From positions 62,001 through 126,000 of the forward strand of contig NZ_QMHO01000008.1 of assembly GCF_003313505.1 (NCBI RefSeq): a DNA stretch of 64,000 nt, read 5' to 3'. Below the pieces are notes generated by a model. That model worked only from the letters and a program-made list of their open reading frames with translations. It did not search any database and was not told the DNA's origin. This document shows, piece after piece, positions 1-64,000 of the stretch. Numbering within the stretch: the stretch's first letter is position 1; every line of letters starts with the position of its first letter. This DNA is from Pedobacter nanyangensis. Its GTDB lineage: Bacteria > Bacteroidota > Bacteroidia > Sphingobacteriales > Sphingobacteriaceae. Both the position numbers and the translations under genes were made by a program.

Positions 1-145
1 CGATATCCTTCACGGAAAGCACACCACTCTCATGGCCAAAAACCCTAAATTTGCCCTGGTTTTTTGCCCAACGGCCATTACCATCCATAATGATGGCAAT
101 ATGCTCTGGCAAGCGACTAATATCTATTTGATCTTTAAAATTCAT
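1..145 (-). CDS. uppS: Isoprenyl transferase (undecaprenyl diphosphate synthase), partial
   Basis: Only the first 48 codons are present; the rest lies beyond the left edge. The N-terminus contains the motif [13 protein letters not shown], the signature of cis-prenyltransferases, with the Asp that binds the Mg-diphosphate. The family condenses isopentenyl diphosphate onto farnesyl diphosphate to make the C55 lipid carrier for peptidoglycan. The start is ATG at 145. It is the last visible gene of a leftward operon, 25 nt after the DUF6089 gene; uppS next to a DUF6089 barrel gene (and usually bamA beyond) is a familiar Bacteroidetes order. Confidence 0.93.
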
Positions 146-170
146 TTACTGTTTTAGAGGGCGTTAAGAG

Positions 171-989
171 TTAAAAACACTTTTGGCTCACAAAGGTATA
201 AGTTATGCCAATACCTACAAACATATAAGTATCTCTTTTTCTAAAATCTCCACGCTGGGTGTTGGGCACTCCAATGTAATTGCCGGTGATTTCTCCCGAG
301 CGATCCGACAGAATTTGCTGCATTTGACGGATAGGGGCATCGTTAGATAGTTTACTTGGATCTGGATAGTTGCCGCTTACATCGTCTAAATAGCGGGTAT
401 AGGCATTTCTATAGCCTATATTGCTCATTACACTCCATCTTTCGCCAACCCTGTATTTCACGCCCAATCCAAAGGGAATACTCAATGCGTAAGTTTTATA
501 GGCTTCTCCTTCTGTTTGATAATCGGCCAGGTCATATTTTTTCCCCTGGTAAATTGCTGTTGGATTAAAAATCACGCCGCCAATCCCAGTAAAAAGGTAG
601 GGTGAAAATTTGGAGAAGCCTCCTCCGGCAAAATAATCAAAAAAGTTAAAGTCGACCATCAAACTAATTTCATGGAGATTATTGCTGAAACTGAGATTAC
701 GCGTCCTGAAACCTTCGTTAGAGGATTTTGCGTCGTCAGCCTTTATCTTGCCAAAATTATAGTTGAGGGAGAGCGCCCAATTGGGATCGAAATTAATTTT
801 CGCAAAACCACCAAAGGAAATCCCACTGATTTTTAGGGGCTGTGTAGGATTTAAATCGCCCATGTATCCAGCCCCGCCGGCCTGGGCACCTAGTTCCCAT
901 ACCTGGGCACTGGCATTAAGAGCGTTAAGAACGTTAAAGGTAAAAAACGTACTTAAAACGATGGCTAATAGCGTTCTTTTATACCTCAT
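171..989 (-). CDS. DUF6089 family outer-membrane beta-barrel protein
   Basis: Predicted secreted beta-barrel of 272 residues. A signal peptide (basic start, hydrophobic core, cut near NASAQ) is followed by an N-terminal stretch with GGAGYMGDLNP, characteristic of DUF6089, and alternating-hydrophobic strands ending in an aromatic-rich C-terminus (YMFVGIGITYTF). The function of the family is not known; its position between nadK and uppS, upstream of the bamA region, suggests an envelope-assembly role (inference). An in-frame ATG at 1010 would overlap nadK; I chose the ATG at 989 because it falls 1 nt after the nadK stop and begins a normal signal peptide (MRYKRTLL). Confidence 0.85.
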   Translation of the reverse strand: MRYKRTLLAIVLSTFFTFNVLNALNASAQVWELGAQAGGAGYMGDLNPTQPLKISGISFGGFAKINFDPNWALSLNYNFGKIKADDAKSSNEGFRTRNLSFSNNLHEISLMVDFNFFDYFAGGGFSKFSPYLFTGIGGVIFNPTAIYQGKKYDLADYQTEGEAYKTYALSIPFGLGVKYRVGERWSVMSNIGYRNAYTRYLDDVSGNYPDPSKLSNDAPIRQMQQILSDRSGEITGNYIGVPNTQRGDFRKRDTYMFVGIGITYTFVSQKCF

Positions 990-990
990 C

Positions 991-1872
991 CTAATAGTTA
1001 CGGGTATCAATACCCCAAAGCAGTTTATTCCTTAACGTAGTTAAAAACGTTTCATTGTTAAGACGGATAAGATTTATGTTAAATTTTGCTTTGTTGATAT
1101 TAATTTTCACACTTCGGTCTACCGTTTCGGTTCGGGAATCGCAAGTGAGCAAAAATTTGGTGCTGCGTGCTTCTACCTCAAAAGTAAGTTCTACGTTATC
1201 AGGCACAATGATGGGCCTTACGTTTAGGTTATGCGGTGCTACCGGGGTAATTACAAAGTTTTGGGCACTAGGCAAGATAATTGGCCCGCCGCAGCTTAAT
1301 GAATAGGCGGTTGATCCAGTTGGTGTGGCAATGATCAGCCCATCGGCCCAATAGGAGTTTACAAACTCCCCGTTCATATAGGCATGGATGATCATCATGG
1401 CTGAATCATCCCTACGGTGAATGGTAATGTCGTTCAATGCGAAATTTTCATCGTTAAACAACCCCGTTTTTGATTCCAGGTTGAGTAAACTGCGCTTGTC
1501 GATGGTGTATTCTCCATTGACCAGTGCTTTTATTGCGGCATTGATTTCGGCTTTATTGATACTTGCCAAAAAGCCCAAGCGGCCAAAATTGATCCCTATT
1601 ACCGGAATTTGCGAATCGCGAACGAATGAAAGCGTGTCCAACAAAGTTCCATCGCCACCTAAGCTTAACAGGATATCTGCACGGTTTACCAATTCCAGGT
1701 GTCCTGAAAAAGTGGTGAGGGTATTTGGCAAAACCAGTTTGTTTTTGATAAAATCAAAAAACTTTTGATAAACGGTTATTTCAATTTGTTGTGCCACAAG
1801 GGCATCAAATACCTCTTGTACGAAGGGCAGCACACTGTTGTTAAAATCTCTCCCGTATAAGGCTATCTTCAT
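991..1872 (-). CDS. nadK: NAD kinase
   Basis: Phosphorylates NAD to NADP in the cytoplasm. The protein of 293 residues carries the GGDGT motif at about residues 72-76 (catalytic Asp), followed by the substrate-binding region with NDITIHR and the glycine-rich segment DGLIIATPTGSTAYSLSCGG typical of ATP-NAD kinases. Length fits the family. An upstream ATG at 1887 overlaps the preceding CBS gene by 8 nt; the ATG at 1872 (MKIALYGRDF) leaves a 7-nt spacer and matches the usual N-terminus. It is third in a five-gene leftward operon. Confidence 0.95.
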   Translation of the reverse strand: MKIALYGRDFNNSVLPFVQEVFDALVAQQIEITVYQKFFDFIKNKLVLPNTLTTFSGHLELVNRADILLSLGGDGTLLDTLSFVRDSQIPVIGINFGRLGFLASINKAEINAAIKALVNGEYTIDKRSLLNLESKTGLFNDENFALNDITIHRRDDSAMMIIHAYMNGEFVNSYWADGLIIATPTGSTAYSLSCGGPIILPSAQNFVITPVAPHNLNVRPIIVPDNVELTFEVEARSTKFLLTCDSRTETVDRSVKININKAKFNINLIRLNNETFLTTLRNKLLWGIDTRNY

Positions 1873-1879
1873 GTAAGAA

Positions 1880-2542
1880 TTATACATTTAAATAGTTCAT
1901 GAACGAATCAAATCTATCCATTGAACCATCATCATGACTGCTGTTGTTAAATACTGCTTTAACTTCATAATCGTAGCGCTCAAAAGCAGCCACTATTGCA
2001 GAAATTTCTGTTTTATTAATTTTCAAGGTCACTTCCAACCTCGTGGAATCGGGGTAGGAACTGATGTACGAGGAAAGGATCTGGGCGTTATCTGCCTCCA
2101 CTATTTGCGCCATGTGTGCCAAAGAGTTGTTCCTATTGCTAATAGAAAGTATAATGATCCCGCCTGGTTCATTTACCGAATAAAGGTTGGCGGTAAAATT
2201 GAGCAGGTTATTAATGGATATGAGCCCCAGATAGTTCTTTTGCTGATCAAGTACGGGCACTACCGATAGTTGCAGTTCACTAAAAAGCCTGATTACTTCG
2301 TAAATATGTACATTTTCGAATGTAAAGGTATTCAATAGCTTTACGGGCAATGCTCCAATGGCAATTTCCATATCTCTGGCTTCCATCAGTTCCTCCTCAG
2401 AAACCAAGCCCAAGTATTGGGTTTCGTTAACGATAGGCAAATGGTATAGCTTAAACTCATTCATGCGCTCCAAGGCCTTCCGCACAGTATCGGAGGTACG
2501 CAATGGAGGTATGATGTTCGATATGAGTTTTCCTGCAAGCAT
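1880..2542 (-). CDS. CBS domain-containing protein
   Basis: A 220-residue cytoplasmic protein with two CBS motifs in its first 120 residues (one around LPIVNETQYLGLVSEEEL, one around VPVLDQQKNYLGLISINNL) and a C-terminal ACT-like half (GIIILSISNRNNSLAHMAQI). CBS pairs usually bind adenosine nucleotides, so a sensor role for the neighbouring NAD kinase is possible but is inference. It is 5 nt downstream of the alpha/beta hydrolase gene and 7 nt upstream of nadK, so co-transcription is very likely. Confidence 0.85.
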   Translation of the reverse strand: MLAGKLISNIIPPLRTSDTVRKALERMNEFKLYHLPIVNETQYLGLVSEEELMEARDMEIAIGALPVKLLNTFTFENVHIYEVIRLFSELQLSVVPVLDQQKNYLGLISINNLLNFTANLYSVNEPGGIIILSISNRNNSLAHMAQIVEADNAQILSSYISSYPDSTRLEVTLKINKTEISAIVAAFERYDYEVKAVFNNSSHDDGSMDRFDSFMNYLNV

Positions 2543-2547
2543 ATCAT

Positions 2548-3312
2548 TTACTTAAGCAAAATTCTGTCCAAAAATTTTTGCAGATAATTGTTAAATATTT
2601 CGGGCTGCTCCATCATTGGGGCATGGCCACATTTATCTACCCAGTTCAATTCAGAGTTGGGCAGTAATTCATGAAATTCCTCGGCAACGTCCGGAGGGGT
2701 TACCTTGTCCTGTTTTCCCCAAATTAACGACACAGGAATGGTAATTTTTTTAAGTTCTTTGGCCATGTTGTGCCTAATGGCCGATTTGGCAAGCGCTAAT
2801 ATCCTAATTACACGCGAGCGGTCGTTAACGGTTTGGAATACCTCGTCAACCAGTTCCTTGGTTGCTGTTGCCGGATCGTAAAAAGTGAATTCGACTTTTT
2901 CTTTGATAAAATCATAGCTCTCCCTACGTGGGAATGATCCTCCAAAAGCATTTTCGTACAAACCCGAGCTTCCGGTAAGCACCAATGCTTTTACAAATTC
3001 CTGATGGGCCACAGTGAACACCAGCCCTACATGGCCGCCCAAAGAATTGCCCACCAAAACTACTTGGCCCAGCTTTTTGAACTTAAGGAACCGATGCAAG
3101 TACTTAGACAAACTTTTTACTCCCAGAGTTAGGATGGGCAGTTCGTAAATTGGCAAAATAGGTACCAGCACCCGATAATTCGATTTGAATTTATCCACGG
3201 TATGTTCCCAGTTGCTTAGTTCGCCCATTAAACCATGAAGTAATACTAAAGGCTCTCCTTCTCCAACCTCAATAAATTTAAATCCCTCTTGTTCAATTAC
3301 TTCGTAATTCAT
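2548..3312 (-). CDS. Alpha/beta fold hydrolase
   Basis: A 254-residue soluble alpha/beta hydrolase. The oxyanion region LLHGLMG is near residue 24, the nucleophile elbow GNSLGG puts Ser90 at the active site, and Asp202 (WGKQDKVTPP) and His230 (KCGHAPMMEQP) complete the triad. The closest recognisable groups are haloalkane dehalogenase- or MhpC-like esterases; the substrate cannot be read from the sequence. No signal peptide. It is the promoter-proximal gene of the leftward operon that continues with the CBS protein, nadK, the DUF6089 barrel and uppS. Confidence 0.88.
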   Translation of the reverse strand: MNYEVIEQEGFKFIEVGEGEPLVLLHGLMGELSNWEHTVDKFKSNYRVLVPILPIYELPILTLGVKSLSKYLHRFLKFKKLGQVVLVGNSLGGHVGLVFTVAHQEFVKALVLTGSSGLYENAFGGSFPRRESYDFIKEKVEFTFYDPATATKELVDEVFQTVNDRSRVIRILALAKSAIRHNMAKELKKITIPVSLIWGKQDKVTPPDVAEEFHELLPNSELNWVDKCGHAPMMEQPEIFNNYLQKFLDRILLK

Positions 3313-3424
3313 AAATATAATTATGTATTGTCTTGGTATATGCCACTAAGTTAATAGAGTAAATGTAATTAATGAGAATTAAAATCACATTTTAACATTT
3401 ATAGTGCTTAATGATACTTTTAAA

Positions 3425-3874
3425 TTACTGGGAAAGTTGGCTTTTTACAATTTCTCCGATCAACTTACCTTCAGCTTTTCCTGCCAGTTCTTTATTGGCA
3501 ATGCCCATCACCTTTCCCATTTCTTTGATAGAGCTGGCGCCAGTTTCGGCAATAATTTTAGCAATAATGGCCTCAATTTCTGATCTTTCCAGCTGCTTTG
3601 GCAAAAACTGTGAGATCACCTCAATTTCTTCCTGCTCTACCTGGTAAAGGTCATCCCTTCCCTGCGATTGATAAATATCAGCCGATTCTTTACGTTGCTT
3701 AACCAGCTTTTGTAAAATTTTTATTTCAGCTTCCTCATTGATCTGTTCAGTTTGGCCTTTTTCTGTTTTTGCCAATAGCAATGCAGATTTTATAGCCCTT
3801 AGGCCTCTCAATTTTACCTGGTCTTTAGCCAACATGGCTTGTTTTATTTCCTGATCTATGTTTGTTGATATCAT
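3425..3874 (-). CDS. GatB/YqeY domain-containing protein
   Basis: A 149-residue protein matching the YqeY family along its length: N-terminal helix with IKQAMLAKDQVKLRGLRAIKSAL, a middle segment ILQKLVKQRKESADIYQSQGR and the tail domain EIEAIIAKIIAETGASSIKEMGKVMG. The tail domain resembles the C-terminal domain of GatB, the glutamyl-tRNA(Gln) amidotransferase B subunit, and may bind tRNA; the cellular role is not settled. It stands alone: about 110 nt separates it from each leftward neighbour. Confidence 0.88.
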   Translation of the reverse strand: MISTNIDQEIKQAMLAKDQVKLRGLRAIKSALLLAKTEKGQTEQINEEAEIKILQKLVKQRKESADIYQSQGRDDLYQVEQEEIEVISQFLPKQLERSEIEAIIAKIIAETGASSIKEMGKVMGIANKELAGKAEGKLIGEIVKSQLSQ

Positions 3875-3975
3875 ATCTGAGTTATATGTGATGCGTTATC
3901 GGCTGCGTGCTGCTATTCATTATCATTTTTAAGTTGGTGGCTTAAGCTTATAACTTGCAGCTCAAAACAATGTTT

Positions 3976-4734
3976 TTAGTCTCTTTTTACAATGGTTCCT
4001 GTGGCCTGTGCAGTTGGCATAATCAGCATATCATTGATATTGACATGCGCTGGCCTACTTACCACGTACCAAATGGCATCGGCAATATCCTGTGCAATTA
4101 GGGGTTCCAAGCCATCGTAAACTTTTTTGGCTCGGTTCTCGTCACCCTTGAAACGCACAATAGAAAATTCCGTTTCTACCATTCCCGGGTTAATTTCCGT
4201 TACTTTAATGCCGTGGGGCAAAAGATCAATACGCATTCCCTTGCTGAGGGCATCAACGGCATGTTTACTGGCACAGTACACATTCCCGTTGGGATAAACT
4301 TCTTTACCGGCAATGGAACCTATATTGATGATATGTCCCTGCTTCCTTTCCACCATCCATGGAGCTACCGCTCTGGTTACATAGAGCAGGCCTTTTACGT
4401 TAGTGTCTATCATCCTGTCCCAGTCTTCGGTGTCCCCCTTATCAATGGGATCTAGTCCCTGGCTTAAACCTGCGTTGTTTACCAGCACATTTACATTCTT
4501 CCACGCTGCGGGCAAAGTTTCCAGCACATAATTGATATTTTCTTTATCTCTTACGTCGGCAATCAATTTCTTGATTTTAACTCCGTAATTTCCGATAAGC
4601 TGTTGTGCTTGGCTATCAAGTAGGTTTTCTCTGCGTGCAATGAGGATCAAATCATAACCTTGTGCGGCAAAAGTATCAGCACAGGCAGCACCAATGCCAG
4701 ATGTTGCCCCGGTAATTAAAGCTATTTTGGCCAT
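3976..4734 (-). CDS. SDR family NAD(P)-dependent oxidoreductase
   Basis: Classical short-chain dehydrogenase of 252 residues. The cofactor motif TGATSGIG is at residues 8-15, NNAG at 86-89, catalytic Ser140, and the YxxxK pair Tyr153/Lys157 (VYCASKHAV). The overall pattern resembles YdfG-type 3-hydroxy-acid/serine dehydrogenases, although substrate assignment is inference. The reading frame is open to a TTG at 4791, which would overlap porT; the ATG at 4734 gives the standard N-terminus (MAKIALITGA) and a 49-nt gap from porT. Confidence 0.9.
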   Translation of the reverse strand: MAKIALITGATSGIGAACADTFAAQGYDLILIARRENLLDSQAQQLIGNYGVKIKKLIADVRDKENINYVLETLPAAWKNVNVLVNNAGLSQGLDPIDKGDTEDWDRMIDTNVKGLLYVTRAVAPWMVERKQGHIINIGSIAGKEVYPNGNVYCASKHAVDALSKGMRIDLLPHGIKVTEINPGMVETEFSIVRFKGDENRAKKVYDGLEPLIAQDIADAIWYVVSRPAHVNINDMLIMPTAQATGTIVKRD

Positions 4735-4783
4735 TTGTTTTTGTTGGATTTTGCACAAAGTTATGCTTTTTATTAAAAGCGCT

Positions 4784-5518
4784 TTACTCAAAAAACAAGC
4801 TAAAAGTAAAATTTCGCAAAATTGCCCGATCTATCGGGGTATCATAAGGGTGTCCCTCCCTTTTGGTAACATCTTTAAAAGAGTGACTTACTTTAATTTC
4901 TGGAGACATTTTAAAGTACTCGAAATAAAGATCAAAACCTATACCGGCTTCGTATGATGTATACCTGTTTTTGTTCTTCAACATCCGCTCGGCCCATGCA
5001 AAGCCTTCGTCTTTCGGCTTTTTACCTGCACCTAAGTCCATCGAGTACTTAAGCCCCAAAAGCACGTAAGCCCTGAAGTCCTTGCGCCTTTCTGATTTCA
5101 ACTTGATGCCCAAAGGTAAATCCACAATCACTGGACTAACTTTCTGTTCTTTAACTGTGCCGTCGTTGAAACTATAGTCTACCAGTTTATCGGCAAAAAT
5201 CAAACTGGGGGTGCTCCGCAAATCGAGATTGTTATTGAGTTTATAATTAACCACAAAACCAATCCCAAATCCTACCGTGGGCTTGGCCTTAATTCCTGTA
5301 AGTGGTGGTGTTACTGGCCCTAACGGGCCTTCCTGAGGGTCGGTATTGATGAAAGGCTCACGCCAGTTGGATTTTGTAATAATTTTGTATTCCGAAAGTA
5401 CATATTGGAAACTGAATCCCCAGTTAAAATCCTGCTGATCGATACCGCCACCCCAATTTTGGGCATTGGCGGCTTTAGCAAACAGGAAACATAAGAGAAT
5501 CAATAGCGGTTTCTTCAT
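4784..5518 (-). CDS. porT: PorT family beta-barrel protein of the type IX secretion system
   Basis: A 244-residue outer-membrane protein with a clear signal peptide (cut after KAANAQ), a barrel-like alternating pattern and an aromatic terminus (LRNFTFSLFFE). The pattern and its position directly behind ubiE match PorT/SprT, an outer-membrane T9SS component needed for export of proteins with C-terminal sorting domains. Its start overlaps the ubiE stop by 4 nt (ATGA), indicating translational coupling. T9SS substrates and partners elsewhere in the window support the call. The exact family label is recognised rather than searched. Confidence 0.82.
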   Translation of the reverse strand: MKKPLLILLCFLFAKAANAQNWGGGIDQQDFNWGFSFQYVLSEYKIITKSNWREPFINTDPQEGPLGPVTPPLTGIKAKPTVGFGIGFVVNYKLNNNLDLRSTPSLIFADKLVDYSFNDGTVKEQKVSPVIVDLPLGIKLKSERRKDFRAYVLLGLKYSMDLGAGKKPKDEGFAWAERMLKNKNRYTSYEAGIGFDLYFEYFKMSPEIKVSHSFKDVTKREGHPYDTPIDRAILRNFTFSLFFE

Positions 5519-6243
5519 TTAATACCCGTATAGATGGCACTTATACCAAACGTTAACGAACGGTGTTTGGTATGCTGGTACCCGATTTTTTCCATCAAAG
5601 CCGTAAAGTCCTTCCCGTCAGGGAAAGCCTGTACTGATTCTTCTAAATATGCGTAGGCTTTTTTATCCTTCGAAAACAACCCTCCAAAAAATGGTGTAGC
5701 GTATTTAAAATAGAAGTGATACAGCTGCTTCACGGGGAATACTCTAGGTTTAGAAAACTCCAAAATCACTACCTTTCCACCAGGTTTAAGCACGCGGAAC
5801 ATATCGGCCAATCCCTTTTCGAGATTTTCGTAATTGCGCACCCCAAAGGCTACCGTAATGGCGTCAAAAGCATCATTTTCAAAATGCAGGCCTTCCGAAT
5901 CGCCCTTTTGCACTGAAAAAACATCTCCCAAATTTCTTTCGGCGATTTTCTTTTTCGCGACCTCCAGCATCCCTTCCGAAATATCTACGCCAATGATCTG
6001 TTGTGGTTTCAAAATCTTGATGGATTCTAAAGCAAAATCACCTGTTCCGGTGGCTACGTCTAATATTTTTTGTGGCCTGGAAGGCAAGAGCTCTTTAATG
6101 GCCTTTTTACGCCAGATAATATCGATACCCAGGGACAAAAAATGATTGAGAAAATCGTAAGTACCAGAGATATTGTTGAACATGCTGGCCACCTGCTCTT
6201 TTTTTGTTTCGGTACCTGAATAGGGAGTGATTTGTGGATTCAT
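5515..6243 (-). CDS. ubiE: Bifunctional demethylmenaquinone/ubiquinone methyltransferase
   Basis: Class I SAM-dependent methyltransferase of 242 residues that performs the final C-methylation of menaquinone (MenG activity in this phylum). Visible motifs are the N-terminal VASMFNNISGTYDFLNHFLS, the SAM loop DVATGTGDFA, the post-I acidic residue in IGVDISEGML, and the family segment VLKPGGKVVILEFSKP. A TTG at 6255 is in frame, but the ATG at 6243 (MNPQITPYSG) is the natural start. It is the first gene of the ubiE-porT pair. Confidence 0.94.
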   Translation of the reverse strand: MNPQITPYSGTETKKEQVASMFNNISGTYDFLNHFLSLGIDIIWRKKAIKELLPSRPQKILDVATGTGDFALESIKILKPQQIIGVDISEGMLEVAKKKIAERNLGDVFSVQKGDSEGLHFENDAFDAITVAFGVRNYENLEKGLADMFRVLKPGGKVVILEFSKPRVFPVKQLYHFYFKYATPFFGGLFSKDKKAYAYLEESVQAFPDGKDFTALMEKIGYQHTKHRSLTFGISAIYTGIK

Positions 6244-6354
6244 AATGTTGTGCAAAGTTACGATTTTAGATTTACGAATTACGATTTGAAAACCTAGATA
6301 TTGATGATTCCTTTATCTGGTTTTTTCAACTTTCGGTCTTTCGGACTTAAACGT

Positions 6355-6362
6355 TACCTTTG
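6355..6362 (+). promoter_or_regulatory. -7 promoter element (TACCTTTG) of engB
   Basis: TACCTTTG matches the Bacteroidetes -7 consensus TAnnTTTG and ends only 4 nt before the engB ATG. Transcription would start at or within a few bases of the start codon, so the mRNA should be leaderless or nearly so. No good -33 TTTG is visible at the usual spacing. Confidence 0.55.
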
Positions 6363-6366
6363 CAAT

Positions 6367-7011
6367 ATGATTATTAAATCGGCAACCTTTGTAGTTAGCA
6401 ACACCAAAGTATCGGCTTTGCCCTTACCAGACATGCCCGAGTATGCGTTTATTGGTCGTTCTAACGTGGGAAAATCATCATTGATCAACATGTTGGTGAA
6501 CCAGCAAGGCTTGGCAAAAACCTCCCAAAAACCAGGCAAAACACAGTTAATTAATCATTTTTTAGTTAACGAGAAATGGTATATTGTAGATTTGCCGGGT
6601 TATGGCTATGCCAGGGTTTCTAAAACCAGTAGAGAAAAATGGGAGAAATTTATCAGGGCATACCTTACCAAGAGGGAGAACCTGCAATGTGTTTTTGTAT
6701 TGATAGACAGCCGCTTGGAGCCACAAAAAATTGACCTAGAGTTTTGTTCTTGGTTGGGCGAATGCCAAATTCCTTTTGCTTTGGTGTACACCAAGGCCGA
6801 TAAGCAGTCTGGCCCAAAAACTGATCAGCATGTTGCCAAGTTTAACAAAGCTTTGCTGGGCTGGTTTGAGGAGGTGCCTCCATATTTTATCACTTCCTCT
6901 GAAAAAGGGCAAGGCCGAGAAAAATTACTGCAATTTGTACAGGAGGTAAATGAAGACTTTGTAAAACCTGTAATCGATCCTCAATTTTATACGGCCAGCA
7001 AATCGGAATAA
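6367..7011 (+). CDS. engB: Ribosome biogenesis GTP-binding protein EngB/YihA/YsxC
   Basis: A 214-residue TrmE-Era-EngA-EngB-type GTPase that assists large-subunit ribosome assembly. G1 is GRSNVGKSS, G2 lies in SQKPGKTQLINHF, G3 is DLPGYGYARV, G4 is TKAD and G5 is ITSSEKGQG. The open frame reaches back to a TTG at 6301, but that N-terminus is atypical; ATG 6367 (MIIKSATFVVS) is the family start and sits directly behind a TAnnTTTG box. It is 20 nt upstream of the prenyltransferase gene, so the two are probably co-transcribed. Confidence 0.95.
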   Translation: MIIKSATFVVSNTKVSALPLPDMPEYAFIGRSNVGKSSLINMLVNQQGLAKTSQKPGKTQLINHFLVNEKWYIVDLPGYGYARVSKTSREKWEKFIRAYLTKRENLQCVFVLIDSRLEPQKIDLEFCSWLGECQIPFALVYTKADKQSGPKTDQHVAKFNKALLGWFEEVPPYFITSSEKGQGREKLLQFVQEVNEDFVKPVIDPQFYTASKSE

Positions 7012-7031
7012 TCAGTTTTTTTAACATTTCA

Positions 7032-7889
7032 ATGAAGAAGTTTTTTTCGTTAGTTTTATTTGCCCACTCCATATTTGCAATGCCTTTTGCTTTCATCGGG
7101 TTCTTTTTGGGCGTAACCACCACTGATCAGCCTTTTAACTGGTATTTGTTACTGGCTGTGGTACTATGTATGGTTTTTGCCCGAAATGCTGCCATGGCAT
7201 TCAACAGATATTTGGACAGAGATATAGATGCCAGAAACCCTCGTACCGTAATGAGGGATATCCCTTCCGGGAAGGTTTCGGCCAAGGAAGCGCTCATTTT
7301 TGTGATTATCAACGGTGTGCTTTTTATTGCTACCACCTATTTAATCAACCCGCTTTGTTTCTACTTATCGCCCGTAGCCATTTTTGTGGTGCTGTTTTAC
7401 AGTTACACCAAGCGTTTTACCGCCTTATGCCATTTGGTACTAGGACTTGGATTGGGACTAGCTCCAATAGGTGCCTACATTGCGGTAACGGGTCAATTCA
7501 ACATTGTTCCGGTATTATATTCATTTGCGGTATTGTTCTGGGTGAGTGGTTTTGATATTATCTATGCGCTTCAGGATGAAGAGTTTGACCGCTCGGAAAA
7601 ACTACATTCTATTCCTTCGGCTCTAGGTCGCAAAAATGCGTTAAAGCTTTCTTCGTTCCTGCATGTTTTGTCGGCCGCCTGTGTAATTGCACCAATTTAT
7701 TTCATGGATTTTGGCTGGCCCTACTATGCTGGTGTGGTATTTTTCTGTGCAATGCTTATCTACCAACATCGCTTGGTTAAACCTAACGACATCAGTAAAG
7801 TGGATAGAGCTTTTGCCACAACCAATGGCTATGCCTCAGTAGTTTTTGCAATTTGCTTTTTAGCGGACGCTTATTTAAGAGGTAGATAG
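7032..7889 (+). CDS. UbiA-like polyprenyltransferase
   Basis: Integral membrane prenyltransferase of 285 residues with about eight hydrophobic segments. The two Asp-rich motifs of the UbiA superfamily are present: NRYLDRDIDARN in the first cytoplasmic loop and DIIYALQDEEFDRSE in the second. It resembles the group of 4-hydroxybenzoate-type transferases found in organisms lacking ubiquinone, which are associated with the futalosine menaquinone route (MqnP-like); that specific role is inference. The nearby ubiE supports a quinone function, but the pathway itself is not in the window. Confidence 0.85.
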   Translation: MKKFFSLVLFAHSIFAMPFAFIGFFLGVTTTDQPFNWYLLLAVVLCMVFARNAAMAFNRYLDRDIDARNPRTVMRDIPSGKVSAKEALIFVIINGVLFIATTYLINPLCFYLSPVAIFVVLFYSYTKRFTALCHLVLGLGLGLAPIGAYIAVTGQFNIVPVLYSFAVLFWVSGFDIIYALQDEEFDRSEKLHSIPSALGRKNALKLSSFLHVLSAACVIAPIYFMDFGWPYYAGVVFFCAMLIYQHRLVKPNDISKVDRAFATTNGYASVVFAICFLADAYLRGR

Positions 7890-7999
7890 TTTTAGGTTAA
7901 TGGCTTAGTTTTTTCCGCTGATTTGGGCAGATTGATTTACAAAACATACTACCTTCCCGATTTCTGACACCCGCTCCTAACTATCCATACCAGTCCATA

Positions 8000-9964
8000 C
8001 TAAACGGGCAACCTGTTCAATTCAATATCATCAGGGCTCACAAAAATTAACGGTACTTTTTCTACATCTACATAACTTGAATCTAATCCAAAACTGGTTA
8101 CTTCAGATAAACTAAGTTTTTTAAGGATAAAATAATAATCCATTATGGTTTCTTCGTAGAAACTCAGGTTGGTAAACTTGCTCAGGTGTTTCTCCAACAA
8201 TACAAACCTAAAATCGCCTGCAATATTATGTTTGTTTAAGGAGGTATATTGGCTGGTGATATCTACTTCTCCGTTTTTCACCAGCTCCTCAACTACTTTG
8301 CGATAGAGCAAATTTACACGCTGTTCGATCCTAAAACCTAGCTTAAAATCAATCCTGATCAGTTTTCCAGGGATAAGGAATTCAACCTTATAGTCCATCG
8401 TATAAGGTTCGTCCATTACATCAACATGCACCAACCAATAAACATCGGCCCGCTTAGGTTCTTTTTGAATGATAGAATAAATGATCTTCGACTCTATTTC
8501 TGTTTTGAAGTTGGCGCTGGTCAGATACACCAGCTGTGATGAAAATTTAGGTACAGAGGTATCATTGCTAAGTTCTTTTATGATCTCGTAGTAGTCTTCA
8601 ATTTCCACATATTTAACAAATCTATTTTTGATCTTGCGGGATGCGTACCAAGTCCACATTACGCTTAGCAATACCATGCTGATCAAGAGCGTTACCCAAC
8701 CACCATGTACAAATTTAGCCATGTTACCAATGAGGAACGACAGTTCAATTGCCATATAAATAGTCACGAAAGCCACAATTAAATACATCGGGAACTTTTT
8801 CCTCAACATATAAACCGCCACCAAAATGGTGGTCATCAAAAAGGTAAGGTTAATGGCCAAACCGTAAGCTCCCTCCATGTTGTCGGACTTCTGGAAAACC
8901 AATACAATGATGATACAGCCAATACAAAGCAACCAATTGATAGAGGGCACATACAATTGTCCTTTTTGCACGCTTGGATAGTTAATGCGCACCTTTGGCC
9001 ATAGGTTTAGCCTTACCGCTTCCGAAATTAAGGTGAAAGAGCCAGAAATCATTGCCTGTGAAGCAATTACCGCCGCTGTAGTAGCTAAAATTACCAAGTA
9101 CAGCACCAGGTTTTCGGGCACCAACTTAAAAAATGGATTAGAAAGAGCGTCGTGGGGGTCGTAACTTCCAGCGTTTTTCAGCACCCACACTCCCTGACCT
9201 AAATAATTGAGGATCAGCATTATCTTCACAAAGATCCAACTAATACGAATGTTGTTTCTGCCACAGTGTCCCAAATCGCTGTAAAGAGCTTCGGCCCCGG
9301 TAGTACAAAGAAAAACCCCGCCCAAAATTAGCAGTGCCCCTGGGTTGGTGGCCATTAAATGTATTGCATAATAAGGATTTAGCGCTTTAAAGATCCAAGG
9401 ATCGTGGACAACCTGCAATAATCCGATCACCCCTAAGGTACCAAACCAGAACATCATGATGGGTCCGAAAAGTTTACCCACCAAGTTGGTTCCAAATTGC
9501 TGAATGATAAACAACAGAGCGATGATAGAAATTACGATAGGAATAACCTGTACCTCAGGGAACTTCAGTTTTAAACCTTCTATTGCCGAGGTTACGGTAA
9601 TACTTGGCGTGATCATCCCATCGGCTAAAAGCGCAGCCCCGCCAATAATTGCAGGCACCACCAGCCACTTGGCCTTTTTTCGTACCAGTGAATAGAGCGA
9701 AAAAATCCCGCCTTCGCCCTTATTATCGGCCCTAAGCGTGATAATTACATATTTGATCGTGGTTTGCAGGGTTAACGTCCAAATGATACACGACAAGGCT
9801 CCGAGCACTAAATCGGGCGTAATGTGCTGCCCCGTATCTATTACTGATTTAAAAATTGCTTTTAGTGTATAAAGGGGAGATGTCCCTATATCACCAAACA
9901 CTATTCCCAGTGTAACTAATAACCCTCCGGCAGTAAGGGCATTAACGTTTTTATGACTTGACAC
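8000..9964 (-). CDS. kup: KUP system potassium uptake protein
   Basis: Potassium/proton symporter of the inner membrane, 654 residues. The N-terminal GDIGTSPLYTLK motif is diagnostic and is followed by about twelve membrane segments, then a soluble C-terminal domain of roughly 200 residues starting near WYASRKIKNRF. The start codon must be GTG at 9964: an in-frame TAA lies immediately upstream and no ATG occurs in the conserved N-terminus. The gene stands alone, convergent with the prenyltransferase gene and divergent from the T9SS type A protein. Confidence 0.94.
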   Translation of the reverse strand: MSSHKNVNALTAGGLLVTLGIVFGDIGTSPLYTLKAIFKSVIDTGQHITPDLVLGALSCIIWTLTLQTTIKYVIITLRADNKGEGGIFSLYSLVRKKAKWLVVPAIIGGAALLADGMITPSITVTSAIEGLKLKFPEVQVIPIVISIIALLFIIQQFGTNLVGKLFGPIMMFWFGTLGVIGLLQVVHDPWIFKALNPYYAIHLMATNPGALLILGGVFLCTTGAEALYSDLGHCGRNNIRISWIFVKIMLILNYLGQGVWVLKNAGSYDPHDALSNPFFKLVPENLVLYLVILATTAAVIASQAMISGSFTLISEAVRLNLWPKVRINYPSVQKGQLYVPSINWLLCIGCIIIVLVFQKSDNMEGAYGLAINLTFLMTTILVAVYMLRKKFPMYLIVAFVTIYMAIELSFLIGNMAKFVHGGWVTLLISMVLLSVMWTWYASRKIKNRFVKYVEIEDYYEIIKELSNDTSVPKFSSQLVYLTSANFKTEIESKIIYSIIQKEPKRADVYWLVHVDVMDEPYTMDYKVEFLIPGKLIRIDFKLGFRIEQRVNLLYRKVVEELVKNGEVDITSQYTSLNKHNIAGDFRFVLLEKHLSKFTNLSFYEETIMDYYFILKKLSLSEVTSFGLDSSYVDVEKVPLIFVSPDDIELNRLPV

Positions 9965-10116
9965 TTACTTAAAAATTTGACTGCAAAATTACATTAAATA
10001 ATCAGGATAAAAATCTATTTCATCAAAAAGCCAAAACTTTCCAAAAATATGAGCGCCAGGTGCGGCATTTATACCTTGTTAAATATTGTTAAATAATACC
10101 GCAACACCATCTTTTG

Positions 10117-10149
10117 TTTGAATTCTTTGTTTATTTATTTATATTTTTG
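10117..10149 (+). promoter_or_regulatory. Promoter TTTG-N21-TATTTTTG
   Basis: TTTG at 10117-10120 and TATTTTTG at 10142-10149 fit the Bacteroidetes -33/-7 pattern with a 21-bp spacer. It would drive the T9SS type A gene. The predicted transcript start, near 10156, leaves only a few bases before the ATG at 10161, or about 44 nt before the ATG at 10200. Confidence 0.5.
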
Positions 10150-10160
10150 TGAAACATTTA

Positions 10161-10682
10161 ATGAAAGCAAAAGGAGTAAAAATAGCGCTCAAATCACACA
10201 TGGCATCCCTTACGGTTATGCTCTTGCTTTTATGCTCTGCTGTTTTTGCGCAAAAAGCTGATACCAGTCGAATTTCAGTAAGGCCTAAAACCAAGCCTGC
10301 CGCTAAATTCCCAACCATAAAAGGCAGCGTACAGCCCTACAGGCCAAATATTTACAATTACCTACCAGCTACCAACCCAACCCACAACGCACCTGTTGCC
10401 AACAAGGAAAAGGGCGAAAAAAACCTGACCATCCTGAAAATATACCCTAACCCGGTGTTAGAACAGCTGAACATTAACCTTCGTTTGGATAAGGAAACTA
10501 GCATATCCATCAAAATTACAGACTTACTGGGTAACGATATTGTAACACTTGCCAATGAAAGATTACCGCACGGCGAGCATACCAAAACATACAATATGCC
10601 TTCGAAACTAAACGCAGGCATCTATTTTTTACGTATCGTGGCTGGCGGCGAACCTGTGATTAAAAGAATATCGGTACTCTAA
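10161..10682 (+). CDS. Secreted protein with T9SS type A sorting domain
   Basis: A small exported protein (173 residues from this start). A basic N-region and the hydrophobic core LTVMLLLLCSAVFA form a signal peptide. After a short, low-complexity Pro/Lys-rich region come about 80 C-terminal residues that are a type A (Por_Secre_tail) sorting domain: IYPNPVLEQLNI, KITDLLGNDI, LNAGIYFLRIV. It has almost no other domain, so cargo and tag are nearly the same thing. ATG at 10200 is an alternative start that shortens the signal peptide. Function unknown. Confidence 0.8.
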   Translation: MKAKGVKIALKSHMASLTVMLLLLCSAVFAQKADTSRISVRPKTKPAAKFPTIKGSVQPYRPNIYNYLPATNPTHNAPVANKEKGEKNLTILKIYPNPVLEQLNINLRLDKETSISIKITDLLGNDIVTLANERLPHGEHTKTYNMPSKLNAGIYFLRIVAGGEPVIKRISVL

Positions 10683-10700
10683 TATCAGTTTTTCTTTTGC

Positions 10701-10708
10701 TAGCTTTG
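10701..10708 (+). promoter_or_regulatory. -7 promoter element (TAGCTTTG)
   Basis: TAGCTTTG fits TAnnTTTG and lies 81 nt before the FAH-family start codon, in the only gap upstream of that gene. No convincing -33 element is visible. Confidence 0.35.
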
Positions 10709-10789
10709 CCATACGAAACCGTCGATGATTTTTCAGTGGCTTGAAAAACCTGACAGCTTCATCACAATTGAAAAGCAAATTACAAACAG

Positions 10790-11401
10790 ATGAAAATCAT
10801 TGCAATAGGCAGAAATTACGCCGCCCATGCCGCAGAACTCAACAATGCCATTCCAACCAAACCTATCATTTTTTTAAAGCCTGACACCGCTGTTTTAAAA
10901 GACAATAAACCCTTTTACCTTCCTGGCTTTTCTAATGATGTGCATTACGAATTAGAAATTGTTCTAAAGGTTTGCAAAGAGGGCAAACATATTGCCGAGA
11001 AATTTGCGGCCAACTATTATGACCAGATTGGCCTGGGCGTTGATTTTACCGCTAGGGACATTCAGGCCGAACATAAGGAAAAAGGCCTACCTTGGGAACT
11101 TGCCAAAGCCTTTGACAACTCAGCCGTGGTGAGCAATTTTTTCCCGAAAAACGACTATAGCAATCTTTACGACCTTAAATTTGAACTACAGAAAAACGGT
11201 GAGACCAAACAGCTTGGACATACTGCCAACCTGCTATTTTCGTTTGAAAAGATAATCGCCTTCGTTTCGCAGTACATCACACTTAAAAAAGGCGACCTTA
11301 TCTTTACCGGAACGCCAGAAGGCGTAGGAAAAGTGAGCCAGGGCGATAAATTAGAAGCCTGGCTTGAAGGCAAACAACTCCTTAATTTCGAAATAAAATA
11401 A
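10790..11401 (+). CDS. Fumarylacetoacetate hydrolase family protein
   Basis: A 203-residue FAH-fold enzyme of the compact FAHD1/YcgM type. Characteristic segments are IGRNYAAHAAEL at the N-terminus, PIIFLKPDTAVL, the metal-ligand region HYELEIVLKV (two Glu), GVDFTARDIQ (Asp ligand) and IFTGTPEGVG near the C-terminus. Members hydrolyse acylpyruvates or decarboxylate oxaloacetate; the substrate here cannot be deduced. The M23 peptidase gene follows at 3 nt, suggesting an operon although the two functions are not obviously linked. Confidence 0.9.
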   Translation: MKIIAIGRNYAAHAAELNNAIPTKPIIFLKPDTAVLKDNKPFYLPGFSNDVHYELEIVLKVCKEGKHIAEKFAANYYDQIGLGVDFTARDIQAEHKEKGLPWELAKAFDNSAVVSNFFPKNDYSNLYDLKFELQKNGETKQLGHTANLLFSFEKIIAFVSQYITLKKGDLIFTGTPEGVGKVSQGDKLEAWLEGKQLLNFEIK

Positions 11402-11404
11402 AAG

Positions 11405-13129
11405 ATGCGCAATTACATTACCTATTTAGCTGCTTTATCGGTATTCTTCTCATTTCATTTAAAGGCTCAACAAATCTATAGCAGTAACCCCTATCCCTTA
11501 ACGGATTTTAGGTCGCCATTGGATATCGAGCCACCGGCATTGGCGGGTTCTTTTGGAGAGTTGCGGGCCAATCACTTCCACTCAGGCATTGATTTTAGGA
11601 CCAACCAGCGTACTGGCTACCCCGTGTATGCCCCAGCCGACGGTTTCATTTCCCGCCTGAGAGTGCAAAACAGTGGCTTCGGACTCGCTTTATACATCAA
11701 CCATCCAAACGGCTATACTACCGTTTATGGACACTTATCAAGGTTTAACCCCAAAATAGCGCAAATTGCCAAAAATTTCCAGTACAAAAAGCAATCGTAC
11801 GAAATTGACGAATTTCCGGTAGCCGACCTTATTCCGGTTAGAAAAGGCGAAGTGATTGCCTACACCGGAAACACCGGAAGCTCTGGAGGCCCACACCTAC
11901 ATTTCGAAATACGCGACACCAAAACCGAGGCTACCATCAATCCGCAGCTATTGGGCATCAGTATACCTGACGATATTCCACCCGTAATCCATGCCATGTA
12001 CGTTTACCGTTTAAACGGAAAGCCCTTCAACGAATTTACGCCAAAACAATATTTTCAAGTAGCCGGAGGAAAAGGCACCTACAAGCTTAACCAGGTAAAT
12101 ACCATCCACCTAAACGGCGAAGTGGGCTTTGGCATTGTAGCTAACGACCGGCACAACGGGGCATCGGGCAACAACGGGGTGTATGCCATAGAACTTGCTG
12201 TGGACGATGTAACGGTTTATACTTCGGCGCTGGAACGCTTTACATTCGACAACAGTAAGGCCATCAACTCGCATATTGACTACCCTACTTATCTACGTAC
12301 CAAACAAAGTATCCAAAAAAGTTTTGTAGACCCGGGAAATCCGTTACAGATTTATTTCAATTTGGTAAACAGTGGCCGTGTTACCTTTAACGACGGCAAG
12401 CTACATGCAGTTAAGTACACTATTACCGATGCCAAGGGAAACAAAAGCACCTTGACTTTTAATGTACTTGCAGATACAAAAGCAGTAATTAACACGCCCG
12501 ATTTGCCCCCAGGCACCTTGTTTGGCTACCACAAGCAAAATGAATTTGGCAATAACGAGGTAAAAGTGGTATTGCCTAAAGGCACCTTATATAACGACCT
12601 GAATTTCATTTATAAGAAAACAGCCAAGCCACAGCAAAATGCCTTTTCCGAAGTTCACCATATCCAAAACAACCTTACCCCCTTACACACAGGTTTCGAC
12701 CTTTGGATAAAGGCCGACAGCACACTAGCCAAATACGAAAGTAAGGCCTTAATCGTGAACAGCAATAGGTCATCGCAGGGCGGATATTTCGACAACGGAT
12801 GGGTTAAGGCCAAGCCCCGTAATTTCGGCAGTTTCTTCATTGCTGTAGATACTATTGCCCCCAGCATTACTCCCGTAAATATCGCCAATGGCAAAAACAT
12901 GGCTGGACTTAGCAAAATGAACTTTAGGATCAGCGATAACCTTTCGGGTATCAAAAGCTTTAACGGATACATAGATGGCAAATGGATATTAATGGAATTT
13001 GACGCCAAAACCGCCAGCCTTTGGCACAACTTTGATGAAAGAACCACTGCGGGTAAACATACTTTCGAATTACTTGTTGTTGATATGAAGGAAAACACAA
13101 AAAGGTACGCCATTGAATTTTATCGTTAA
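11405..13129 (+). CDS. M23 family metallopeptidase
   Basis: Exported 574-residue protein with a signal peptide (cut after FHLKAQ) and an N-terminal LytM/M23 domain. Zinc ligands are visible as H59xxxD63 (HFHSGIDFR) and H164-x-H166 (PHLHFEIRD). M23 enzymes cleave peptidoglycan cross-bridges. The long C-terminal two thirds (residues ~180-574) is beta-rich, looks like immunoglobulin-type modules and contains no catalytic motif I recognise; this long form is common in Bacteroidetes. It sits 3 nt behind the FAH gene and 87 nt before bcp. Confidence 0.9.
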   Translation: MRNYITYLAALSVFFSFHLKAQQIYSSNPYPLTDFRSPLDIEPPALAGSFGELRANHFHSGIDFRTNQRTGYPVYAPADGFISRLRVQNSGFGLALYINHPNGYTTVYGHLSRFNPKIAQIAKNFQYKKQSYEIDEFPVADLIPVRKGEVIAYTGNTGSSGGPHLHFEIRDTKTEATINPQLLGISIPDDIPPVIHAMYVYRLNGKPFNEFTPKQYFQVAGGKGTYKLNQVNTIHLNGEVGFGIVANDRHNGASGNNGVYAIELAVDDVTVYTSALERFTFDNSKAINSHIDYPTYLRTKQSIQKSFVDPGNPLQIYFNLVNSGRVTFNDGKLHAVKYTITDAKGNKSTLTFNVLADTKAVINTPDLPPGTLFGYHKQNEFGNNEVKVVLPKGTLYNDLNFIYKKTAKPQQNAFSEVHHIQNNLTPLHTGFDLWIKADSTLAKYESKALIVNSNRSSQGGYFDNGWVKAKPRNFGSFFIAVDTIAPSITPVNIANGKNMAGLSKMNFRISDNLSGIKSFNGYIDGKWILMEFDAKTASLWHNFDERTTAGKHTFELLVVDMKENTKRYAIEFYR

Positions 13130-13216
13130 TTTTTGAATTTGCAAACAACGGTTTTAGCTTGAACAGCCCCCAGTACCCATACAAATCCTTAGCTTTAAAT
13201 TCAACCATTAAAAAAT

Positions 13217-13678
13217 ATGAGCACATTAAAAGAAGGCGATAAAGCGCCGGCATTTTCTGCAAAAGACCAACATGGAAACACCGTTACCCTTAACCAATTT
13301 AAGGGCAAAAAAGTGGTTTTATATTTTTATCCAAAAGATGATACCCCTGGCTGCACGGCAGAAGCCTGCGATTTTAGGGACAATTACCAAGGCTTACAAA
13401 CCAAAGGCATTGAGGTACTTGGTGTAAGTGTTGACGACGAAAAATCTCATCAAAAGTTTATCACAAAACATAGTTTGCCTTTTACACTTTTAGCAGACAC
13501 AGACAAAAACATTGTAGAAGCCTACGGCGTTTGGGGAGAGAAAAACATGTACGGCAAAAAATACATGGGCACCAACCGTACAACCTTTGTGATTAATGAA
13601 GACGGCAACATTGCACACATTATTAAAAAAGTAGACACTAAAAATGCCACTGCACAGGTGCTCGAATTATTAAAATAA
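13217..13678 (+). CDS. bcp: Thioredoxin-dependent thiol peroxidase (peroxiredoxin Bcp)
   Basis: A 153-residue peroxiredoxin of the BCP/PrxQ group. The peroxidatic Cys46 lies in DDTPGCTAEACDF and the resolving Cys51 is five residues later, the atypical 2-Cys arrangement of this group. It reduces hydrogen peroxide and alkyl hydroperoxides using thioredoxin; a trxA gene is present at 30.3 kb. Length and ends match the family. No operon partner is clear. Confidence 0.95.
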   Translation: MSTLKEGDKAPAFSAKDQHGNTVTLNQFKGKKVVLYFYPKDDTPGCTAEACDFRDNYQGLQTKGIEVLGVSVDDEKSHQKFITKHSLPFTLLADTDKNIVEAYGVWGEKNMYGKKYMGTNRTTFVINEDGNIAHIIKKVDTKNATAQVLELLK

Positions 13679-13701
13679 TCTTTTTGGCAACGTACGATAT
13701 T

Positions 13702-13738
13702 AGAGATTTATGAAGTTTCAAAAACTTCGTAAATCTCT
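13702..13738. repeat. Hairpin repeat (GAAGTTT/AAACTTC family)
   Basis: Arms 13702-13718 and 13722-13738 are inverted repeats of 17 bp with one wobble position and a 3-nt loop. There is no T-run, so it is not a standard terminator, although it follows bcp. A closely similar hairpin occurs at 45106-45139, which suggests a dispersed palindromic repeat. Confidence 0.6.
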
Positions 13739-13802
13739 TCCCTTTCCAAAATCTATTTCTATTTTTTGGAAATCAAATCAAGTACTACCATCTTCCGGTA
13801 GT

Positions 13803-13874
13803 CCCGCTATCCGCTTTACTCGGCCCCAAACCAGCCCCCACCCTTAGCCTTCGTGCCCGCTACTATCGGGTTTA
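13803..13874 (+). repeat. Dispersed intergenic repeat, copy A
   Basis: Starts CCCGCTATCCGCTTTACTC and ends with GTGCCCGCTACTATCGGGTT. A similar element lies in reverse orientation at 39599-39662, and related ends (CCGCTnT ... GGTTTAG) are at 30061-30122 and 44899-44966. It is GC-rich relative to its surroundings and noncoding. The rest of the 13679-14032 gap holds the hairpin before it, a short TTTCCAAAA/TTTTGGAAA-type inverted repeat and the terminator after it. Confidence 0.5.
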
Positions 13875-13979
13875 ATGGGCAAACACATTGCTACTATTTT
13901 AAATATTTGCGTTTTTAAAACATATCGGGCCTACGAAGTTTTAGACACCTCATAAGCCCCCCTTCCAGAACAGCCGCAT

Positions 13980-14012
13980 AAAAAAATCCTCTCCAAAAAC
14001 TGGAAAGGATTT
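13980..14012 (-). terminator. Rho-independent terminator of the collagen-PorE operon
   Basis: Arms 13984-13995 and 14001-14012 pair with one mismatch around a 5-nt loop; reading leftward the stem is followed by a run of seven T. It lies 21 nt past the porE-like stop codon. Confidence 0.75.
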
Positions 14013-14032
14013 CAGATTTATGTGTGTTGAAG

Positions 14033-16012
14033 TTAGTTCATTTGTTGTTTATCGTTTTTAACCACGGCCATTACCGGCGTAATTTTTACGATTTTAAACT
14101 CAGTACGACGGTTAAGTTGGTGCTGTGCCTCGGTACATTTCACTCCATCTGCACATTGGTTAAGCAGTTCGCTCTCGCCCTTACCCACAGCGGTCAATCG
14201 ATCAGCAGATACACCTTTGTTAAGCAGGTAGTCCATGGCACTATTCGCCCTTTTTTCAGACAATATTTGGTTATAGGCTGCTGTACCCCTGGCATCAGTA
14301 TGCGCTGCAAGCTCCATTTTTACATTGGGCATATTAGCCATAAACGCATGTACTTTATTCAAGCCAGAAACGGCGTCAGGCCGGATATTCCATTTATTAA
14401 AGTCATAAAAAATATTATCAAGCTTTACCGTAAAAACATCTTTGGCTCTTTCCAGCTCAAACTTAATATCGTAAATAGTAGATTGGTTCACGCCCTTGGT
14501 CGAAATTTCGCCAGTTTGGCTGGTAAAATATTGTTGCGGATTACCTTTCACCACATAATCCGTTTCTTTTTCCAAATTAAAGGCAAACTTACCGTTAGCA
14601 TCGGAGAAAACAGAAACTTGCGTTCCCCTATCCTTGTTGAGCAGCAAAATTTCCAAACCAGCAATAGGCTGGCCTGTTCCTTTTTCTACAACTTCCCCAT
14701 TAATGGCGTATATCTTATCTGGAGATTTCGGCTCGGCCTTGATTCCGGTGGCAAACCTGTAAATATCGTCCAATCCAACCCCGCCATTTCTATTGCTCGA
14801 AAGATACCCCGTTTTATGATCTGCATTAAACATGATCCCGAAATCATCTTTGGGCGAATTAAGCGGTGCCCTTAAATTTTCTACATCCTTAAAGCTATTT
14901 TTACTGCCCACCGCCGAGAAAACATCTAATCCGCCCATACCAATATGCCCCCGTGAAGCGAAATAGAACTTGCCGTCACTTCTCACCGTTGGAAAAACAT
15001 CATCCTGAGGGGTATTGATCTGATTGCCACAGTTTACCGGTTGGCTCCAACTTCCATTGGCCAACTTCTCGCTGTAATAGAGGTCCATCCCTCCAAAACC
15101 GCCTGGCATATCAGAAGCAAAATACAAAAGCTTACCATCAGGCGACAGGGCCGGATGCTGCACCGAAAACGCCCCTGCATTGTTGAACGGCAGCTTATCT
15201 TTTTCTACCCATTCGTCTCCTTTTTTAATGGCAATTAACAGGTATTGCTTTCCAACCTCTCCCAATTTCGACTTTTTGTTGCTGGCCAATACCGATCTGG
15301 TAAAGATCAGAGTGTCTAAACTAGGGTACACCGCTACCGGGCCGCTATGGTAGCCCTTATTGATAGAGCCTTTTAAAATCTCAACCTGTTTTGAAGAAGG
15401 CACTGCACTATATATTTTCAGGTATGGATTACCCGTCCAGCCGTATACTTCTTGGCCTTTTTTGTTTTTTTGCCAGCGGTCAGAAATGAAAAGTATATTT
15501 GAGCCAAATTTAGACGGGCTGAAATCCGAGTTTTCAGAATTTAAGCCAATTTCGCTTTCTACCGAAGCACCAATATCGGGGTTTTCGGCCCACATTTTTG
15601 CTACACCGCAAATATTTGCTTGCTTCTCTGCCTCTTGGGCTTGTGCTGGATTTTTCTGTCCCCAAATGGTAAAGTTATTGGCAGCTTCGCCAAACTTTCC
15701 ATTTTGCTTTAAGGCTTCAGCGAGGTATTTATAATTATCCGAAGTTGCATCAGGATAGCTCAATGTTTTTTTATACCAAATTTCAGCGGCTTCGGTATTA
15801 TTGATAAACCTGTAGCAATTAGCAATTTTCTGCGCCACATCCATGCTTGGGTTGGCTTTCATGATTTTATCATAAATCTCCAGTGCATATTTATAATCAA
15901 GCTGCCTGTAAAGTTTATCGGCCTCCTTGATATCATCAGAAAACAGTACCGAAGGCAAGAGGTAAATAATCAAGAAAAGAGCTGCAACCCTGAAAAACTT
16001 TTTAAATGTCAT
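14033..16012 (-). CDS. OmpA family protein of PorE type
   Basis: Exported 659-residue protein with the domain order known for the T9SS protein PorE: signal peptide, TPR-like helices (about residues 25-130, e.g. DKLYRQLDYKYALEIYDKIM), a beta-propeller with PD40/WD40-like blades (LSPDGKLLYFASDMPGGFGGMD), a carboxypeptidase-regulatory-like beta-sandwich (INGEVVEKGTGQPIAGLEIL) and a C-terminal OmpA domain (FYDFNKWNIRPDA; AAHTDARGTAAYN) that should bind peptidoglycan. It is the last gene of a leftward operon, 12 nt after PorP/SprF. Whether it is the housekeeping PorE or a paralogue dedicated to this locus is not decidable here. Confidence 0.85.
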   Translation of the reverse strand: MTFKKFFRVAALFLIIYLLPSVLFSDDIKEADKLYRQLDYKYALEIYDKIMKANPSMDVAQKIANCYRFINNTEAAEIWYKKTLSYPDATSDNYKYLAEALKQNGKFGEAANNFTIWGQKNPAQAQEAEKQANICGVAKMWAENPDIGASVESEIGLNSENSDFSPSKFGSNILFISDRWQKNKKGQEVYGWTGNPYLKIYSAVPSSKQVEILKGSINKGYHSGPVAVYPSLDTLIFTRSVLASNKKSKLGEVGKQYLLIAIKKGDEWVEKDKLPFNNAGAFSVQHPALSPDGKLLYFASDMPGGFGGMDLYYSEKLANGSWSQPVNCGNQINTPQDDVFPTVRSDGKFYFASRGHIGMGGLDVFSAVGSKNSFKDVENLRAPLNSPKDDFGIMFNADHKTGYLSSNRNGGVGLDDIYRFATGIKAEPKSPDKIYAINGEVVEKGTGQPIAGLEILLLNKDRGTQVSVFSDANGKFAFNLEKETDYVVKGNPQQYFTSQTGEISTKGVNQSTIYDIKFELERAKDVFTVKLDNIFYDFNKWNIRPDAVSGLNKVHAFMANMPNVKMELAAHTDARGTAAYNQILSEKRANSAMDYLLNKGVSADRLTAVGKGESELLNQCADGVKCTEAQHQLNRRTEFKIVKITPVMAVVKNDKQQMN

Positions 16013-16024
16013 AGAAACTCTGCG

Positions 16025-16999
16025 TTAAAAGTACCGCGGAGTAGTTAAAGCATTATTTCTGTAGTTTTTTCCAATAATCAATCCTAACGATATTTCGTGG
16101 CTACCAGATGAATATGAATTTAAATCGGACAAATTATAATCGTAGGCATATCCAATCCTAAATTTTTTGGCAACAAAAACTTCAACTAATCCAACAAGCG
16201 AATTTTGTTGAAAAGTCCCACTTAAATTGTTAGTTTTTTTCCACATATCCACACCCATCCTGTAGGAGCCGCCTATCCATAAAACATCCCTAAGTAAAAA
16301 AGATGCGTTTATATCGAAATTACCCATGGTATTGGGGTCATCGCGGAGCATTAAAGAGGGCTTAAATTTCACATCGTTACTAACATTTAAAATTGCTCCG
16401 GTTGTTAAAAAAATGTGGACAGGGGGCAAAATGATAAACCTTGCACGCTGGTTATTTTTATTTAAGGCTGTAGTAAGCAGGTTATTTGCCGAAAGCCCCG
16501 CATAAAAGACATCGTCGCTGTAGTGCAGCCCAATTTTTGCATCGGGCGAAATGTAGTTTTGCGTTCCGCTAAAGGCAGCGTCCGTTGGATCACCAATAAT
16601 AGCTTTTTCACTATTCAACGAAAACTGAACCGCTCCCACGCCTACACCAAAACTTAGCCTGCCTTGGTCTCCTACGGGCAGCCTGTAGGCATAATTTGCC
16701 ATAATGGCCGTTTGCCCTTGGATACCTGCCCTGTCGTTTAAAATAGAAAGCCCCAGGCCTACGTTATTATTGTGAAAAAAAGCACCGTCAACAATTAACG
16801 ATTGCGTAGTAGGCGCCCCTTTTACGCCAACCCATTGGTTGCGGCTAAGCAGATTAATGTTTAAATCTTCCTTATAGCCGGCATACGCCGGATTGACCAA
16901 CAAATTATTGAACATGTATTGGCTATAAGTCACCTCATTTTGCGATTTTGCCATGAAAGGGCACAACACAATCAAAATTTGGAAGAAAAATCTTTTCAT
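16025..16999 (-). CDS. PorP/SprF family type IX secretion membrane protein
   Basis: A 324-residue outer-membrane protein with a signal peptide (cut after MAKSQ) and the family start EVTYSQYMFNNLLVNPAYAGYKEDLNINLLSRNQWVGVKGAP (quoted in part: YSQYMFNNLLVNPAYAG, RNQWVG). The barrel part has repeated glycine/aromatic strands. PorP/SprF proteins are partners needed for export or surface retention of type B sorted proteins and are usually encoded beside their cargo; here the type B protein is 4 nt upstream. Between that gene and the PorE-like gene, with tiny gaps on both sides, it is clearly within one operon. Confidence 0.92.
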   Translation of the reverse strand: MKRFFFQILIVLCPFMAKSQNEVTYSQYMFNNLLVNPAYAGYKEDLNINLLSRNQWVGVKGAPTTQSLIVDGAFFHNNNVGLGLSILNDRAGIQGQTAIMANYAYRLPVGDQGRLSFGVGVGAVQFSLNSEKAIIGDPTDAAFSGTQNYISPDAKIGLHYSDDVFYAGLSANNLLTTALNKNNQRARFIILPPVHIFLTTGAILNVSNDVKFKPSLMLRDDPNTMGNFDINASFLLRDVLWIGGSYRMGVDMWKKTNNLSGTFQQNSLVGLVEVFVAKKFRIGYAYDYNLSDLNSYSSGSHEISLGLIIGKNYRNNALTTPRYF

Positions 17000-17003
17000 C
17001 GCT

Positions 17004-18197
17004 TTAGTTTTTAACCATGGTGATAGATCCTTTAAAAAGCTGATCTTTTCCGTCTATTTTAACCCTTAGCACATAAAAATAGGTGCCTGAACCAACATTT
17101 TGCCCATCCCAATATTTAGCAGAGCTATAGTTGGCCACCCTGTAGATCAAGTTGCCTGAACGATCAAAAATTTTCAGGTCATTATCAGGAAAGGCATCTA
17201 TGTTTTTCACTTCCCATTTATCATTTTTGCCGTCTCCATCAGGAGAAAAAGCATTGTAAATTTCAAGCGGGCCGGCATTGGTTACCTGGGCAAAAGCAAA
17301 AGGGGCATCAATGCCGCTAACCAATTTAACGCCCTGCGAAACCAAGGACTTACTAAGCCCAGGAAAAAAGCTGCTATTGTCTTGGGTGCTCATAGGAAAT
17401 ACGCGGTCCCAATTGTTCTTGGCGGTCCAATTCACCAAGGTAGTGTACTTTTCGGCAGAGGAAGTATAAAAGCTTACATCTACCGCACCGCTCCCTTTCC
17501 AATTCTTCAAAATGTGGTAATAGCTATCATTAACGTCAATGATGGCATTTTCCTTGCTAAACCTGCTATACCCATCTACGGAAGGGTCTTTATCATAAAA
17601 TGAAGCGCCAATTATACTGGCATCTTTTGATTTAACCGACACAAACCGCATTATCCCAAGCCTACTTGAGCCCAAAGGAAAAACATAATCGAGGCCCGCA
17701 TCCATATGCCTTACAAACTGGCCGCTGCCGGTAGTACTAACAAACCCCTTGTTGCGGAGCAGGGAAGACCCGCTATTATCCAAATGAAGCTGGCTATCAT
17801 TCAATTGCACTTCAGCATCGCCCAAATCCAAGGACAGCCTTACGTCAACATTGTTCTTGATCTCAAAAACTCCTTGCCCAGCAAATGCCAGTCTCGGAAA
17901 ACTGGTGGTACTGTTTCCTGAAAAAACAGCTCTTTTTGCCGTAAACCTTACCTTACCGTTTGATTCCAATGCGAAAACGGCCGTTCTGTTACTCACCCAA
18001 TCACCTCCAACCACCATTTCACCGTTGTTCAATATTGAGCCAAAATTATGGGTAACCTTATCGCCAACGTACAGCAATGCGTTTTGATCGATAAAAATCT
18101 TGGCCCCATTATTTACCAATTGGGCAACAGCATCGCTATTTGACGCCATTAGCACTATGGCCGCAAGGAAAATACCTAAGCGTTTTTTCTTTATCAT
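17004..18197 (-). CDS. Surface protein with T9SS type B (gliding motility-associated) C-terminal domain
   Basis: A 397-residue exported protein. After a signal peptide (cut near SDAVAQ) come about 280 residues with no recognised domain, then a type B sorting domain: [34 protein letters not shown], and [14 protein letters not shown]. Such tags send proteins through the T9SS and depend on a PorP/SprF partner, which is encoded next. Its start overlaps the stop of the collagen-like gene by 4 nt (ATGA), so the two are translationally coupled. Confidence 0.88.
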
Positions 18198-20032
18198 AAC
18201 ACAGCGCTTATGTAGAACGTAGCCGCAGGCAGATCGATAGGGCCATCACTAACATTCATAAACTTAACTTCAATGATATTAGCGCTTACCACTCTGGCGT
18301 AAGCTATGATCAGCCCATAAGGCAGCTCAACACTTGGCGATACCGCTACGCTAGCGCCCATATCTACTCCGGTAAGTGTAAAAGTTTGCTTGTCGAAAGA
18401 CTTTGCCCCAATTGTAGGCAGATCTCTTGTGAAAGAAGCTTTGGAAACCGAGGTAATACCTGAACCATTTACGCCAATTTTCACTTTTCCGTCAGTTGCA
18501 ATCCTTATTCCTTCTACTCTGTTTGCCGCAATAACAAGTTCCTTAGCATCAGTAGTTCCTACAAAATCAGCATTAACCCCTGGGTTGGTAGTTCCACCAA
18601 TGCTTCCGGCACCGTTACCTGTTCTTAACCAGGCCGTGGTACTTCCAGAAGGGCCTTGCGGACCAGCCGGGCCCTGCTCTCCAGGGTCACCTTGATCACC
18701 TTTTGGGCCTTGAATCCCTTGCGGGCCAGCGGGACCCTGTAAGCCCTGGGGACCAGTAGCTCCCGGATCACCTTTATCTCCCTTATCACCTTTTGGACCT
18801 TGGGCACCTTGCAGGCCCGTAGCCCCCGTTGCACCAGCCGGACCCTGCGGACCAACCTCACCAGTATCACCTTTAGCGCCTTGAGGGCCAGCTGGGCCCT
18901 GAATTCCCTGCGGACCAACGGGTCCAATATCTCCCTTATCGCCTTTGTCTCCGGTATCTCCTTTTAAACCTTGCGGGCCAGTTAAACCGATAGGGCCTTG
19001 CGGGCCCACCGCTCCAACATCCCCTTTATCGCCTTTATCTCCAGTATCTCCTTTTAAGCCCTGGGCACCCTGCGGGCCAGTTGCTCCAGTTGCACCAACA
19101 GCACCTTGTGGGCCAGTATCCCCAATATCGCCTTTGGCACCTTGAGGACCTGCAGGACCTTGAATACCCTGGGGACCAACAGGTCCCACATCTCCCCGGT
19201 CACCTTTTGGACCCTGAGCACCAGTTAAGCCAATGGGCCCCTGCGGGCCAGTTGCACCCGGATCGCCCTTAGCTCCTTGTGAACCTTGTTGGCCTTGCGG
19301 ACCTTGTGTGCCCATATCGCCTTTAGGGCCCTGCGGACCTACTACGCCAGTGGTCAAATTGGCCAATACCAGCCAAGTTCCATCTGCCTGCTTTTTAAAT
19401 ACGCTACCGGTGTTGTTATTTAAATAAAGATCACCTTCTTTTGTCCCAACAGGTTCCGTTGCAGTACTTGGCGGATTAAGCACACCATTGTACCATTGCG
19501 CACCAGCTGGACCTATCGGCCCTGCCGGCCCTACCACCCCTGTGGTTAAGTTAGCCACCTCTTTCCAAACACCGCCAGTTCTTACAAACACCTTCCCACT
19601 GTTGTTGTTCAAATAATAATCACCATCCTTAGAAGCTGCTGGCTCGGTGGTGGCCGTTGGCGGGTTGAGCGTACCATTAGACCAACTTGCACCGTTAGCT
19701 CCCGGCGCACCTTGGCTACCAGGATCGCCCTTGTCTCCTTTAGACCCTTGTGAACCTATCTCTTCCCATTTATCTGAGTTCCAAGTATTAAACTTATTGG
19801 TGCTGGTGTTGTAAATCAACAAACCATTGATGGAGGTATTGGTAACACCTACGGCCTGCAATGCGTTTCGCTGAACCTCACTCAAACGAGGAATCAACAA
19901 GCCTTTTTCCGTAGAATAAATCTCTAGAATTGATTTACTGTTAGGCTTTTCTGTGCCAATACCTACTGACCCATTTTGGGCATAAGCAAAACACGAGAAA
20001 AACAAGAATGTTAAAAAAGTAGAAATCCTCAT
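18194..20032 (-). CDS. Collagen-like repeat protein
   Basis: Exported protein of 612 residues. A signal peptide (to about residue 18) precedes a [17 protein letters not shown] motif common in Bacteroidetes tail-fibre-like surface proteins. Two related modules of about 65 residues ([20 protein letters not shown] and [20 protein letters not shown]) are separated by short Gly-X-Y stretches. Residues ~232-463 are an almost unbroken Gly-X-Y tract of about 77 triplets rich in GPQGP and GDKGD units, expected to form a collagen triple helix. A 149-residue globular C-terminus follows. No T9SS sorting domain is visible although it is coupled to a type B sorted protein. First gene of the operon. Confidence 0.9.
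18644..19339 (-). repeat. Gly-X-Y coding repeat tract
   Basis: Short-period coding repeat inside the collagen-like gene, about 77 Gly-X-Y codon triplets. It is more GC-rich than the rest of the operon and creates long spurious open frames on the opposite strand. Length variation between strains by slippage or recombination would be expected. Confidence 0.85.
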
Positions 20033-20221
20033 AAGCGAAAACGTTTATTTGTTGACTTTTGGGTAATTATCTACTCAAAATAAGAATATATTTATGAATA
20101 TAACAAACTTATCAACATTTATTTTATTTCAGGCGCCTTATTGTGGAAAACTATACCTGTTAAAAAAGGCCATTGTACACAAAAAAGCTAGTCTAAATAA
20201 TGGGCAAACCGATATTTAAAT

Positions 20222-20229
20222 TAACTTTG
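20222..20229 (+). promoter_or_regulatory. -7 promoter element (TAACTTTG) of the transketolase operon
   Basis: TAACTTTG matches TAnnTTTG and lies 27 nt upstream of the transketolase start, a typical leader length. No clear -33 box. Confidence 0.45.
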
Positions 20230-20256
20230 TTACCATTACAATAATTATTTTTTTGG

Positions 20257-21102
20257 ATGAAACATACAATCAGTGAACTAGAAGATATCGCTTCGCAAGT
20301 AAGAAGAGATATTCTGAGAATGGTACATGCGGTACAGTCTGGGCACCCGGGCGCATCTTTAGGCTGTGCAGATTTTTTTACAGCTTTATATTTCGAGGTG
20401 TTGAACCACAACCCGAAGTTTGACATGGATGGTAAAAACGAAGATCTTTTCTTTTTATCAAATGGCCATATTTCGCCGGTTTGGTATAGTGTACTGGCCA
20501 GATCAGGATATTTTAACGTTAGCGAATTGAGTACTTTTAGAAAACTGAACTCGAGATTGCAAGGCCACCCCACTACCCACGAAGGGCTGCCTGGCGTTCG
20601 TATCGCATCTGGCTCATTGGGGCAAGGCCTGTCAGTGGCTATTGGCGCAGCGCTCGCCAAAAAAATCAATGGTGATAAATCATTAGTTTTTGCCCTTTTA
20701 GGAGATGGAGAATTGCAAGAGGGCCAAAACTGGGAAGCGTTTATGTTTGCTCCTCACAACAAAGTGGACAACCTGATTGCCAGCATTGATTACAATGGCC
20801 AGCAAATTGACGGCCCTACAGAAAAAGTACTTTCGTTAGAAAACCTTCAGGCAAAATTTGAAGCTTTCGGATGGCACGTAATCACCACCAATGGCAACAA
20901 CATGGATGAAATTGTTAAAGGCCTAGAATATGCCAAATCGTTAACTGGAAAAGGGAAACCTATTTTAAATCTGATGAGTACCCAAATGGGCTACGGTGTA
21001 GACTTTATGGTTGGCACCCACAAATGGCACGGCTCAGCTCCAAACGACGAACAACTGGCTAACGCCCTGGGACAAATCAAGGAAACCTTGGGAGATTACT
21101 AA
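20257..21102 (+). CDS. Transketolase, N-terminal (TPP-binding) subunit
   Basis: A 281-residue protein equal to the N-terminal third of transketolase. Visible landmarks are GHPGASLGCADFFTALYF, LSNGHISPVWY, SGSLGQGLSVAIGAALA and the ThDP motif LLGDGELQEGQNWEAFMFA. With the next gene it forms a two-subunit transketolase that moves two-carbon units between sugar phosphates. The two-gene form is common in bacteria and archaea; the 72-nt gap and complete ends argue against a frameshift of a single gene. Confidence 0.93.
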   Translation: MKHTISELEDIASQVRRDILRMVHAVQSGHPGASLGCADFFTALYFEVLNHNPKFDMDGKNEDLFFLSNGHISPVWYSVLARSGYFNVSELSTFRKLNSRLQGHPTTHEGLPGVRIASGSLGQGLSVAIGAALAKKINGDKSLVFALLGDGELQEGQNWEAFMFAPHNKVDNLIASIDYNGQQIDGPTEKVLSLENLQAKFEAFGWHVITTNGNNMDEIVKGLEYAKSLTGKGKPILNLMSTQMGYGVDFMVGTHKWHGSAPNDEQLANALGQIKETLGDY

Positions 21103-21174
21103 ATCAAGTATAGCGCAGCGAAATAATGGTTACCAAAATCAAATTGCAATGCGCCATACCCAACACCATTAGAA

Positions 21175-22134
21175 ATGAAAAAATACACTTACACTGATAA
21201 AAAAGATACACGCTCTGGATTTGGAGCAGGCCTGCACGAAGCAGGTAAAAGAAATGAAAATGTAGTTGCCCTTTGTGCCGATTTAGTAGGCTCGCTAAAA
21301 ATGGATGCTTTCATCAAGGATTTCCCAGAGAGATTTTTCCAAATTGGCATTGCAGAGGCCAACATGATGGGCATTGCCGCAGGCTTAACCATTGGCGGAA
21401 AAATTCCTTTTACGGGAACATTTGCCAACTTTTCTACAGGTAGGGTCTATGATCAAATCCGCCAATCTATAGCTTACTCGGGCAAAAATGTTAAAATATG
21501 TGCTTCTCACGCTGGCTTAACCCTGGGAGAAGATGGCGCTACCCACCAAATTTTGGAGGATATTGGGTTGATGAAAATGCTGCCCGGAATGACCGTAATT
21601 AACCCTTGCGATTACAACCAAACCAAAGCGGCAACCTTGGCCATTATGGATCACGAAGGTCCTGTTTATTTACGCTTTGGTCGCCCGGTAATTCCTGTAT
21701 TCACGCCAGAAGACCAAAAATTTGAAATTGGCAAGGCATGGATGGTAAATGAAGGTACAGATGTAACCATTGTAGCCACCGGACACATGGTTTGGAGGGC
21801 GATACAGGCAGGCGAGGAATTAGAGAAATTAGGTATTGATGCTGAAATTATAAATATCCATACCATTAAACCTTTGGACGAGGAAGCGATCTTAAAATCG
21901 GTGAAAAAAACCGGCTGTATCGTTACCTGCGAAGAGCACAATAAATTTGGCGGTTTGGGAGAGAGTATTTCTCACCTATTGACCACTACGTATTTAGCTC
22001 CACAAGAGTTTGTAGCTGTTAATGACAGTTTCGGCGAAAGCGGTACACCTGATCAATTAATGACCAAATATAAACTGGACCCTTCTGACATCGTAGCAGC
22101 TGCCCAAAAAGCAATAGCTAGAAAATCGAAATAA
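21175..22134 (+). CDS. Transketolase, C-terminal subunit
   Basis: A 319-residue partner of the preceding protein, carrying the pyrimidine-binding and C-terminal transketolase domains: IGIAEANMMGIAAGLTIGG with the catalytic Glu that activates ThDP, ASHAGLTLGEDGATHQ, and VYLRFGRP before the C-terminal Rossmann-like domain (GTDVTIVATGHMV). ATG at 21175. The sigma-factor gene follows after 3 nt, so it is probably on the same transcript. Confidence 0.93.
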   Translation: MKKYTYTDKKDTRSGFGAGLHEAGKRNENVVALCADLVGSLKMDAFIKDFPERFFQIGIAEANMMGIAAGLTIGGKIPFTGTFANFSTGRVYDQIRQSIAYSGKNVKICASHAGLTLGEDGATHQILEDIGLMKMLPGMTVINPCDYNQTKAATLAIMDHEGPVYLRFGRPVIPVFTPEDQKFEIGKAWMVNEGTDVTIVATGHMVWRAIQAGEELEKLGIDAEIINIHTIKPLDEEAILKSVKKTGCIVTCEEHNKFGGLGESISHLLTTTYLAPQEFVAVNDSFGESGTPDQLMTKYKLDPSDIVAAAQKAIARKSK

Positions 22135-22137
22135 TCT

Positions 22138-22689
22138 ATGAAGCAAGTTGAAGACGCCGAGATCCTTTCTAAATTTCAAGATGAAAAAACTCGCAATAAC
22201 GGCTTCAACTTGCTTTTACAAAAATACCAGCAAAAAATTTATTGGCATATCAGGCGCCTGGTTATTGACCACGACGATGCCGATGACCTGGTACAGGAAA
22301 CCTTTGTAAAGGTTTGGAAAAACCTGCATTCCTTTCGTAGTGATTCGCAGCTATATACTTGGATTTACCGAATTGCCACCAACGAATCCATCACTTTTCT
22401 CAACAAGAAGAAAAACAGAAACAATGTTTCCCTGGATGAAGTAAACTCTGAACTGGCCGAAACGCTGGCCTCTTCCAGCTACTTTGATGGTGATAAAATC
22501 CAGCGCAAATTGCAGCAAGCCATCCTTACCCTTCCAGAAAAGCAACGCATCATTTTCAACATGAAATATTTTGACGACATGAAGTACGAAGAAATTTCGG
22601 AAGTTTTGGGCACTACGGTGGGGGCTTTAAAAGCATCGTTCCATATTGCAGTCAAAAAAATCGAAGCAATTTTAATAAATCAAGATTGA
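22138..22689 (+). CDS. RNA polymerase ECF-type sigma factor
   Basis: A 183-residue sigma-70 family protein with only regions 2 and 4. Region 2 includes DHDDADDLVQETFVKVWKNL and TWIYRIATNESI; region 4 is LPEKQRIIFNMKYFDDMKYEEISEVLGTTVGALKASFH (part quoted: MKYEEISEVLGTTVGALKAS), the -35-binding helix-turn-helix. Start ATG 22138 is 3 nt behind the transketolase stop. The next two genes encode a membrane protein and a periplasmic protein, the usual set-up for an envelope-stress sigma factor with its regulators. Confidence 0.93.
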   Translation: MKQVEDAEILSKFQDEKTRNNGFNLLLQKYQQKIYWHIRRLVIDHDDADDLVQETFVKVWKNLHSFRSDSQLYTWIYRIATNESITFLNKKKNRNNVSLDEVNSELAETLASSSYFDGDKIQRKLQQAILTLPEKQRIIFNMKYFDDMKYEEISEVLGTTVGALKASFHIAVKKIEAILINQD

Positions 22690-22728
22690 CATTAAACCTT
22701 TTGCCTAAAAAAACATCAATAAATACGA

Positions 22729-23340
22729 ATGAGTAAAATGGCCGAAAATATGGAATGGGAAAACGAAGCGCCACAACTAGCGAAACTGGAAAGATCTAAC
22801 CCCTTTACGGTTCCAACAAATTATTTTGGGGAACTTCAGGAGCGAATCAATCAGTCTGTATTTATGAGTTCGTTGGAAAAAACAACCAACGCTGGTTTTG
22901 CCACTCCACCAAATTATTTTGAAAACCTTAACGAGCAAATCATTTCCAAAGCTAAATTATCAACGTTTGTAAATGCGCAACAAGGTTTTAGTGTTCCCGA
23001 TGGATATTTTGATCAGTTGCAGCAAAGTATTACCGCCAAAACCATCAACCATAAAAAAGTGGTTAAACTTTGGCACCAACCATTATTTAAATATGCTGTT
23101 GCCGCTTGTTTGGTAATTGCCTCTACCACTGGATGGTTTGCAAACCAGCAATATCAGAGCCGCCAGTTACGAAAAACGGAACTTGCCAAAGAGCAGTTGC
23201 TGTATGATATAGACGAAAGTGTGATTATTGAATATGTTCAAGAGGCGCAACTTGGAAAAACAGCCAATGTTACCGACAGTGAAATGGAGGCCTATATTTT
23301 AGATAATTTCTCTACTACAGATCTATCTAACAACTTATAA
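22729..23340 (+). CDS. Single-pass membrane protein, putative anti-sigma factor
   Basis: A 203-residue protein with one membrane segment (about residues 120-137). The cytoplasmic N-terminal part contains three spaced copies of a motif of the form F-x-V/T-P-x-x-Y-F-x-x-L (residues ~26-36, 57-67, 87-97), period about 30. The C-terminal 60 residues are acidic and presumably periplasmic. There is no recognisable zinc anti-sigma HxxxCxxC motif. Location after an ECF sigma gene and before a Spy/CpxP-like protein suggests an anti-sigma role, but this is inference. A second ATG at 22738 could be the start. Confidence 0.7.
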   Translation: MSKMAENMEWENEAPQLAKLERSNPFTVPTNYFGELQERINQSVFMSSLEKTTNAGFATPPNYFENLNEQIISKAKLSTFVNAQQGFSVPDGYFDQLQQSITAKTINHKKVVKLWHQPLFKYAVAACLVIASTTGWFANQQYQSRQLRKTELAKEQLLYDIDESVIIEYVQEAQLGKTANVTDSEMEAYILDNFSTTDLSNNL

Positions 23341-23399
23341 ATCGGGTGAGGTGATCATCATCAAAACCCGTTCAATATATTAATTAACAAATTAAACAG

Positions 23400-23855
23400 A
23401 TGAAAAACTTTGTTTTTGCACTATTAATCTTTACTCCTTTTTTAGCTTTAGCACAAGGGCCTAAAATGGGTGGTGAAAAAATGGAAGCCAGAAAAGTGGC
23501 TTGGCTAACCACAAAGCTGGACCTATCTGCTGAAGATGCCAAGATTTTTTGGCCAATCTATAATGACTATGTAAGAGAGCAGTCAACGTTGAGAAAAGAA
23601 CGGATGCAAAAGATGATCAGCTTTAGAAAACTTAAGGAAATTGAAGATTTAGATGATGAAGAAATTCAAACCTTAATCTTAAATGATTTCAACTTCAGGC
23701 AGCGAGATTTAAATATCGAACGCAAATATTACAATAAGTTCAAATCAAGCTTACCCATTAAAACAGTGGGAAAGTTTTACCGGGCACAAGAAGCATTCAA
23801 GAAAGAAATACTGCAACAATACAGGGCAGCAATGCCAGCCCCTCAAACGAATTAG
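23400..23855 (+). CDS. Periplasmic Spy/CpxP-like helical protein
   Basis: A 151-residue exported protein with a signal peptide (cut after LALAQ) and long charged helices: WLTTKLDLSAEDAKIFWPIYNDY, then RKERMQKMISFRKL and FKKEILQQYRAA. The length, heptad-like pattern and Met/Lys/Arg richness resemble the LTxxQ-motif Spy/CpxP family, though the canonical motif is not exact. Such proteins act as chaperones or sensors of envelope damage, consistent with its place behind the sigma and membrane-protein genes. A terminator follows. Confidence 0.72.
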   Translation: MKNFVFALLIFTPFLALAQGPKMGGEKMEARKVAWLTTKLDLSAEDAKIFWPIYNDYVREQSTLRKERMQKMISFRKLKEIEDLDDEEIQTLILNDFNFRQRDLNIERKYYNKFKSSLPIKTVGKFYRAQEAFKKEILQQYRAAMPAPQTN

Positions 23856-23878
23856 ATCGCACAGATGATTAACCAAAG

Positions 23879-23907
23879 AGGACGTCCCGAAAAGACGTCC
23901 TTTTTTA
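23879..23907 (+). terminator. Rho-independent terminator
   Basis: Perfect 8-bp stem AGGACGTC/GACGTCCT (23879-23886 and 23894-23901) followed by a T-run, 23 nt after the Spy-like gene. It ends the transketolase-sigma operon. Confidence 0.88.
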
Positions 23908-23945
23908 TTTGACATCATTTCCAAAAAAATGAAGCTTAAATCCGC

Positions 23946-23953
23946 TACTTTTG
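23946..23953 (+). promoter_or_regulatory. -7 promoter element (TACTTTTG) of the aminotransferase operon
   Basis: TACTTTTG followed by CAAC and then the start codon. As at engB, the box ends 4 nt before ATG, implying a leaderless or near-leaderless mRNA. It lies directly after a terminator. Confidence 0.55.
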
Positions 23954-23957
23954 CAAC

Positions 23958-25154
23958 ATGCTTACCCAACGACAACTTTTTTTAAAACATAACGCCCAAA
24001 CATCTACCACACCTTTAATGCTAGAATTTGTAAAAGCACAGGGCGTTAACTTATATAATAGTGAAGGAAAAGCCTATATCGATTTGATTGCCGGCATTGG
24101 GGTAAGTAACGTAGGCCATTGCCACCCTAATGTGGTTGCAGCAGTGCAAAAACAGGCAGAAACTTATATGCACCTGATGGTTTATGGCGAGTTTGTACAA
24201 AGCCCACAAGTGAATTTTGCAACCGCTTTGGCATCCGTTTTACCTGAACAGCTTAACTGTACTTACTTTGTTAATTCTGGAGCCGAGGCCGTAGAGGGAG
24301 CTATGAAACTGGCCAAAAGATACACTGGAAAAAAAGGTTTTATTGCCTGTAAAAATGCTTATCATGGCAGCACGCAAGGCGCCGAGAGCTTAATGGAAAG
24401 CGATTTTTATTCTGCCGGCTACGGACCATTTTTGCCACACGTTGATTTTATTATACACAACAACATTGACGATCTACAAAAAATCACTGACCAAACGGCA
24501 GCCGTTTTTATTGAGCCCATACAAGGCGAAGCTGGGGTGAGGGTGGCAGATCAAGCTTTTATGGAAGCATTAAAAGCAAGATGTTTGACTACTGGTACGC
24601 TTTTAGTATTTGATGAAATTCAAACAGGCTTTGGCCGAACGGGAAAGATGTTTGCTTTTGAGCATTATGGCGTTACACCAGATATTCTTCTGTTAGCCAA
24701 GGGCATTGGTGGCGGAATGCCCATTGGCGCCTTCATCAGTTCGGCAGAAATCATGTCGGTATTATCCTTTAACCCTATTTTGGGCCACATGACCACTTTT
24801 GGTGGCCATCCCGTGTGCTGTGCAGCAGGGCTAGCTACGCTAAATACACTGCTTAACGAAAATATTGTGGCTCACGTGGACGCAAAGGGTAATTTATTTA
24901 AGGAATTGTTACTACATCCGGCGGTAACAGAAATCCGTGGCAAAGGCTTGATGCTTGCCCTGGGCTTTGACAGCTTTGAAACCAACAAAGCGATTATTGA
25001 CGCCTGCATTGAAGATGGCATTATTACCGATTGGTTTTTGCACTGCAGTGATGCCATGCGCATTGCTCCGCCCTTAACCATTACTGAAAGTGAAATCAGG
25101 AAAGCATGCGATATTATACGAAGAAATATAGAGAAAATTTGCCCTTCAAAATAA
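23958..25154 (+). CDS. Class III aminotransferase (acetylornithine/ornithine type)
   Basis: PLP-dependent aminotransferase of 398 residues. Landmarks: FVNSGAEAVEGAMKLAKRYTG, AYHGSTQGAESLM, VFIEPIQGEAGV, the PLP-phosphate and cofactor segment FDEIQTGFGRTGKMFAFE, and the Schiff-base lysine in LLLAKGIGGGMPIGAF. The closest well-known groups are acetylornithine and ornithine aminotransferases. The surrounding genes are not arginine-biosynthetic, so the true substrate is open. The response-regulator gene follows after 6 nt. Confidence 0.88.
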   Translation: MLTQRQLFLKHNAQTSTTPLMLEFVKAQGVNLYNSEGKAYIDLIAGIGVSNVGHCHPNVVAAVQKQAETYMHLMVYGEFVQSPQVNFATALASVLPEQLNCTYFVNSGAEAVEGAMKLAKRYTGKKGFIACKNAYHGSTQGAESLMESDFYSAGYGPFLPHVDFIIHNNIDDLQKITDQTAAVFIEPIQGEAGVRVADQAFMEALKARCLTTGTLLVFDEIQTGFGRTGKMFAFEHYGVTPDILLLAKGIGGGMPIGAFISSAEIMSVLSFNPILGHMTTFGGHPVCCAAGLATLNTLLNENIVAHVDAKGNLFKELLLHPAVTEIRGKGLMLALGFDSFETNKAIIDACIEDGIITDWFLHCSDAMRIAPPLTITESEIRKACDIIRRNIEKICPSK

Positions 25155-25160
25155 ATTGGA

Positions 25161-25838
25161 ATGAACGTACTGATTGTTGAAGACGAAAAAAGCCTGGCAC
25201 TAGAAATTAGCGATTTCCTGAGCAAGGAAGGCTATATCATTGATCATGCCCGAAGAAAGGCTTCGGCAGAAGAGAAAATTTTCGTGAACAGCTATGATTT
25301 TATCCTCCTTGATTTGGGGCTGCCGGATGGCGATGGTTTTGAGCTGCTGAAACTGCTCAAAGGTTTGAAAGACCGAGATGATGCCATCATCATCCTTACG
25401 GCCAGAAGCGCGGTAGATGAACGTATCAAAGGGCTTGAGGAAGGTGCCGACGACTATTTGCCAAAACCTTTCTCTCTGAATGAACTCTTGGCCAGAATGC
25501 ATGCCGTAACCCGCAGGAAACACAAGCTGGAAAAAAACGATATCCAGGTACACGATTTTGTATTAGATATCCAGAACAGGGTGGTCACTTTTAAAGGCGA
25601 AAGAATACATCTGACCAAAAAGGAATTTGAAATCTTAAATTATCTGGTATTGAATAAAAACCGTGTAGTTTCCCGCACCAGCCTTACCGAACACGTTTGG
25701 GGAGATATTCTGGAAGTTAATTCAGATTCGAACTTTGTGGATGTACACGTAAAAAATCTACGCAAAAAACTGATGTGCCACGCCAAAACCGATTGGCTGG
25801 AAACGGTGAGAAGTATTGGCTATAGGATCACGCTTTAA
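25161..25838 (+). CDS. OmpR-type two-component response regulator
   Basis: A 225-residue regulator. Receiver domain: VEDEKSLALEI with the acidic pair, phosphoacceptor Asp in ILLDLGLPDGDGF, Thr in ILTARSA and Lys in YLPKPF. C-terminal winged-helix (Trans_reg_C): IHLTKKEFEILNYLVLNKNRVVSR and VDVHVKNLRKKL. It pairs with the kinase gene that starts 10 nt later. Targets cannot be deduced. Confidence 0.93.
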   Translation: MNVLIVEDEKSLALEISDFLSKEGYIIDHARRKASAEEKIFVNSYDFILLDLGLPDGDGFELLKLLKGLKDRDDAIIILTARSAVDERIKGLEEGADDYLPKPFSLNELLARMHAVTRRKHKLEKNDIQVHDFVLDIQNRVVTFKGERIHLTKKEFEILNYLVLNKNRVVSRTSLTEHVWGDILEVNSDSNFVDVHVKNLRKKLMCHAKTDWLETVRSIGYRITL

Positions 25839-25848
25839 TTACGATACG

Positions 25849-27174
25849 ATGAGACTGCAAGAAAAACTTACTTTATACAACGCCGCTACCAAAATTGCAC
25901 TCATCTTTATTCTCGGAACCATTATCCTCTTTTCCCTAGAAAAAATTTCCATTAACCATCTAGATAACAGGCTATCCAAAAAAGAAACCAAACTCATCAA
26001 AAACCTTAATGATAGCGAGGTGGATAGCTTATTAAATGCCCAGCAAACATTTACCGATTACAATATTTTAAAAGATGAGTTTATTGTGCTTAAGCTTATC
26101 CCAAGGCAAAAAAGCATTGATCCCACTGAAAAATTCAGCACCGACGATCGAGAGATTATGGGCGATATTGAAGCTTATCGCATCCTTACCAAGCAATTTA
26201 AGTATAAAAACAAGTACTATCAGTTAGAGCTAGGCACCACGGCCGCAGGAGCTATTTCTATCAAAAAATCATTGGGAATTTACATGTTTATTGTATTGAT
26301 GGTTTCGCTTTCCATCACCTTGGTAACCGACTATGCCTTTACCAGATTTCTACTTAAGCCTTTCTATAAAATCCTAGATCAGAAAATAAATAAAGTAAAT
26401 GACCCCATAACCTTCGATTACAGCAAGATCCCGACCAACACTACCGATTTTGTGCTCTTAGACGATAGCATTAATGGACTGATGCGGAAGATTACCGATC
26501 TGTTTTTATTGGAAAAACAATTTATCGCCAATGTTTCGCATGAATTGCTTACCCCTATTTCTATTTTAAATGGCAGGTTGGAGAATATTCTCGCTTCAGA
26601 AACTTTGCCAGTGGAGCATGAAGAAAAAATCATGGCCTCGCTAAAAACGTTGAGTAGGTTAAAATCTATCATTAACAGCCTATTGTTGATCTCGAAAGTA
26701 GAAAATGAGCAATATGTAAAGAAAGACCAAGTTATGGTTAAACAGGAACTGGAAGATATCCACGAGGATTTGAAGGAGCGAATTTTAGACAAGCGCATTG
26801 CCTACGAAGACCAAACCAAGGAAAACTTTATCTTTTTGGGAAACCAGCCTTTAATCCATACGCTACTGGTCAACATCATCAATAATGCGATCAAGTACAG
26901 CAATCAGTTGGGCAAAATCGTTATCGCTGATCAGTTAACTCCCGAAAACTACCTCCTTTCCATCACAGATAACGGCATTGGGATGGAAAATGAAATTGTC
27001 AAAAAGGCCTTCCATCGCTTTGAAAGGGAAACCAATGAAGAAGTGAGTGGTTTGGGATTGGGATTAGCCATTGCTAACAGTATCGCCAAATTTCATCATA
27101 TTTCGATCTCTATTGCTTCAAAAAAGCACCAGGGAACCAGGGTAGTCATTAGCTTTCCAATAGCAAAAGCATAG
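25849..27174 (+). CDS. Sensor histidine kinase
   Basis: Inner-membrane kinase of 441 residues: first membrane helix near residues 15-33, an extracytoplasmic loop of roughly 110 residues, a second helix (MFIVLMVSLSITLVTDYAF), then HisKA with the phosphoacceptor in ANVSHELLTPISIL and an HATPase domain with NIINNAIKYS (N box), DNGIGM (G1) and GLGLGLAI (G2). The open frame reaches back to a TTG at 25816 inside the regulator gene; ATG 25849 is the likely start. It forms a two-component system with the preceding gene. Confidence 0.92.
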   Translation: MRLQEKLTLYNAATKIALIFILGTIILFSLEKISINHLDNRLSKKETKLIKNLNDSEVDSLLNAQQTFTDYNILKDEFIVLKLIPRQKSIDPTEKFSTDDREIMGDIEAYRILTKQFKYKNKYYQLELGTTAAGAISIKKSLGIYMFIVLMVSLSITLVTDYAFTRFLLKPFYKILDQKINKVNDPITFDYSKIPTNTTDFVLLDDSINGLMRKITDLFLLEKQFIANVSHELLTPISILNGRLENILASETLPVEHEEKIMASLKTLSRLKSIINSLLLISKVENEQYVKKDQVMVKQELEDIHEDLKERILDKRIAYEDQTKENFIFLGNQPLIHTLLVNIINNAIKYSNQLGKIVIADQLTPENYLLSITDNGIGMENEIVKKAFHRFERETNEEVSGLGLGLAIANSIAKFHHISISIASKKHQGTRVVISFPIAKA

Positions 27175-27276
27175 CCTGATCACAATTTCCCAGGCTTTAA
27201 AAACTTCATGATTTCTTCATATTGATAGATGAACTTAGTATGGTTAAACAACATTGTTCACTAAAACAAAAAGAAA

Positions 27277-27489
27277 ATGAAAACAGTGAAATTTTTAATG
27301 CTTGCAATGATCGCAGCATTTACCCTAAACTTTGCAAACGCACAAACACCTGCCAAAGCACCAGTAAAAACAGTTGCCCCCGCTACTAAAACAATGGAAA
27401 AGAAAGCTGAAAAAAAAGCTGAAAAAGTAGAAGCTAAAGCTGATACCGCAGCTAAAAAAGTAAAGCACAAAGCACATAAAAAACCATAA
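27277..27489 (+). CDS. Small secreted Lys/Ala-rich protein
   Basis: A 70-residue protein: signal peptide (cut after NFANAQ) followed by a 47-residue mature part rich in Lys, Ala and Val with repeats such as EKKAEKKAEKVEAKAD and a very basic end (KKVKHKAHKKP). It resembles histone H1-like low-complexity tails, but the signal peptide points to the periplasm or surface. About 100 nt after the kinase gene and followed by its own terminator. Function unknown; such small exported Lys/Ala-rich proteins are frequent in Sphingobacteriaceae. Confidence 0.7.
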   Translation: MKTVKFLMLAMIAAFTLNFANAQTPAKAPVKTVAPATKTMEKKAEKKAEKVEAKADTAAKKVKHKAHKKP

Positions 27490-27510
27490 GTACTTGTTCC
27501 TAGTTAGTAC

Positions 27511-27542
27511 AATGCGCAGTGGCTTTGCCCTGCGCATTTTTT
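27511..27542 (+). terminator. Rho-independent terminator
   Basis: Perfect 9-bp stem AATGCGCAG/CTGCGCATT (27511-27519, 27530-27538) with a 10-nt loop and a T-run, 21 nt after the small secreted protein gene. Confidence 0.85.
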
Positions 27543-27597
27543 GTGCCCCTATTTTGGGCACTTCTTATTATCTTTATGCAAATAATTCATCAGGAAC

Positions 27598-27879
27598 ATG
27601 GAAATCATTCAAGAAAACGAAGATAGAAGAGGTTTATTTAAAGCGGTAGAAGATGGCAAAGAAGCTGGTGTAATGACCTACACTTGGGCCGGGAGCACAA
27701 AGTTCATCATTGACCATACGGAAGTTAATCCCAACTTTAAAGGAAAAGGTGTGGGGCAACAAATGGTTATGAAAGCCGTAGAATATGCGAGAGCCAATCA
27801 TTTAAAAATCATGCCATTGTGTCCGTTTGCCAAATCAGTTTTCGATAAAAATCCCGATATCGCAGACGTGCTATTTTAA
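27598..27879 (+). CDS. Small GNAT-type N-acetyltransferase
   Basis: A 93-residue protein of the short YidJ/YjdJ-like GNAT group (COG2388 type). It shows the acetyl-CoA-binding segment FIDHTEVNPNFKGKGVGQQM in outline (VNPNFKGKGVGQQMVMKAV) and the conserved end IMPLCPFAKSVFDKNPD. Such mini-GNATs lack the N-terminal strands of larger members; their substrates are mostly unknown. It stands alone between two terminators or gaps. Confidence 0.88.
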   Translation: MEIIQENEDRRGLFKAVEDGKEAGVMTYTWAGSTKFIIDHTEVNPNFKGKGVGQQMVMKAVEYARANHLKIMPLCPFAKSVFDKNPDIADVLF

Positions 27880-27975
27880 ATGAACTGCCCTATGTGTTTA
27901 TGTCTTTTTAAATGAAAATACAAGCACATAGCAAATTCACATCGTTTATTAATGCTTTAAAACTGGTATTGACGA

Positions 27976-28896
27976 TCAACTCATTTTCTGGCGCTTAATC
28001 AAATAAGCTTCTAAAATATGGTTAAAGCCGGCATTGATATCAGCATCCACCATATCAATTTTATATTGGGCGCATTTTAATGCCAGGTTTTTCCTGTACG
28101 TGGTCATTTGCGACAGGTAAGCATCTTTCACCTTCGCAGCATGGGCTTTTAAAACAGTGCCCGTTTCCATATCTACAAATTCATAGGGCCTGTTTTCGAA
28201 ATCAAAATCCTGCTCCTTCGCCTTATCTGTTACGTTAAAAACAACCACTTCATGCTTATTAAATTTCAAATGCTGTAAGGCTGAAAATAGCTGGTCAAGT
28301 TTTTCGGCACTATTAACCGTTTGCAACATGTCGCTAAAAACCACCACTAACGAGCGTTTGTGAATAAGATCGGCTATTTGGTGCAATGCCAAAGAAAGAT
28401 TGGTTTGAACATTCAGCTTAGCGGCCGTTAAAACTTCTTCCAACTTGGCAAATAAAAACTTTTGGTGCACGCTGGTTGATTTAGCCGGGGTATTTAACTT
28501 CAATTCATGGGTAAAAAGACTTAAACCAAAAGCATCACGCTGCCTTTTAAGCAAATAAATTAAGGCTGCGGTACTTTGTACGGCAAAAGTGAGCTTGTTG
28601 TATTTATCGCCAGGAAAATACATGGACGAAGAGATGTCTATCACAAACTGGCACCTCAAATTGGTTTCTTCCTCATAACGCTTGCTAAACAGCTTATCCG
28701 TTTTGGCAAACAATTTCCAGTCTATACTTTTAACACTATCGCCGTTGTTGTAAAGCCTGTGCTCTGCAAATTCAACAGAAAAACCATGGAATGGACTTTT
28801 GTGAAGTCCGGTAATAAATCCTTCAACCACTTGCTTTGCTAAAAGCTCCAAACTGCTTTCAAATCTAATTTCCTCAGGTTTTTGCGATGCTTGCAT
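27976..28896 (-). CDS. DUF58 domain-containing protein
   Basis: A 306-residue cytoplasmic protein of the DUF58 family with a von Willebrand A-like fold. The DUF58 signature GDSVKSIDWKLFAKTDKLFSKRYEEE (part: SIDWKLFAKTDKLF) is followed by a MIDAS-type DISSSM motif. Family members usually work with MoxR-type AAA ATPases, but no moxR is adjacent here. It is divergently transcribed from the DUF3078 gene, sharing a 58-nt gap. Confidence 0.88.
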   Translation of the reverse strand: MQASQKPEEIRFESSLELLAKQVVEGFITGLHKSPFHGFSVEFAEHRLYNNGDSVKSIDWKLFAKTDKLFSKRYEEETNLRCQFVIDISSSMYFPGDKYNKLTFAVQSTAALIYLLKRQRDAFGLSLFTHELKLNTPAKSTSVHQKFLFAKLEEVLTAAKLNVQTNLSLALHQIADLIHKRSLVVVFSDMLQTVNSAEKLDQLFSALQHLKFNKHEVVVFNVTDKAKEQDFDFENRPYEFVDMETGTVLKAHAAKVKDAYLSQMTTYRKNLALKCAQYKIDMVDADINAGFNHILEAYLIKRQKMS

Positions 28897-28924
28897 ACGT
28901 AAAACTAATAAAAAAGATTTTGTT

Positions 28925-28932
28925 TAGCTTTG
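28925..28932 (+). promoter_or_regulatory. -7 promoter element (TAGCTTTG)
   Basis: TAGCTTTG matches TAnnTTTG and ends 22 nt before the DUF3078 start codon; it lies in the divergent gap with DUF58. Confidence 0.45.
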
Positions 28933-28954
28933 TTAAATCACTAAATAACATCAT

Positions 28955-29890
28955 ATGAAAAGATTATTACTTTTTATCATTAGCGCTATAATTGTTAATA
29001 GCAGCTATGCCCAAAAGGTGCAAGGTGGAAAAGTAAACACCGAAAGCGCCAAACTTGCTGGCAAGTTGGATACGGCAAAAAAACAAGAAGGTTGGACAGT
29101 TAGAGGAACCAATACCCTTTTACTAAACCAAGCAGCCTTTTCCAATTGGGTTGCAGGGGGAATTAACTCCATTGCATTAACGGGCCGTGTTGATTATGAA
29201 TTTAATCTTAAAAAAGGCAAAAACCTTTGGGAAAACCGCATTTTGGGCGGCTATGGCTTACGTTCAGAAGAAAACAACAAAGCAACCAAAGTAGAAGACG
29301 TGATCGACTTCACTTCAAAATACGGTTATCAGTTGGGCAAGAGCAATTGGTATAGCGCTATTGCCTTAAACCTTAAAACCCAATTTGCAAAAGGCTACGA
29401 CTATGGCAAGCCTGAGCAAAGCTACATTTCCAATCTGTTCTCGCCAGGTTACGTTACATTGGGCGTGGGTTTTGACTATATCCCGAACGACAACTTTCAA
29501 TTTAGCGTTCACCCCCTAACGTCAAGGTTTACCATCATTGCCGACAAGGCTGTTTTTGACCCCGACAGAGATGGTATCCTTACCGAAGCTTACGGCGCCC
29601 AACCTACCGAAAGCCTGGTTTACCAGCTAGGAGCCTACATCGGTGGCCGATACAAAGTAAAACTGATGGAGAACATCATGCTTGATAACCGTTTCGGCCT
29701 TTTTACCAATTACCTGGAGAAACCGCAAAACATGGTATTATCGTATTCGGGCATTTTGGACATGAAGGTGAACAAATTTATCTCCACACAAATTACTGCC
29801 GATTTATTTTACGACGACAACCAAATTGGCAAGCTACAGCTAAAAGAAACTTTGGGCGTGGGCTTAACCTATAAGTTTGGCAGATACTAG
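28955..29890 (+). CDS. DUF3078 domain-containing outer-membrane protein
   Basis: A 311-residue exported protein. Signal peptide (cut after NSSYAQ), then the DUF3078 hallmark GWTVRGTNTLLLNQAAFSNWVAGGINSIAL (part: LLLNQAAFSNWVAGG) and barrel-like strands ending in GVGLTYKFGRY. Bacteroidetes-specific family, presumed outer-membrane, function unknown. Divergent from DUF58; a hairpin plus T-run lies about 100 nt downstream. Confidence 0.88.
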   Translation: MKRLLLFIISAIIVNSSYAQKVQGGKVNTESAKLAGKLDTAKKQEGWTVRGTNTLLLNQAAFSNWVAGGINSIALTGRVDYEFNLKKGKNLWENRILGGYGLRSEENNKATKVEDVIDFTSKYGYQLGKSNWYSAIALNLKTQFAKGYDYGKPEQSYISNLFSPGYVTLGVGFDYIPNDNFQFSVHPLTSRFTIIADKAVFDPDRDGILTEAYGAQPTESLVYQLGAYIGGRYKVKLMENIMLDNRFGLFTNYLEKPQNMVLSYSGILDMKVNKFISTQITADLFYDDNQIGKLQLKETLGVGLTYKFGRY

Positions 29891-29987
29891 GGCCTGTGCA
29901 GAAATTCAAACAAAATCATTTATAGCACTCCCCCAAAAAAAAGCTACGAGCGCCACTGCAAGGCCCAAGGCAGTTGCCAGCACATTA

Positions 29988-30019
29988 CCCTTCTCGATAG
30001 CTCGGGAAGGTTTTTTTTT
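29988..30019 (+). terminator. Probable rho-independent terminator after the DUF3078 gene
   Basis: Short stem CCTTC/GAAGG (29989-29993, 30006-30010) extended by partial pairing and followed by nine T. It is 98 nt past the stop codon, so its link with the DUF3078 gene is likely but not certain. Confidence 0.55.
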
Positions 30020-30060
30020 GAAAATCAGTTGCACTGCAACGATCTCCCGAAAGCCCTTCT

Positions 30061-30122
30061 TTCCGCTATAGTCCAAAGCTCGTAAACTCGCCTTGGAGCT
30101 GCCGCTTCAATAAGGTTTAGCC
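30061..30122 (+). repeat. Dispersed intergenic repeat, copy C
   Basis: Begins CCGCTATAG and ends GCCGCTTCAATAAGGTTTAG, matching the layout of the copies at 13803 and 44899. The 29891-30326 gap contains this, the terminator before it, one for thioredoxin after it, and otherwise no gene I can support. Confidence 0.45.
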
Positions 30123-30257
30123 AATAAACACCCGTAATACTTCGGTAAAATATTGCCCTGCAATACCATAAACAGCGGCCCCAAACCTCAAAGCAGCGTA
30201 GGGCAAAAAAACGGCTTGGCGGGATAGCGGGCCAAATACCCGGCAAAAATGCTCTCC

Positions 30258-30294
30258 AAAAAAAAAATCCGACATGTAAATACACCTCGGATTT
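30258..30294 (-). terminator. Rho-independent terminator of thioredoxin
   Basis: Stem AAATCCGA/TCGGATTT (30265-30272, 30287-30294); reading leftward it is followed by about ten T. Located 33 nt after the thioredoxin stop. Confidence 0.8.
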
Positions 30295-30326
30295 AATATA
30301 TTTTGGAATTAGTTCCAGACCTATTC

Positions 30327-30644
30327 TTATAATTGACCGTCTAACTTACCAGCCAAAATTGATTTTGGCACTGCGCCAATTTGTTTGTCAACCACCTGAC
30401 CATCTTTAAAGTACAACAAAGCTGGGATGTTACGGATACCAAACTGCATCGAAATTTGTGGATTGTTGTCAACGTTTACCTTGCCAACCAAAGCTCTACC
30501 TTCGTATTCTTTAGCAATTTCTTCTACCACTGGACCAACCATACGGCAAGGACCGCACCATTCTGCCCAAAAATCTACCAAAACAGGTTTATCCGATTTT
30601 AATACTACTTCCTCGAAGTTAGCATCTGTTATTTCTAAAGCCAT
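30327..30644 (-). CDS. trxA: Thioredoxin
   Basis: A 105-residue classical thioredoxin with the redox motif WCGPC (Cys30, Cys33) in VDFWAEWCGPCRMVGP, cis-Pro in IRNIPALLYFKDG, and no signal peptide. It is a general dithiol reductant, also the expected electron donor for the Bcp peroxidase in this window. The open frame extends to 30728, but ATG 30644 gives the standard length and lies 20 nt behind a full promoter. Confidence 0.95.
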   Translation of the reverse strand: MALEITDANFEEVVLKSDKPVLVDFWAEWCGPCRMVGPVVEEIAKEYEGRALVGKVNVDNNPQISMQFGIRNIPALLYFKDGQVVDKQIGAVPKSILAGKLDGQL

Positions 30645-30664
30645 ATCTAAATTTTTATTATGTA

Positions 30665-30695
30665 CAAATATATTATCAATTGTGATGCCATCAAA
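30665..30695 (-). promoter_or_regulatory. Promoter TTTG-N19-TATATTTG of trxA
   Basis: On the minus strand, TTTG (30692-30695) and TATATTTG (30665-30672) are separated by 19 bp, an essentially perfect Bacteroidetes -33/-7 pair, 20 nt upstream of the trxA start. It also confirms the internal ATG choice. Confidence 0.75.
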
Positions 30696-30903
30696 AGCCA
30701 AATGCCAATTTGACATTGTTTTGTTCATTGGTCCATTGGCTCGTCGGTTAACTGTTGAATCGTTTAGCTGGTTAATTGATTCCTTTGCTCAGCTTGTAGG
30801 TATCTAAACTAGCACCAAGCGAAGTAATTTCCCGCTTCCCCGCAGATTTAAAACGCTGATTGGAGGAGACTTCACCAGCCCGCTAATCCCTAGCCACTAA
30901 CCA

Positions 30904-33900
30904 CTAATTTAACCTATAATCCACAAAATCAAGCTTCTTTATTCCGTCCAAAAATTGGTTATTTGGGTTAATTTTTTGGTTTTTGGAAGGCAGCTCCAGT
31001 TTTAAACCTTTCTCTACGTCATAAACCTCAAAATTAAGCTTACAGTTTTGAGCATCTGTATTTTCCCTATTTTCATCTAAAATGGCTTGTATTTGTTGCA
31101 TAAAGCTATCGTTCACAATTTCAATAGGGAAAAATATGGTTAACGATTTGGTGAGCTTATCCCTCAAGCCCGATAGCAAATCAATGCTGGTAATTTTAAA
31201 CTCCCAATCACCTTCCTTTCCAAAACGCAGCCCTAGTTTACCACGGATCTGCAGGAAATATCCTTCGGTTAAAAATTGTTTAAATTTCAGGAAATCATCA
31301 CCAAACAAAGCAATTTCGCAACTATCATCGTAATCCTCAAACACAAAAGTACCGAAAGGCTTGCCTGTTTTGGTAATCCGTTGCGAAGCCATCACCACCA
31401 AACCACCCACTACCAGTTCACGATTTTTCAGGGTTTCAAATTCTGCCATAATCTCTTCATTTGAATCGCCCATCCTTACTTTATTGATGATACTTAAATG
31501 CTTCACTTTATGCGGACAATACCTATCCAGTTCAAAACGGTAATCATCCAGCGGATGTCCTGAAAGGAAAATTCCGATGGCATCTTTTTCGTATTTCAGC
31601 TTGTCAATCAGTCCCCACTCCTGTGTCATGGCAAAAGAAGGCTCCAAAATCAAATCAGCTTTTGAACCGCCAAACAACGAAGACTGCGACGAGTTTTGGT
31701 TATTCTGGAAGTCGTTGGCATACTTGATCAGTTTTTCAATTCCATTTAATTTATCATTAGGGCCAATAAAGAAAAATTGCGACCTATTGAAACCAAAAGC
31801 GTCAAAAGCACCGCCGTAAACAAAACTCTCGTAGGCTTTTTTGTTGACGATACGTGTATTTGAACGTTTGGCAAATTCGAAAACCGTTGGATAAGGGCCA
31901 TTTTCTGTACGTTCTTCAATGATACTTTCCACGGCTTTTTCACCTACGCCTTTCACGGCTGATAACCCGAACCTAACTTCGCCCTTGGCATTTACCGAAA
32001 ATTTCATCTCCGATTCGTTCACATCTGGCCCAAGTACGGGTACCCCCATTTGCCTACATTCTTCCATAAAGAAAGCTACCTGCTTAATATCACTCATGTT
32101 GTTGGAAAGTACCGCAGCCATATATTCGGCGGGATAATGTGCCTTTAAGTATGCGGTTTGGTAAGCAATCCAAGCATAGCAGGTAGAGTGCGATTTATTG
32201 AAAGCGTAAGAGGCGAATGCCTCCCAGTCTTTCCAAATTTTCTCTAAAGTTTCTGCTTTATGGCCTTTTTCAGAAGCCTGTTTTACAAACTTGGGCTTCA
32301 TTTTATCGAGTACGTCTTTTTGCTTTTTTCCCATGGCCTTACGCAAAACATCGGCCTCGCCTTTGGTAAAGCCTGCCAATTTTTGCGACAAAAGCATTAC
32401 CTGCTCTTGATAAACCGTAATTCCGTAGGTTTCTTGCAAATACTCTTCGCAGGCATCCAAATCATAGGTAATGGGTTCTATCCCATGTTTACGCCTAACA
32501 AAACTTGGGATATACTCCATAGGTCCTGGACGGTACAGCGCATTCATGGCAATTAAGTCTCCAAATACGGTAGGTTTCAACTCCTTCATATACTTTTGCA
32601 TACCAGGGCTCTCGTACTGGAAAATACCAACGGTTTCACCACGCTGGAAAAGTTCATAGGTTGCTACGTCATCTATCGGGAAATTATCTGGGTCTAAATC
32701 AATGTTAAAGCGTTTTTTTACCAGCTTAACCGTGTCTTTGATCAGGGTCAGGGTTTTCAATCCCAAAAAGTCCATCTTCAACAAACCAGCGCTTTCTACT
32801 ACCGAGTTGTCAAACTGGGTAACATACAAATCACTGTCTTTTGCTGTGGATACCGGAACAAAGTTGGTAATATCATCGGGAGTAATAATTACCCCACAGG
32901 CGTGGATCCCCGTATTACGTACCGAGCCTTCTAGCACAATCGCTTGCTGTAAAGTTTCGGCAGCTAAATCTTTCCCAGAAGCTAAGTTTTTAAGTAAATT
33001 TACATTTTCAAATTCATCAGGCCTAAGCGCTTCCTTTAAAGCTTTTTCTTCCAAATTGAAGATTTTTGCCAGTTTCATGTTAGGCACTAATTTGGCTACC
33101 TTATCCGCTTCGAAAAGTGGCAAATCCAATACCCTGGCCGTATCTCTGATAGAAGATTTAGCTGCCATGGTACCATAGGTGATAATTTGGGCCACCTGAC
33201 TAGAACCGTATTTACCAATTACGTAATCCATTACACGGCCACGCCCCTCGTCGTCAAAGTCGATATCAATGTCGGGCATGGATACACGGTCGGGGTTAAG
33301 GAAACGCTCAAAAAGGAGGTCGTATTTAATCGGGTCGATATTGGTAATTCCCAAACAGTAAGCCACCGCTGAACCTGCCGCCGAACCACGGCCGGGGCCT
33401 ACAGATACGTCCCTTTTCCGGGCTTCGGCAATAAAATCCTGTACAATCAGGAAATAGCCCGGATAACCCGTTTTTTCGATAGTGGCCAGCTCAAAGTCCA
33501 AACGTTCGGTGATATCAGGGGTAAGTTCCCCGTAACGTTTTTGGGCACCTACATAGGTCAAATGACGAAGATATTTGTTCTCCCCTCTTTTTCCGCCATC
33601 GGTTTCATCTTCAGCCACCAAAAATTCCTCAGGAATATCAAATTTTGGCAATAATACTTCCCTTGCCAGCTTGTAGGTTTCTATTTTATCAATCACTTCT
33701 TGTACATTGATAATCGCCTCTGGCAAATCGGCAAAGAGCTCCTTCATCTCGTCTGCCGACTTGAAATAATATTCTTGGTTTGGCATCCCATACCTAAAAC
33801 CTCTACCACGGCCAATTGGCGTAGCAAGTTTCTCGGCATCTTTTACGCAAAGTAAAATATCGTGGGCATGCGCATCTTTTTTATTAACGTAATAGGTGTT

Positions 33901-35334
33901 ATTGGTGGCTACTATTTTTACGCCGTTTTGGGCGGCCATTTTTACCAACACTTCGTTTACACGGTCTTCATTTTCCTGTCCGTGGCGCATCAGCTCAATG
34001 TACAAATCATCGCCAAATTGCTCTTTCCACCATAGCAAAGCTTCTTCTGCCTGCTTTTCACCAATATTTAAAATCTTGCTAGGCACTTCACCATACAGGT
34101 TACCAGTAAGTACAATCAGATGCTCCTTGTACTGCTCTACCACGTTTTTATCTATCCTAGGCACATAGTAAAATCCTTTAGTGTAGGCTATTGACGACAT
34201 TTTGGCCAGGTTGTGGTAGCCCTGCTTGTTTTTAGCCAAAAACACCACTTGGTAACCATCATCCTTCCGGGTCTTATCTGTATGGTTTTCACACACAAAA
34301 AACTCTACGCCAACAATAGGTTTCAATATTGTGGCGGTAGGTGTTTCCCCCTTTTCCAGCGCTTCGGCATTTTTAGCCTCCGCAGCTTTATTATGGTTAA
34401 GTACGTTGTTCACAAAATGAAACGCTCCCATCATGTTGGCATGATCGGTTAAGGCCACAGCCGGCATCTTCTTTTCAACGGCTGCTTTTACCAAAGCAGG
34501 TACGCTAATGGTACTTTGCAGCACCGAAAACTGCGTATGATTATGTAAATGCGCAAAAGCAGCATCAGCCAAAGCAGCTTTATTACTTTCTAAAGTTTGT
34601 TTAGAAACACCATCTGCACCGGCACCTTTTCTCTTCCTTATCTCGTCTGAGGCCGCTTTTAAATTGATGTGCTTTAGCCCAACAGACTCTATGGTGAAAG
34701 GATTAGCCTCTTTAAACTTCAGGAAGTAATCAGTATCAACTTGTAACTCCTCTTTGGTAAAAACCTGTTTTTTAATCAGCTCCAAAAAACAACGTGTAGT
34801 AGCCTCCACGTCGGCAGTGGCATTGTGGGCTTCAGCAAAAGGCACTCCAAATAAATATTGGTGTAATTCGGTAAGGTTGGGCAACTTAAATTTACCGCCC
34901 CTGCCCCCCGGGATTTTCAAAAGCTCGGCAGTAACCTCGGTACAGGTATCCAATACGGGCATGTTGGCCAGCAAATTTTCCTGACCAAAACGATACAGCT
35001 CGCAACCCATAATATTAAGGTCGAAGCCGATGTTTTGTCCCACTACAAATTTGGCTTTCCCTAAAACTTCCTTGAATTTCTCCAGCACCTCGGCCAAGGG
35101 AATCCCTTGCTCCTGCGCCAGCTCGGTAGAAATCCCATGAATACGTTCGGCATCATAGGGGATATTAAACCCTTCAGGTTGTACCAGATAGTCTTGGTGC
35201 TCCAACAACCTTCCCATATCATCATGCAACTGCCAGGCAATCTGTATGCAACGCGGCCAGTTATCGGTATCGGTAATTGGGGCGTTAAAATTGCGTGGCA
35301 AACCCGTTGTTTCAGTATCAAAAATCAAGTACAT
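30904..35334 (-). CDS. dnaE: DNA polymerase III subunit alpha with N-terminal DEDDh exonuclease
   Basis: Replicative polymerase of 1476 residues, about 300 longer than E. coli DnaE. Residues 1-190 are a DnaQ-type exonuclease with all DEDDh residues visible: D6/E8 (FDTETTG), D105 (NIGFDLN), H170 and D175 (HNATADVEAT). Then a PHP domain (HLHNHTQFS, residues 262-270; LTDHANMMGAFHF), the PolIII palm with PDIDIDFDDEGR, fingers, HhH segment (GLSAVKGVGEKA) and a C-terminal OB fold (LVVGGLVVMASQRIT). Proofreading and polymerisation thus sit in one chain. Single gene, divergent from a histidine kinase. Confidence 0.95.
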   Translation of the reverse strand: MYLIFDTETTGLPRNFNAPITDTDNWPRCIQIAWQLHDDMGRLLEHQDYLVQPEGFNIPYDAERIHGISTELAQEQGIPLAEVLEKFKEVLGKAKFVVGQNIGFDLNIMGCELYRFGQENLLANMPVLDTCTEVTAELLKIPGGRGGKFKLPNLTELHQYLFGVPFAEAHNATADVEATTRCFLELIKKQVFTKEELQVDTDYFLKFKEANPFTIESVGLKHINLKAASDEIRKRKGAGADGVSKQTLESNKAALADAAFAHLHNHTQFSVLQSTISVPALVKAAVEKKMPAVALTDHANMMGAFHFVNNVLNHNKAAEAKNAEALEKGETPTATILKPIVGVEFFVCENHTDKTRKDDGYQVVFLAKNKQGYHNLAKMSSIAYTKGFYYVPRIDKNVVEQYKEHLIVLTGNLYGEVPSKILNIGEKQAEEALLWWKEQFGDDLYIELMRHGQENEDRVNEVLVKMAAQNGVKIVATNNTYYVNKKDAHAHDILLCVKDAEKLATPIGRGRGFRYGMPNQEYYFKSADEMKELFADLPEAIINVQEVIDKIETYKLAREVLLPKFDIPEEFLVAEDETDGGKRGENKYLRHLTYVGAQKRYGELTPDITERLDFELATIEKTGYPGYFLIVQDFIAEARKRDVSVGPGRGSAAGSAVAYCLGITNIDPIKYDLLFERFLNPDRVSMPDIDIDFDDEGRGRVMDYVIGKYGSSQVAQIITYGTMAAKSSIRDTARVLDLPLFEADKVAKLVPNMKLAKIFNLEEKALKEALRPDEFENVNLLKNLASGKDLAAETLQQAIVLEGSVRNTGIHACGVIITPDDITNFVPVSTAKDSDLYVTQFDNSVVESAGLLKMDFLGLKTLTLIKDTVKLVKKRFNIDLDPDNFPIDDVATYELFQRGETVGIFQYESPGMQKYMKELKPTVFGDLIAMNALYRPGPMEYIPSFVRRKHGIEPITYDLDACEEYLQETYGITVYQEQVMLLSQKLAGFTKGEADVLRKAMGKKQKDVLDKMKPKFVKQASEKGHKAETLEKIWKDWEAFASYAFNKSHSTCYAWIAYQTAYLKAHYPAEYMAAVLSNNMSDIKQVAFFMEECRQMGVPVLGPDVNESEMKFSVNAKGEVRFGLSAVKGVGEKAVESIIEERTENGPYPTVFEFAKRSNTRIVNKKAYESFVYGGAFDAFGFNRSQFFFIGPNDKLNGIEKLIKYANDFQNNQNSSQSSLFGGSKADLILEPSFAMTQEWGLIDKLKYEKDAIGIFLSGHPLDDYRFELDRYCPHKVKHLSIINKVRMGDSNEEIMAEFETLKNRELVVGGLVVMASQRITKTGKPFGTFVFEDYDDSCEIALFGDDFLKFKQFLTEGYFLQIRGKLGLRFGKEGDWEFKITSIDLLSGLRDKLTKSLTIFFPIEIVNDSFMQQIQAILDENRENTDAQNCKLNFEVYDVEKGLKLELPSKNQKINPNNQFLDGIKKLDFVDYRLN

Positions 35335-35353
35335 AGCTAAAAAATGAGGATAC

Positions 35354-35361
35354 CAAAATTA
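35354..35361 (-). promoter_or_regulatory. -7 promoter element (TAATTTTG) of dnaE
   Basis: TAATTTTG on the minus strand, 19 nt before the dnaE start codon, fits TAnnTTTG; no -33 TTTG at normal spacing. Confidence 0.4.
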
Positions 35362-35519
35362 ACGAAAAATATAGGGGATTTGGTCAGCTAATTATCAACA
35401 TATAAAGAGTGGTTTACCCACATTGGCCCCTCGTTTTTATTTGGTTGATTTTCCGTTTTTAATCGGTAAATTAAATTTTTTAATTTTACTTTCTATAAGA
35501 TAAATTAATTATTGCTCCA

Positions 35520-37283
35520 ATGAATTTTACGTTTAACGGTTATGGATTAGTTTTACTGTTTTTTGGAACCTTAACGGCCGTTTTAGCGATATATATTTAC
35601 AAACGTGGCACTAGCGTAGTACGATGGTTTGGCTTAATGATGGGGTCAAACGCCATCTGGTCTATAGCCTACGGTTTTGAACTTTCTAGCCACAACTTGG
35701 CACAAGCGTTATTTTTCATCAATATTGAATACCTTGGCATTGCCACCTTACCGCTAAACTGGTTTTTATTTTGTTTGAACTTTTGCAACAAGGAGTGTTG
35801 GTATAAAAAACCGCTTAACCTTACCCTGCTGCTTATTGCGCCAATTACCACGCTGGCCATGGTGTGGACCAACCCCATGCACCATTTACATTATAAAGAT
35901 GTAAAAATGTTTTTTGACGGTCCTTTTCCAATGGTCAAAATATATCCTGGAACATGGTACCGTATCTTCACCGTATATTTTTACTTATTGCTGGCCTGCG
36001 GTTGCTATTTAATTTTCAACAAGTTCCGGAGTGCCGACCCTATTTATCGGAAGCAAAATTACAGTATCCTTATTGCAGCATTAATTCCATGGGTTGGCAA
36101 TATCAGTTACCTCATTGGCATAAGGCCATTGGGCTTTATTGATATCACCCCCTTTGCATTTATCCTCACTACGTTCCTGATATTGCTGGGAATTTATAGG
36201 TTTAGGTTGTTTGATGTAGTGCCCATTGCCCGAGAAAAGGCCCTTGAGCTTATGGATGATGGCTTTTTGGTTTTAGACAAAAAGCACCGGGCTATTGACT
36301 ACAACACTTCTTTATACCGCTACATCAGCTGCTCAAAAAATTCGAAAATTATAGGCCAGTCCATAGGTGAATTATTCCCTAAGCACATCGACTTTGTCCA
36401 AAAAGTAGAAAGCGGCCTTAGTGGTAAAATGGAAATGCAGGCCATTGTAAGAGACGAAATCATTTATTTTGAGGCGGAAATATTGTTATTGAATGAAAAC
36501 AAAATTAATGAGGCTTTTACCATTATTAAGTTTCAGGACCTCACCTCGGCCAAAAAAGATGCGCTTATTGCCAAAGAACAGGCATTGGAACTGGAGAAGG
36601 TAAACCAATTGAAAGACCGCATTTTTTCGATCATTGCGCACGATTTGAGGGGACCACTGGTAAATCTTTCGGAAATATTGAAAATGGTTTCCTACAATCA
36701 GGTTAGCCAAGAGGAATTTGAAAAAATATCGCCAGAATTGAGCAAGGACATTATTTATACTACCGACTTACTCGAAAACGTACTGCATTGGTCCAGAAGC
36801 CAGTTACACGGTTTTGGCATACAGAAAGAATTTTTTAATGTAAGGAACATTATCCTTAATGAAATTAACTACCACCTTCCTTCGGCTACCCTAAAAAAGG
36901 TGACTATTTTACATGACGTTTTTCCCAATGAGATTGCTTATGCCGATGTTTTGATGTTTCAAATTGTGATCAGGAATATCATCAATAATGCCATTAAATT
37001 TTGTAACGAGGGCTGTGAGATTGTAATTACAGCCAGCTACCAGCTAAGCCACATGCTAAAAATATGTATCAGCGATAATGGTGTGGGCATGGCCGAAAGC
37101 ACTTTGGATAAGCTTTTCAAAGACGAGAATGTGTCTTCTAGGGGTACGCAAAATGAAAAGGGCACAGGACTTGGCTTAATGATCTGCAAAGATTTTATGC
37201 ACCGAAATGGCGGTGAAATCAGCGTTACCAGCCAGTTGGGCAAAGGCACCACCTTTTGCCTCCTTGTGCCAACGGGCGACTAA
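35520..37283 (+). CDS. Histidine kinase with N-terminal 7TM sensor and PAS domain
   Basis: A 587-residue membrane kinase. Residues ~1-225 hold seven hydrophobic segments of the histidine-kinase N-terminal 7TM region type (e.g. GLVLLFFGTLTAVLAIYIY, PWVGNISYLIG). A PAS-like domain follows (KALELMDDGFLVLDKKHRAID), then HisKA with the phosphoacceptor His in SIIAHDLRGPLVNL and an HATPase with NIINNAIKF, DNGVGM and GTGLGLMIC. No response regulator is adjacent, so it is an orphan kinase. Divergent from dnaE. Confidence 0.9.
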   Translation: MNFTFNGYGLVLLFFGTLTAVLAIYIYKRGTSVVRWFGLMMGSNAIWSIAYGFELSSHNLAQALFFINIEYLGIATLPLNWFLFCLNFCNKECWYKKPLNLTLLLIAPITTLAMVWTNPMHHLHYKDVKMFFDGPFPMVKIYPGTWYRIFTVYFYLLLACGCYLIFNKFRSADPIYRKQNYSILIAALIPWVGNISYLIGIRPLGFIDITPFAFILTTFLILLGIYRFRLFDVVPIAREKALELMDDGFLVLDKKHRAIDYNTSLYRYISCSKNSKIIGQSIGELFPKHIDFVQKVESGLSGKMEMQAIVRDEIIYFEAEILLLNENKINEAFTIIKFQDLTSAKKDALIAKEQALELEKVNQLKDRIFSIIAHDLRGPLVNLSEILKMVSYNQVSQEEFEKISPELSKDIIYTTDLLENVLHWSRSQLHGFGIQKEFFNVRNIILNEINYHLPSATLKKVTILHDVFPNEIAYADVLMFQIVIRNIINNAIKFCNEGCEIVITASYQLSHMLKICISDNGVGMAESTLDKLFKDENVSSRGTQNEKGTGLGLMICKDFMHRNGGEISVTSQLGKGTTFCLLVPTGD

Positions 37284-37395
37284 AGAAGCTATCCCACTAT
37301 TTGGAGCTAAGCTAAGAACACTTCCACAGGGCTAACTGTCTCGAATTCCGCTCCTCTGAATAGCAGAATAGCTTTTTATTTTTCAGCCAAAAAAA

Positions 37396-37695
37396 CTATT
37401 TGCCAGTAGCCTGGTTAATGGCTTGCTGCTCCTTTAGTTCTTCGACGTTGTTTTTGCTGCCAAATTTTTCTGTTTTATTGGCAAAATAATCCAGTATCCC
37501 AACAATGGTATCCAAATTATCAGCCACTCTTTGATGCATATCTGGCAAGTCCTGTTCTAGTTTTTTGTCGCCAAGCTCTATGTTGTCGACTTCAATTTTG
37601 CCTATTTTTTGTATGATCGCCTGTTGTGAGTGCTGCAAATCTTCCAGTTCCCTCACTATCTTCTCCATCAGTTCAAATTTCTTTAAAGTTTCCAT
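37396..37695 (-). CDS. Hypothetical coiled-coil protein
   Basis: A 99-residue soluble protein starting METLKKFELMEKIV, predominantly charged helix (LEDLQHSQQAIIQKIGKIEV; MHQRVADNLDTIVGILDYF). I recognise no family. The open frame extends to 37824, but that part overlaps the start of the divergent TPR gene and is basic and cysteine-containing in a non-native way; ATG 37695 is the better start and leaves a 127-nt divergent promoter region. Confidence 0.6.
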   Translation of the reverse strand: METLKKFELMEKIVRELEDLQHSQQAIIQKIGKIEVDNIELGDKKLEQDLPDMHQRVADNLDTIVGILDYFANKTEKFGSKNNVEELKEQQAINQATGK

Positions 37696-37822
37696 AAATT
37701 CTGTTTTATTTAAATAATACACCCTCTTTAACAACCACTCCCAAGCGGCTTTGTTTGATTTTATTATTTTTTTGTGGGCTAAAAATTTGCACGTTCCATT
37801 TATAACTAATAATTTAGTTTTC

Positions 37823-38959
37823 ATGAAAAACCTTTATATTTCCTTATTCCTTTTATTGATTACAGCATTTTGCAAGGCCCAACAGCCCCAATTAGACCGA
37901 GAAAAGCTTTTAGAGTTTTACCAAAACCAACGCTATGCTGAAGCCGCAACTTATTTAAGCAGTATTTATCCTTCGGAAACCAACGATGTAAAAATATTGG
38001 GCCAAATTGCCTATTGCAACATGATGGCAGGGCAATTGGTAGATGCAGAAAAGAATTACCACAGAATAAACGAATTACAGCCCAAACAAATCTCTGTATT
38101 GTTCAGTTTGGCCAACATTAACTCGAGGCGAGGGAACAACAAAAACGCCATAGTGTATTTACAGGAGATTATTGCTTTAGATAGCACCAATTTTAGTGCG
38201 TTTAAACGTTTGGCCGATTATACGGACAGCCTGACATTAAAGGTCAATTATCTGCAAAAGGCCAATAAGCTCAATACCACAGAAGCCGATGTTGCCTATG
38301 ATTTGGCGGCCAGTTATAGAAAACTGAAGCTATTTCAGCCTGCGTACGATGTGCTAAAAATTGCCATTGGGGCCGATAGCGGAAATTTGGTGCTGCAACA
38401 GGCGTTACTGCCCATAGCCAACCAACTGAACAAATACAGCGAGGTAGTTAACGTTGGCGAAAGACTGCTTAAAAATAGCGCTGATGCAAATGTAGTTGCT
38501 GATGTGGCCAAGGCATATTTTTTCTTAAAAAACTATAAAAAGGCCGTCAGTTTGTACCAAATGCTTGAAAAAAATGACATGCAAACGGAAAGCACTTTAT
38601 ATTTTACCTCGCTTTCGTACCGTGAACTGAAAAGTTACGACCAAGCGGCCAGCTATGCCAAGCAAACCATTACCGAAGGTATTTCGCCCAACACAGCCGC
38701 TTACTACAATTTACTGGGAGGGATTTACGAAGAGAAACAATTGTTTACCGCAGCTAGCAAAGCTTATAAAAAAGGCCTAGAGTACCAGACCAACAAAAAC
38801 AGCTATTACAGATTGGGCTTGTTGTATGATTTGAAATTGAAGCAAGCTAAATCTGCTTTAACCTATTATAATCTGTATTTGAAAAGCAAGGAACTAGATC
38901 AAGATGATGCGCCACAAATAGCGTACGTGAAAGCCAGGTTATCAGTGCTGAAACGTTAA
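37823..38959 (+). CDS. Exported tetratricopeptide repeat protein
   Basis: A 378-residue protein with a signal peptide (MKNLYISLFLLLITAFCKAQ) followed almost entirely by TPR-type helical pairs, e.g. AYCNMMAGQLVDAEKNYHRI, VAKAYFFLKNYKKAVSLYQML and GLLYDLKLKQAKSALTYYNL. It probably acts as a periplasmic scaffold; partners are unknown. An upstream ATG at 37751 would destroy the signal peptide, so 37823 is preferred. Converges with the DUF4268 gene, 5 nt between stops. Confidence 0.85.
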   Translation: MKNLYISLFLLLITAFCKAQQPQLDREKLLEFYQNQRYAEAATYLSSIYPSETNDVKILGQIAYCNMMAGQLVDAEKNYHRINELQPKQISVLFSLANINSRRGNNKNAIVYLQEIIALDSTNFSAFKRLADYTDSLTLKVNYLQKANKLNTTEADVAYDLAASYRKLKLFQPAYDVLKIAIGADSGNLVLQQALLPIANQLNKYSEVVNVGERLLKNSADANVVADVAKAYFFLKNYKKAVSLYQMLEKNDMQTESTLYFTSLSYRELKSYDQAASYAKQTITEGISPNTAAYYNLLGGIYEEKQLFTAASKAYKKGLEYQTNKNSYYRLGLLYDLKLKQAKSALTYYNLYLKSKELDQDDAPQIAYVKARLSVLKR

Positions 38960-38964
38960 GCTGG

Positions 38965-39426
38965 TTATTTCAAATCTTCGAAAATAGGTTTAACGCTCGA
39001 CCAAAATTCGTCGAGAGCCATTATTCGCGGTTTTAAAAAGGAAATGATTTGGGGCCACTGCTGCTGATTGTAGACGCTTACGTTTGGTAGCACACATTCA
39101 ATTTTGGCTACCTGTTTATCAAAGGTGTTGGTGGTTTGTGGTAACCAGTCCCATTCTTCGTTCAGGGTATTTTCCAGCATTTTTTTAAACTCCCCGAACT
39201 GTTCGAAAAGCAAGGCGCTCACGCCTTCGTCTGGATGGGCAATTTCAATGGCAATGCTGGCATGTTTTTTTTCAGCATCCATACGGAAGAAGATGTGTTT
39301 TACGCCAGTTTTATAGTTCACCCAGTTCACGGGCAATCCTTCTGCCCCGGGAATTGGCTTCATGTACTGGCCAAAACTGATCCAAAATTGTTGCCTTAAC
39401 CTGGCGGCTTCTTCTCTGCTGAACAT
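38965..39426 (-). CDS. DUF4268 domain-containing protein
   Basis: A 153-residue cytoplasmic protein with the DUF4268 pattern: an N-terminal helix (RLRQQFWISFGQYM), a beta strand with GVKHIFFRMDAEKKHASIAIE, and WDWLPQ in the middle. DUF4268 occurs alone or at the end of nuclease-like proteins; this is the short stand-alone form. Function unknown. Convergent with the TPR gene. Confidence 0.85.
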   Translation of the reverse strand: MFSREEAARLRQQFWISFGQYMKPIPGAEGLPVNWVNYKTGVKHIFFRMDAEKKHASIAIEIAHPDEGVSALLFEQFGEFKKMLENTLNEEWDWLPQTTNTFDKQVAKIECVLPNVSVYNQQQWPQIISFLKPRIMALDEFWSSVKPIFEDLK

Positions 39427-39505
39427 TTTATTTTATAAAGTTAAAAAAAGTAGAAAGTGAAAAGTCTAAAGTTAAAAGTTTACAGAAGGTCCTATCAATA
39501 TTTCC

Positions 39506-39590
39506 CTTTGCGTTCTTTGCGAAACTCTTCTTTCTTTACGGTTAAAAATTTAACGCAAAGGTTTTGGAAGTATCCGCCAAGAACGCAAAG
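39506..39590. repeat. CTTTGCG-type inverted repeat
   Basis: Left arm 39506-39521 (CTTTGCGTTCTTTGCG) and right arm 39575-39590 pair over 16 bp with one mismatch; inner pairs of GTTAAA/TTTAAC reinforce it. Arrays of CTTTGCG-like words between genes are a known feature of many Bacteroidetes genomes. Confidence 0.6.
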
Positions 39591-39598
39591 CTTTGTTG

Positions 39599-39662
39599 TT
39601 TAAACCTGATAGTAGCCGGCACCCCCGAAATGAAATGAGGGAGTAAAGGCGAATAGCAGGGC
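39599..39662 (-). repeat. Dispersed intergenic repeat, copy B (inverted)
   Basis: Read on the minus strand it starts CCCTGCTATTCGCCTTTACTC and ends TGCCGGCTACTATCAGGTTTAA (each part shorter than the arm shown is conserved), closely matching copy A at 13803. Confidence 0.5.
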
Positions 39663-39703
39663 TGCATTACACGATGGAATGCTGCCGGAGTTTTTCCAAA
39701 AAA

Positions 39704-40291
39704 TTAAGATTTCGCCATTAAACGGGCCACATATTTTCCGATAATATCGAATTCCAAGTTCACCAAATCGCCTGGTTTTACTTCTTGCAAATTGGTGTGC
39801 TCGTGGGTGTAGGGTATGATAAAAACTGAAAATTCATTGTCGGCAGAGTTAACCACGGTTAAGCTGATCCCGTTTACGCAGATGGAACCTTTTTCGACCG
39901 TTACGTTGCCTTTGGCGGCATCGTATTTAAAGCGATATTCCCAACTTCCATCCAATTCATTCACCAAAATACAGGTAGCGGTTTGGTCTACGTGGCCCTG
40001 TACAATGTGCCCATCTAAACGGGCATTCATTTGCATACAACGTTCTAAATTTACTTTTGCGCCTACTTTTAGGCTGCCCAAATTGCTTTTCTGCAAGGTT
40101 TCTTCAATGGCGGTTACGGTGTGTGTATTTTCCGTTAGCGATACCACGGTTAAACAAACGCCATTGTGCGCCACGCTTTGATCTATCTTTAGCTCGTTGC
40201 TAATGGCTGATTGAATGGTGTAATGTACATTTCCGCCCTCGTGCTGTATATTTTGAACGGTACCTAAGGTTTCTATAATTCCAGTGAACAT
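39704..40291 (-). CDS. ribE: Riboflavin synthase, alpha chain
   Basis: A 195-residue enzyme that dismutates two 6,7-dimethyl-8-ribityllumazines to riboflavin. The start MFTGIIETLGTV is diagnostic, and two lumazine-binding repeats follow (SVAHNGVCLTVV and GSICVNGISLTVV, each with the C-x-x-x-S/N-G-x-x-L-T-V pattern). Length is normal. No other rib gene or FMN riboswitch is visible nearby. Confidence 0.95.
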   Translation of the reverse strand: MFTGIIETLGTVQNIQHEGGNVHYTIQSAISNELKIDQSVAHNGVCLTVVSLTENTHTVTAIEETLQKSNLGSLKVGAKVNLERCMQMNARLDGHIVQGHVDQTATCILVNELDGSWEYRFKYDAAKGNVTVEKGSICVNGISLTVVNSADNEFSVFIIPYTHEHTNLQEVKPGDLVNLEFDIIGKYVARLMAKS

Positions 40292-40309
40292 GCTTTTAAA
40301 TTAGAATGG

Positions 40310-40317
40310 CAAAAGTA
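40310..40317 (-). promoter_or_regulatory. -7 promoter element (TACTTTTG) of ribE
   Basis: TACTTTTG on the minus strand, 18 nt before the ribE start, fits TAnnTTTG; no clear -33 element. Confidence 0.45.
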
Positions 40318-40367
40318 AAAAGTAAACGGCAATAAAGCTTGGCATGGGGCATTTTTTGACTTTTACG

Positions 40368-41855
40368 TTAATATGCTTTCCTGTTTTTAACCCAGTTACT
40401 TTTTTGCGTAGTGGATGCCGACAATGGTTGAGCGGCTGTTTTTTGCTCCTGCAATAACCATATCGCACTTATGGCAGCAATTAAAGCTTCCCGCTCATCT
40501 TCTGTTTTAAGGCTATCGGCAGTAAAATATTTGCTCACGAAGTGTGTATCAAACTGGCCCGAAACGAAGGCTGGGTGCTGCATGACAAACTTGCCAAAGC
40601 CCAAAGTGGTTTGTATGCCGGTAATATCGTATTCTGATATGGCCCTAATCATGCGTTCTATGGCTTCTGCGCGGTCTTTGCCGTGAGTAACCAGTTTGGC
40701 AATCATTGGATCGTAATAAATAGGGATTTCCATGCCTTGCTCAAAGCCGTCATCAACCCTTACGCCAGGGCCTTTTGGGGTTTGATAGGTTTGCAAGGTG
40801 CCGATATCTGGCAAGAAATTATTCAGGGGATCTTCGGCATATACCCTCAATTCAATGGAGTGACCGTTTATTTTGAGGTCTTCCTGCTTAAAGCTAATGG
40901 CTTCACCACGGGCAATTTTAATCTGTTCCTTCACCAAATCCAAACCTGTAATCATTTCGGTAACCGGATGCTCTACCTGTAGGCGGGTATTCATTTCCAG
41001 GAAGAAAAAGTCGAGGTTTTCGTCCAAAATAAACTCAACGGTACCTGCGCCTACATAATTTACGGCACGGGCCACATCTACAGCACATTTGCCCATCTTT
41101 TCCCTAATTTGGGGGTTGAGTACTGATGATGGCGCTTCTTCAACTACCTTTTGGTGGCGGCGCTGTACAGAGCATTCGCGTTCGAAAAGGTGTACAATAT
41201 TGCCGTGGGTATCGCCCAGCACCTGTATTTCAATATGCCGAGGCGAGGTCACATATCGCTCAATGAACACTGCCCCATCACCAAAAGCCGAAGTAGCCTC
41301 ACTAACGGCCAATTGCATCTGCTCTTCAAAATCATCCACCGTATTTACAATGCGCATGCCTTTGCCACCGCCGCCAGCTGCTGCTTTAATCAAAATAGGA
41401 AATCCTACTTCAACTGCCCTGGCCTTGGCTTCTTCTACATTGGTAATGGCCTCTTCGGTGCCTGGCACCATGGGGATATCATATTTTAAAGCCGCGGCTT
41501 TTGCCGAGAGCTTGTTGCCCATAATCTCCATGGCTTGGGGGCTTGGGCCAATCAGGATTAATCCCGCATCTTTTACTTGTTGGGCAAAAGCTGGATTTTC
41601 TGAAAGGAAACCATAGCCCGGATGAATGGCTTCAGCTCCTGTTTGTTTACAGGCATCAATGATTTTGCTCCCTACCAGATAGGATTGATTGGAGGCCGCA
41701 GGGCCAATGCAAATCGCTTCATCGGCATAACGAACATGCAGGGAATTACGATCTGCTTCCGAAAAAACCGCCACGGTTTGAATGCCCATTTCCTTTGCCG
41801 AACGCATGATGCGAAGCGCAATTTCACCACGATTTGCAATTAGTATTTTTTTCAT
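40368..41855 (-). CDS. accC: Biotin carboxylase subunit of acetyl/propionyl-CoA carboxylase
   Basis: ATP-dependent biotin carboxylase of 495 residues. Motifs: KKILIANRGEIALRIMRSA, GYGFLSENPAFA, the ATP-grasp glycine loop AAAGGGGKGMR, ERYVTSPRHIEIQVLGD, HLFERECSVQRRHQKVVEE and EMNTRLQVEHPVTEMITG (catalytic Glu and Arg). A 45-residue C-terminal extension after the normal AccC end is of low complexity. The open frame runs back to 42143, but that part is intergenic repeat; MKKILIANRG at 41855 is the start. No accA/accB neighbour. Confidence 0.93.
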   Translation of the reverse strand: MKKILIANRGEIALRIMRSAKEMGIQTVAVFSEADRNSLHVRYADEAICIGPAASNQSYLVGSKIIDACKQTGAEAIHPGYGFLSENPAFAQQVKDAGLILIGPSPQAMEIMGNKLSAKAAALKYDIPMVPGTEEAITNVEEAKARAVEVGFPILIKAAAGGGGKGMRIVNTVDDFEEQMQLAVSEATSAFGDGAVFIERYVTSPRHIEIQVLGDTHGNIVHLFERECSVQRRHQKVVEEAPSSVLNPQIREKMGKCAVDVARAVNYVGAGTVEFILDENLDFFFLEMNTRLQVEHPVTEMITGLDLVKEQIKIARGEAISFKQEDLKINGHSIELRVYAEDPLNNFLPDIGTLQTYQTPKGPGVRVDDGFEQGMEIPIYYDPMIAKLVTHGKDRAEAIERMIRAISEYDITGIQTTLGFGKFVMQHPAFVSGQFDTHFVSKYFTADSLKTEDEREALIAAISAIWLLQEQKTAAQPLSASTTQKSNWVKNRKAY

Positions 41856-41937
41856 GTCATTAACAGATGTTGATTTCATTTGGTTAGGCCTACAAGATGA
41901 AGAAATTATCCTGAAATGGCAAATTTGTTTTGGGAAG

Positions 41938-42152
41938 TAGTGGTTAGTGTGGGATTGTTCAATGGGTAGATGGTTTAATTGTTTTGGAAGTTGGTTAATC
42001 GTTGAATTGGTTAACTGGTTAGTTGCTTTTACAAAATAGCACCAACAATAGCGCATAAAAACATATTGTAAATTGTTATATTGTCTCGTTCTTGTATTCT
42101 GGCAGCAAAAGCTTTCGTACAAGCCAATGAACAAGTGAACCAATGAACTAAT
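41938..42152. repeat. Degenerate GGTTAA / AATGAAC simple-repeat region
   Basis: The gap between accC and DUF2721 (310 nt) contains short degenerate repeats: variants of TTGGTTAAT and CTGGTTAG around 41940-42025 and of AATGAAC around 42125-42152. Similar strings occur near 30708-30785 and 49310-49345. No gene or terminator is supported. Confidence 0.45.
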
Positions 42153-42165
42153 GAACCCTTAAAAA

Positions 42166-42597
42166 ATGCAACTAAGCCTAAACGTACCTGCCCTTTTTTT
42201 TCCTGCCATAAGCCTTATTATGCTGGCCTACACCAATAGGTTTTTAGCCCTGGCTACGCTGGTAAGAAGTTTAAAATCCAAATACGAACAAACCAACAAT
42301 GATATTGCCTTACAAAAGCAGATTAAAAATTTACGGTACCGCTTAAAGCTTATTAAAAACATGCAAGCTTTTGGTGTAGTAAGTTTTGCCTGCTGTTTAT
42401 TTTGCATGCTGTTTATCTATCTCGAAAAAAACGTTACTGCCGAGGTGTTCTTTGCGCTGAGTTTGGTTTTTTTCATGGTATCGCTATTAATTTCGCTGTT
42501 AGAGATACAACTCAGTACCAAAGCGCTCGAATTGGAACTGAGCTCTATTGAGGAAGACGACTCTATCGTTAAAAAAATCAAGAAAAAGTTCGAATAG
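42166..42597 (+). CDS. DUF2721 domain-containing membrane protein
   Basis: A 143-residue protein with three hydrophobic segments (residues ~8-30, ~68-86, ~92-115) and the DUF2721 pattern ALFFPAISLIMLAYTNRFLAL and LVFFMVSLLISLLEIQLS. Acidic C-terminal tail. Function unknown. It converges with the threonine aldolase gene with one base between stop codons. Confidence 0.8.
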   Translation: MQLSLNVPALFFPAISLIMLAYTNRFLALATLVRSLKSKYEQTNNDIALQKQIKNLRYRLKLIKNMQAFGVVSFACCLFCMLFIYLEKNVTAEVFFALSLVFFMVSLLISLLEIQLSTKALELELSSIEEDDSIVKKIKKKFE

Positions 42598-42598
42598 C

Positions 42599-43627
42599 TT
42601 AGCTGTCCAACTTAGCCATAATTTCAATAGCCTGGTCTATCATAAGGGGCGAGATATCTAAATGGGTAACCAAGCGAACGGTTTTGGCAGAGGTGGCATT
42701 GCAGAGAATCCCCTTTCTACCCAATGCCCTCACCACTTCATCGGCATGCAGTTTATTTGCAACCTCAAAAAGCACTATATTGGTTTCTACAGGCATTACC
42801 TGCGCCACATAATCCATTTGCGCCAAGGCATGCGCCAAAGCTTTGGCATGTTGGTGGTCATGGGCCAAACGATCTATATGGTGGTCCAAAGCGTAAATGC
42901 CCGCAGCGGCCAAAAAGCCAGCCTGCCTCATGCCGCCGCCCAGCACTTTTCTGATCCTGCGGGCCTGTTTAATCATGCCCGCCGATCCCAACAGCACCGA
43001 ACCCACCGGCGCCCCCAGGCCCTTTGAAAGACAAACGGATATGCCATCAAAAAAATGCCCATAAGCGGCCGCCTGATCACCGGTAGCCACCAAAGCATTA
43101 AAAATTCGGGCACCATCTAAATGTAGTTTCAGTCCCTTAATGGCACATAAATTATGGACGGCCTCAATTTGATCCAAGTGGTAGCATTTGCCACCGCCCT
43201 TATTCACCGTATTTTCCAGTACTACCAAACTACTTTTAGGTTGATGAACATCATCGCCATTAATCTCTGGTTCAATCAGCTCAGGGGTTAAAATCCCCCT
43301 TTCGCCGTTTAACAGCCGTACCGATGCCATCGAGTTAAAGGCAATACCTCCACCTTCGTAGCGATAAACATGTGCGGTTTGGTCGCAAATCACCTCGTCC
43401 ATGGGCTGTGTAAAGCATTTGATGGCAATTTGATTGGTCATGGTACCCGATGGGCAAAACAAACCCGCTTCCATATGGAACATATTTGCCAACTTGGTTT
43501 CAAGGGCATTAACGGTTTCGTCTTCGCCATATACATCGTCACCAACCTTGGCGCTCAACATGGCATCCAACATGCCCGCTGTAGGCTTGGTTACGGTATC
43601 ACTTCTGAAGTCAATTTTCTGTTCCAT
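42599..43627 (-). CDS. Low-specificity L-threonine aldolase
   Basis: PLP enzyme of 342 residues cleaving L-threonine/allo-threonine to glycine and acetaldehyde. Visible: FRSDTVTKPTAGMLDAM at the start, GDDVYGEDETVNALE, FCPSGTMTNQIAI, LHLDGARIFNA, and the PLP lysine in SVCLSKGLGAPVGSVL. A TTG at 43648 is in frame, but ATG 43627 is the normal start. It is divergent from the sugar-kinase gene, and the shared 317-nt gap contains two palindromes. Confidence 0.93.
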   Translation of the reverse strand: MEQKIDFRSDTVTKPTAGMLDAMLSAKVGDDVYGEDETVNALETKLANMFHMEAGLFCPSGTMTNQIAIKCFTQPMDEVICDQTAHVYRYEGGGIAFNSMASVRLLNGERGILTPELIEPEINGDDVHQPKSSLVVLENTVNKGGGKCYHLDQIEAVHNLCAIKGLKLHLDGARIFNALVATGDQAAAYGHFFDGISVCLSKGLGAPVGSVLLGSAGMIKQARRIRKVLGGGMRQAGFLAAAGIYALDHHIDRLAHDHQHAKALAHALAQMDYVAQVMPVETNIVLFEVANKLHADEVVRALGRKGILCNATSAKTVRLVTHLDISPLMIDQAIEIMAKLDS

Positions 43628-43774
43628 GGTTTTGTTTGTTTTTTCCAAATATGCTGTATTGAAGATGGCGAAAATCTTTTTAATGAAAAAATTACATTTT
43701 GCTGCCGAGATTTTTTTTCCACTTTTTTCAACAAATTCCCAGGCATGGCACCTGGCCTAAAAAAAGCCCCTATT

Positions 43775-43791
43775 AGTGTAAAAAATACACT
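43775..43791. promoter_or_regulatory. Operator AGTGTA-N5-TACACT, site 1
   Basis: Palindrome with arms AGTGTA/TACACT and spacer AAAAA. The same core, same spacing, recurs upstream of pfkA (46038) and the 49.6-kb promoter (49601). It lies 153 nt upstream of the sugar kinase and 147 nt upstream of the divergent threonine aldolase, so either may be the target. Likely bound by the Nudix-type regulator encoded at 45262 (inference). Confidence 0.65.
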
Positions 43792-43821
43792 TTATGAAAA
43801 AACCGCCCTATCTATCTTCAA

Positions 43822-43833
43822 TCAAACGTTTGA
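43822..43833. promoter_or_regulatory. Palindrome TCAAACGTTTGA, possible LacI-type operator
   Basis: A perfect 12-bp palindrome with central CG, the usual shape of LacI-family operators, 111 nt upstream of the sugar-kinase gene. No LacI regulator is in the window. The rest of this 317-nt gap has site 1 and AT-rich DNA. Confidence 0.4.
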
Positions 43834-43944
43834 ATCGTTTGTAGGTTAACTAATAAAAAACTTAATATTAATTTTTTATTTCCAATAAAGGCTGATATAT
43901 TGCCAAACTTTTATACAAAATTTACAACTTAACAAACCAAAAAA

Positions 43945-44796
43945 ATGATAGTTATTGCAGATGGTGGATCTACCAAAACCAACTGGTGCTTAATTAATGA
44001 GGCGGGTAGGAAAATTCACTTTAACACCGAGGGCTACAACCCTTATTTCGCAAAGCAAGATTACATTGAAAATTCCCTAAGAACCACTTTACCTGACAGT
44101 TTAGACCCTAGCAAGCTCGAAGAAGTTTACTATTATGGGGCTGGCTGCTCTACCGATGCCAACAAAAAGATTGTAGCCGATGCCATGCAAAAGGTTTTTG
44201 TGAACGCAAAAATAAATGTAGACCATGATTTGCTGGCTTCTTGCCGTGCACTTTTAGGTGATGAACCTGGCTTTGCCGCTATTTTGGGCACGGGTACCAA
44301 CACTTGTTTATATGATGGCAAGGGCATTACCCTAAATATCGACTCTTTAGGTTATTTCCTTGGCGATGAAGGCAGCGGCAGCAACATTGGCAAGCGTTTA
44401 TTGGCCGACTACATGAAAGGATTTATGCCAAAAGGCCTAAGCGAAAGTTTCTTTAACATCTACGGCTTAAGCAATGAAGATATCTTCGACAATATCTACA
44501 ACAAACCTTTGCCTAACCGTTTCTGCGCTAGTTTCAGTAAGTTTTTATACGATTTCAAAACCGTTTATACCGATTATGCCGAAGACGTGATAGATACCGC
44601 TTTCACCGCTTTCTTTGAGAAATTGGTAGTACATTATCCAAACTACAACAAGCACCTGTTAAACGTGGTAGGCTCGGTAGGTTATAGCTTCAGAGACCGT
44701 TTGAGCGTGGTAGCCGATAAGTTTGAAATGGGCGTAGGAAAAATTATCCGTTCCCCAATAGACGACCTGGTAGAGTACCACTTAAGCAAAAGATAA
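43945..44796 (+). CDS. BadF/BadG-type sugar kinase (N-acetylglucosamine kinase-like)
   Basis: A 283-residue actin-fold (ASKHA) kinase. The phosphate-1 motif is intact (VIADGGSTKTNWCL), phosphate-2 is in AAILGTGTNTCLYDG, and the adenosine-side segments SLGYFLGDEGSGSNIG and NVVGSVGYSF are present. The family includes N-acetylglucosamine kinases; the exact sugar is not certain. A paralogue with a broken phosphate-1 motif lies between pfkA and gapA 3 kb away. Followed by a strong terminator, so monocistronic. Confidence 0.88.
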   Translation: MIVIADGGSTKTNWCLINEAGRKIHFNTEGYNPYFAKQDYIENSLRTTLPDSLDPSKLEEVYYYGAGCSTDANKKIVADAMQKVFVNAKINVDHDLLASCRALLGDEPGFAAILGTGTNTCLYDGKGITLNIDSLGYFLGDEGSGSNIGKRLLADYMKGFMPKGLSESFFNIYGLSNEDIFDNIYNKPLPNRFCASFSKFLYDFKTVYTDYAEDVIDTAFTAFFEKLVVHYPNYNKHLLNVVGSVGYSFRDRLSVVADKFEMGVGKIIRSPIDDLVEYHLSKR

Positions 44797-44817
44797 TCCT
44801 AAATGATTTGCATATAT

Positions 44818-44845
44818 AAAGCCTCGAGAACATCGGGGCTTTTTT
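44818..44845 (+). terminator. Rho-independent terminator of the sugar kinase gene
   Basis: Stem AAAGCCTCG/CGGGGCTTT (44818-44826, 44834-44842) with one wobble pair and a T-run, 21 nt past the stop codon. Confidence 0.85.
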
Positions 44846-44898
44846 GTTGAGTTAATTTTAATTTGAAAAGGTACTTTATCGCTCCTTACTTCCGCAAG

Positions 44899-44966
44899 CC
44901 CCGCTTTTCATTACAAGTCCGCACTCGCAAGCTCGCTTACGGGCTTTCCATTTCAATCGGGTTTAG
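44899..44966 (+). repeat. Dispersed intergenic repeat, copy D
   Basis: Begins CCCCGCTTTTCATTACAAG and ends CCATTTCAATCGGGTTTAG, matching the ends of the copies at 13803 and 30061. The 44797-45261 gap holds this, the terminator before it and two hairpins after it; no gene is supported. Confidence 0.45.
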
Positions 44967-45105
44967 TTAACAAAAGCAACACCAACCTAACGAGTTTAAA
45001 AGCCTATCCATTACTGATACGATTAGCATCGTAATGAGACTAAACTTTGACCATTCTATCTTGCAAGGTGTAATTAATATTGGCAAAGTGGGAGGTTCTG
45101 CTATA

Positions 45106-45139
45106 AGACTTACGAAGTTTTCAAAAATTTCGTAAGTCT
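45106..45139. repeat. Hairpin repeat (AGACTTACGAAGTTT arms)
   Basis: Arms 45106-45120 and 45125-45139, 15 bp with one wobble. Same family as the hairpin at 13702-13738 (shared GAAGTTT/AAA(C/T)TTCGTAA core). Confidence 0.6.
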
Positions 45140-45155
45140 GTTGATAGTCAATAAA

Positions 45156-45188
45156 AAACCTCACAGATTTTTAAAACCTGCGAGGTTT
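45156..45188. repeat. Hairpin repeat (AAACCTC/GAGGTTT arms)
   Basis: Imperfect 16-bp arms 45156-45171 and 45173-45188 with AAACCTC and GAGGTTT ends. This palindrome type is frequent between genes in Bacteroidetes. A further tandem run of three TAGTTCC units lies at 45242-45262. Confidence 0.55.
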
Positions 45189-45261
45189 GATATCATAACT
45201 ACACACCAATACCTAGCCACTATTTCCTAACAACTAACCATTAGTTCCTAGTTCCTAGTTC

Positions 45262-45951
45262 CTAAAAAGAAATCTCTTTCCCAAAAAGTTTATTGTATTT
45301 GCGTTTGTCAAATTTGTAAAGCGTAGCCGCCCTGAACGAAACACCCCGTTGCTTTTCTTCCAGTTCCTTCAATACCTTAAAGCTCAAAATCTTCTTCCTA
45401 AAATTACGCTTATCCAGTTTTTTGCCCAAAATCAGTTCGTAAACACTTTGCACTTGCGTAAGGGTAAATTTCTCTGGCAACAATTCAAAAGCCAATGGCA
45501 AATGCTTAATCCTTCGCTTAATTTTCTCCAGGCCCTTATTTAGGATATGTTGATGGTCAAAAGCAAGCTTGGGCAAATCGGCCACATTAATCCACTGTGC
45601 TTTTTTGGCATAACTGCTTAAAGGTTTCAGCGGCTTTTCGCCGCCCAGGCGCAACATGGCATAATAGGCCACGGAAATTACCCTGCCCTGCGGATGTCGG
45701 TCAACCTCCCCAAAGGCATAGTACTGTTCCATATAAATATCACTGAGGCCAGTGAGCTCCTTTAAAATACGCTGGGCCGATTGGTCCACGCTCTCGTCCT
45801 TATTTACCAAGTTGCCAGGCAATGCCCACCAATCCTTGAAAGGCTCTTCATTTCTCTCGATCAGCAATATCTTGAGCTCGCTGCCATCAAATCCGAAAAG
45901 CACGCAATCTATAGATACTGCAAAGTCAAAACCGGGGGTAATTTCTGTCAA
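45262..45951 (-). CDS. Nudix-domain transcriptional regulator (NrtR/AraR-like)
   Basis: A 229-residue protein with an N-terminal Nudix fold (residues ~10-145: VSIDCVLFGFDGSELKILLIER, WALPGNLV) and a C-terminal winged helix (KFTLTQVQSVYELILGKKLDKRNFRKKIL, part: FTLTQVQSVYELILGKKLD), the architecture of NrtR-type regulators. The Nudix box reads ESVDQSAQRILKELTGL: the first and last Glu of the REUxEE core are replaced by Ile and Leu, so hydrolysis is unlikely and ligand sensing likely. The only start is TTG at 45951; an in-frame TAA lies three codons upstream. Divergent from pfkA, with an operator-like palindrome between them. Confidence 0.85.
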   Translation of the reverse strand: MTEITPGFDFAVSIDCVLFGFDGSELKILLIERNEEPFKDWWALPGNLVNKDESVDQSAQRILKELTGLSDIYMEQYYAFGEVDRHPQGRVISVAYYAMLRLGGEKPLKPLSSYAKKAQWINVADLPKLAFDHQHILNKGLEKIKRRIKHLPLAFELLPEKFTLTQVQSVYELILGKKLDKRNFRKKILSFKVLKELEEKQRGVSFRAATLYKFDKRKYNKLFGKEISF

Positions 45952-46037
45952 AGCAATAATTTAAAATGTTCCTAATTTGAAACAAAATAAAGACACTTAT
46001 TTCGTTAATTCATAAAATTTTTGAAAAAAAATTACTT

Positions 46038-46054
46038 AGTGTAAAAAATACACG
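46038..46054. promoter_or_regulatory. Operator AGTGTA-N5-TACAC, site 2
   Basis: Arms AGTGTA and TACAC around AAAAA, ending 19 nt before the pfkA start and 87 nt from the divergent regulator start. A TATATTCG at 46056-46063 resembles a -7 box (TAnnTTTG with one change), so a bound protein would block or touch the promoter. Fits autoregulation plus control of pfkA. Confidence 0.7.
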
Positions 46055-46073
46055 TTATATTCGTATAATCAGA

Positions 46074-47063
46074 ATGAAACCAAATATCAAGAACATAGCA
46101 GTACTGACCTCAGGAGGCGATGCTCCGGGCATGAACGCCTGCATTAGAGCTGTTGTGCGTACCGGAATTTACCATGGCAAAAACATGTTCGGTGCCATAC
46201 AAGGCTACCAAGGTTTAATTAGTAACAATATTATTCCCATGAATGCCCGCTCTGTAAGCAACATTTTACACATGGGCGGAACCATCCTTAAAACGGCCAG
46301 GTGCCTGGAGTTTAAGGAAGATGCCGGAATGGAAATTGCCTTTAAAAATTTAAAGGAAAAAGAAATTGACGGATTAGTGGTGATTGGCGGCGATGGAACC
46401 TTTACCGGAGCTAAAAGATTTGGCGAAAAATTCGGCATCAATGTTATTGGAGTACCAGGCACTATAGACAATGACCTTTATGGATCTGATTTTACCTTGG
46501 GCTACGATACGGCCATCAATACCGTAATTGAGGCCATAGATAAAATCAGGGACACTGCCGACTCGCACGACAGGCTGTTCTTTGTGGAAGTAATGGGCCG
46601 CGATTCTGGCTGCATTGCCCTGCGCAGTGCCATTGCCAGTGGCGCCGAAGCCGTGTTGTTGCCCGAAAGAGAAACCTCCCTAAAAGAGCTGATCACGAAA
46701 CTTAAATCAGGAGCCTCAACCAAAAAATCATCCAGCATCGTGATTGTTTCCGAAGGAAATAAATACGGTGGTGCCTACGATATTGCCAAGGCGGTGAAGC
46801 GTAAGTTCACCCACTATGATACCAAAGTGACCATTTTAGGACACCTACAGCGCGGTGGCAGCCCCAGCGGTTTCGACAGGATTTTGGGAAGCCGCCTAGG
46901 TTTTGCGGCAACCAATGCCCTTATTGCCGGCGAAAGCATGAAAATGGTTGGGCTTAAGGGCAATGAAATAGGACTTACGCCATTAAGCGAGGCCCTAAGC
47001 GGATTAAGTAACTACAAGCTGGAAGACGACTTGCTTGAAATGACCCATGTTTTATCCATATAA
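46074..47063 (+). CDS. pfkA: 6-phosphofructokinase, ATP-dependent
   Basis: A 329-residue PfkA performing the committed step of glycolysis. Motifs: TSGGDAPGMNACIRAVVR, VIGGDGTFTGAKRFGE (the Gly after GGD as in ATP-using enzymes), PGTIDNDLYGSDFTLGYDTA with catalytic Asp, EVMGRDSGCIAL and HLQRGGSPSGFDR. First gene of a cluster with a BadF-type pseudokinase (6 nt later) and gapA (71 nt after that). Preceded by operator site 2. Confidence 0.95.
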   Translation: MKPNIKNIAVLTSGGDAPGMNACIRAVVRTGIYHGKNMFGAIQGYQGLISNNIIPMNARSVSNILHMGGTILKTARCLEFKEDAGMEIAFKNLKEKEIDGLVVIGGDGTFTGAKRFGEKFGINVIGVPGTIDNDLYGSDFTLGYDTAINTVIEAIDKIRDTADSHDRLFFVEVMGRDSGCIALRSAIASGAEAVLLPERETSLKELITKLKSGASTKKSSSIVIVSEGNKYGGAYDIAKAVKRKFTHYDTKVTILGHLQRGGSPSGFDRILGSRLGFAATNALIAGESMKMVGLKGNEIGLTPLSEALSGLSNYKLEDDLLEMTHVLSI

Positions 47064-47069
47064 ACGAAA

Positions 47070-47912
47070 ATGATTGCAGTAGTATATAGTGGTTCCAAGA
47101 ACGCTTGCTGGAAAATTTCACAAGATGGTAAATCGATGATCGAAACGCATACCGCAGGCATTAACCCTTGCTTTAATGACCCCAAGCAAACGCTCCAGAT
47201 CCTAAGCAAGAACATTACCTTGATCCATAATGCCGAGAGCATTAAAAAGATCTATGTTTTCGCCGCTGGCGCATCGGCCAAAGAGAAACAAAAAGAACTG
47301 GCTGCTACCCTGGAACAGTTTTTTGTGAACAGCAAAATAAAGGTAAAAGATGACCTGTATGGCGCCGCCATTGCCGCCTGCCACAACCAAACCGGCATTG
47401 TAGGCATTTTGGGTAGCGGAGCAAACTGTGCTTATTACAATGGCAAAAAACCTGAGAAGAACAATTATGGCCTTGGCTATATTTTGGCCGATGAAGGCTC
47501 GGCCAATTATTTCGGGAAAATGCTGTTAAAGAATTTTCTGGAAGACAAGCTTCCTGCGGAGCTGAAAACAAAAATTGAAGCACAATACCATGTTGACCGC
47601 CCAACCATTTTGGAGCGCGTTTACCGGAAACCCCAGGCACAAACCTATCTGGCTTCGTTCCTCGATTTCTACATCGAGAACAGAAACCATAAGTTTATCC
47701 AACAGTTGGTAGCGCAGGGCTTTGAAAAATATTTCAGCACCTATATCCTCCCTACCCTTGAAAAACATCCTAATGAAGAAATACATTTCGTGGGCTCGGT
47801 AGCCGGGCATTTCCAAGATCAGCTTAGAGAAGTGGCCGCACAGCATCAGCTCAAAATCATGTCTGTAACCAGAGAGCCCATACACAACATATTGAATTAT
47901 TACACCAATTAA
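47070..47912 (+). CDS. BadF/BadG-type protein with degenerate ATP site (probable pseudokinase)
   Basis: A 280-residue paralogue of the kinase at 43945, alignable along its length: AAGASAKEKQKELAATLEQFFVNSKI, GILGSGANCAYYNGK, GLGYILADEGSANYFGK, HFVGSVAGHF. The phosphate-1 motif is lost: where the paralogue has ADGGSTKTNW this one has VYSGSKNACW, so the Asp and Gly residues that hold Mg-ATP are gone. Phosphate-2 is kept. It probably binds a sugar without phosphorylating it, or it has another role (inference). Placed 6 nt after pfkA and before gapA, hence co-expressed with glycolytic enzymes. Confidence 0.8.
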   Translation: MIAVVYSGSKNACWKISQDGKSMIETHTAGINPCFNDPKQTLQILSKNITLIHNAESIKKIYVFAAGASAKEKQKELAATLEQFFVNSKIKVKDDLYGAAIAACHNQTGIVGILGSGANCAYYNGKKPEKNNYGLGYILADEGSANYFGKMLLKNFLEDKLPAELKTKIEAQYHVDRPTILERVYRKPQAQTYLASFLDFYIENRNHKFIQQLVAQGFEKYFSTYILPTLEKHPNEEIHFVGSVAGHFQDQLREVAAQHQLKIMSVTREPIHNILNYYTN

Positions 47913-47956
47913 ATTACCATGAAACGGTTTTGACCCTCCTCGGAACTTTTTCATGA

Positions 47957-48982
<1,026 letters not shown>

Positions 48983-49010
48983 TCATAGGTCTTTCCTAAC
49001 CAAAATAGTA

Positions 49011-49038
49011 AAAGCGGTACCCAAGGGTGCTGCTTTTT
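49011..49038 (+). terminator. Rho-independent terminator of gapA
   Basis: Long stem 49011-49022 with 49025-49036 (AAAGCGGTACCC / GGGTGCTGCTTT, wobble pairs included), 2-nt loop and T-run. Confidence 0.85.
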
Positions 49039-49442
49039 TGTTTGATGGGTAGGCACACCAAGCATGCCATTCGGAACGTATCAGCGAAGCCCGCTAGCAG
49101 CCACGGCGTAAATGTCTCCTCAAAGCGTGCTTCCTTCTCCTACTTGTCATTCCGCACCTAGTTGTTATCCCGAGCTTAGCTAGGAAGCTCCAATTATTCG
49201 CTTAATAAGGTCCTTCGCTAACAATCTGGATAAAGCATCAATAAATGCGATTAGCCAATCTACAGCTCTCTGCGCTACGGCCCATATGACGGGAGTAGGA
49301 AACTAATTGCTGATGAACCGATGAACAAATAAGCTAATGAACAACTTTCTAAAAAACCAAACAATCAACAAACTGACAAACCATTCAGCTACCCTCAGAT
49401 GTTAATTAAAGTTAAATACCGTATGAACAAAACTATTTCTCG
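49039..49442. other. Noncoding spacer with degenerate repeat fragments
   Basis: No gene is supported. The stretch contains a GC-richer part (49060-49300) that looks like decayed dispersed repeats (e.g. TGTCATTCCGC, TATCCCGAGC, GACGGGAGTAGG) and the AATGAAC-type simple repeat at 49310-49345. Confidence 0.4.
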
Positions 49443-49472
49443 TTGCGGTTAGCAATGCGTTTAGTATTTTTG
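49443..49472 (+). promoter_or_regulatory. Orphan promoter TTG-N19-TATTTTTG
   Basis: TTG at 49443-49445 and TATTTTTG at 49465-49472 with a 19-bp spacer match the Bacteroidetes promoter. No ORF follows; the transcript would run toward the operator at 49601 and the putative small RNA. Confidence 0.4.
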
Positions 49473-49600
49473 CGTTTAACTAATAGTTTTTGCGGTGGAA
49501 ACCTGCAATGTTCATTGAAATTGACAATACTTTGTATCATGTTTGCACAAACACGCAACACAAGGTCACAGAAATGTCATAACAAATGACAAAATAAAAT

Positions 49601-49629
49601 TTTCTTAGTGTATTATTTACACTAAGAAA
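49601..49629. promoter_or_regulatory. Operator with perfect 12-bp arms, site 3
   Basis: Arms TTTCTTAGTGTA and TACACTAAGAAA around TTATT form a perfect inverted repeat. It contains the same AGTGTA-N5-TACACT core as sites 1 and 2 and is the longest of the three. It ends 9 nt before a TAnnTTTG box, i.e. it covers the place where the -33 element would lie, the expected position for repression. Confidence 0.75.
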
Positions 49630-49638
49630 AATAATCCC

Positions 49639-49646
49639 TACATTTG
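49639..49646 (+). promoter_or_regulatory. -7 promoter element (TACATTTG) of the putative small RNA
   Basis: TACATTTG matches TAnnTTTG. The nearest downstream signal is the terminator at 49739-49780, with no ATG-initiated ORF between, so the product is probably a noncoding RNA. Confidence 0.6.
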
Positions 49647-49732
49647 TATCGTTGGTTTAAGAGCCGACCTTTGAAAATTAGAAATTCCTCCTTAATTGGA
49701 ATAAAGATCAACCCGTTCATACAGGTTTATAT

Positions 49733-49780
49733 TTGGTTAGAAAGAGAGACAAGTCTGGATGGATTGTCTCTTTTCTTTTT
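49733..49780 (+). repeat. attL, 48-bp direct repeat
   Basis: Identical over 48 bp to 55063-55110, starting TTGGTTAGAAAGAGAGAC; the flanking bases differ on both sides, which fixes the ends. The left copy retains the small RNA upstream, so it is the chromosomal-side copy. Confidence 0.88.
49739..49780 (+). terminator. Terminator of the putative small RNA, used as integration site
   Basis: Arms 49739-49752 and 49764-49777 pair with a solid inner 7 bp (GAGACAA/TTGTCTC), 11-nt loop, and a T-rich 3' end. The sequence is repeated exactly at the other end of the integrative element. Confidence 0.8.
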
Positions 49781-49874
49781 AGTGGGTATTTCAAGCAAAT
49801 TAAAGCTGTTTTTATACCATAACACAATTTAGTACAACCACTAAAAACACTTTATTTCTTTCTAAAAAGAGCTA

Positions 49875-50423
49875 TTATTTTACGTTTTCATTACTTTTTT
49901 TATTACTTCTATTACGCTTTTCTTCTGCCTTTAAATCATATTTAAGTCGTATTTCTGATACTGGCGTGGGTTCTTCATCTCTATTAGTTATTACTTTTGC
50001 TGACTTTATTTCTTCAAAAACATCTTTTATTAGTTGTTTGGGGTCTGATGCTGCGTGCTTTTTCGCACTACTAGAAGCACCTAAAATATAGCCAGTAAGT
50101 TCTTTAATTAAGCTTCTTAATTTAAAAGAGCTTTGCAAATGATTCACATTAAATAATTGCTTGTATAGCTCTATCAGAAAATCTAAATCATCTATCCACT
50201 GGATTACATCTTCATTTGAGAATTTAAAACCAACATTAACACCTGTCTGCTCTTTATCTTTGATATGAGCCAATAATTTCTTTATTGTAGTAATATCGTT
50301 GTTAGGAAAGTTAACACCATTATAAAGCAGTCTAACACTATTATTGAAGCTACTACTATTTAGCTGCTCTACCTTCAATATCTTACTTTCCACTACTACC
50401 ACATTAAAATTGCTGTTTTCCAT
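49875..50423 (-). CDS. Hypothetical protein of the integrative element
   Basis: A 182-residue soluble protein I do not recognise. The N-terminal third is beta-strand-like (NVVVVESKILKVEQL, SVRLLYNGVNF), the middle helical (VIQWIDDLDFLIELYKQLF, SLIKELTGYILGASS) and the C-terminus highly charged and Lys/Arg/Asn-rich. It is the element gene nearest attL and points toward it. The AT-rich codon use matches the rest of the element. Confidence 0.65.
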   Translation of the reverse strand: MENSNFNVVVVESKILKVEQLNSSSFNNSVRLLYNGVNFPNNDITTIKKLLAHIKDKEQTGVNVGFKFSNEDVIQWIDDLDFLIELYKQLFNVNHLQSSFKLRSLIKELTGYILGASSSAKKHAASDPKQLIKDVFEEIKSAKVITNRDEEPTPVSEIRLKYDLKAEEKRNRSNKKSNENVK

Positions 50424-50603
50424 TTTAGTGAGTTTTAATAATTTACATTATCAGAAATAAGGTTAAAGAATTAATATTCAAAATTTTTTGCCGAAAAAAT
50501 TTGCGCACTTCACGAATGTACTTGCTCATATTAATTATCCCCCCCTGCCCACTATTAAGAAAAGGGATACCAATGCTCGACTATTTATATTAAACAATGT
50601 ATT

Positions 50604-50780
50604 ATGAAAGCGAGAAACCATGACAAACCAATAACCCAGAATATAATAAATGAAGTGATGAAACTTGTAAAATTAAATTACAATGCTCAAGAGATTGCCA
50701 ATCGTCTAGGGCGTAGTAAAAACTCAATATATAACATTACTAGGCAGCATAGAATTGATTTACAGAAAAAAAGCAATTAA
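50604..50780 (+). CDS. Small helix-turn-helix protein
   Basis: A 58-residue ORF starting MKARNHDKPITQNIINEV. The central segment VKLNYNAQEIANRLGRSKNS (residues ~22-41) is a good resolvase/Hin-type helix-turn-helix: conserved Ala in AQEIA, turn Gly in RLGRS. It could be a recombination directionality factor or a small regulator for the element (inference). Start ATG at 50604; no obvious promoter box. The gaps on either side are noncoding. Confidence 0.6.
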   Translation: MKARNHDKPITQNIINEVMKLVKLNYNAQEIANRLGRSKNSIYNITRQHRIDLQKKSN

Positions 50781-50905
50781 CTGCACTGTCGTTACGGAAA
50801 ATACCGTAAAACAAGTTAAAAAAGGCTGACTTTTAGAGCCAATAACCGCAAAATTACATAGATAAGCGTAGGTTATGGATATGTTTAACCTAGGTTATTG
50901 CAAGG

Positions 50906-51157
50906 TTAATCTTTGTCCTCAATAGGCTTCTCGGGTAAAAAATCTCTCGGGCTACATTTAAAAATGTTTGCCAAACGGTTTAACTGTTCAATGCTGTACT
51001 TACTCCTACTTTTAGGGCTTTCAATCTGACCAACAAAAGCATCGGAAACACCCAATTTAACGGCAAGTACAGCTTGGCTTATTTTGAGCTCTATACGCAG
51101 TCTTTTTACATTCTCTATTACTAATAGGTCAAACTCGCTTTTTGGTTGTCCCCTCAT
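50906..51157 (-). CDS. XRE family helix-turn-helix regulator
   Basis: An 83-residue protein consisting of one Cro/CI-type domain: VIENVKRLRIELKISQAVLA, then VKLGVSDAFVGQIESPKSRS with the recognition helix, and IEQLNRLANIFKCSPRDFLP. Likely the control repressor of the element. It is divergent from the lipoprotein gene across a 129-nt gap, a usual place for its operator. Confidence 0.9.
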   Translation of the reverse strand: MRGQPKSEFDLLVIENVKRLRIELKISQAVLAVKLGVSDAFVGQIESPKSRSKYSIEQLNRLANIFKCSPRDFLPEKPIEDKD

Positions 51158-51286
51158 GAAAGCTAAGGACGGAACATATCAAAAGCGACACACTAAGCAA
51201 TACTTGGTAAGTAAAAATAATTTGCATATTATTGTCTTTATAAATCATAACTTCATACAAAATGCCCCTCAATTAAGCGCACTCTC

Positions 51287-52117
51287 ATGAAAAAAAACAA
51301 TCTACTGTTATTAATATCCATTACTATTATTACTTCATGCTCTAAAAAATCCCCAGAGGAATTAGCTAAAAAGGCATGTGACTGTTACAAAGAAGCAAAA
51401 TCAATAAAAAATCAAACCAAACTTCTACGGAAGATGGATGAATGCTTTAATGTGGTACAAAGCAGCCTACAAGAGTTAGAGCAATTAGGTATCGACAACG
51501 ATTGGAGTGATGAGCAAGTAGAGCGAGCTAAAAGCACCTTCAACAAAATCTATGATAACTGTGATGGCAGCAAATCGGAAAATTCCGTAAGTGATGATTA
51601 CGCCAGTGGCACAAATGAAACTTACGACAATACAGTAAATCATGATGCCGCAACTACTACATTAAATGAAGTTAGTAATGCTCCCTTAATGCATGATAAT
51701 CAAACAATAAATAATGCTGTAAAAGAGATTAAAGCAAAATTTTATGCTATAAACTATAAAAAACTACAGACCGACACAATTGAAACTAGTGAAAATTTTG
51801 AAGATGACCTTACCATCGTATTTAAGGATAAATCTAATAAGGTAGTGAAAATTATAGCACAAATGCGAGGTGCTAACATTATAAGCTCTGCCGAATATTA
51901 CTATTCTAATAATAATCTTTATTTCATTTATGAGCATCAGAATGCTACCAACACCAATCCTAATGGTTATCAAAAAAGAACTTACGTTTACAATAATGAC
52001 ATTATCAAAATCATAGAAAATGGAAATGAAATATCTTGTAAAGAAGATTGTGATTTTAGTCTACAAAGTAAGCCATACAGACTAATGAGACATTATTACG
52101 CACTTGAAGGAAATTAA
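51287..52117 (+). CDS. Hypothetical lipoprotein of the integrative element
   Basis: A 276-residue protein with a lipoprotein signal (LLLLISITIITSC, lipid-modified Cys18). The N-terminal part has a helical segment with four more Cys (AKKACDCYKEAK, MDECFNVVQSSL, IYDNCDGS) as in many Bacteroidetes lipoproteins of unknown function. A linker rich in Ser/Asn/Thr is followed by a beta-rich C-terminal domain (FYAINYKKLQTDTIE, SSAEYYYSNNNLYFIYEHQ). The membrane-protein gene follows after 5 nt, so the two form a pair, probably the element's cargo. Confidence 0.75.
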   Translation: MKKNNLLLLISITIITSCSKKSPEELAKKACDCYKEAKSIKNQTKLLRKMDECFNVVQSSLQELEQLGIDNDWSDEQVERAKSTFNKIYDNCDGSKSENSVSDDYASGTNETYDNTVNHDAATTTLNEVSNAPLMHDNQTINNAVKEIKAKFYAINYKKLQTDTIETSENFEDDLTIVFKDKSNKVVKIIAQMRGANIISSAEYYYSNNNLYFIYEHQNATNTNPNGYQKRTYVYNNDIIKIIENGNEISCKEDCDFSLQSKPYRLMRHYYALEGN

Positions 52118-52122
52118 AAATC

Positions 52123-52614
52123 ATGGAAAATTTTATAGAAAATGAAACAAAAATAGCTGATATAGTTATTGGTTTAGAAACGTTTACGGTTACAAACAAA
52201 AGAGTGCTATATAACAATGGTAACTACAATACATTTATTGGTATTGACGAGCTAAGAGGTGCAGAGACAAGAGATGAGAATGTAAAACACTCTAAATTTG
52301 ATATAAATATCGAACAACTTGTTCTACGCTCATCAATTATAATGTTTCTATTAATATATTTCTATTTCTGGTTTATAGAAGATAACATTCTAAGTGGATT
52401 CATTTTCGGCTTTTTTGGCTCATTATCCCTAACAGCTATACTAGCTATTATTGCATTTATTATAAAGAAAGCTGCTACTAAACACGAACTACTTACCCTA
52501 CTTACGATAAATAAAAAGGATAATACATTATTCGCAAACCAATATTATGACACTTCTAATAAAAGTAGGATAGTTGAATTAACAAACACGATTAACAACA
52601 CCATCTATAAATAA
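52123..52614 (+). CDS. Hypothetical membrane protein of the integrative element
   Basis: A 163-residue protein with two membrane segments (residues ~68-86 and ~90-113) separated by a very short turn. Before them is a beta-strand-like N-terminal domain (DIVIGLETFTVTNKRVLYNN) resembling PH-like modules seen before two-helix hairpins in other small membrane proteins; after them a short soluble tail. Translationally close to the lipoprotein gene. Function unknown. Confidence 0.68.
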   Translation: MENFIENETKIADIVIGLETFTVTNKRVLYNNGNYNTFIGIDELRGAETRDENVKHSKFDINIEQLVLRSSIIMFLLIYFYFWFIEDNILSGFIFGFFGSLSLTAILAIIAFIIKKAATKHELLTLLTINKKDNTLFANQYYDTSNKSRIVELTNTINNTIYK

Positions 52615-52624
52615 ATACACAATA

Positions 52625-53371
52625 TTAGCAAGCAGCTTTTAAGGACGTAGTGTTATAAAACCAATAGTCAATTTGTGATTGCTTTTGCTTATTATTAGTA
52701 TTTAATTTATCTATTATGTAAACCAAGGACTCTTCTTTATCGGTTATTAGCTCCGAATAATTATAACCTTTTTTAATGCTAAATATTTGATATATGTATT
52801 TATCATATTGGTCTTTTGTTAGTCCGTTATCATCAACTACATAGTGAGTATGCACATGATTATCCGCATACTCTACACCTATAAAATAACTATTAATTAT
52901 CCCTCTTTTTAGCAAGGTTTCAAAAATATAATAAGCATCTTTATAAGCACCAAACATTGAGATGTTGTTCCTATATGTTAAGCTACCTTTTACCTTAAAA
53001 TCAAACTCTTCTAGGTAGTTAAACATATCATTTTTATACCCTAAATGAAATTTTAAATTATCGCTCTCTATACAATTCGTTTTTTGGCAACTGGCATTCT
53101 CTAATCTCCTTCTTTCTTTTGAAGTTATCGGAATGATATTACTTTCCGCTAACCATTTCCTTGTTTTTAACTGGTCATATTGGTAATTTATATATCCCAA
53201 ACTATCTTTTTCTTTATTAAACTTTCTCTCTTGGTAGTAAAAAGCATTTTCTAATTTTTTTCTTTCTACTGAAGATAAAGGCAGAATATTTCCTTCTGCC
53301 AACCACTTTTTAGTTCTCTTTGCTCTTCTTGTCTTTTGCGTATCTATTTTGTTATTCATTAATTTATCCAT
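52625..53371 (-). CDS. HUH-type Rep-like protein
   Basis: A 248-residue protein. The C-terminal part shows the layout of rolling-circle initiators: a strand-like motif 1 (KVKGSLTYRN), the segment FIGVEYADNHVHTHYVV with an H-x-H pair after a hydrophobic strand, and a later Tyr/Lys motif (YIYQIFSIKKGY). The N-terminal part has two copies of a motif of the form KWLAE-x-NI-x-P-x-(S/T)-x-ER-x-LENA (about 50 residues apart), perhaps DNA-binding. ATG 53371 is chosen over the GTG before it. It may start element replication or mobilisation; this is inference from motifs. Confidence 0.62.
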   Translation of the reverse strand: MDKLMNNKIDTQKTRRAKRTKKWLAEGNILPLSSVERKKLENAFYYQERKFNKEKDSLGYINYQYDQLKTRKWLAESNIIPITSKERRRLENASCQKTNCIESDNLKFHLGYKNDMFNYLEEFDFKVKGSLTYRNNISMFGAYKDAYYIFETLLKRGIINSYFIGVEYADNHVHTHYVVDDNGLTKDQYDKYIYQIFSIKKGYNYSELITDKEESLVYIIDKLNTNNKQKQSQIDYWFYNTTSLKAAC

Positions 53372-53611
53372 CACAACTATTTGTTATTTAGAGCTTTAAA
53401 CTCTTAAAACTTAAATGCTAAGTGGTTACTAGTGTTAAGTCACTCTTTTCATAGAAATAGTTTACAATTGAAATTTTCGACATGTTATTTTCTCAAACCT
53501 TCGTAAGCATCTGAAAATCAGAGACAAAAAATGAAAATAAATTGAAGTAGTAAGACATATTGAATACATTAATACGCTCACTTTAGCAGGTGGGTAGAAA
53601 AATTGGAGCAT

Positions 53612-53640
53612 AAAAAAAGAGGTAATTACATACCTCTTTT
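53612..53640 (-). terminator. Terminator of the integrase gene
   Basis: Perfect 10-bp stem AAAAGAGGTA/TACCTCTTTT (53615-53624, 53631-53640). The longer T-run is on the minus strand, 33 nt after the integrase stop; the shorter T-run on the plus strand could make it bidirectional. The 53375-53673 gap has no other recognisable feature. Confidence 0.8.
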
Positions 53641-53673
53641 ATATGATTTATCAAAAATCCGACCTCACATAAC

Positions 53674-54996
53674 CTACTTAATCTGTTTAGCTAAATATTC
53701 ATCTAAACTAAAGTAAGTACTATCATTACCTGACCTATCATAAATCTGTGTAGTTTGTATTTTTACGTGGTCTGCTCTTTTTTGGGTTGCCAATATATCT
53801 TCTTGACTAGAAATAGTAATACTGGTATGCTTCATTTCATAAATCTGTATATGATTTAAATGTTCATAATCTTCTCTAAATTTAAGAACCTGTAAATCCC
53901 TTATATCACCTTGGCTAATCGGCTTACCACCACTTTTAAACCTATTCCTACCGCCCAACAAATAGTCTTCTGGGTTTATAGCCCGTCCGTTCGCTGCGGT
54001 GTTTGTGTAAAAGCAGCTTACCAACTCTTTAGCTTTAGGTGATAGTGGTATCCAACGGCTTTTATCCTTATTGATTGCAGAAGAAGACTTTTTCATATTA
54101 AATACTTTTATTCTGCTATTATCTAAATCAATATGTTGGTGTTGAATGTGATAAGATTGCACAGGTCTAATGTTATTTTCAAAAACAAGTAAACATATTA
54201 AATGCAATCGCAAATACTTTGATTGGTTCAGCTTACTAAAAAACTCTATTAAATCACTATCACTAACGTAGTTGTACTTAGGCTTTTGGTGAGACGTGTC
54301 TAATGGTGCTATTTTGGCAGGATGATTCTTTATGTTCAAATCTTTAACATCAATCAACCAATTATAAAATGATTTAACATATACCATATATTGATTCACG
54401 CTACTACACGCTAATCCTTCTGGCTTTTTATCTGTCGGTGTTTTCAAAAGATAATACTTAAAAGCTTCCCAAACATCCACTCTCAAATCTCTCAATCTTA
54501 GATACTTATATTGGTCTTGACTGAAAAAATCATTTAGTCTCTTATTTCTATTACGGTAATTATCAATACGTTTTAACTGCCCTATTTCGTTCTGCTCTTC
54601 TTGCTTTTTAAAATAAGCATTAACGGCAGAAAGCACCGTAACGTTCATGTTTAAACTAGCTTCCTCTTTGGCAACATTTAAACTAGACACTATATAATCA
54701 ATTTTACTCGCATACAACTCTTTGAAATCATCAATCTTTTGGCTCAACGTTGGTCTAGTATTACCTCGACTGTTTATATAGTCGTTATACATAGCCCTTA
54801 CCTCTTCCTTATGCTTCTTTTGCTTTTGATTATAGTAACTCTCTAAGAAGTAATTATTCTGCTTGTCATTTTTCGAATTATCATAATATCTATTAGGAAT
54901 TTTCAACGTGATTTTCACTCCAGAATACACACCTAACGGATACTTATCATGCTGCTCCTTTTTTATTACTTTTTGCATTTTCATTACTTTTTTCAT
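53674..54996 (-). CDS. Tyrosine recombinase (site-specific integrase)
   Basis: A 440-residue integrase: N-terminal arm-binding part, SAM-like core-binding domain (RNRNKRLNDFFSQDQYKYL) and a catalytic domain with the first Arg in VFENNIRPVQSYH, the box II segment IYEMKHTSITIS (Lys in place of the usual Arg of HxxR, as often in Bacteroidetes integrases), His in RADHVKIQTTQ and nucleophile Tyr in QIYDRSG. It starts 67 nt inside attR. It should catalyse integration at the 48-bp site. Confidence 0.92.
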   Translation of the reverse strand: MKKVMKMQKVIKKEQHDKYPLGVYSGVKITLKIPNRYYDNSKNDKQNNYFLESYYNQKQKKHKEEVRAMYNDYINSRGNTRPTLSQKIDDFKELYASKIDYIVSSLNVAKEEASLNMNVTVLSAVNAYFKKQEEQNEIGQLKRIDNYRNRNKRLNDFFSQDQYKYLRLRDLRVDVWEAFKYYLLKTPTDKKPEGLACSSVNQYMVYVKSFYNWLIDVKDLNIKNHPAKIAPLDTSHQKPKYNYVSDSDLIEFFSKLNQSKYLRLHLICLLVFENNIRPVQSYHIQHQHIDLDNSRIKVFNMKKSSSAINKDKSRWIPLSPKAKELVSCFYTNTAANGRAINPEDYLLGGRNRFKSGGKPISQGDIRDLQVLKFREDYEHLNHIQIYEMKHTSITISSQEDILATQKRADHVKIQTTQIYDRSGNDSTYFSLDEYLAKQIK

Positions 54997-55062
54997 TACC
55001 TTAAAATCAAAAATATGCTTTTAAATGCAATTAAACAAGTATTTAACAAATACAGTTTTTTC

Positions 55063-55110
55063 TTGGTTAGAAAGAGAGACAAGTCTGGATGGATTGTCTC
55101 TTTTCTTTTT
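55063..55110 (+). repeat. attR, 48-bp direct repeat
   Basis: Exact copy of 49733-49780. Flanking bases (C before, T after) differ from the left copy. Beyond it lies a 139-nt noncoding stretch and then the RadC-like gene. Confidence 0.88.
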
Positions 55111-55249
55111 TATGGGGGTTTGAATATGCTTCTTAATGCTTTAAAGCCACATTCTGCTATTTCTCGCTAAAAGTTTAATTCCGTTAACGCTTCCTGTTAT
55201 TAATCTATTTATTACCTATTTTGTTGGAATTTGTTGGAACAATTCCTCT

Positions 55250-55708
55250 TTAAATATATGTCTCTTCCGCCATACTACAATAACCACTTTCGCCAATTAT
55301 CAAATGGTCATGTACTTCAATCTCCAATAACTTTCCTGCTTGTTTCAATTTCTCCGTTAATCTTATATCTTCACTAGGGGGCTTTAAATTTCCACTTGGG
55401 TGGTTATGAGCTAAAATAATGCTTGTTGCAGTCGCTTTTAGTGCAGTGGCGAATATTACTCGATTATCCATAACAGTAGAAGCTCCACCGCCTGTAGACA
55501 AATCCACAATGCCCAACACTCTGTTATTTCTATTGAGTAAAATCAGCTTAGCCTGTTCAATGTAATTGATTAGGCTTTTATCCCAACAGTTTATTAGGAT
55601 GTTATAAGCTTGCTTAGAACTGTTGATTTGAGGGCGTTCCTGTGCCTTGAAATGTGGTTTGTAGCTTAGTTGCACTTCGGCAACGTTAAAGAATTCTGTT
55701 TGTTCCAT
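55250..55708 (-). CDS. RadC-like JAB domain protein
   Basis: A 152-residue JAB1/MPN-type metalloprotease-like protein. The zinc motif is intact: Glu early in the domain and HNHPSGNLKPPSEDIRLT (HxH-x-P-S-G..D), followed by EIEVHDHLIIGESGYCSMAEE typical of RadC C-termini. It lacks the helix-hairpin-helix N-terminus of chromosomal RadC, which is the form carried on plasmids, ICEs and islands. Its presence marks this stretch as accessory. A long inverted repeat lies just upstream. Confidence 0.88.
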   Translation of the reverse strand: MEQTEFFNVAEVQLSYKPHFKAQERPQINSSKQAYNILINCWDKSLINYIEQAKLILLNRNNRVLGIVDLSTGGGASTVMDNRVIFATALKATATSIILAHNHPSGNLKPPSEDIRLTEKLKQAGKLLEIEVHDHLIIGESGYCSMAEETYI

Positions 55709-55737
55709 ATTATTTTAATTAATTATGGAACAGTAGC

Positions 55738-55846
55738 AACCTTTCTCAACAACTAAGCAAAGGAGGAACGGAATAAATAGCCTGGGCGCAAATGCCACGT
55801 GAGCGTTTATGCCGTAGTTCCTTTAAGCGTGTTGTTGAGAAAGGTT
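55738..55846. repeat. Long hairpin with perfect 16-bp arms
   Basis: Arms 55738-55753 (AACCTTTCTCAACAAC) and 55831-55846 are perfect inverted repeats, and inner segments pair again (AAAGGAGGAAC-like with GTTCCTTT). The interior is more GC-rich than its surroundings. It could be a structured RNA, a MITE-like insertion or a protein-binding site; no target duplication was identified. Confidence 0.6.
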
Positions 55847-55897
55847 AAATTTGAGTAATAGTTAATGAAATTATACCGAAAAATAAAAAGCTAAATA

Positions 55898-56173
55898 TCA
55901 ATCCATTACCCTCATAGCTTTGTTAATTGCATCGACAATATAAGGAATTGCTACACTGAGTTCATCTGGAAATCCATTCCAATCGTAGTCAATTACATTA
56001 GCGCCAGAACTACTTATTTGCTTGAATTGCACCTTTTTATTACCTACGACACCAGTCCAATGAATTGGGGGTTGCCAAGTAAAAGGATTGAAAGCTTGGT
56101 CTGCATTTAAATAAAACGAACTAGTATTACTATGTTTGTGATAATCTGGATATTCTCCTGTAACTTGATGCAT
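55898..56173 (-). CDS. Hypothetical protein coupled to the HEPN gene
   Basis: A 91-residue acidic soluble protein, aromatic-rich in its first half (YPDYHKHSNTSSFYLNADQA, FTWQPPIHWTGVV) with a C-terminal helix (DELSVAIPYIVDAINKAMRV). Not recognised. Its ATG lies 1 nt after the HEPN-protein stop codon, so translation is coupled. By position it could be an antitoxin or partner of the HEPN protein, but nothing in its sequence proves that. Confidence 0.6.
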   Translation of the reverse strand: MHQVTGEYPDYHKHSNTSSFYLNADQAFNPFTWQPPIHWTGVVGNKKVQFKQISSSGANVIDYDWNGFPDELSVAIPYIVDAINKAMRVMD

Positions 56174-56174
56174 A

Positions 56175-57527
56175 TTAGGACTTATCTTTAGTTAATTGAT
56201 TTAGTTGTTCTTTCTTCTTTTTATTTATTGAATCGAGTAATTCCACAAAAGACCTTTTCGGAGCTTCTTTAATTATAACATCTTCCTTGAATACTTCCTT
56301 GAAAGCTTCCTTAAACTCTTCAGTTTCTCTGAAAACCTTAAATAGAGGAAACTCTTGATAAGCACCTTTATCAAATGTCTCATCATCTGCTCCTATTTTA
56401 ATCATAAGTTTCTTGGCTTCTTTAAAATCTTCTTTAAGAACTGCCACAGCTAGCTTAAACTCTGTTCCTATAGTGAAATCCTCAGAGTCCAGAATTTTGA
56501 CAGTGGCACTTTTATCACCTGAAAGATAATATGCAAGAGCCTTATTGACAACGAGCATCTTCCTAACTGCTTGACTACCTTTTCTTGGTAGTTCTTCTGT
56601 TGCAAATTTCAACAAGGTTATCGCTAATTTATAATAACCATTAACTATTAAGTCGTAACATATGTTATTAAGATTTGTGTCTGCCTTGTCAATTTCATTA
56701 GGTAGAAACTTTCTCCACAAAACTTGACATAGTTTTACTCCCACTTCGTAATACGCTCTATAAGCTTTATCAAAATATTCTGGATGAACATTTAAAACAT
56801 CATCGATTTTAACATTATCAATATTTGCAACACCGTGTTTTTTGCAAACATCAATATACTGAGATGACACTATTCCATTACAGTGTACAAAGAGATTTCT
56901 TCTTTCTGCGACTTCAACAAATGTTGGCAATATTTGGAGATTCGTTGTAAGCGTAAATTCTTTATTTGTATGCCTCGTTATTCTCTTTTCCAATACTTTC
57001 AACTGCTCATAATGACTTTCTCTCAGTAAATTCTCGACATCCTTTTCGATTACATATTCTTTTAATGCGTCCAAATCATCATACTTCAATATCTCTTGAA
57101 AGGTAAACTCCTTATCTAGAGAAAATGCAAGCTCGGGCTTTATTTGGAAAAGAGTCCTGTATAATTCGGCTAAGTAAGCATCATATTGGCTAACTAAGGA
57201 TACAATGAAATGCCTTGGCAGGATATCCATTGCTGCTTGGGCTATCTCGAAATCTCTTTCTAGTCTATTGAATAAATTAAACTGTTCGAGTGGAATTTGA
57301 AACTGTTGTTTATTAGAATTATCCCCTTTCGAATTCTCCTTCATAAACCTATTAAGTCTTTTTGAATTATTTCTTACCTTCAACTCTAACAAACCTCCTA
57401 TTAAGGGAAGCGACTCAGCTAAAGCATCTATCTCAAGTATGAAAGTATCTATCGTAGATTCAAAGAGTTCAAAATCTTCAATTTTCTCTATATCTCTTTG
57501 AGAGATTGTATTTTCCAGTTCATCCAT
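56175..57527 (-). CDS. HEPN-like RNase-motif protein with TPR-like C-terminus
   Basis: A 450-residue soluble protein. A helical N-terminal half ends in VEVAERRNLFVHCNGIVS, with R210-N211-x-x-x-H215, the R-N-x3-H motif of HEPN ribonuclease domains; the HCNG/HNDG context is typical of HEPN families that occur as toxins or abortive-infection proteins. Residues ~285-430 look like helical repeats of TPR type (YDLIVNGYYKLAITLLKFA, VNKALAYYLSGDKSATVKIL). Catalysis is unproved. Followed 1 nt later by the 91-residue gene; preceded by a structured noncoding region. Confidence 0.7.
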   Translation of the reverse strand: MDELENTISQRDIEKIEDFELFESTIDTFILEIDALAESLPLIGGLLELKVRNNSKRLNRFMKENSKGDNSNKQQFQIPLEQFNLFNRLERDFEIAQAAMDILPRHFIVSLVSQYDAYLAELYRTLFQIKPELAFSLDKEFTFQEILKYDDLDALKEYVIEKDVENLLRESHYEQLKVLEKRITRHTNKEFTLTTNLQILPTFVEVAERRNLFVHCNGIVSSQYIDVCKKHGVANIDNVKIDDVLNVHPEYFDKAYRAYYEVGVKLCQVLWRKFLPNEIDKADTNLNNICYDLIVNGYYKLAITLLKFATEELPRKGSQAVRKMLVVNKALAYYLSGDKSATVKILDSEDFTIGTEFKLAVAVLKEDFKEAKKLMIKIGADDETFDKGAYQEFPLFKVFRETEEFKEAFKEVFKEDVIIKEAPKRSFVELLDSINKKKKEQLNQLTKDKS

Positions 57528-57568
57528 TTTTGGCGTTAATTTAGTCTTATCATTAAATATTTCTATGA

Positions 57569-57576
57569 CGAATATA
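57569..57576 (-). promoter_or_regulatory. Possible -7 element (TATATTCG) of the HEPN gene
   Basis: TATATTCG on the minus strand, one base from TAnnTTTG, 41 nt before the HEPN start. The identical octamer lies upstream of pfkA. Weak on its own. Confidence 0.3.
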
Positions 57577-57605
57577 ATATTACGTTTTTAGTTAAACAAG
57601 TGAAG

Positions 57606-58063
57606 TGGCTCACCCCCTGCTCAACGAGCCTTTGTGTCAAAGGTAAAGTTGTGCAACAACGGCTTTGACTATGTCCTACACAAGTAATTGGCGGGATGTT
57701 TGACCAAACATCGTGACCATTACGCAGCAAAGGCGAGAACGCAGGTGAGCTGAAAAGTGGGAAACGAAAGGATTTAGTTTACTAAAGACAGAGAGTTTCC
57801 ATGAGTTGCGCCGCTTTGTTTAAGCATAAGGAGTGACAAACAAGTGTTTGGCGGTCTCTTATGCAAACATTAGTAGCGACGAATACCGATCTACCTAATC
57901 GGGTTTGCACTGTCTTGCGCTAAAAGTCGCAGGCTGAAAAGTGTACGCAGTTCAGCTTGTAAAGAGGTAGAACGAACGTTGAAGCACAAAAAGTAAAGAC
58001 TAAACCATTCCTTTCCCTTGGTAAGCCACAAATGAGGGAGAGGAATGGATTTAGGATGAACAT
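57606..58063. ncRNA. Highly structured noncoding region, putative large RNA
   Basis: About 450 nt without a gene, visibly more GC-rich than both neighbours. It is a series of strong hairpins: GGCTC/GAGCC (57613-57639 area), GTCAAAG/CTTTGAC enclosing GTTGT/ACAAC, GATGTTT/AAACATC, GCATAAG/CTTATGC enclosing CAAACA/TGTTTG, GCAAAC/GTTTGC enclosing CCGAT/ATCGG, GCTGAA/TTCAGC, and a terminal CTAAACCATTCC-type stem closing near 58050. Neither orientation matches RNase P, tmRNA, 6S or group II domain V signals I know. Strand unknown. Could instead be a decayed mobile element. Confidence 0.45.
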
Positions 58064-58081
58064 AATTCTAATGAATTGAAT

Positions 58082-59173
58082 TTATTTCCCCTTTTTCTTA
58101 ATAGTTTTCGGTTCCGTTACTTCGTCAGTTTTATTAAATTTCTGATTTGAAGTCTCTTCTTTAAAAACTTGGGATTTAGTAGTGCTATTTATAAATTTTC
58201 CCACATCGACCATTTCCTTCCAAGGCGTTGCAACATCTGTATACTCTATAAAGTCTTTAATCTTGTATATGTCATTTGCCCAATCACTTATCTTACTAAA
58301 TCCATTTATTGACGTCTCCAATCTCGTTATATGGTCGATAGAATCGTACAGTTTACTTTTCTGAGTTTGATTTAATTTAAGACCATTGATCTGCTCCTTT
58401 AATAAATCGATTTCTTTCTCCCTTGAGCGAAGGCTACCTAGATATTCTTCTTCTTTAGCTTTCAAAGCAGTACTTAACGTTTTGACATATTCTCCTATCT
58501 CATCTGCACTACCTGCTAAACGATTAAATATCATCAAAAGACTGTTAATCAAATCGTTGTTTGTATCGTAAGGATATCTTATTTTGTGGTCTATCTCACT
58601 CCATCCTTCTTCAAACAAAGTTCGAACTTGTAACTCTACAAAATGCTCAACTTTTGTTGGCTTAGTAATAAGAACGTAATGTAAAGAACGATACCCCGCT
58701 TTATGAACTTTTACATCAAATTTTGAGCTATTAAAAGTCGATTTGATATCTTCCGTATCCCCTTTGCGGAAATATGCAATAGGGTCTTCCTTAAACTCCC
58801 AATTTTGCCGTACAAAGTGGTCAATTGATTGCCAATTGGATTTAAACAAGTGTATCGCTCTAACACCAACCAAATCTGTTATTTCCTGTTGATAATTAGA
58901 TAGGTCTATCTTTCTTTGAGGATTTTCTGCTACTTTTCGAATTACTTTCTCAATCAAATGCTCAGGGTCTTTGACACGATATCTAACCGAATGAACACCC
59001 ATCTGTCCCTGTAGAGCGTTTGATATCGACAGGCCTATGGAGTTAAGATGATGAACTTTGCCTATGAAGTCATTGTAAATTTCTTCAAGGTCGTCCCATT
59101 TGAGTTTAGACTTACTATATGTCTTTTCATCAATTTGATATTTAACTAAGAAATCTGTTTTATTGCCGAGCAT
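58082..59173 (-). CDS. RelA/SpoT-domain nucleotide pyrophosphokinase-like protein
   Basis: A 363-residue protein with a RelA/SpoT synthetase fold (residues ~35-205): HSVRYRVKDPEHLIEKVIRK, ITDLVGVRAI, KAGYRSLHYVL and VELQVRTLFEEGWSEIDHKI, i.e. the (E/Q)-x-Q-x-R-T ... W-x-E-x-x-H signature is intact. There is no HD hydrolase, TGS or ACT domain; a coiled coil (~240-285) and a basic tail follow. This is a stand-alone small alarmone synthetase type, a group that includes toxic and defensive members (ToxSAS). No antitoxin is proven. Next gene leftward across the structured region is the HEPN protein. Confidence 0.82.
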   Translation of the reverse strand: MLGNKTDFLVKYQIDEKTYSKSKLKWDDLEEIYNDFIGKVHHLNSIGLSISNALQGQMGVHSVRYRVKDPEHLIEKVIRKVAENPQRKIDLSNYQQEITDLVGVRAIHLFKSNWQSIDHFVRQNWEFKEDPIAYFRKGDTEDIKSTFNSSKFDVKVHKAGYRSLHYVLITKPTKVEHFVELQVRTLFEEGWSEIDHKIRYPYDTNNDLINSLLMIFNRLAGSADEIGEYVKTLSTALKAKEEEYLGSLRSREKEIDLLKEQINGLKLNQTQKSKLYDSIDHITRLETSINGFSKISDWANDIYKIKDFIEYTDVATPWKEMVDVGKFINSTTKSQVFKEETSNQKFNKTDEVTEPKTIKKKGK

Positions 59174-59199
59174 AATGAGATAATTTAATCAATTATAAC

Positions 59200-59226
59200 A
59201 AAAAAGAGCCACATTGCTATGGCTCT
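59200..59226 (-). terminator. Terminator between the 85-residue gene and the RelA/SpoT gene
   Basis: Stem AGAGCC/GGCTCT (59205-59210, 59221-59226), followed leftward by six T. It separates the 85-residue ORF from the RelA/SpoT gene, which must then have its own promoter in the 26 nt left. Confidence 0.7.
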
Positions 59227-59248
59227 CATTTGTATTAGATAATCTAAC

Positions 59249-59506
59249 TTAATTTTTAAACCACTCTAAGCTACTAAATTTGTAACCTGTTAATTGGTTT
59301 ACCTGTCTCATAAAGCCATTTAAAGACATCACTAATCCCATAAGTGGAGTAGTTTTACCGCTCCACCTTACTGCTGATACGGTATTGTACTGGTTACAAT
59401 ATCTTAAAAAGATAAGTGTTTCTCTATCAAAAACACTTGCTAATGCCTTGGCTTTATCATCAAGTTTAGCTCCGTTGCTATCTAGATGTGTGGTAAATTC
59501 CGCCAT
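59249..59506 (-). CDS. Hypothetical small protein
   Basis: An 85-residue protein, mostly helical, with no recognised family (LASVFDRETLIFLRYCNQYN; LMGLVMSLNGFMRQVNQLTG). Its ATG at 59506 and the terminator behind it support a real gene. It lies at the right end of the accessory block, upstream of the RelA/SpoT gene but in a separate transcription unit; a partner role is speculation. Confidence 0.55.
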   Translation of the reverse strand: MAEFTTHLDSNGAKLDDKAKALASVFDRETLIFLRYCNQYNTVSAVRWSGKTTPLMGLVMSLNGFMRQVNQLTGYKFSSLEWFKN

Positions 59507-59542
59507 CGCTTTATAGACGTAATCTGCGGAACCTTGTAATCA

Positions 59543-59571
59543 AGGGAGAGTAATGGGCGTAGGATGAAAAT
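59543..59571 (+). repeat. Partial copy of the end of the structured region
   Basis: 29 nt beginning AGGGAGAGTAATGG match 58035-58063 (AGGGAGAGGAATGG...) at 24 of 29 positions, including TAGGATGAA in both. It is the only part of the structured region seen again, which suggests a shared element end or functional motif. Confidence 0.45.
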
Positions 59572-59597
59572 CTTTCCTATTCAATAAGTAGGTGCCT

Positions 59598-59632
59598 AAA
59601 AAACAAGCGCAAGCAGATGATGCTTACGCTTG
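59598..59632 (-). terminator. Terminator of the adhesin-PorP operon
   Basis: 12-bp arms CAAGCGCAAGCA/TGCTTACGCTTG (59604-59615, 59621-59632) with one mismatch and a 5-nt loop; leftward it is followed by six T. It lies 99 nt beyond the PorP/SprF stop and marks the edge of the core-type sequence. Confidence 0.72.
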
Positions 59633-59730
59633 CCTAGTGCTAAATTATAAAGCTTTTTGGTGGGTTGCTTTTAACAAACCATAAAAAATGCCTACCTAAC
59701 CATTTAAACAACCCTCAAAAAAAGGAATCA

Positions 59731-60588
59731 CTAAAACCGGTATCCCAATATCACATCAAATATACCGCCGCTAAGGCCTCTAATATTGCTAGGCTCCGAG
59801 TTATATAAGGCAGAGATATTGAGTTGCTTTTTGTAATCGTAGCCAATCCCTCCCGTAAAGCTTTTATTGCTATGGTACATGGTATAAAACGCCAGGTCGT
59901 CGGCTTTCCATTCAGCTGCGATATCATACTGGTTATCGAAATTTTTAACCCCTCGATAAGCGAATAAAGGTTTTACGCTAAAAGTTTGATCCAGACGAAT
60001 ACGGTAGGCCACCGAACTGTAAAAGGTGGAATAATCTACGGTAGAGAAGCGGCTACTCCGGCGCTGATTAAGGTTGAGGTAGCTGAACTGCATCTCTAGG
60101 CCATGGTTAAGGTAGCTGATCCCAAAATTACCATCCAGGTAGTTTTCCCGATCATTATATCGGGCTAGTTCAATATCATTCATAGCACCGGCACTGGCCA
60201 GGTTACGGTCCAGTCGATCTTGGGCCCAGCTTAACGAAACGCCAAAGCGCAAGCTATGCTCGTCGGCCAAGGGCAATTTGTAGGAGAACGAAGCCATGGC
60301 CTGTGTTTTGAGCATTAGCCCGGCCCTATCATTGATTAGGCTTACTCCAACAGAAGCCTTGTTGTTGAGTGGTGTGGCCGCCGTTAGCGAGAACATTTGT
60401 GGGGCCCCTTCCAGTTTGCTCCATTGGTTAGCATAGTTGCCAAACAGCGTAGTACGGCCTTCAAGCCCTGCCATAGCTGGGTTGGCCAAATAGGGGTTAT
60501 GGAAGAATTGGCTTTTTAATGGGGTAAGTTGTGCTATGGCGGGCAATAATGTGGCCGATAGCCATATGGTGGTAATGATCTTTTTCAT
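59731..60588 (-). CDS. PorP/SprF family type IX secretion membrane protein
   Basis: A 285-residue outer-membrane protein. Signal peptide (cut after LPAIAQ), family start LKSQFFHNPYLANPAMAGLEG, FGNYANQWSKLEGAP and ASVGVSLINDRAGLM, and barrel strands to the end (FDVILGYRF). It is the second PorP/SprF of the window. The adhesin with a type B sorting domain is directly upstream in the same orientation (89-nt gap), so it is the likely dedicated partner for surface retention of that protein. Confidence 0.9.
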   Translation of the reverse strand: MKKIITTIWLSATLLPAIAQLTPLKSQFFHNPYLANPAMAGLEGRTTLFGNYANQWSKLEGAPQMFSLTAATPLNNKASVGVSLINDRAGLMLKTQAMASFSYKLPLADEHSLRFGVSLSWAQDRLDRNLASAGAMNDIELARYNDRENYLDGNFGISYLNHGLEMQFSYLNLNQRRSSRFSTVDYSTFYSSVAYRIRLDQTFSVKPLFAYRGVKNFDNQYDIAAEWKADDLAFYTMYHSNKSFTGGIGYDYKKQLNISALYNSEPSNIRGLSGGIFDVILGYRF

Positions 60589-60677
60589 GTTTTACTATTC
60601 ATTTGCATTAGCTGGGCAAGCTGGGCAAGACTTGCAAAGTCCCAGCTTACCTTCTTTTACATCGTGATACGATTAAA

Positions 60678-63600
60678 CTATTGGTCTGATCTCACTATGG
60701 TGATAAATCCCTTTTTACTAGCGATGGCCTGATTTTCGAAACGGAAAATGTAATAGTAGGTACCGTGTTGCAAGGCTGCGCCTTTGAAGGTACCATCCCA
60801 ATCATTTTTATAGTTTCTTGCTTCATAAACCACTCGGCCAGCCCTGTCTACAATAATAAGGCTGTGGTTAGGATAGGCATCGATATTATGCACTACCCAA
60901 GTATCATTTTTTCCATCGCCGTTAGGGGTAATAAAATTCTCTGCCTGCAGAGCCATAAAATCATCTTTTACTTCGATGGTAAACATGGCCGTAGATACAC
61001 AGCCGCTGGCACTGGTTGCCGTTACGGTGTAAGTGGTGGTTTGCAGCGGACGTACAGTTAGGCTTGCAGAGTTTTGGCCGCTCACAATGCCGGCAGCGTT
61101 GCTCCAAACGTAGTTCACACCATTATTGCTGGTAGCACTAAGCACGGCAGTTTCGCCCTTGCTTAGGCTTGCTCCCTTGCTACTGCTAATGGCAATTACC
61201 GGCAAAGGATTAATGGTTAAGGTAAAGGTACGGACAAATGTATCTACACCTCCGTTTGCGGTTCCGCCGTTATCTTTTACCGTTACGGTAATGGTACTTG
61301 TACCGCTTTGCCCAGGTGCTATGCGGTAACGTAACTGGCTATTCACTACAGTAATGCTGCTCAACAGTCCACTGGTGCCACTTAGGGCTGTTACGGTGGT
61401 AGTTTGTGTTGTTTCTGGACCAGCCGTAATGCCCGTTAAAGGTATGCTTTGCTCCGCAGTAGTATAGCAAATGGCCTGATTGCTTATTGCAGAAAGTGTT
61501 GGGGCTTCGTTCACGTCATTTAACTGCACGGTAAAAACCCGGTCCAAACTAAAACCAAACTGGGTAGTACTTCTTACTCTTACACTATAACTTTGCTTGG
61601 TCTCATAATCTAAACTCAATGCGGTCAATAAACGATCTCCGCTAATACTAAAACTAGCATTATCCGTATCGCCACTACCACTTACCAAACTGTAGGTAAA
61701 GGTAGCCGTTGGGCTATCAGAGGTACTACTTAAGGTTCCTGCCTGGGTTCCAGCAGCCCTATTTTCATAAAGCGTGGTGGCCGCCAAACTAATGCTGGTG
61801 GGCGCTCCTGGTTTTACCGTTAAAATCCCGTTCTGGTAAGTAATGGTATAATTTTGAGCCACTGCACCGCTCACGGTTATCGGATAATCACCCTGTGTAC
61901 TGGTTAATGTTGCAGTGGTGGTAATGCTTGGCTGGGTGCTAAGCACCGTATTGTTTTCGCCACTCACAAATCCACTATAGCTAATGGTAAGTAGCGGGTT
62001 AACGGTACCCTCAAATTTCTCCTTGTTGTCGGCAATAATCGTTAATGCCTTTCTGGTAATATTAGCACTGGTGCTGGCCGTAGTATTGATGGTATAATTG
62101 GCTGCATCCGTTCCGCTGATATTAATTCCGGTTACTGCTACCGCCTTTCCATTGCCTACGTTTTTATTATCAAAAGTAGCTGCGCTGTAGCTTGAGGTCA
62201 ATACATCGCCGGCAATGCGGTCATCGCTCAGGTTTACCGTTGCCGTAATAGTAGCATCATATACTTTATTGATGCCTACAGCGCTTACCAACAATGCTTT
62301 TGCGGTAATATTTGCCGTAGTATTGGCTGTGGTGTTAACGCTGTAGTTGCCTGCGTTTGTTCCGCTAATGCTGATACCCGTTACGGAAACTGCTTTTGCC
62401 GTACCCACTTGCTTATTGTTGAAAGCTGCAGCGCTGTAAGTTGCAGTGAGTACATCTCCCGCTACCCTATTATCTGTTAAGTTTACCGTTGCTGTGTTGT
62501 TGCCATCATATACTTTATTAATTCCTGTTGCACTCACCAATAGAGCTTTTGCAGTGATATTGGCGCTTGTATTGGCAGTGGTGTTTACGCTATAGTTGGC
62601 TGCATCTGCTCCGCTGATACTGATCCCTGTTACCGAAACTGCTTTTGCCGTACCTACATCCTTATTATTGAAGGTGGCATTGCTGTAAGTTGCGGTCAAT
62701 ACATCTCCTGCTACTCTATCATCGCTCAGGTTCACCGTTGCCGTGGTGTTACCATCATATACTTTATGGTTGCCTGTGGCACTTACCAATAAAGCTTTTG
62801 TAGTAATATTTGCGGTTGCATTAGCGGTAGCGCTTACGCTATAATTGTTTGCATCCGCTCCGCTGATACTGATACCCGTTATCGAAACTGCTTTTGCTGT
62901 ACCTACGTGCTTACTGTCAAAGCTTGCAGCACCGTAGCTAACTGTCAATACATCACCAACTATCCTGTCATCTGTTAAGTTAACCGTTGCCACCGCCGTT
63001 GCGTCGTATACTTTATTGATACCAGTGGCGGTTACTGTCAAAACTTTAGGAGTAATGTTAGCCGAGGCATTTGCCACCGATACCAAGTTGTAGTTGCCTG
63101 CCGCATCTCCCGAAAGAGCCATACCACTAGCGGTAACGTTTTTAGCATTACCTACATTTTCGTCATCAAAAGAGGCTGTTCCTCCTGTTAAACTTAATTT
63201 TCCATTATCAACCGCTAAAGGAGTTACTGTTGCTGAAAAAATTACCGCAGTATTATTTCCATCGTAAATTTTATTTGAGGCGATAAACGTGCCGTTGATA
63301 TCTCTTTTAGAGATGGTTAGCTGGGCATTTGGCCCGGCCTGTATGCTATAGTTTGCAGCACTTAAGCCACTTACATCAACTGCTATTGGATAAGCACCTA
63401 CTTGCGTAGCAGTTTGCGAAGTTCCGGTATAAGCGATATTTCCGCTAATTGCCGCGGCCGCTTCATCTTCTCCGAGCACAAATCCGCTATAGGTAATTCC
63501 ATAACCACCACCGTAAACCTGTCCGTCGTAAGTTTTTTGCTGGCTGGCCGGCGTAGCTGTTAAAATTGCCTTGCCAACAGTAAACGTCTCTTCTTTATTT

Positions 63601-64000
63601 AATGGCAGGTAAATGGCGTTTCCAGGATGTGTCGCTGTAATTTTTGCCGATCCAGCAGCAATAATGGAAACTGTTCTGCCTGTCACCGTGGCAACGCTAG
63701 GATTGTTTGACGTGTATGAAATTGGAAATCCAGCGCTGGAATTTTCAGGCAAATCAAAATCAGCATCGCCATATTTCTTGTTGTTAAGTATACTTAAGTC
63801 TACATCTTGTACGGCAAAAACTTCTAACGAATAAGCTTTTGACGTAGAGCAGCCGCTGTTATCTGCTACCTGAACAGTAAAATTGAAGCTACCAGATACT
63901 GTAGGTGTACCCGATATTACCCCCGACTGAGATAAGGTTAGCCCAGCAGGCAGGCTGCCTGCTACGATGCTGTATTTTGGCGCACCCAAAGCCCCAGTTT
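60678..64000 (-). CDS. Large repetitive surface adhesin with type B sorting domain, 5' end outside window
   Basis: At least 1107 residues; the frame is open at the right edge, so the N-terminus is missing. In order: a putative-Ig (SVIAGSLPAGLTLSQ-type) module, an MBG domain (KTYDGQVYGGGYGITYSGF), five YDG repeats of 83-87 residues, another MBG domain (SYSGFVSGENNTVL), cadherin-like modules (YSLVSGSGDTDNASFSI; DVNEAPTLSAISNQ), an Ig-like module with SSSKGASLSKGETAVL, and a type B C-terminal domain (ENFITPNGDGKNDTWVVHNID, GTYYYIFRFENQ). Secreted by T9SS and probably anchored with the PorP/SprF encoded next. Confidence 0.9.
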   Translation of the reverse strand, partial: TGALGAPKYSIVAGSLPAGLTLSQSGVISGTPTVSGSFNFTVQVADNSGCSTSKAYSLEVFAVQDVDLSILNNKKYGDADFDLPENSSAGFPISYTSNNPSVATVTGRTVSIIAAGSAKITATHPGNAIYLPLNKEETFTVGKAILTATPASQQKTYDGQVYGGGYGITYSGFVLGEDEAAAAISGNIAYTGTSQTATQVGAYPIAVDVSGLSAANYSIQAGPNAQLTISKRDINGTFIASNKIYDGNNTAVIFSATVTPLAVDNGKLSLTGGTASFDDENVGNAKNVTASGMALSGDAAGNYNLVSVANASANITPKVLTVTATGINKVYDATAVATVNLTDDRIVGDVLTVSYGAASFDSKHVGTAKAVSITGISISGADANNYSVSATANATANITTKALLVSATGNHKVYDGNTTATVNLSDDRVAGDVLTATYSNATFNNKDVGTAKAVSVTGISISGADAANYSVNTTANTSANITAKALLVSATGINKVYDGNNTATVNLTDNRVAGDVLTATYSAAAFNNKQVGTAKAVSVTGISISGTNAGNYSVNTTANTTANITAKALLVSAVGINKVYDATITATVNLSDDRIAGDVLTSSYSAATFDNKNVGNGKAVAVTGINISGTDAANYTINTTASTSANITRKALTIIADNKEKFEGTVNPLLTISYSGFVSGENNTVLSTQPSITTTATLTSTQGDYPITVSGAVAQNYTITYQNGILTVKPGAPTSISLAATTLYENRAAGTQAGTLSSTSDSPTATFTYSLVSGSGDTDNASFSISGDRLLTALSLDYETKQSYSVRVRSTTQFGFSLDRVFTVQLNDVNEAPTLSAISNQAICYTTAEQSIPLTGITAGPETTQTTTVTALSGTSGLLSSITVVNSQLRYRIAPGQSGTSTITVTVKDNGGTANGGVDTFVRTFTLTINPLPVIAISSSKGASLSKGETAVLSATSNNGVNYVWSNAAGIVSGQNSASLTVRPLQTTTYTVTATSASGCVSTAMFTIEVKDDFMALQAENFITPNGDGKNDTWVVHNIDAYPNHSLIIVDRAGRVVYEARNYKNDWDGTFKGAALQHGTYYYIFRFENQAIASKKGFITIVRSDQ
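62049..63305 (-). repeat. Tandem YDG-domain coding repeats
   Basis: Five tandem units: four of exactly 249 bp (boundaries at 62049, 62298, 62547, 62796) and a divergent first one of 261 bp. Units 3 and 4 are the most alike (…NITAKALLVSA joints), suggesting recent duplication. Unit number probably varies between strains. Confidence 0.85.

Follow-up and report, generated by a model that had tools for sequence, protein, structure and literature searches.

A conserved, operator-linked small RNA gene of Pedobacter nanyangensis with a predicted antisense match to susC start regions

In the stretch of Pedobacter nanyangensis DNA analyzed here (64,000 nucleotides, hereafter the window), sequence comparison identified a real and conserved small RNA (sRNA) gene linked to an operator palindrome. 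The reading we favor, at a probability of roughly 0.7, is that its product is a trans-acting antisense sRNA which, controlled through this operator by a Nudix protein, would block the translation of susC mRNAs as a flux-linked brake on uptake. According to this model, the RNA belongs to a multicopy family of the Sphingobacteriaceae. Its conserved core (UUCAUACAGGUUUAUAUUUGGUUAGAAA) would pair around the start codon of mRNAs encoding susC-like outer-membrane transporters, and probably of some other uptake-gene mRNAs as well, and the pairing would block translation of these targets. Transcription would be controlled via an AGTGTA-N5-TACACT operator common to glycolytic and central carbon and nitrogen genes. 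The most likely regulator is an NrtR-family Nudix protein encoded beside pfkA, most likely acting as a repressor and leaving the operator when central metabolites are in good supply. In this way, the RNA would be a flux-linked brake on polysaccharide uptake, like FopS or SgrS/Spot 42, and uptake would probably be lowered while sugar metabolism runs. A first-pass annotation of this DNA had already proposed an operator-controlled sRNA gene, and the proposal held: the gene is conserved and covarying, and its operator is that of a carbon-metabolism regulon. Coordinates of all features are given in Table 1.

Table 1. Features of the sRNA locus and of related sites, with positions counted from the first letter of the window.
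Feature	Position	Strand	Remarks
Operator palindrome	49600..49630	.	13-bp arms, 5-nt spacer, core AGTGTA-N5-TACACT
-7 promoter box TACATTTG	49639..49646	+	TAnnTTTG in 30/30 genus loci examined
sRNA gene	49651..49780	+	~130 nt; 5′ end placed from box, 3′ end from terminator
Conserved core (proposed seed for antisense pairing at susC start codons)	49716..49743	+	GGTTTATATTTGGTTAG in 26/26 aligned rows
Terminator hairpin with compensatory changes, then U-tract	49739..49776	+	Covariation
48-bp exact repeat, proposed att site in sRNA 3′ end	49733..49780	+	Exact second copy at 55063-55110
Distal 48-bp copy, proposed other element end	55063..55110	+	Just beyond recombinase gene
Tyrosine recombinase	53674..54996	-	Phage_integrase + Phage_int_SAM_5
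gapA	47984..48982	+	Upstream neighbour, conserved in genus
Related operator before BadF-type sugar kinase	43773..43793	.	2 mismatches to TTAGTGT-N7-ACACTAA
Related operator between regulator gene and pfkA	46036..46056	.	3 mismatches to TTAGTGT-N7-ACACTAA
Nudix/NrtR-type regulator, candidate operator binder	45262..45951	-	NUDIX + NrtR_WHD + AraR_C domains

The sRNA gene and its promoter

The palindrome reads TTTTCTTAGTGTA-TTATT-TACACTAAGAAAA. It had been annotated as perfect, which is correct, and as having 12-bp arms, which measure 13 bp. Perfect 12-bp arms with a spacer of at most 8 nt occur at one place in the 64-kb window and in 0 of 30 dinucleotide-shuffled sequences. The TAnnTTTG box, which we take to be the Bacteroidetes -7 promoter consensus, and the terminator were both found as first described (box at 49639-49646; hairpin at 49739-49776 plus U-tract), the hairpin beginning about 92 nt past the box. 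Presumably, the RNA is expressed from this promoter. Its single-sequence fold shows no exceptional stability, with a z-score of -1.1 and 30 of 200 shuffled sequences equally stable.

The first-pass annotation had also described about 130 nt devoid of a credible open reading frame, and this description proved right. Short frames occur in some homologues; the window RNA contains no frame of at least 8 codons (ATG, GTG, or TTG start, with the stop inside the RNA), and no reading frame common to the 26 aligned homologues was found. The idea that the locus encodes a small peptide was rejected for lack of such a common frame and is scarcely credible. Rfam gave 0 matches within the window at the gathering level; the four matches obtained in 49500-49850 had E-values of 4-9 and were taken as chance. 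No match to the sRNA was found in the phage sequence collection. A 19-mer core pattern was present in 20 viral contigs (L370-L389).

Conservation in Pedobacter

A comparative search of Pedobacter with covariation analysis, as suggested along with the first-pass annotation, yielded homologues of a 191-bp query in 141 of 145 genomes and a covarying terminator. The matches covered mainly the 3′ half and frequently numbered more than one per genome. For comparison, 30 loci were taken (L001 and L003-L031; L002, an att copy, was left out beforehand), of which 26 were aligned after removal of the near-identical L003, L024, L029, and L031. At all 29 Pedobacter loci with upstream sequence, GTGT-N7-ACAC lies 15-17 bp 5′ of the box. 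In the alignment, the 5′ half is variable and the core is conserved, with the RNA sequence GGUUUAUAUUUGGUUAG in 26 of 26 homologues, preceded by CAUACA in 22.

The terminator hairpin comprises 16 pairs, eight of which are changed on both sides (shuffle mean 4.1 pairs). Altogether, 99.4% of its pair cells are paired, compared with 53-68% in slid controls; cells changed on both sides number 37 vs 8.6 in shuffles, and the covariation score was reached by 0 of 500 shuffles. Further pair types were no more numerous than in shuffles (14 vs 14.1). The UGGAU loop of the hairpin, with a bulged G, is constant while the stem covaries.

The gene gapA lies 5′ of the sRNA at 26 of the 30 loci (flanks of at most 1.5 kb each). 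In L094 and L095 (G089, G142), L266 and L268 (Pedobacter), and L369, the core immediately follows the gapA stop codon, which suggests that this form arose from the 3′ untranslated region of gapA.

An integrated element at the 3′ end of the gene

The 48-bp direct repeats flank an integrase gene and delimit a putative integrative element some 5.3 kb long. Two further genomes of the genus (G138 and G123) carry a recombinase about 40% identical to this one beside the distal repeat, roughly 16-20 kb from the sRNA. Islands in tRNA genes leave the host gene intact on integration. Here the repeat holds the terminator, and integration should therefore leave the RNA intact as well; the locus would be an example of an sRNA gene serving as an integration site. 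The repeat and the recombinases in three genomes of the genus might suggest that the sequence is conserved solely through use as an integrase attachment site. Yet conservation extends beyond the 48-bp repeat to the operator, the promoter, and most of the core, and other genera carry the core with unrelated terminators, so that we hold this explanation to be very improbable.

An RNA family in the Sphingobacteriaceae

A covariance model built from the 3′ 81 nt of the RNA matched 224 of 301 genomes of the family at E ≤ 0.01. In the match list, the E-values of 69 same-genus genomes were all at or below 3.9 × 10−9, and the best value for other genera was 5.4 × 10−6, so that part of the matches in other genera may be due to chance. 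When 20 of the matches were read, further genera of the family proved to have homologues. A scan with the core pattern found at least 120 stretches in named genomes, the 80 listed ones belonging to Pedobacter, Mucilaginibacter, Sphingobacterium, Parapedobacter, Olivibacter, and unclassified or metagenome-assembled relatives. In the four latter named genera, the core is frequently multicopy, often with the same operator. Outside Pedobacter, the core is kept with unrelated terminators, and the UGGAU-type loop is not kept.

Among the 121 copies listed, 61 carry a GTGT-N6-8-ACAC operator no more than 200 bp upstream, 36 have a tRNA-like element ahead, 12 have a promoter box alone nearby, three come immediately after the gapA stop codon, and nine were unclassified. 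The tRNA-like elements lie directly 5′ of the core and are sometimes in tandem (examples are L250, L259, L262, L265, L270, L275, L318, and L346). The one in L318 has the acceptor UGUUGGG/CCCAACA, a standard T-arm, and an odd anticodon region. Such copies belong to Mucilaginibacter in 26 of the 27 cases with a listed title. No tRNA was detected at these elements by ARAGORN (10 loci) or by Rfam at the gathering level (four loci).

With a sequence model of the 38-nt core, matches were obtained in 25 of 295 genomes of the class, ten of them in the family, with 13 (G159) and eight matches in two family genomes of one genus. Each of the 15 genomes outside the family had one weak match (E from 2.6 × 10−4 to 0.0096), which was treated as chance. 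The window genome has three matches at E ≤ 0.01, one of them weak (E = 0.004). Its paralogue at C2:70964-71040, found with the covariance model, is a short form that follows right after its own box; short forms would measure about 65 nt, judged from box to terminator. Another palindrome is located 5′ of the promoter of the short paralogue in L077-L080 (CTACTAATTTAGTAG in three, altered in L079), hinting at a second regulator.

Antisense match between the core and susC start regions

The reverse complement of the core resembles a start-codon region (CUAACCAAAUAUAAACCUGUAUGAA). The pattern CTAACCAA-N5-16-ATGA occurs 23 times in the window genome, compared with 15 times for the reversed control. 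One of these 23 sites is the sRNA itself on the opposite strand, and 12 have open frames of at least 160 codons, of which one (L108, ParA-like by eye) looks internal. Pfam searches with ten pattern genes identified (i) a sodium:solute symporter (SSS); (ii) an MFS transporter; (iii) a POT transporter; (iv) a major intrinsic protein (GlpF/aquaporin); (v) SusD; (vi) and (vii) two TonB plug proteins, in susC places; (viii) a dehydrogenase E1; (ix) a beta-helix protein; and (x) a protein related, below the cut-off, to a surface glycan-binding family. The start region of the symporter gene (CTAACCAAATATAAAACATTCATGA) matches the core of the window RNA over 15 nt. This gene is divergent to the paralogue C2:70964-71040, about 250 nt away, and a divergent SSS neighbour was found for two of the four short paralogues examined. 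At the orthologous SSS and MFS start regions, AACCAA-like motifs are partly kept, but strict retention of the 15-nt match was not seen, and this comparison was not taken as proof.

The window genome contains 48 susC-like genes over the family cut-off. Duplex energies with the core were calculated by RNAduplex, which ignores accessibility, for the 30 best among 56 susC matches in this genome and for 335 background start regions, the first ATG following a stop being taken as the start codon. The mean was -14.7 kcal/mol for susC vs -9.9 kcal/mol for the background (p = 8.5 × 10−9), and with dinucleotide-shuffled cores as a reference, z was -2.2 vs -0.3 (p = 8.8 × 10−9). As the background includes four susC genes (three of the tested 30 and one further), the contrast is reduced. 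A duplex of -14 kcal/mol or lower was predicted for 15 of 30 susC regions vs 22 of 335 background regions, and 14 of these 15 strong susC duplexes cover the start codon. Moreover, CTAACCAA is located within 40 nt upstream of the start in 6/30 susC and 0/335 background genes. Against 90 sampled background genes, the core gave a difference of -4.34 kcal/mol, which none of 600 random 28-mers of equal GC content from the same genome matched (mean +0.56, sd 0.65, minimum -2.83). By sequence, the core is antisense to susC start regions.

When a 28-nt segment was moved along the RNA, the susC effect was strongest at 49714-49741 (difference -4.7, p = 1.7 × 10−8), weaker in other segments overlapping the core, and without significance (p ≥ 0.05) in segments not overlapping it. 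It had been suggested at first that a TCCTCC stretch (49686-49691) could pair with purine-rich targets. The stretch is present in the window, but it is neither conserved nor enriched: it occurs in three of the 26 aligned homologues (L001, L004, and L006; also in the excluded near-identical L003), and four 28-nt segments containing it gave no susC excess (p = 0.5-0.94). TCCTCC, or anti-Shine-Dalgarno, targeting was rejected on these grounds and has hardly any credit left as an explanation; the sequence at 49716-49743 is the better candidate for the antisense element.

A small susC excess was also obtained with the reversed core in the window genome (G000; p = 0.002), so that part of the susC signal is attributable to composition. 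This weak effect, together with the loop that stays constant while its stem covaries, would fit a real sRNA that acts via a protein, with the UGGAU loop and the core as binding sites of an RNA-binding protein; the complementarity to susC would then be a by-product of shared composition. We consider this unlikely, given that the core is kept without this loop in other genera, that no equal-GC 28-mer among 600 reached the susC excess, and that the strong duplexes span start codons.

The proposed pairing with susC mRNAs was further assessed in other genomes, using each genome's own core and comparing random 28-mers against 90 sampled background genes. In the Sphingobacterium-type genome G159 (top 20 of 48 susC matches), energies were -14.2 vs -10.7 (p = 1.2 × 10−5), and 0 of 300 random 28-mers were as good. 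The second Pedobacter genome, G087 (20 of 53 matches; three high-ranking, late-beginning matches were skipped), gave a weaker effect, -11.4 vs -10.3 (p = 0.08; p = 0.011 for z), with 1 of 300 random 28-mers as good. For the Mucilaginibacter-type genome G192, the mean, taken for susC starts alone, was -12.1 with its own core, a modest figure that gives no clear indication and derives from 25 of 58 matches, at least two of which (L221 and L229) have clearly wrong starts. A test for co-variation at one base, comparing core and susC starts of G000 with those of G192, pointed in the expected direction (p = 0.004). G000 by itself accounted for this result, which was not taken as proof; within G192, no preference was seen.

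Operator sites and candidate regulator

The operator core had been described as the same in front of pfkA and of the sugar kinase. This is roughly the case; the sites are not identical, differing at three and two, respectively, of the 14 fixed positions of TTAGTGT-N7-ACACTAA. Within the window alone, seven operator matches with up to three mismatches do not amount to a significant number, which 9 of 100 shuffles reached as well. Genome-wide, TAGTGT-N7-ACACTA occurs six times exactly and nine times with one mismatch. Nine of these 15 best sites lie by (i) pyk, encoding pyruvate kinase; (ii) gltB/talC, encoding glutamate synthase and fructose-6-phosphate aldolase; (iii) gdh, encoding glutamate dehydrogenase; (iv) ilvE, encoding a branched-chain aminotransferase; (v) fba, encoding class II fructose-bisphosphate aldolase; (vi) icd, encoding monomeric isocitrate dehydrogenase; (vii) pckA, encoding PEP carboxykinase; (viii) the sugar kinase gene; and (ix) the sRNA. 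Among these products, the glutamate dehydrogenase and the fragments of glutamate synthase and isocitrate dehydrogenase fall short of the curated cut-offs for their best families. At ilvE, the site overlaps the frame before it at that frame's end. At the other six sites, no central-metabolism gene was recognized; one lies before a gene for an AraJ-like MFS transporter. Sites with up to two mismatches were not enriched genome-wide (97 vs 170 for the reversed control), and the regulon assignment therefore rests on location.

The gene of a protein with NUDIX and winged-helix domains adjoins the operator at 46036-46056, divergently, beside pfkA. Most likely, the operator is bound by this NrtR-family Nudix regulator. 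AraR, a NUDIX-winged-helix protein of the same family, is reported to recognize a 21-bp semipalindromic motif at sugar genes and, in Bacteroides, to be a DNA binder released by L-arabinose (PMC4666351). Unlike the arabinose and xylose operons ascribed to AraR/XylR in that source, the genes with sites here are glycolytic and central carbon and nitrogen genes and the sRNA gene.

The placement of the palindrome differs among genera. In Sphingobacterium and Parapedobacter copies, it abuts the box, which would suit a repressor, as opposed to the 15-17 bp found in Pedobacter; among the matches listed, Mucilaginibacter copies have no TAnnTTTG box between palindrome and core. Possibly, susC is regulated as proposed while a different regulator binds the operator, or the operator serves activation in place of repression. 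This we regard as a less likely alternative, as the divergent NUDIX and NrtR_WHD gene lies at the operator beside pfkA and as AraR, of the same NrtR family, is known to bind DNA and to be released by L-arabinose (PMC4666351).

Relation to known systems

SgrS and Spot 42 of enterics are controlled by sugar state, block translation, and stop sugar uptake or use; they are Hfq-dependent and under other regulators. The RNA is likened to them here by description, through the proposed sugar-state control of uptake.

Judged by anatomy and target prediction, the RNA would work like FopS of B. thetaiotaomicron, the nearest known system. FopS is described as a 14-member sRNA family that pairs with susC start regions and represses susC, and is countered by the RRM-1 protein RbpB (PMC11697453). 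Features in common are a multicopy occurrence in Bacteroidota with a conserved seed and a variable downstream part (PMC11697453), pairing at susC start codons (predicted here), similar copy numbers (13 and 8 in two genomes vs 14 for FopS), and short forms that would measure about 65 nt here. Unlike FopS as described, the RNA belongs to another lineage, has the AGTGTA-N5-TACACT operator, and is linked to gapA; the copy in the window is of the long form, its core lying beside the terminator. A search for RRM_1 (PF00076) found none in G000 and G159, one in G087, and four in G192, with a positive control in Bacteroides ihuae. Because no RbpB-type partner was detected in the window genome, we do not file the RNA as a FopS member, and the comparison with FopS is one of descriptions.

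GibS, a GlcNAc-induced sRNA of B. thetaiotaomicron (PMC7366714), is partially similar to FopS (PMC11697453, PMC7366714). Like the RNA as proposed here, GibS is reported as a long (145 nt), sugar-responsive sRNA that pairs with translation initiation regions, and it has a near-palindromic promoter motif of its own, PM2 (PMC7366714). Unlike the window RNA, it has its seed at the 5′ end and its gene beside glycogen genes, and it is reported to target a branching enzyme and a hypothetical protein. In view of GibS (PMC7366714) and FopS (PMC11697453), both known in B. thetaiotaomicron, the initial statement that a sugar-responsive sRNA would be new in Bacteroidetes needs to be softened. In the literature searched, with most subscription journals outside the search, we found no description of this RNA in Sphingobacteriaceae.

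Biological meaning

Polysaccharide-degrading Bacteroidota carry dozens of susC systems, and to our knowledge their ranking against central metabolism is poorly understood. As a tentative extension, to which we give a little less than even odds, the copies in the family may form a family-wide anti-susC RNA regulon, in which one seed would be supplied from several sources within the same lineages, glycolysis would set the brake, and at least some members would do without RbpB. The sources would be (i) a promoter under the central-carbon operator; (ii) the 3′ end of the gapA mRNA; and (iii) a transcript following a tRNA-like element. In such a regulon, glycolytic activity itself would determine how much of the RNA is present to restrain dozens of uptake systems for polysaccharides. 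If the favored reading of the sRNA is true, it provides a testable link from a glycolysis regulator via an RNA to a susC translation switch. Targeting of susC by sRNAs would then be known from soil Sphingobacteriaceae as well as from gut Bacteroides, and such control would operate in genomes in which no RRM_1 protein was detected.
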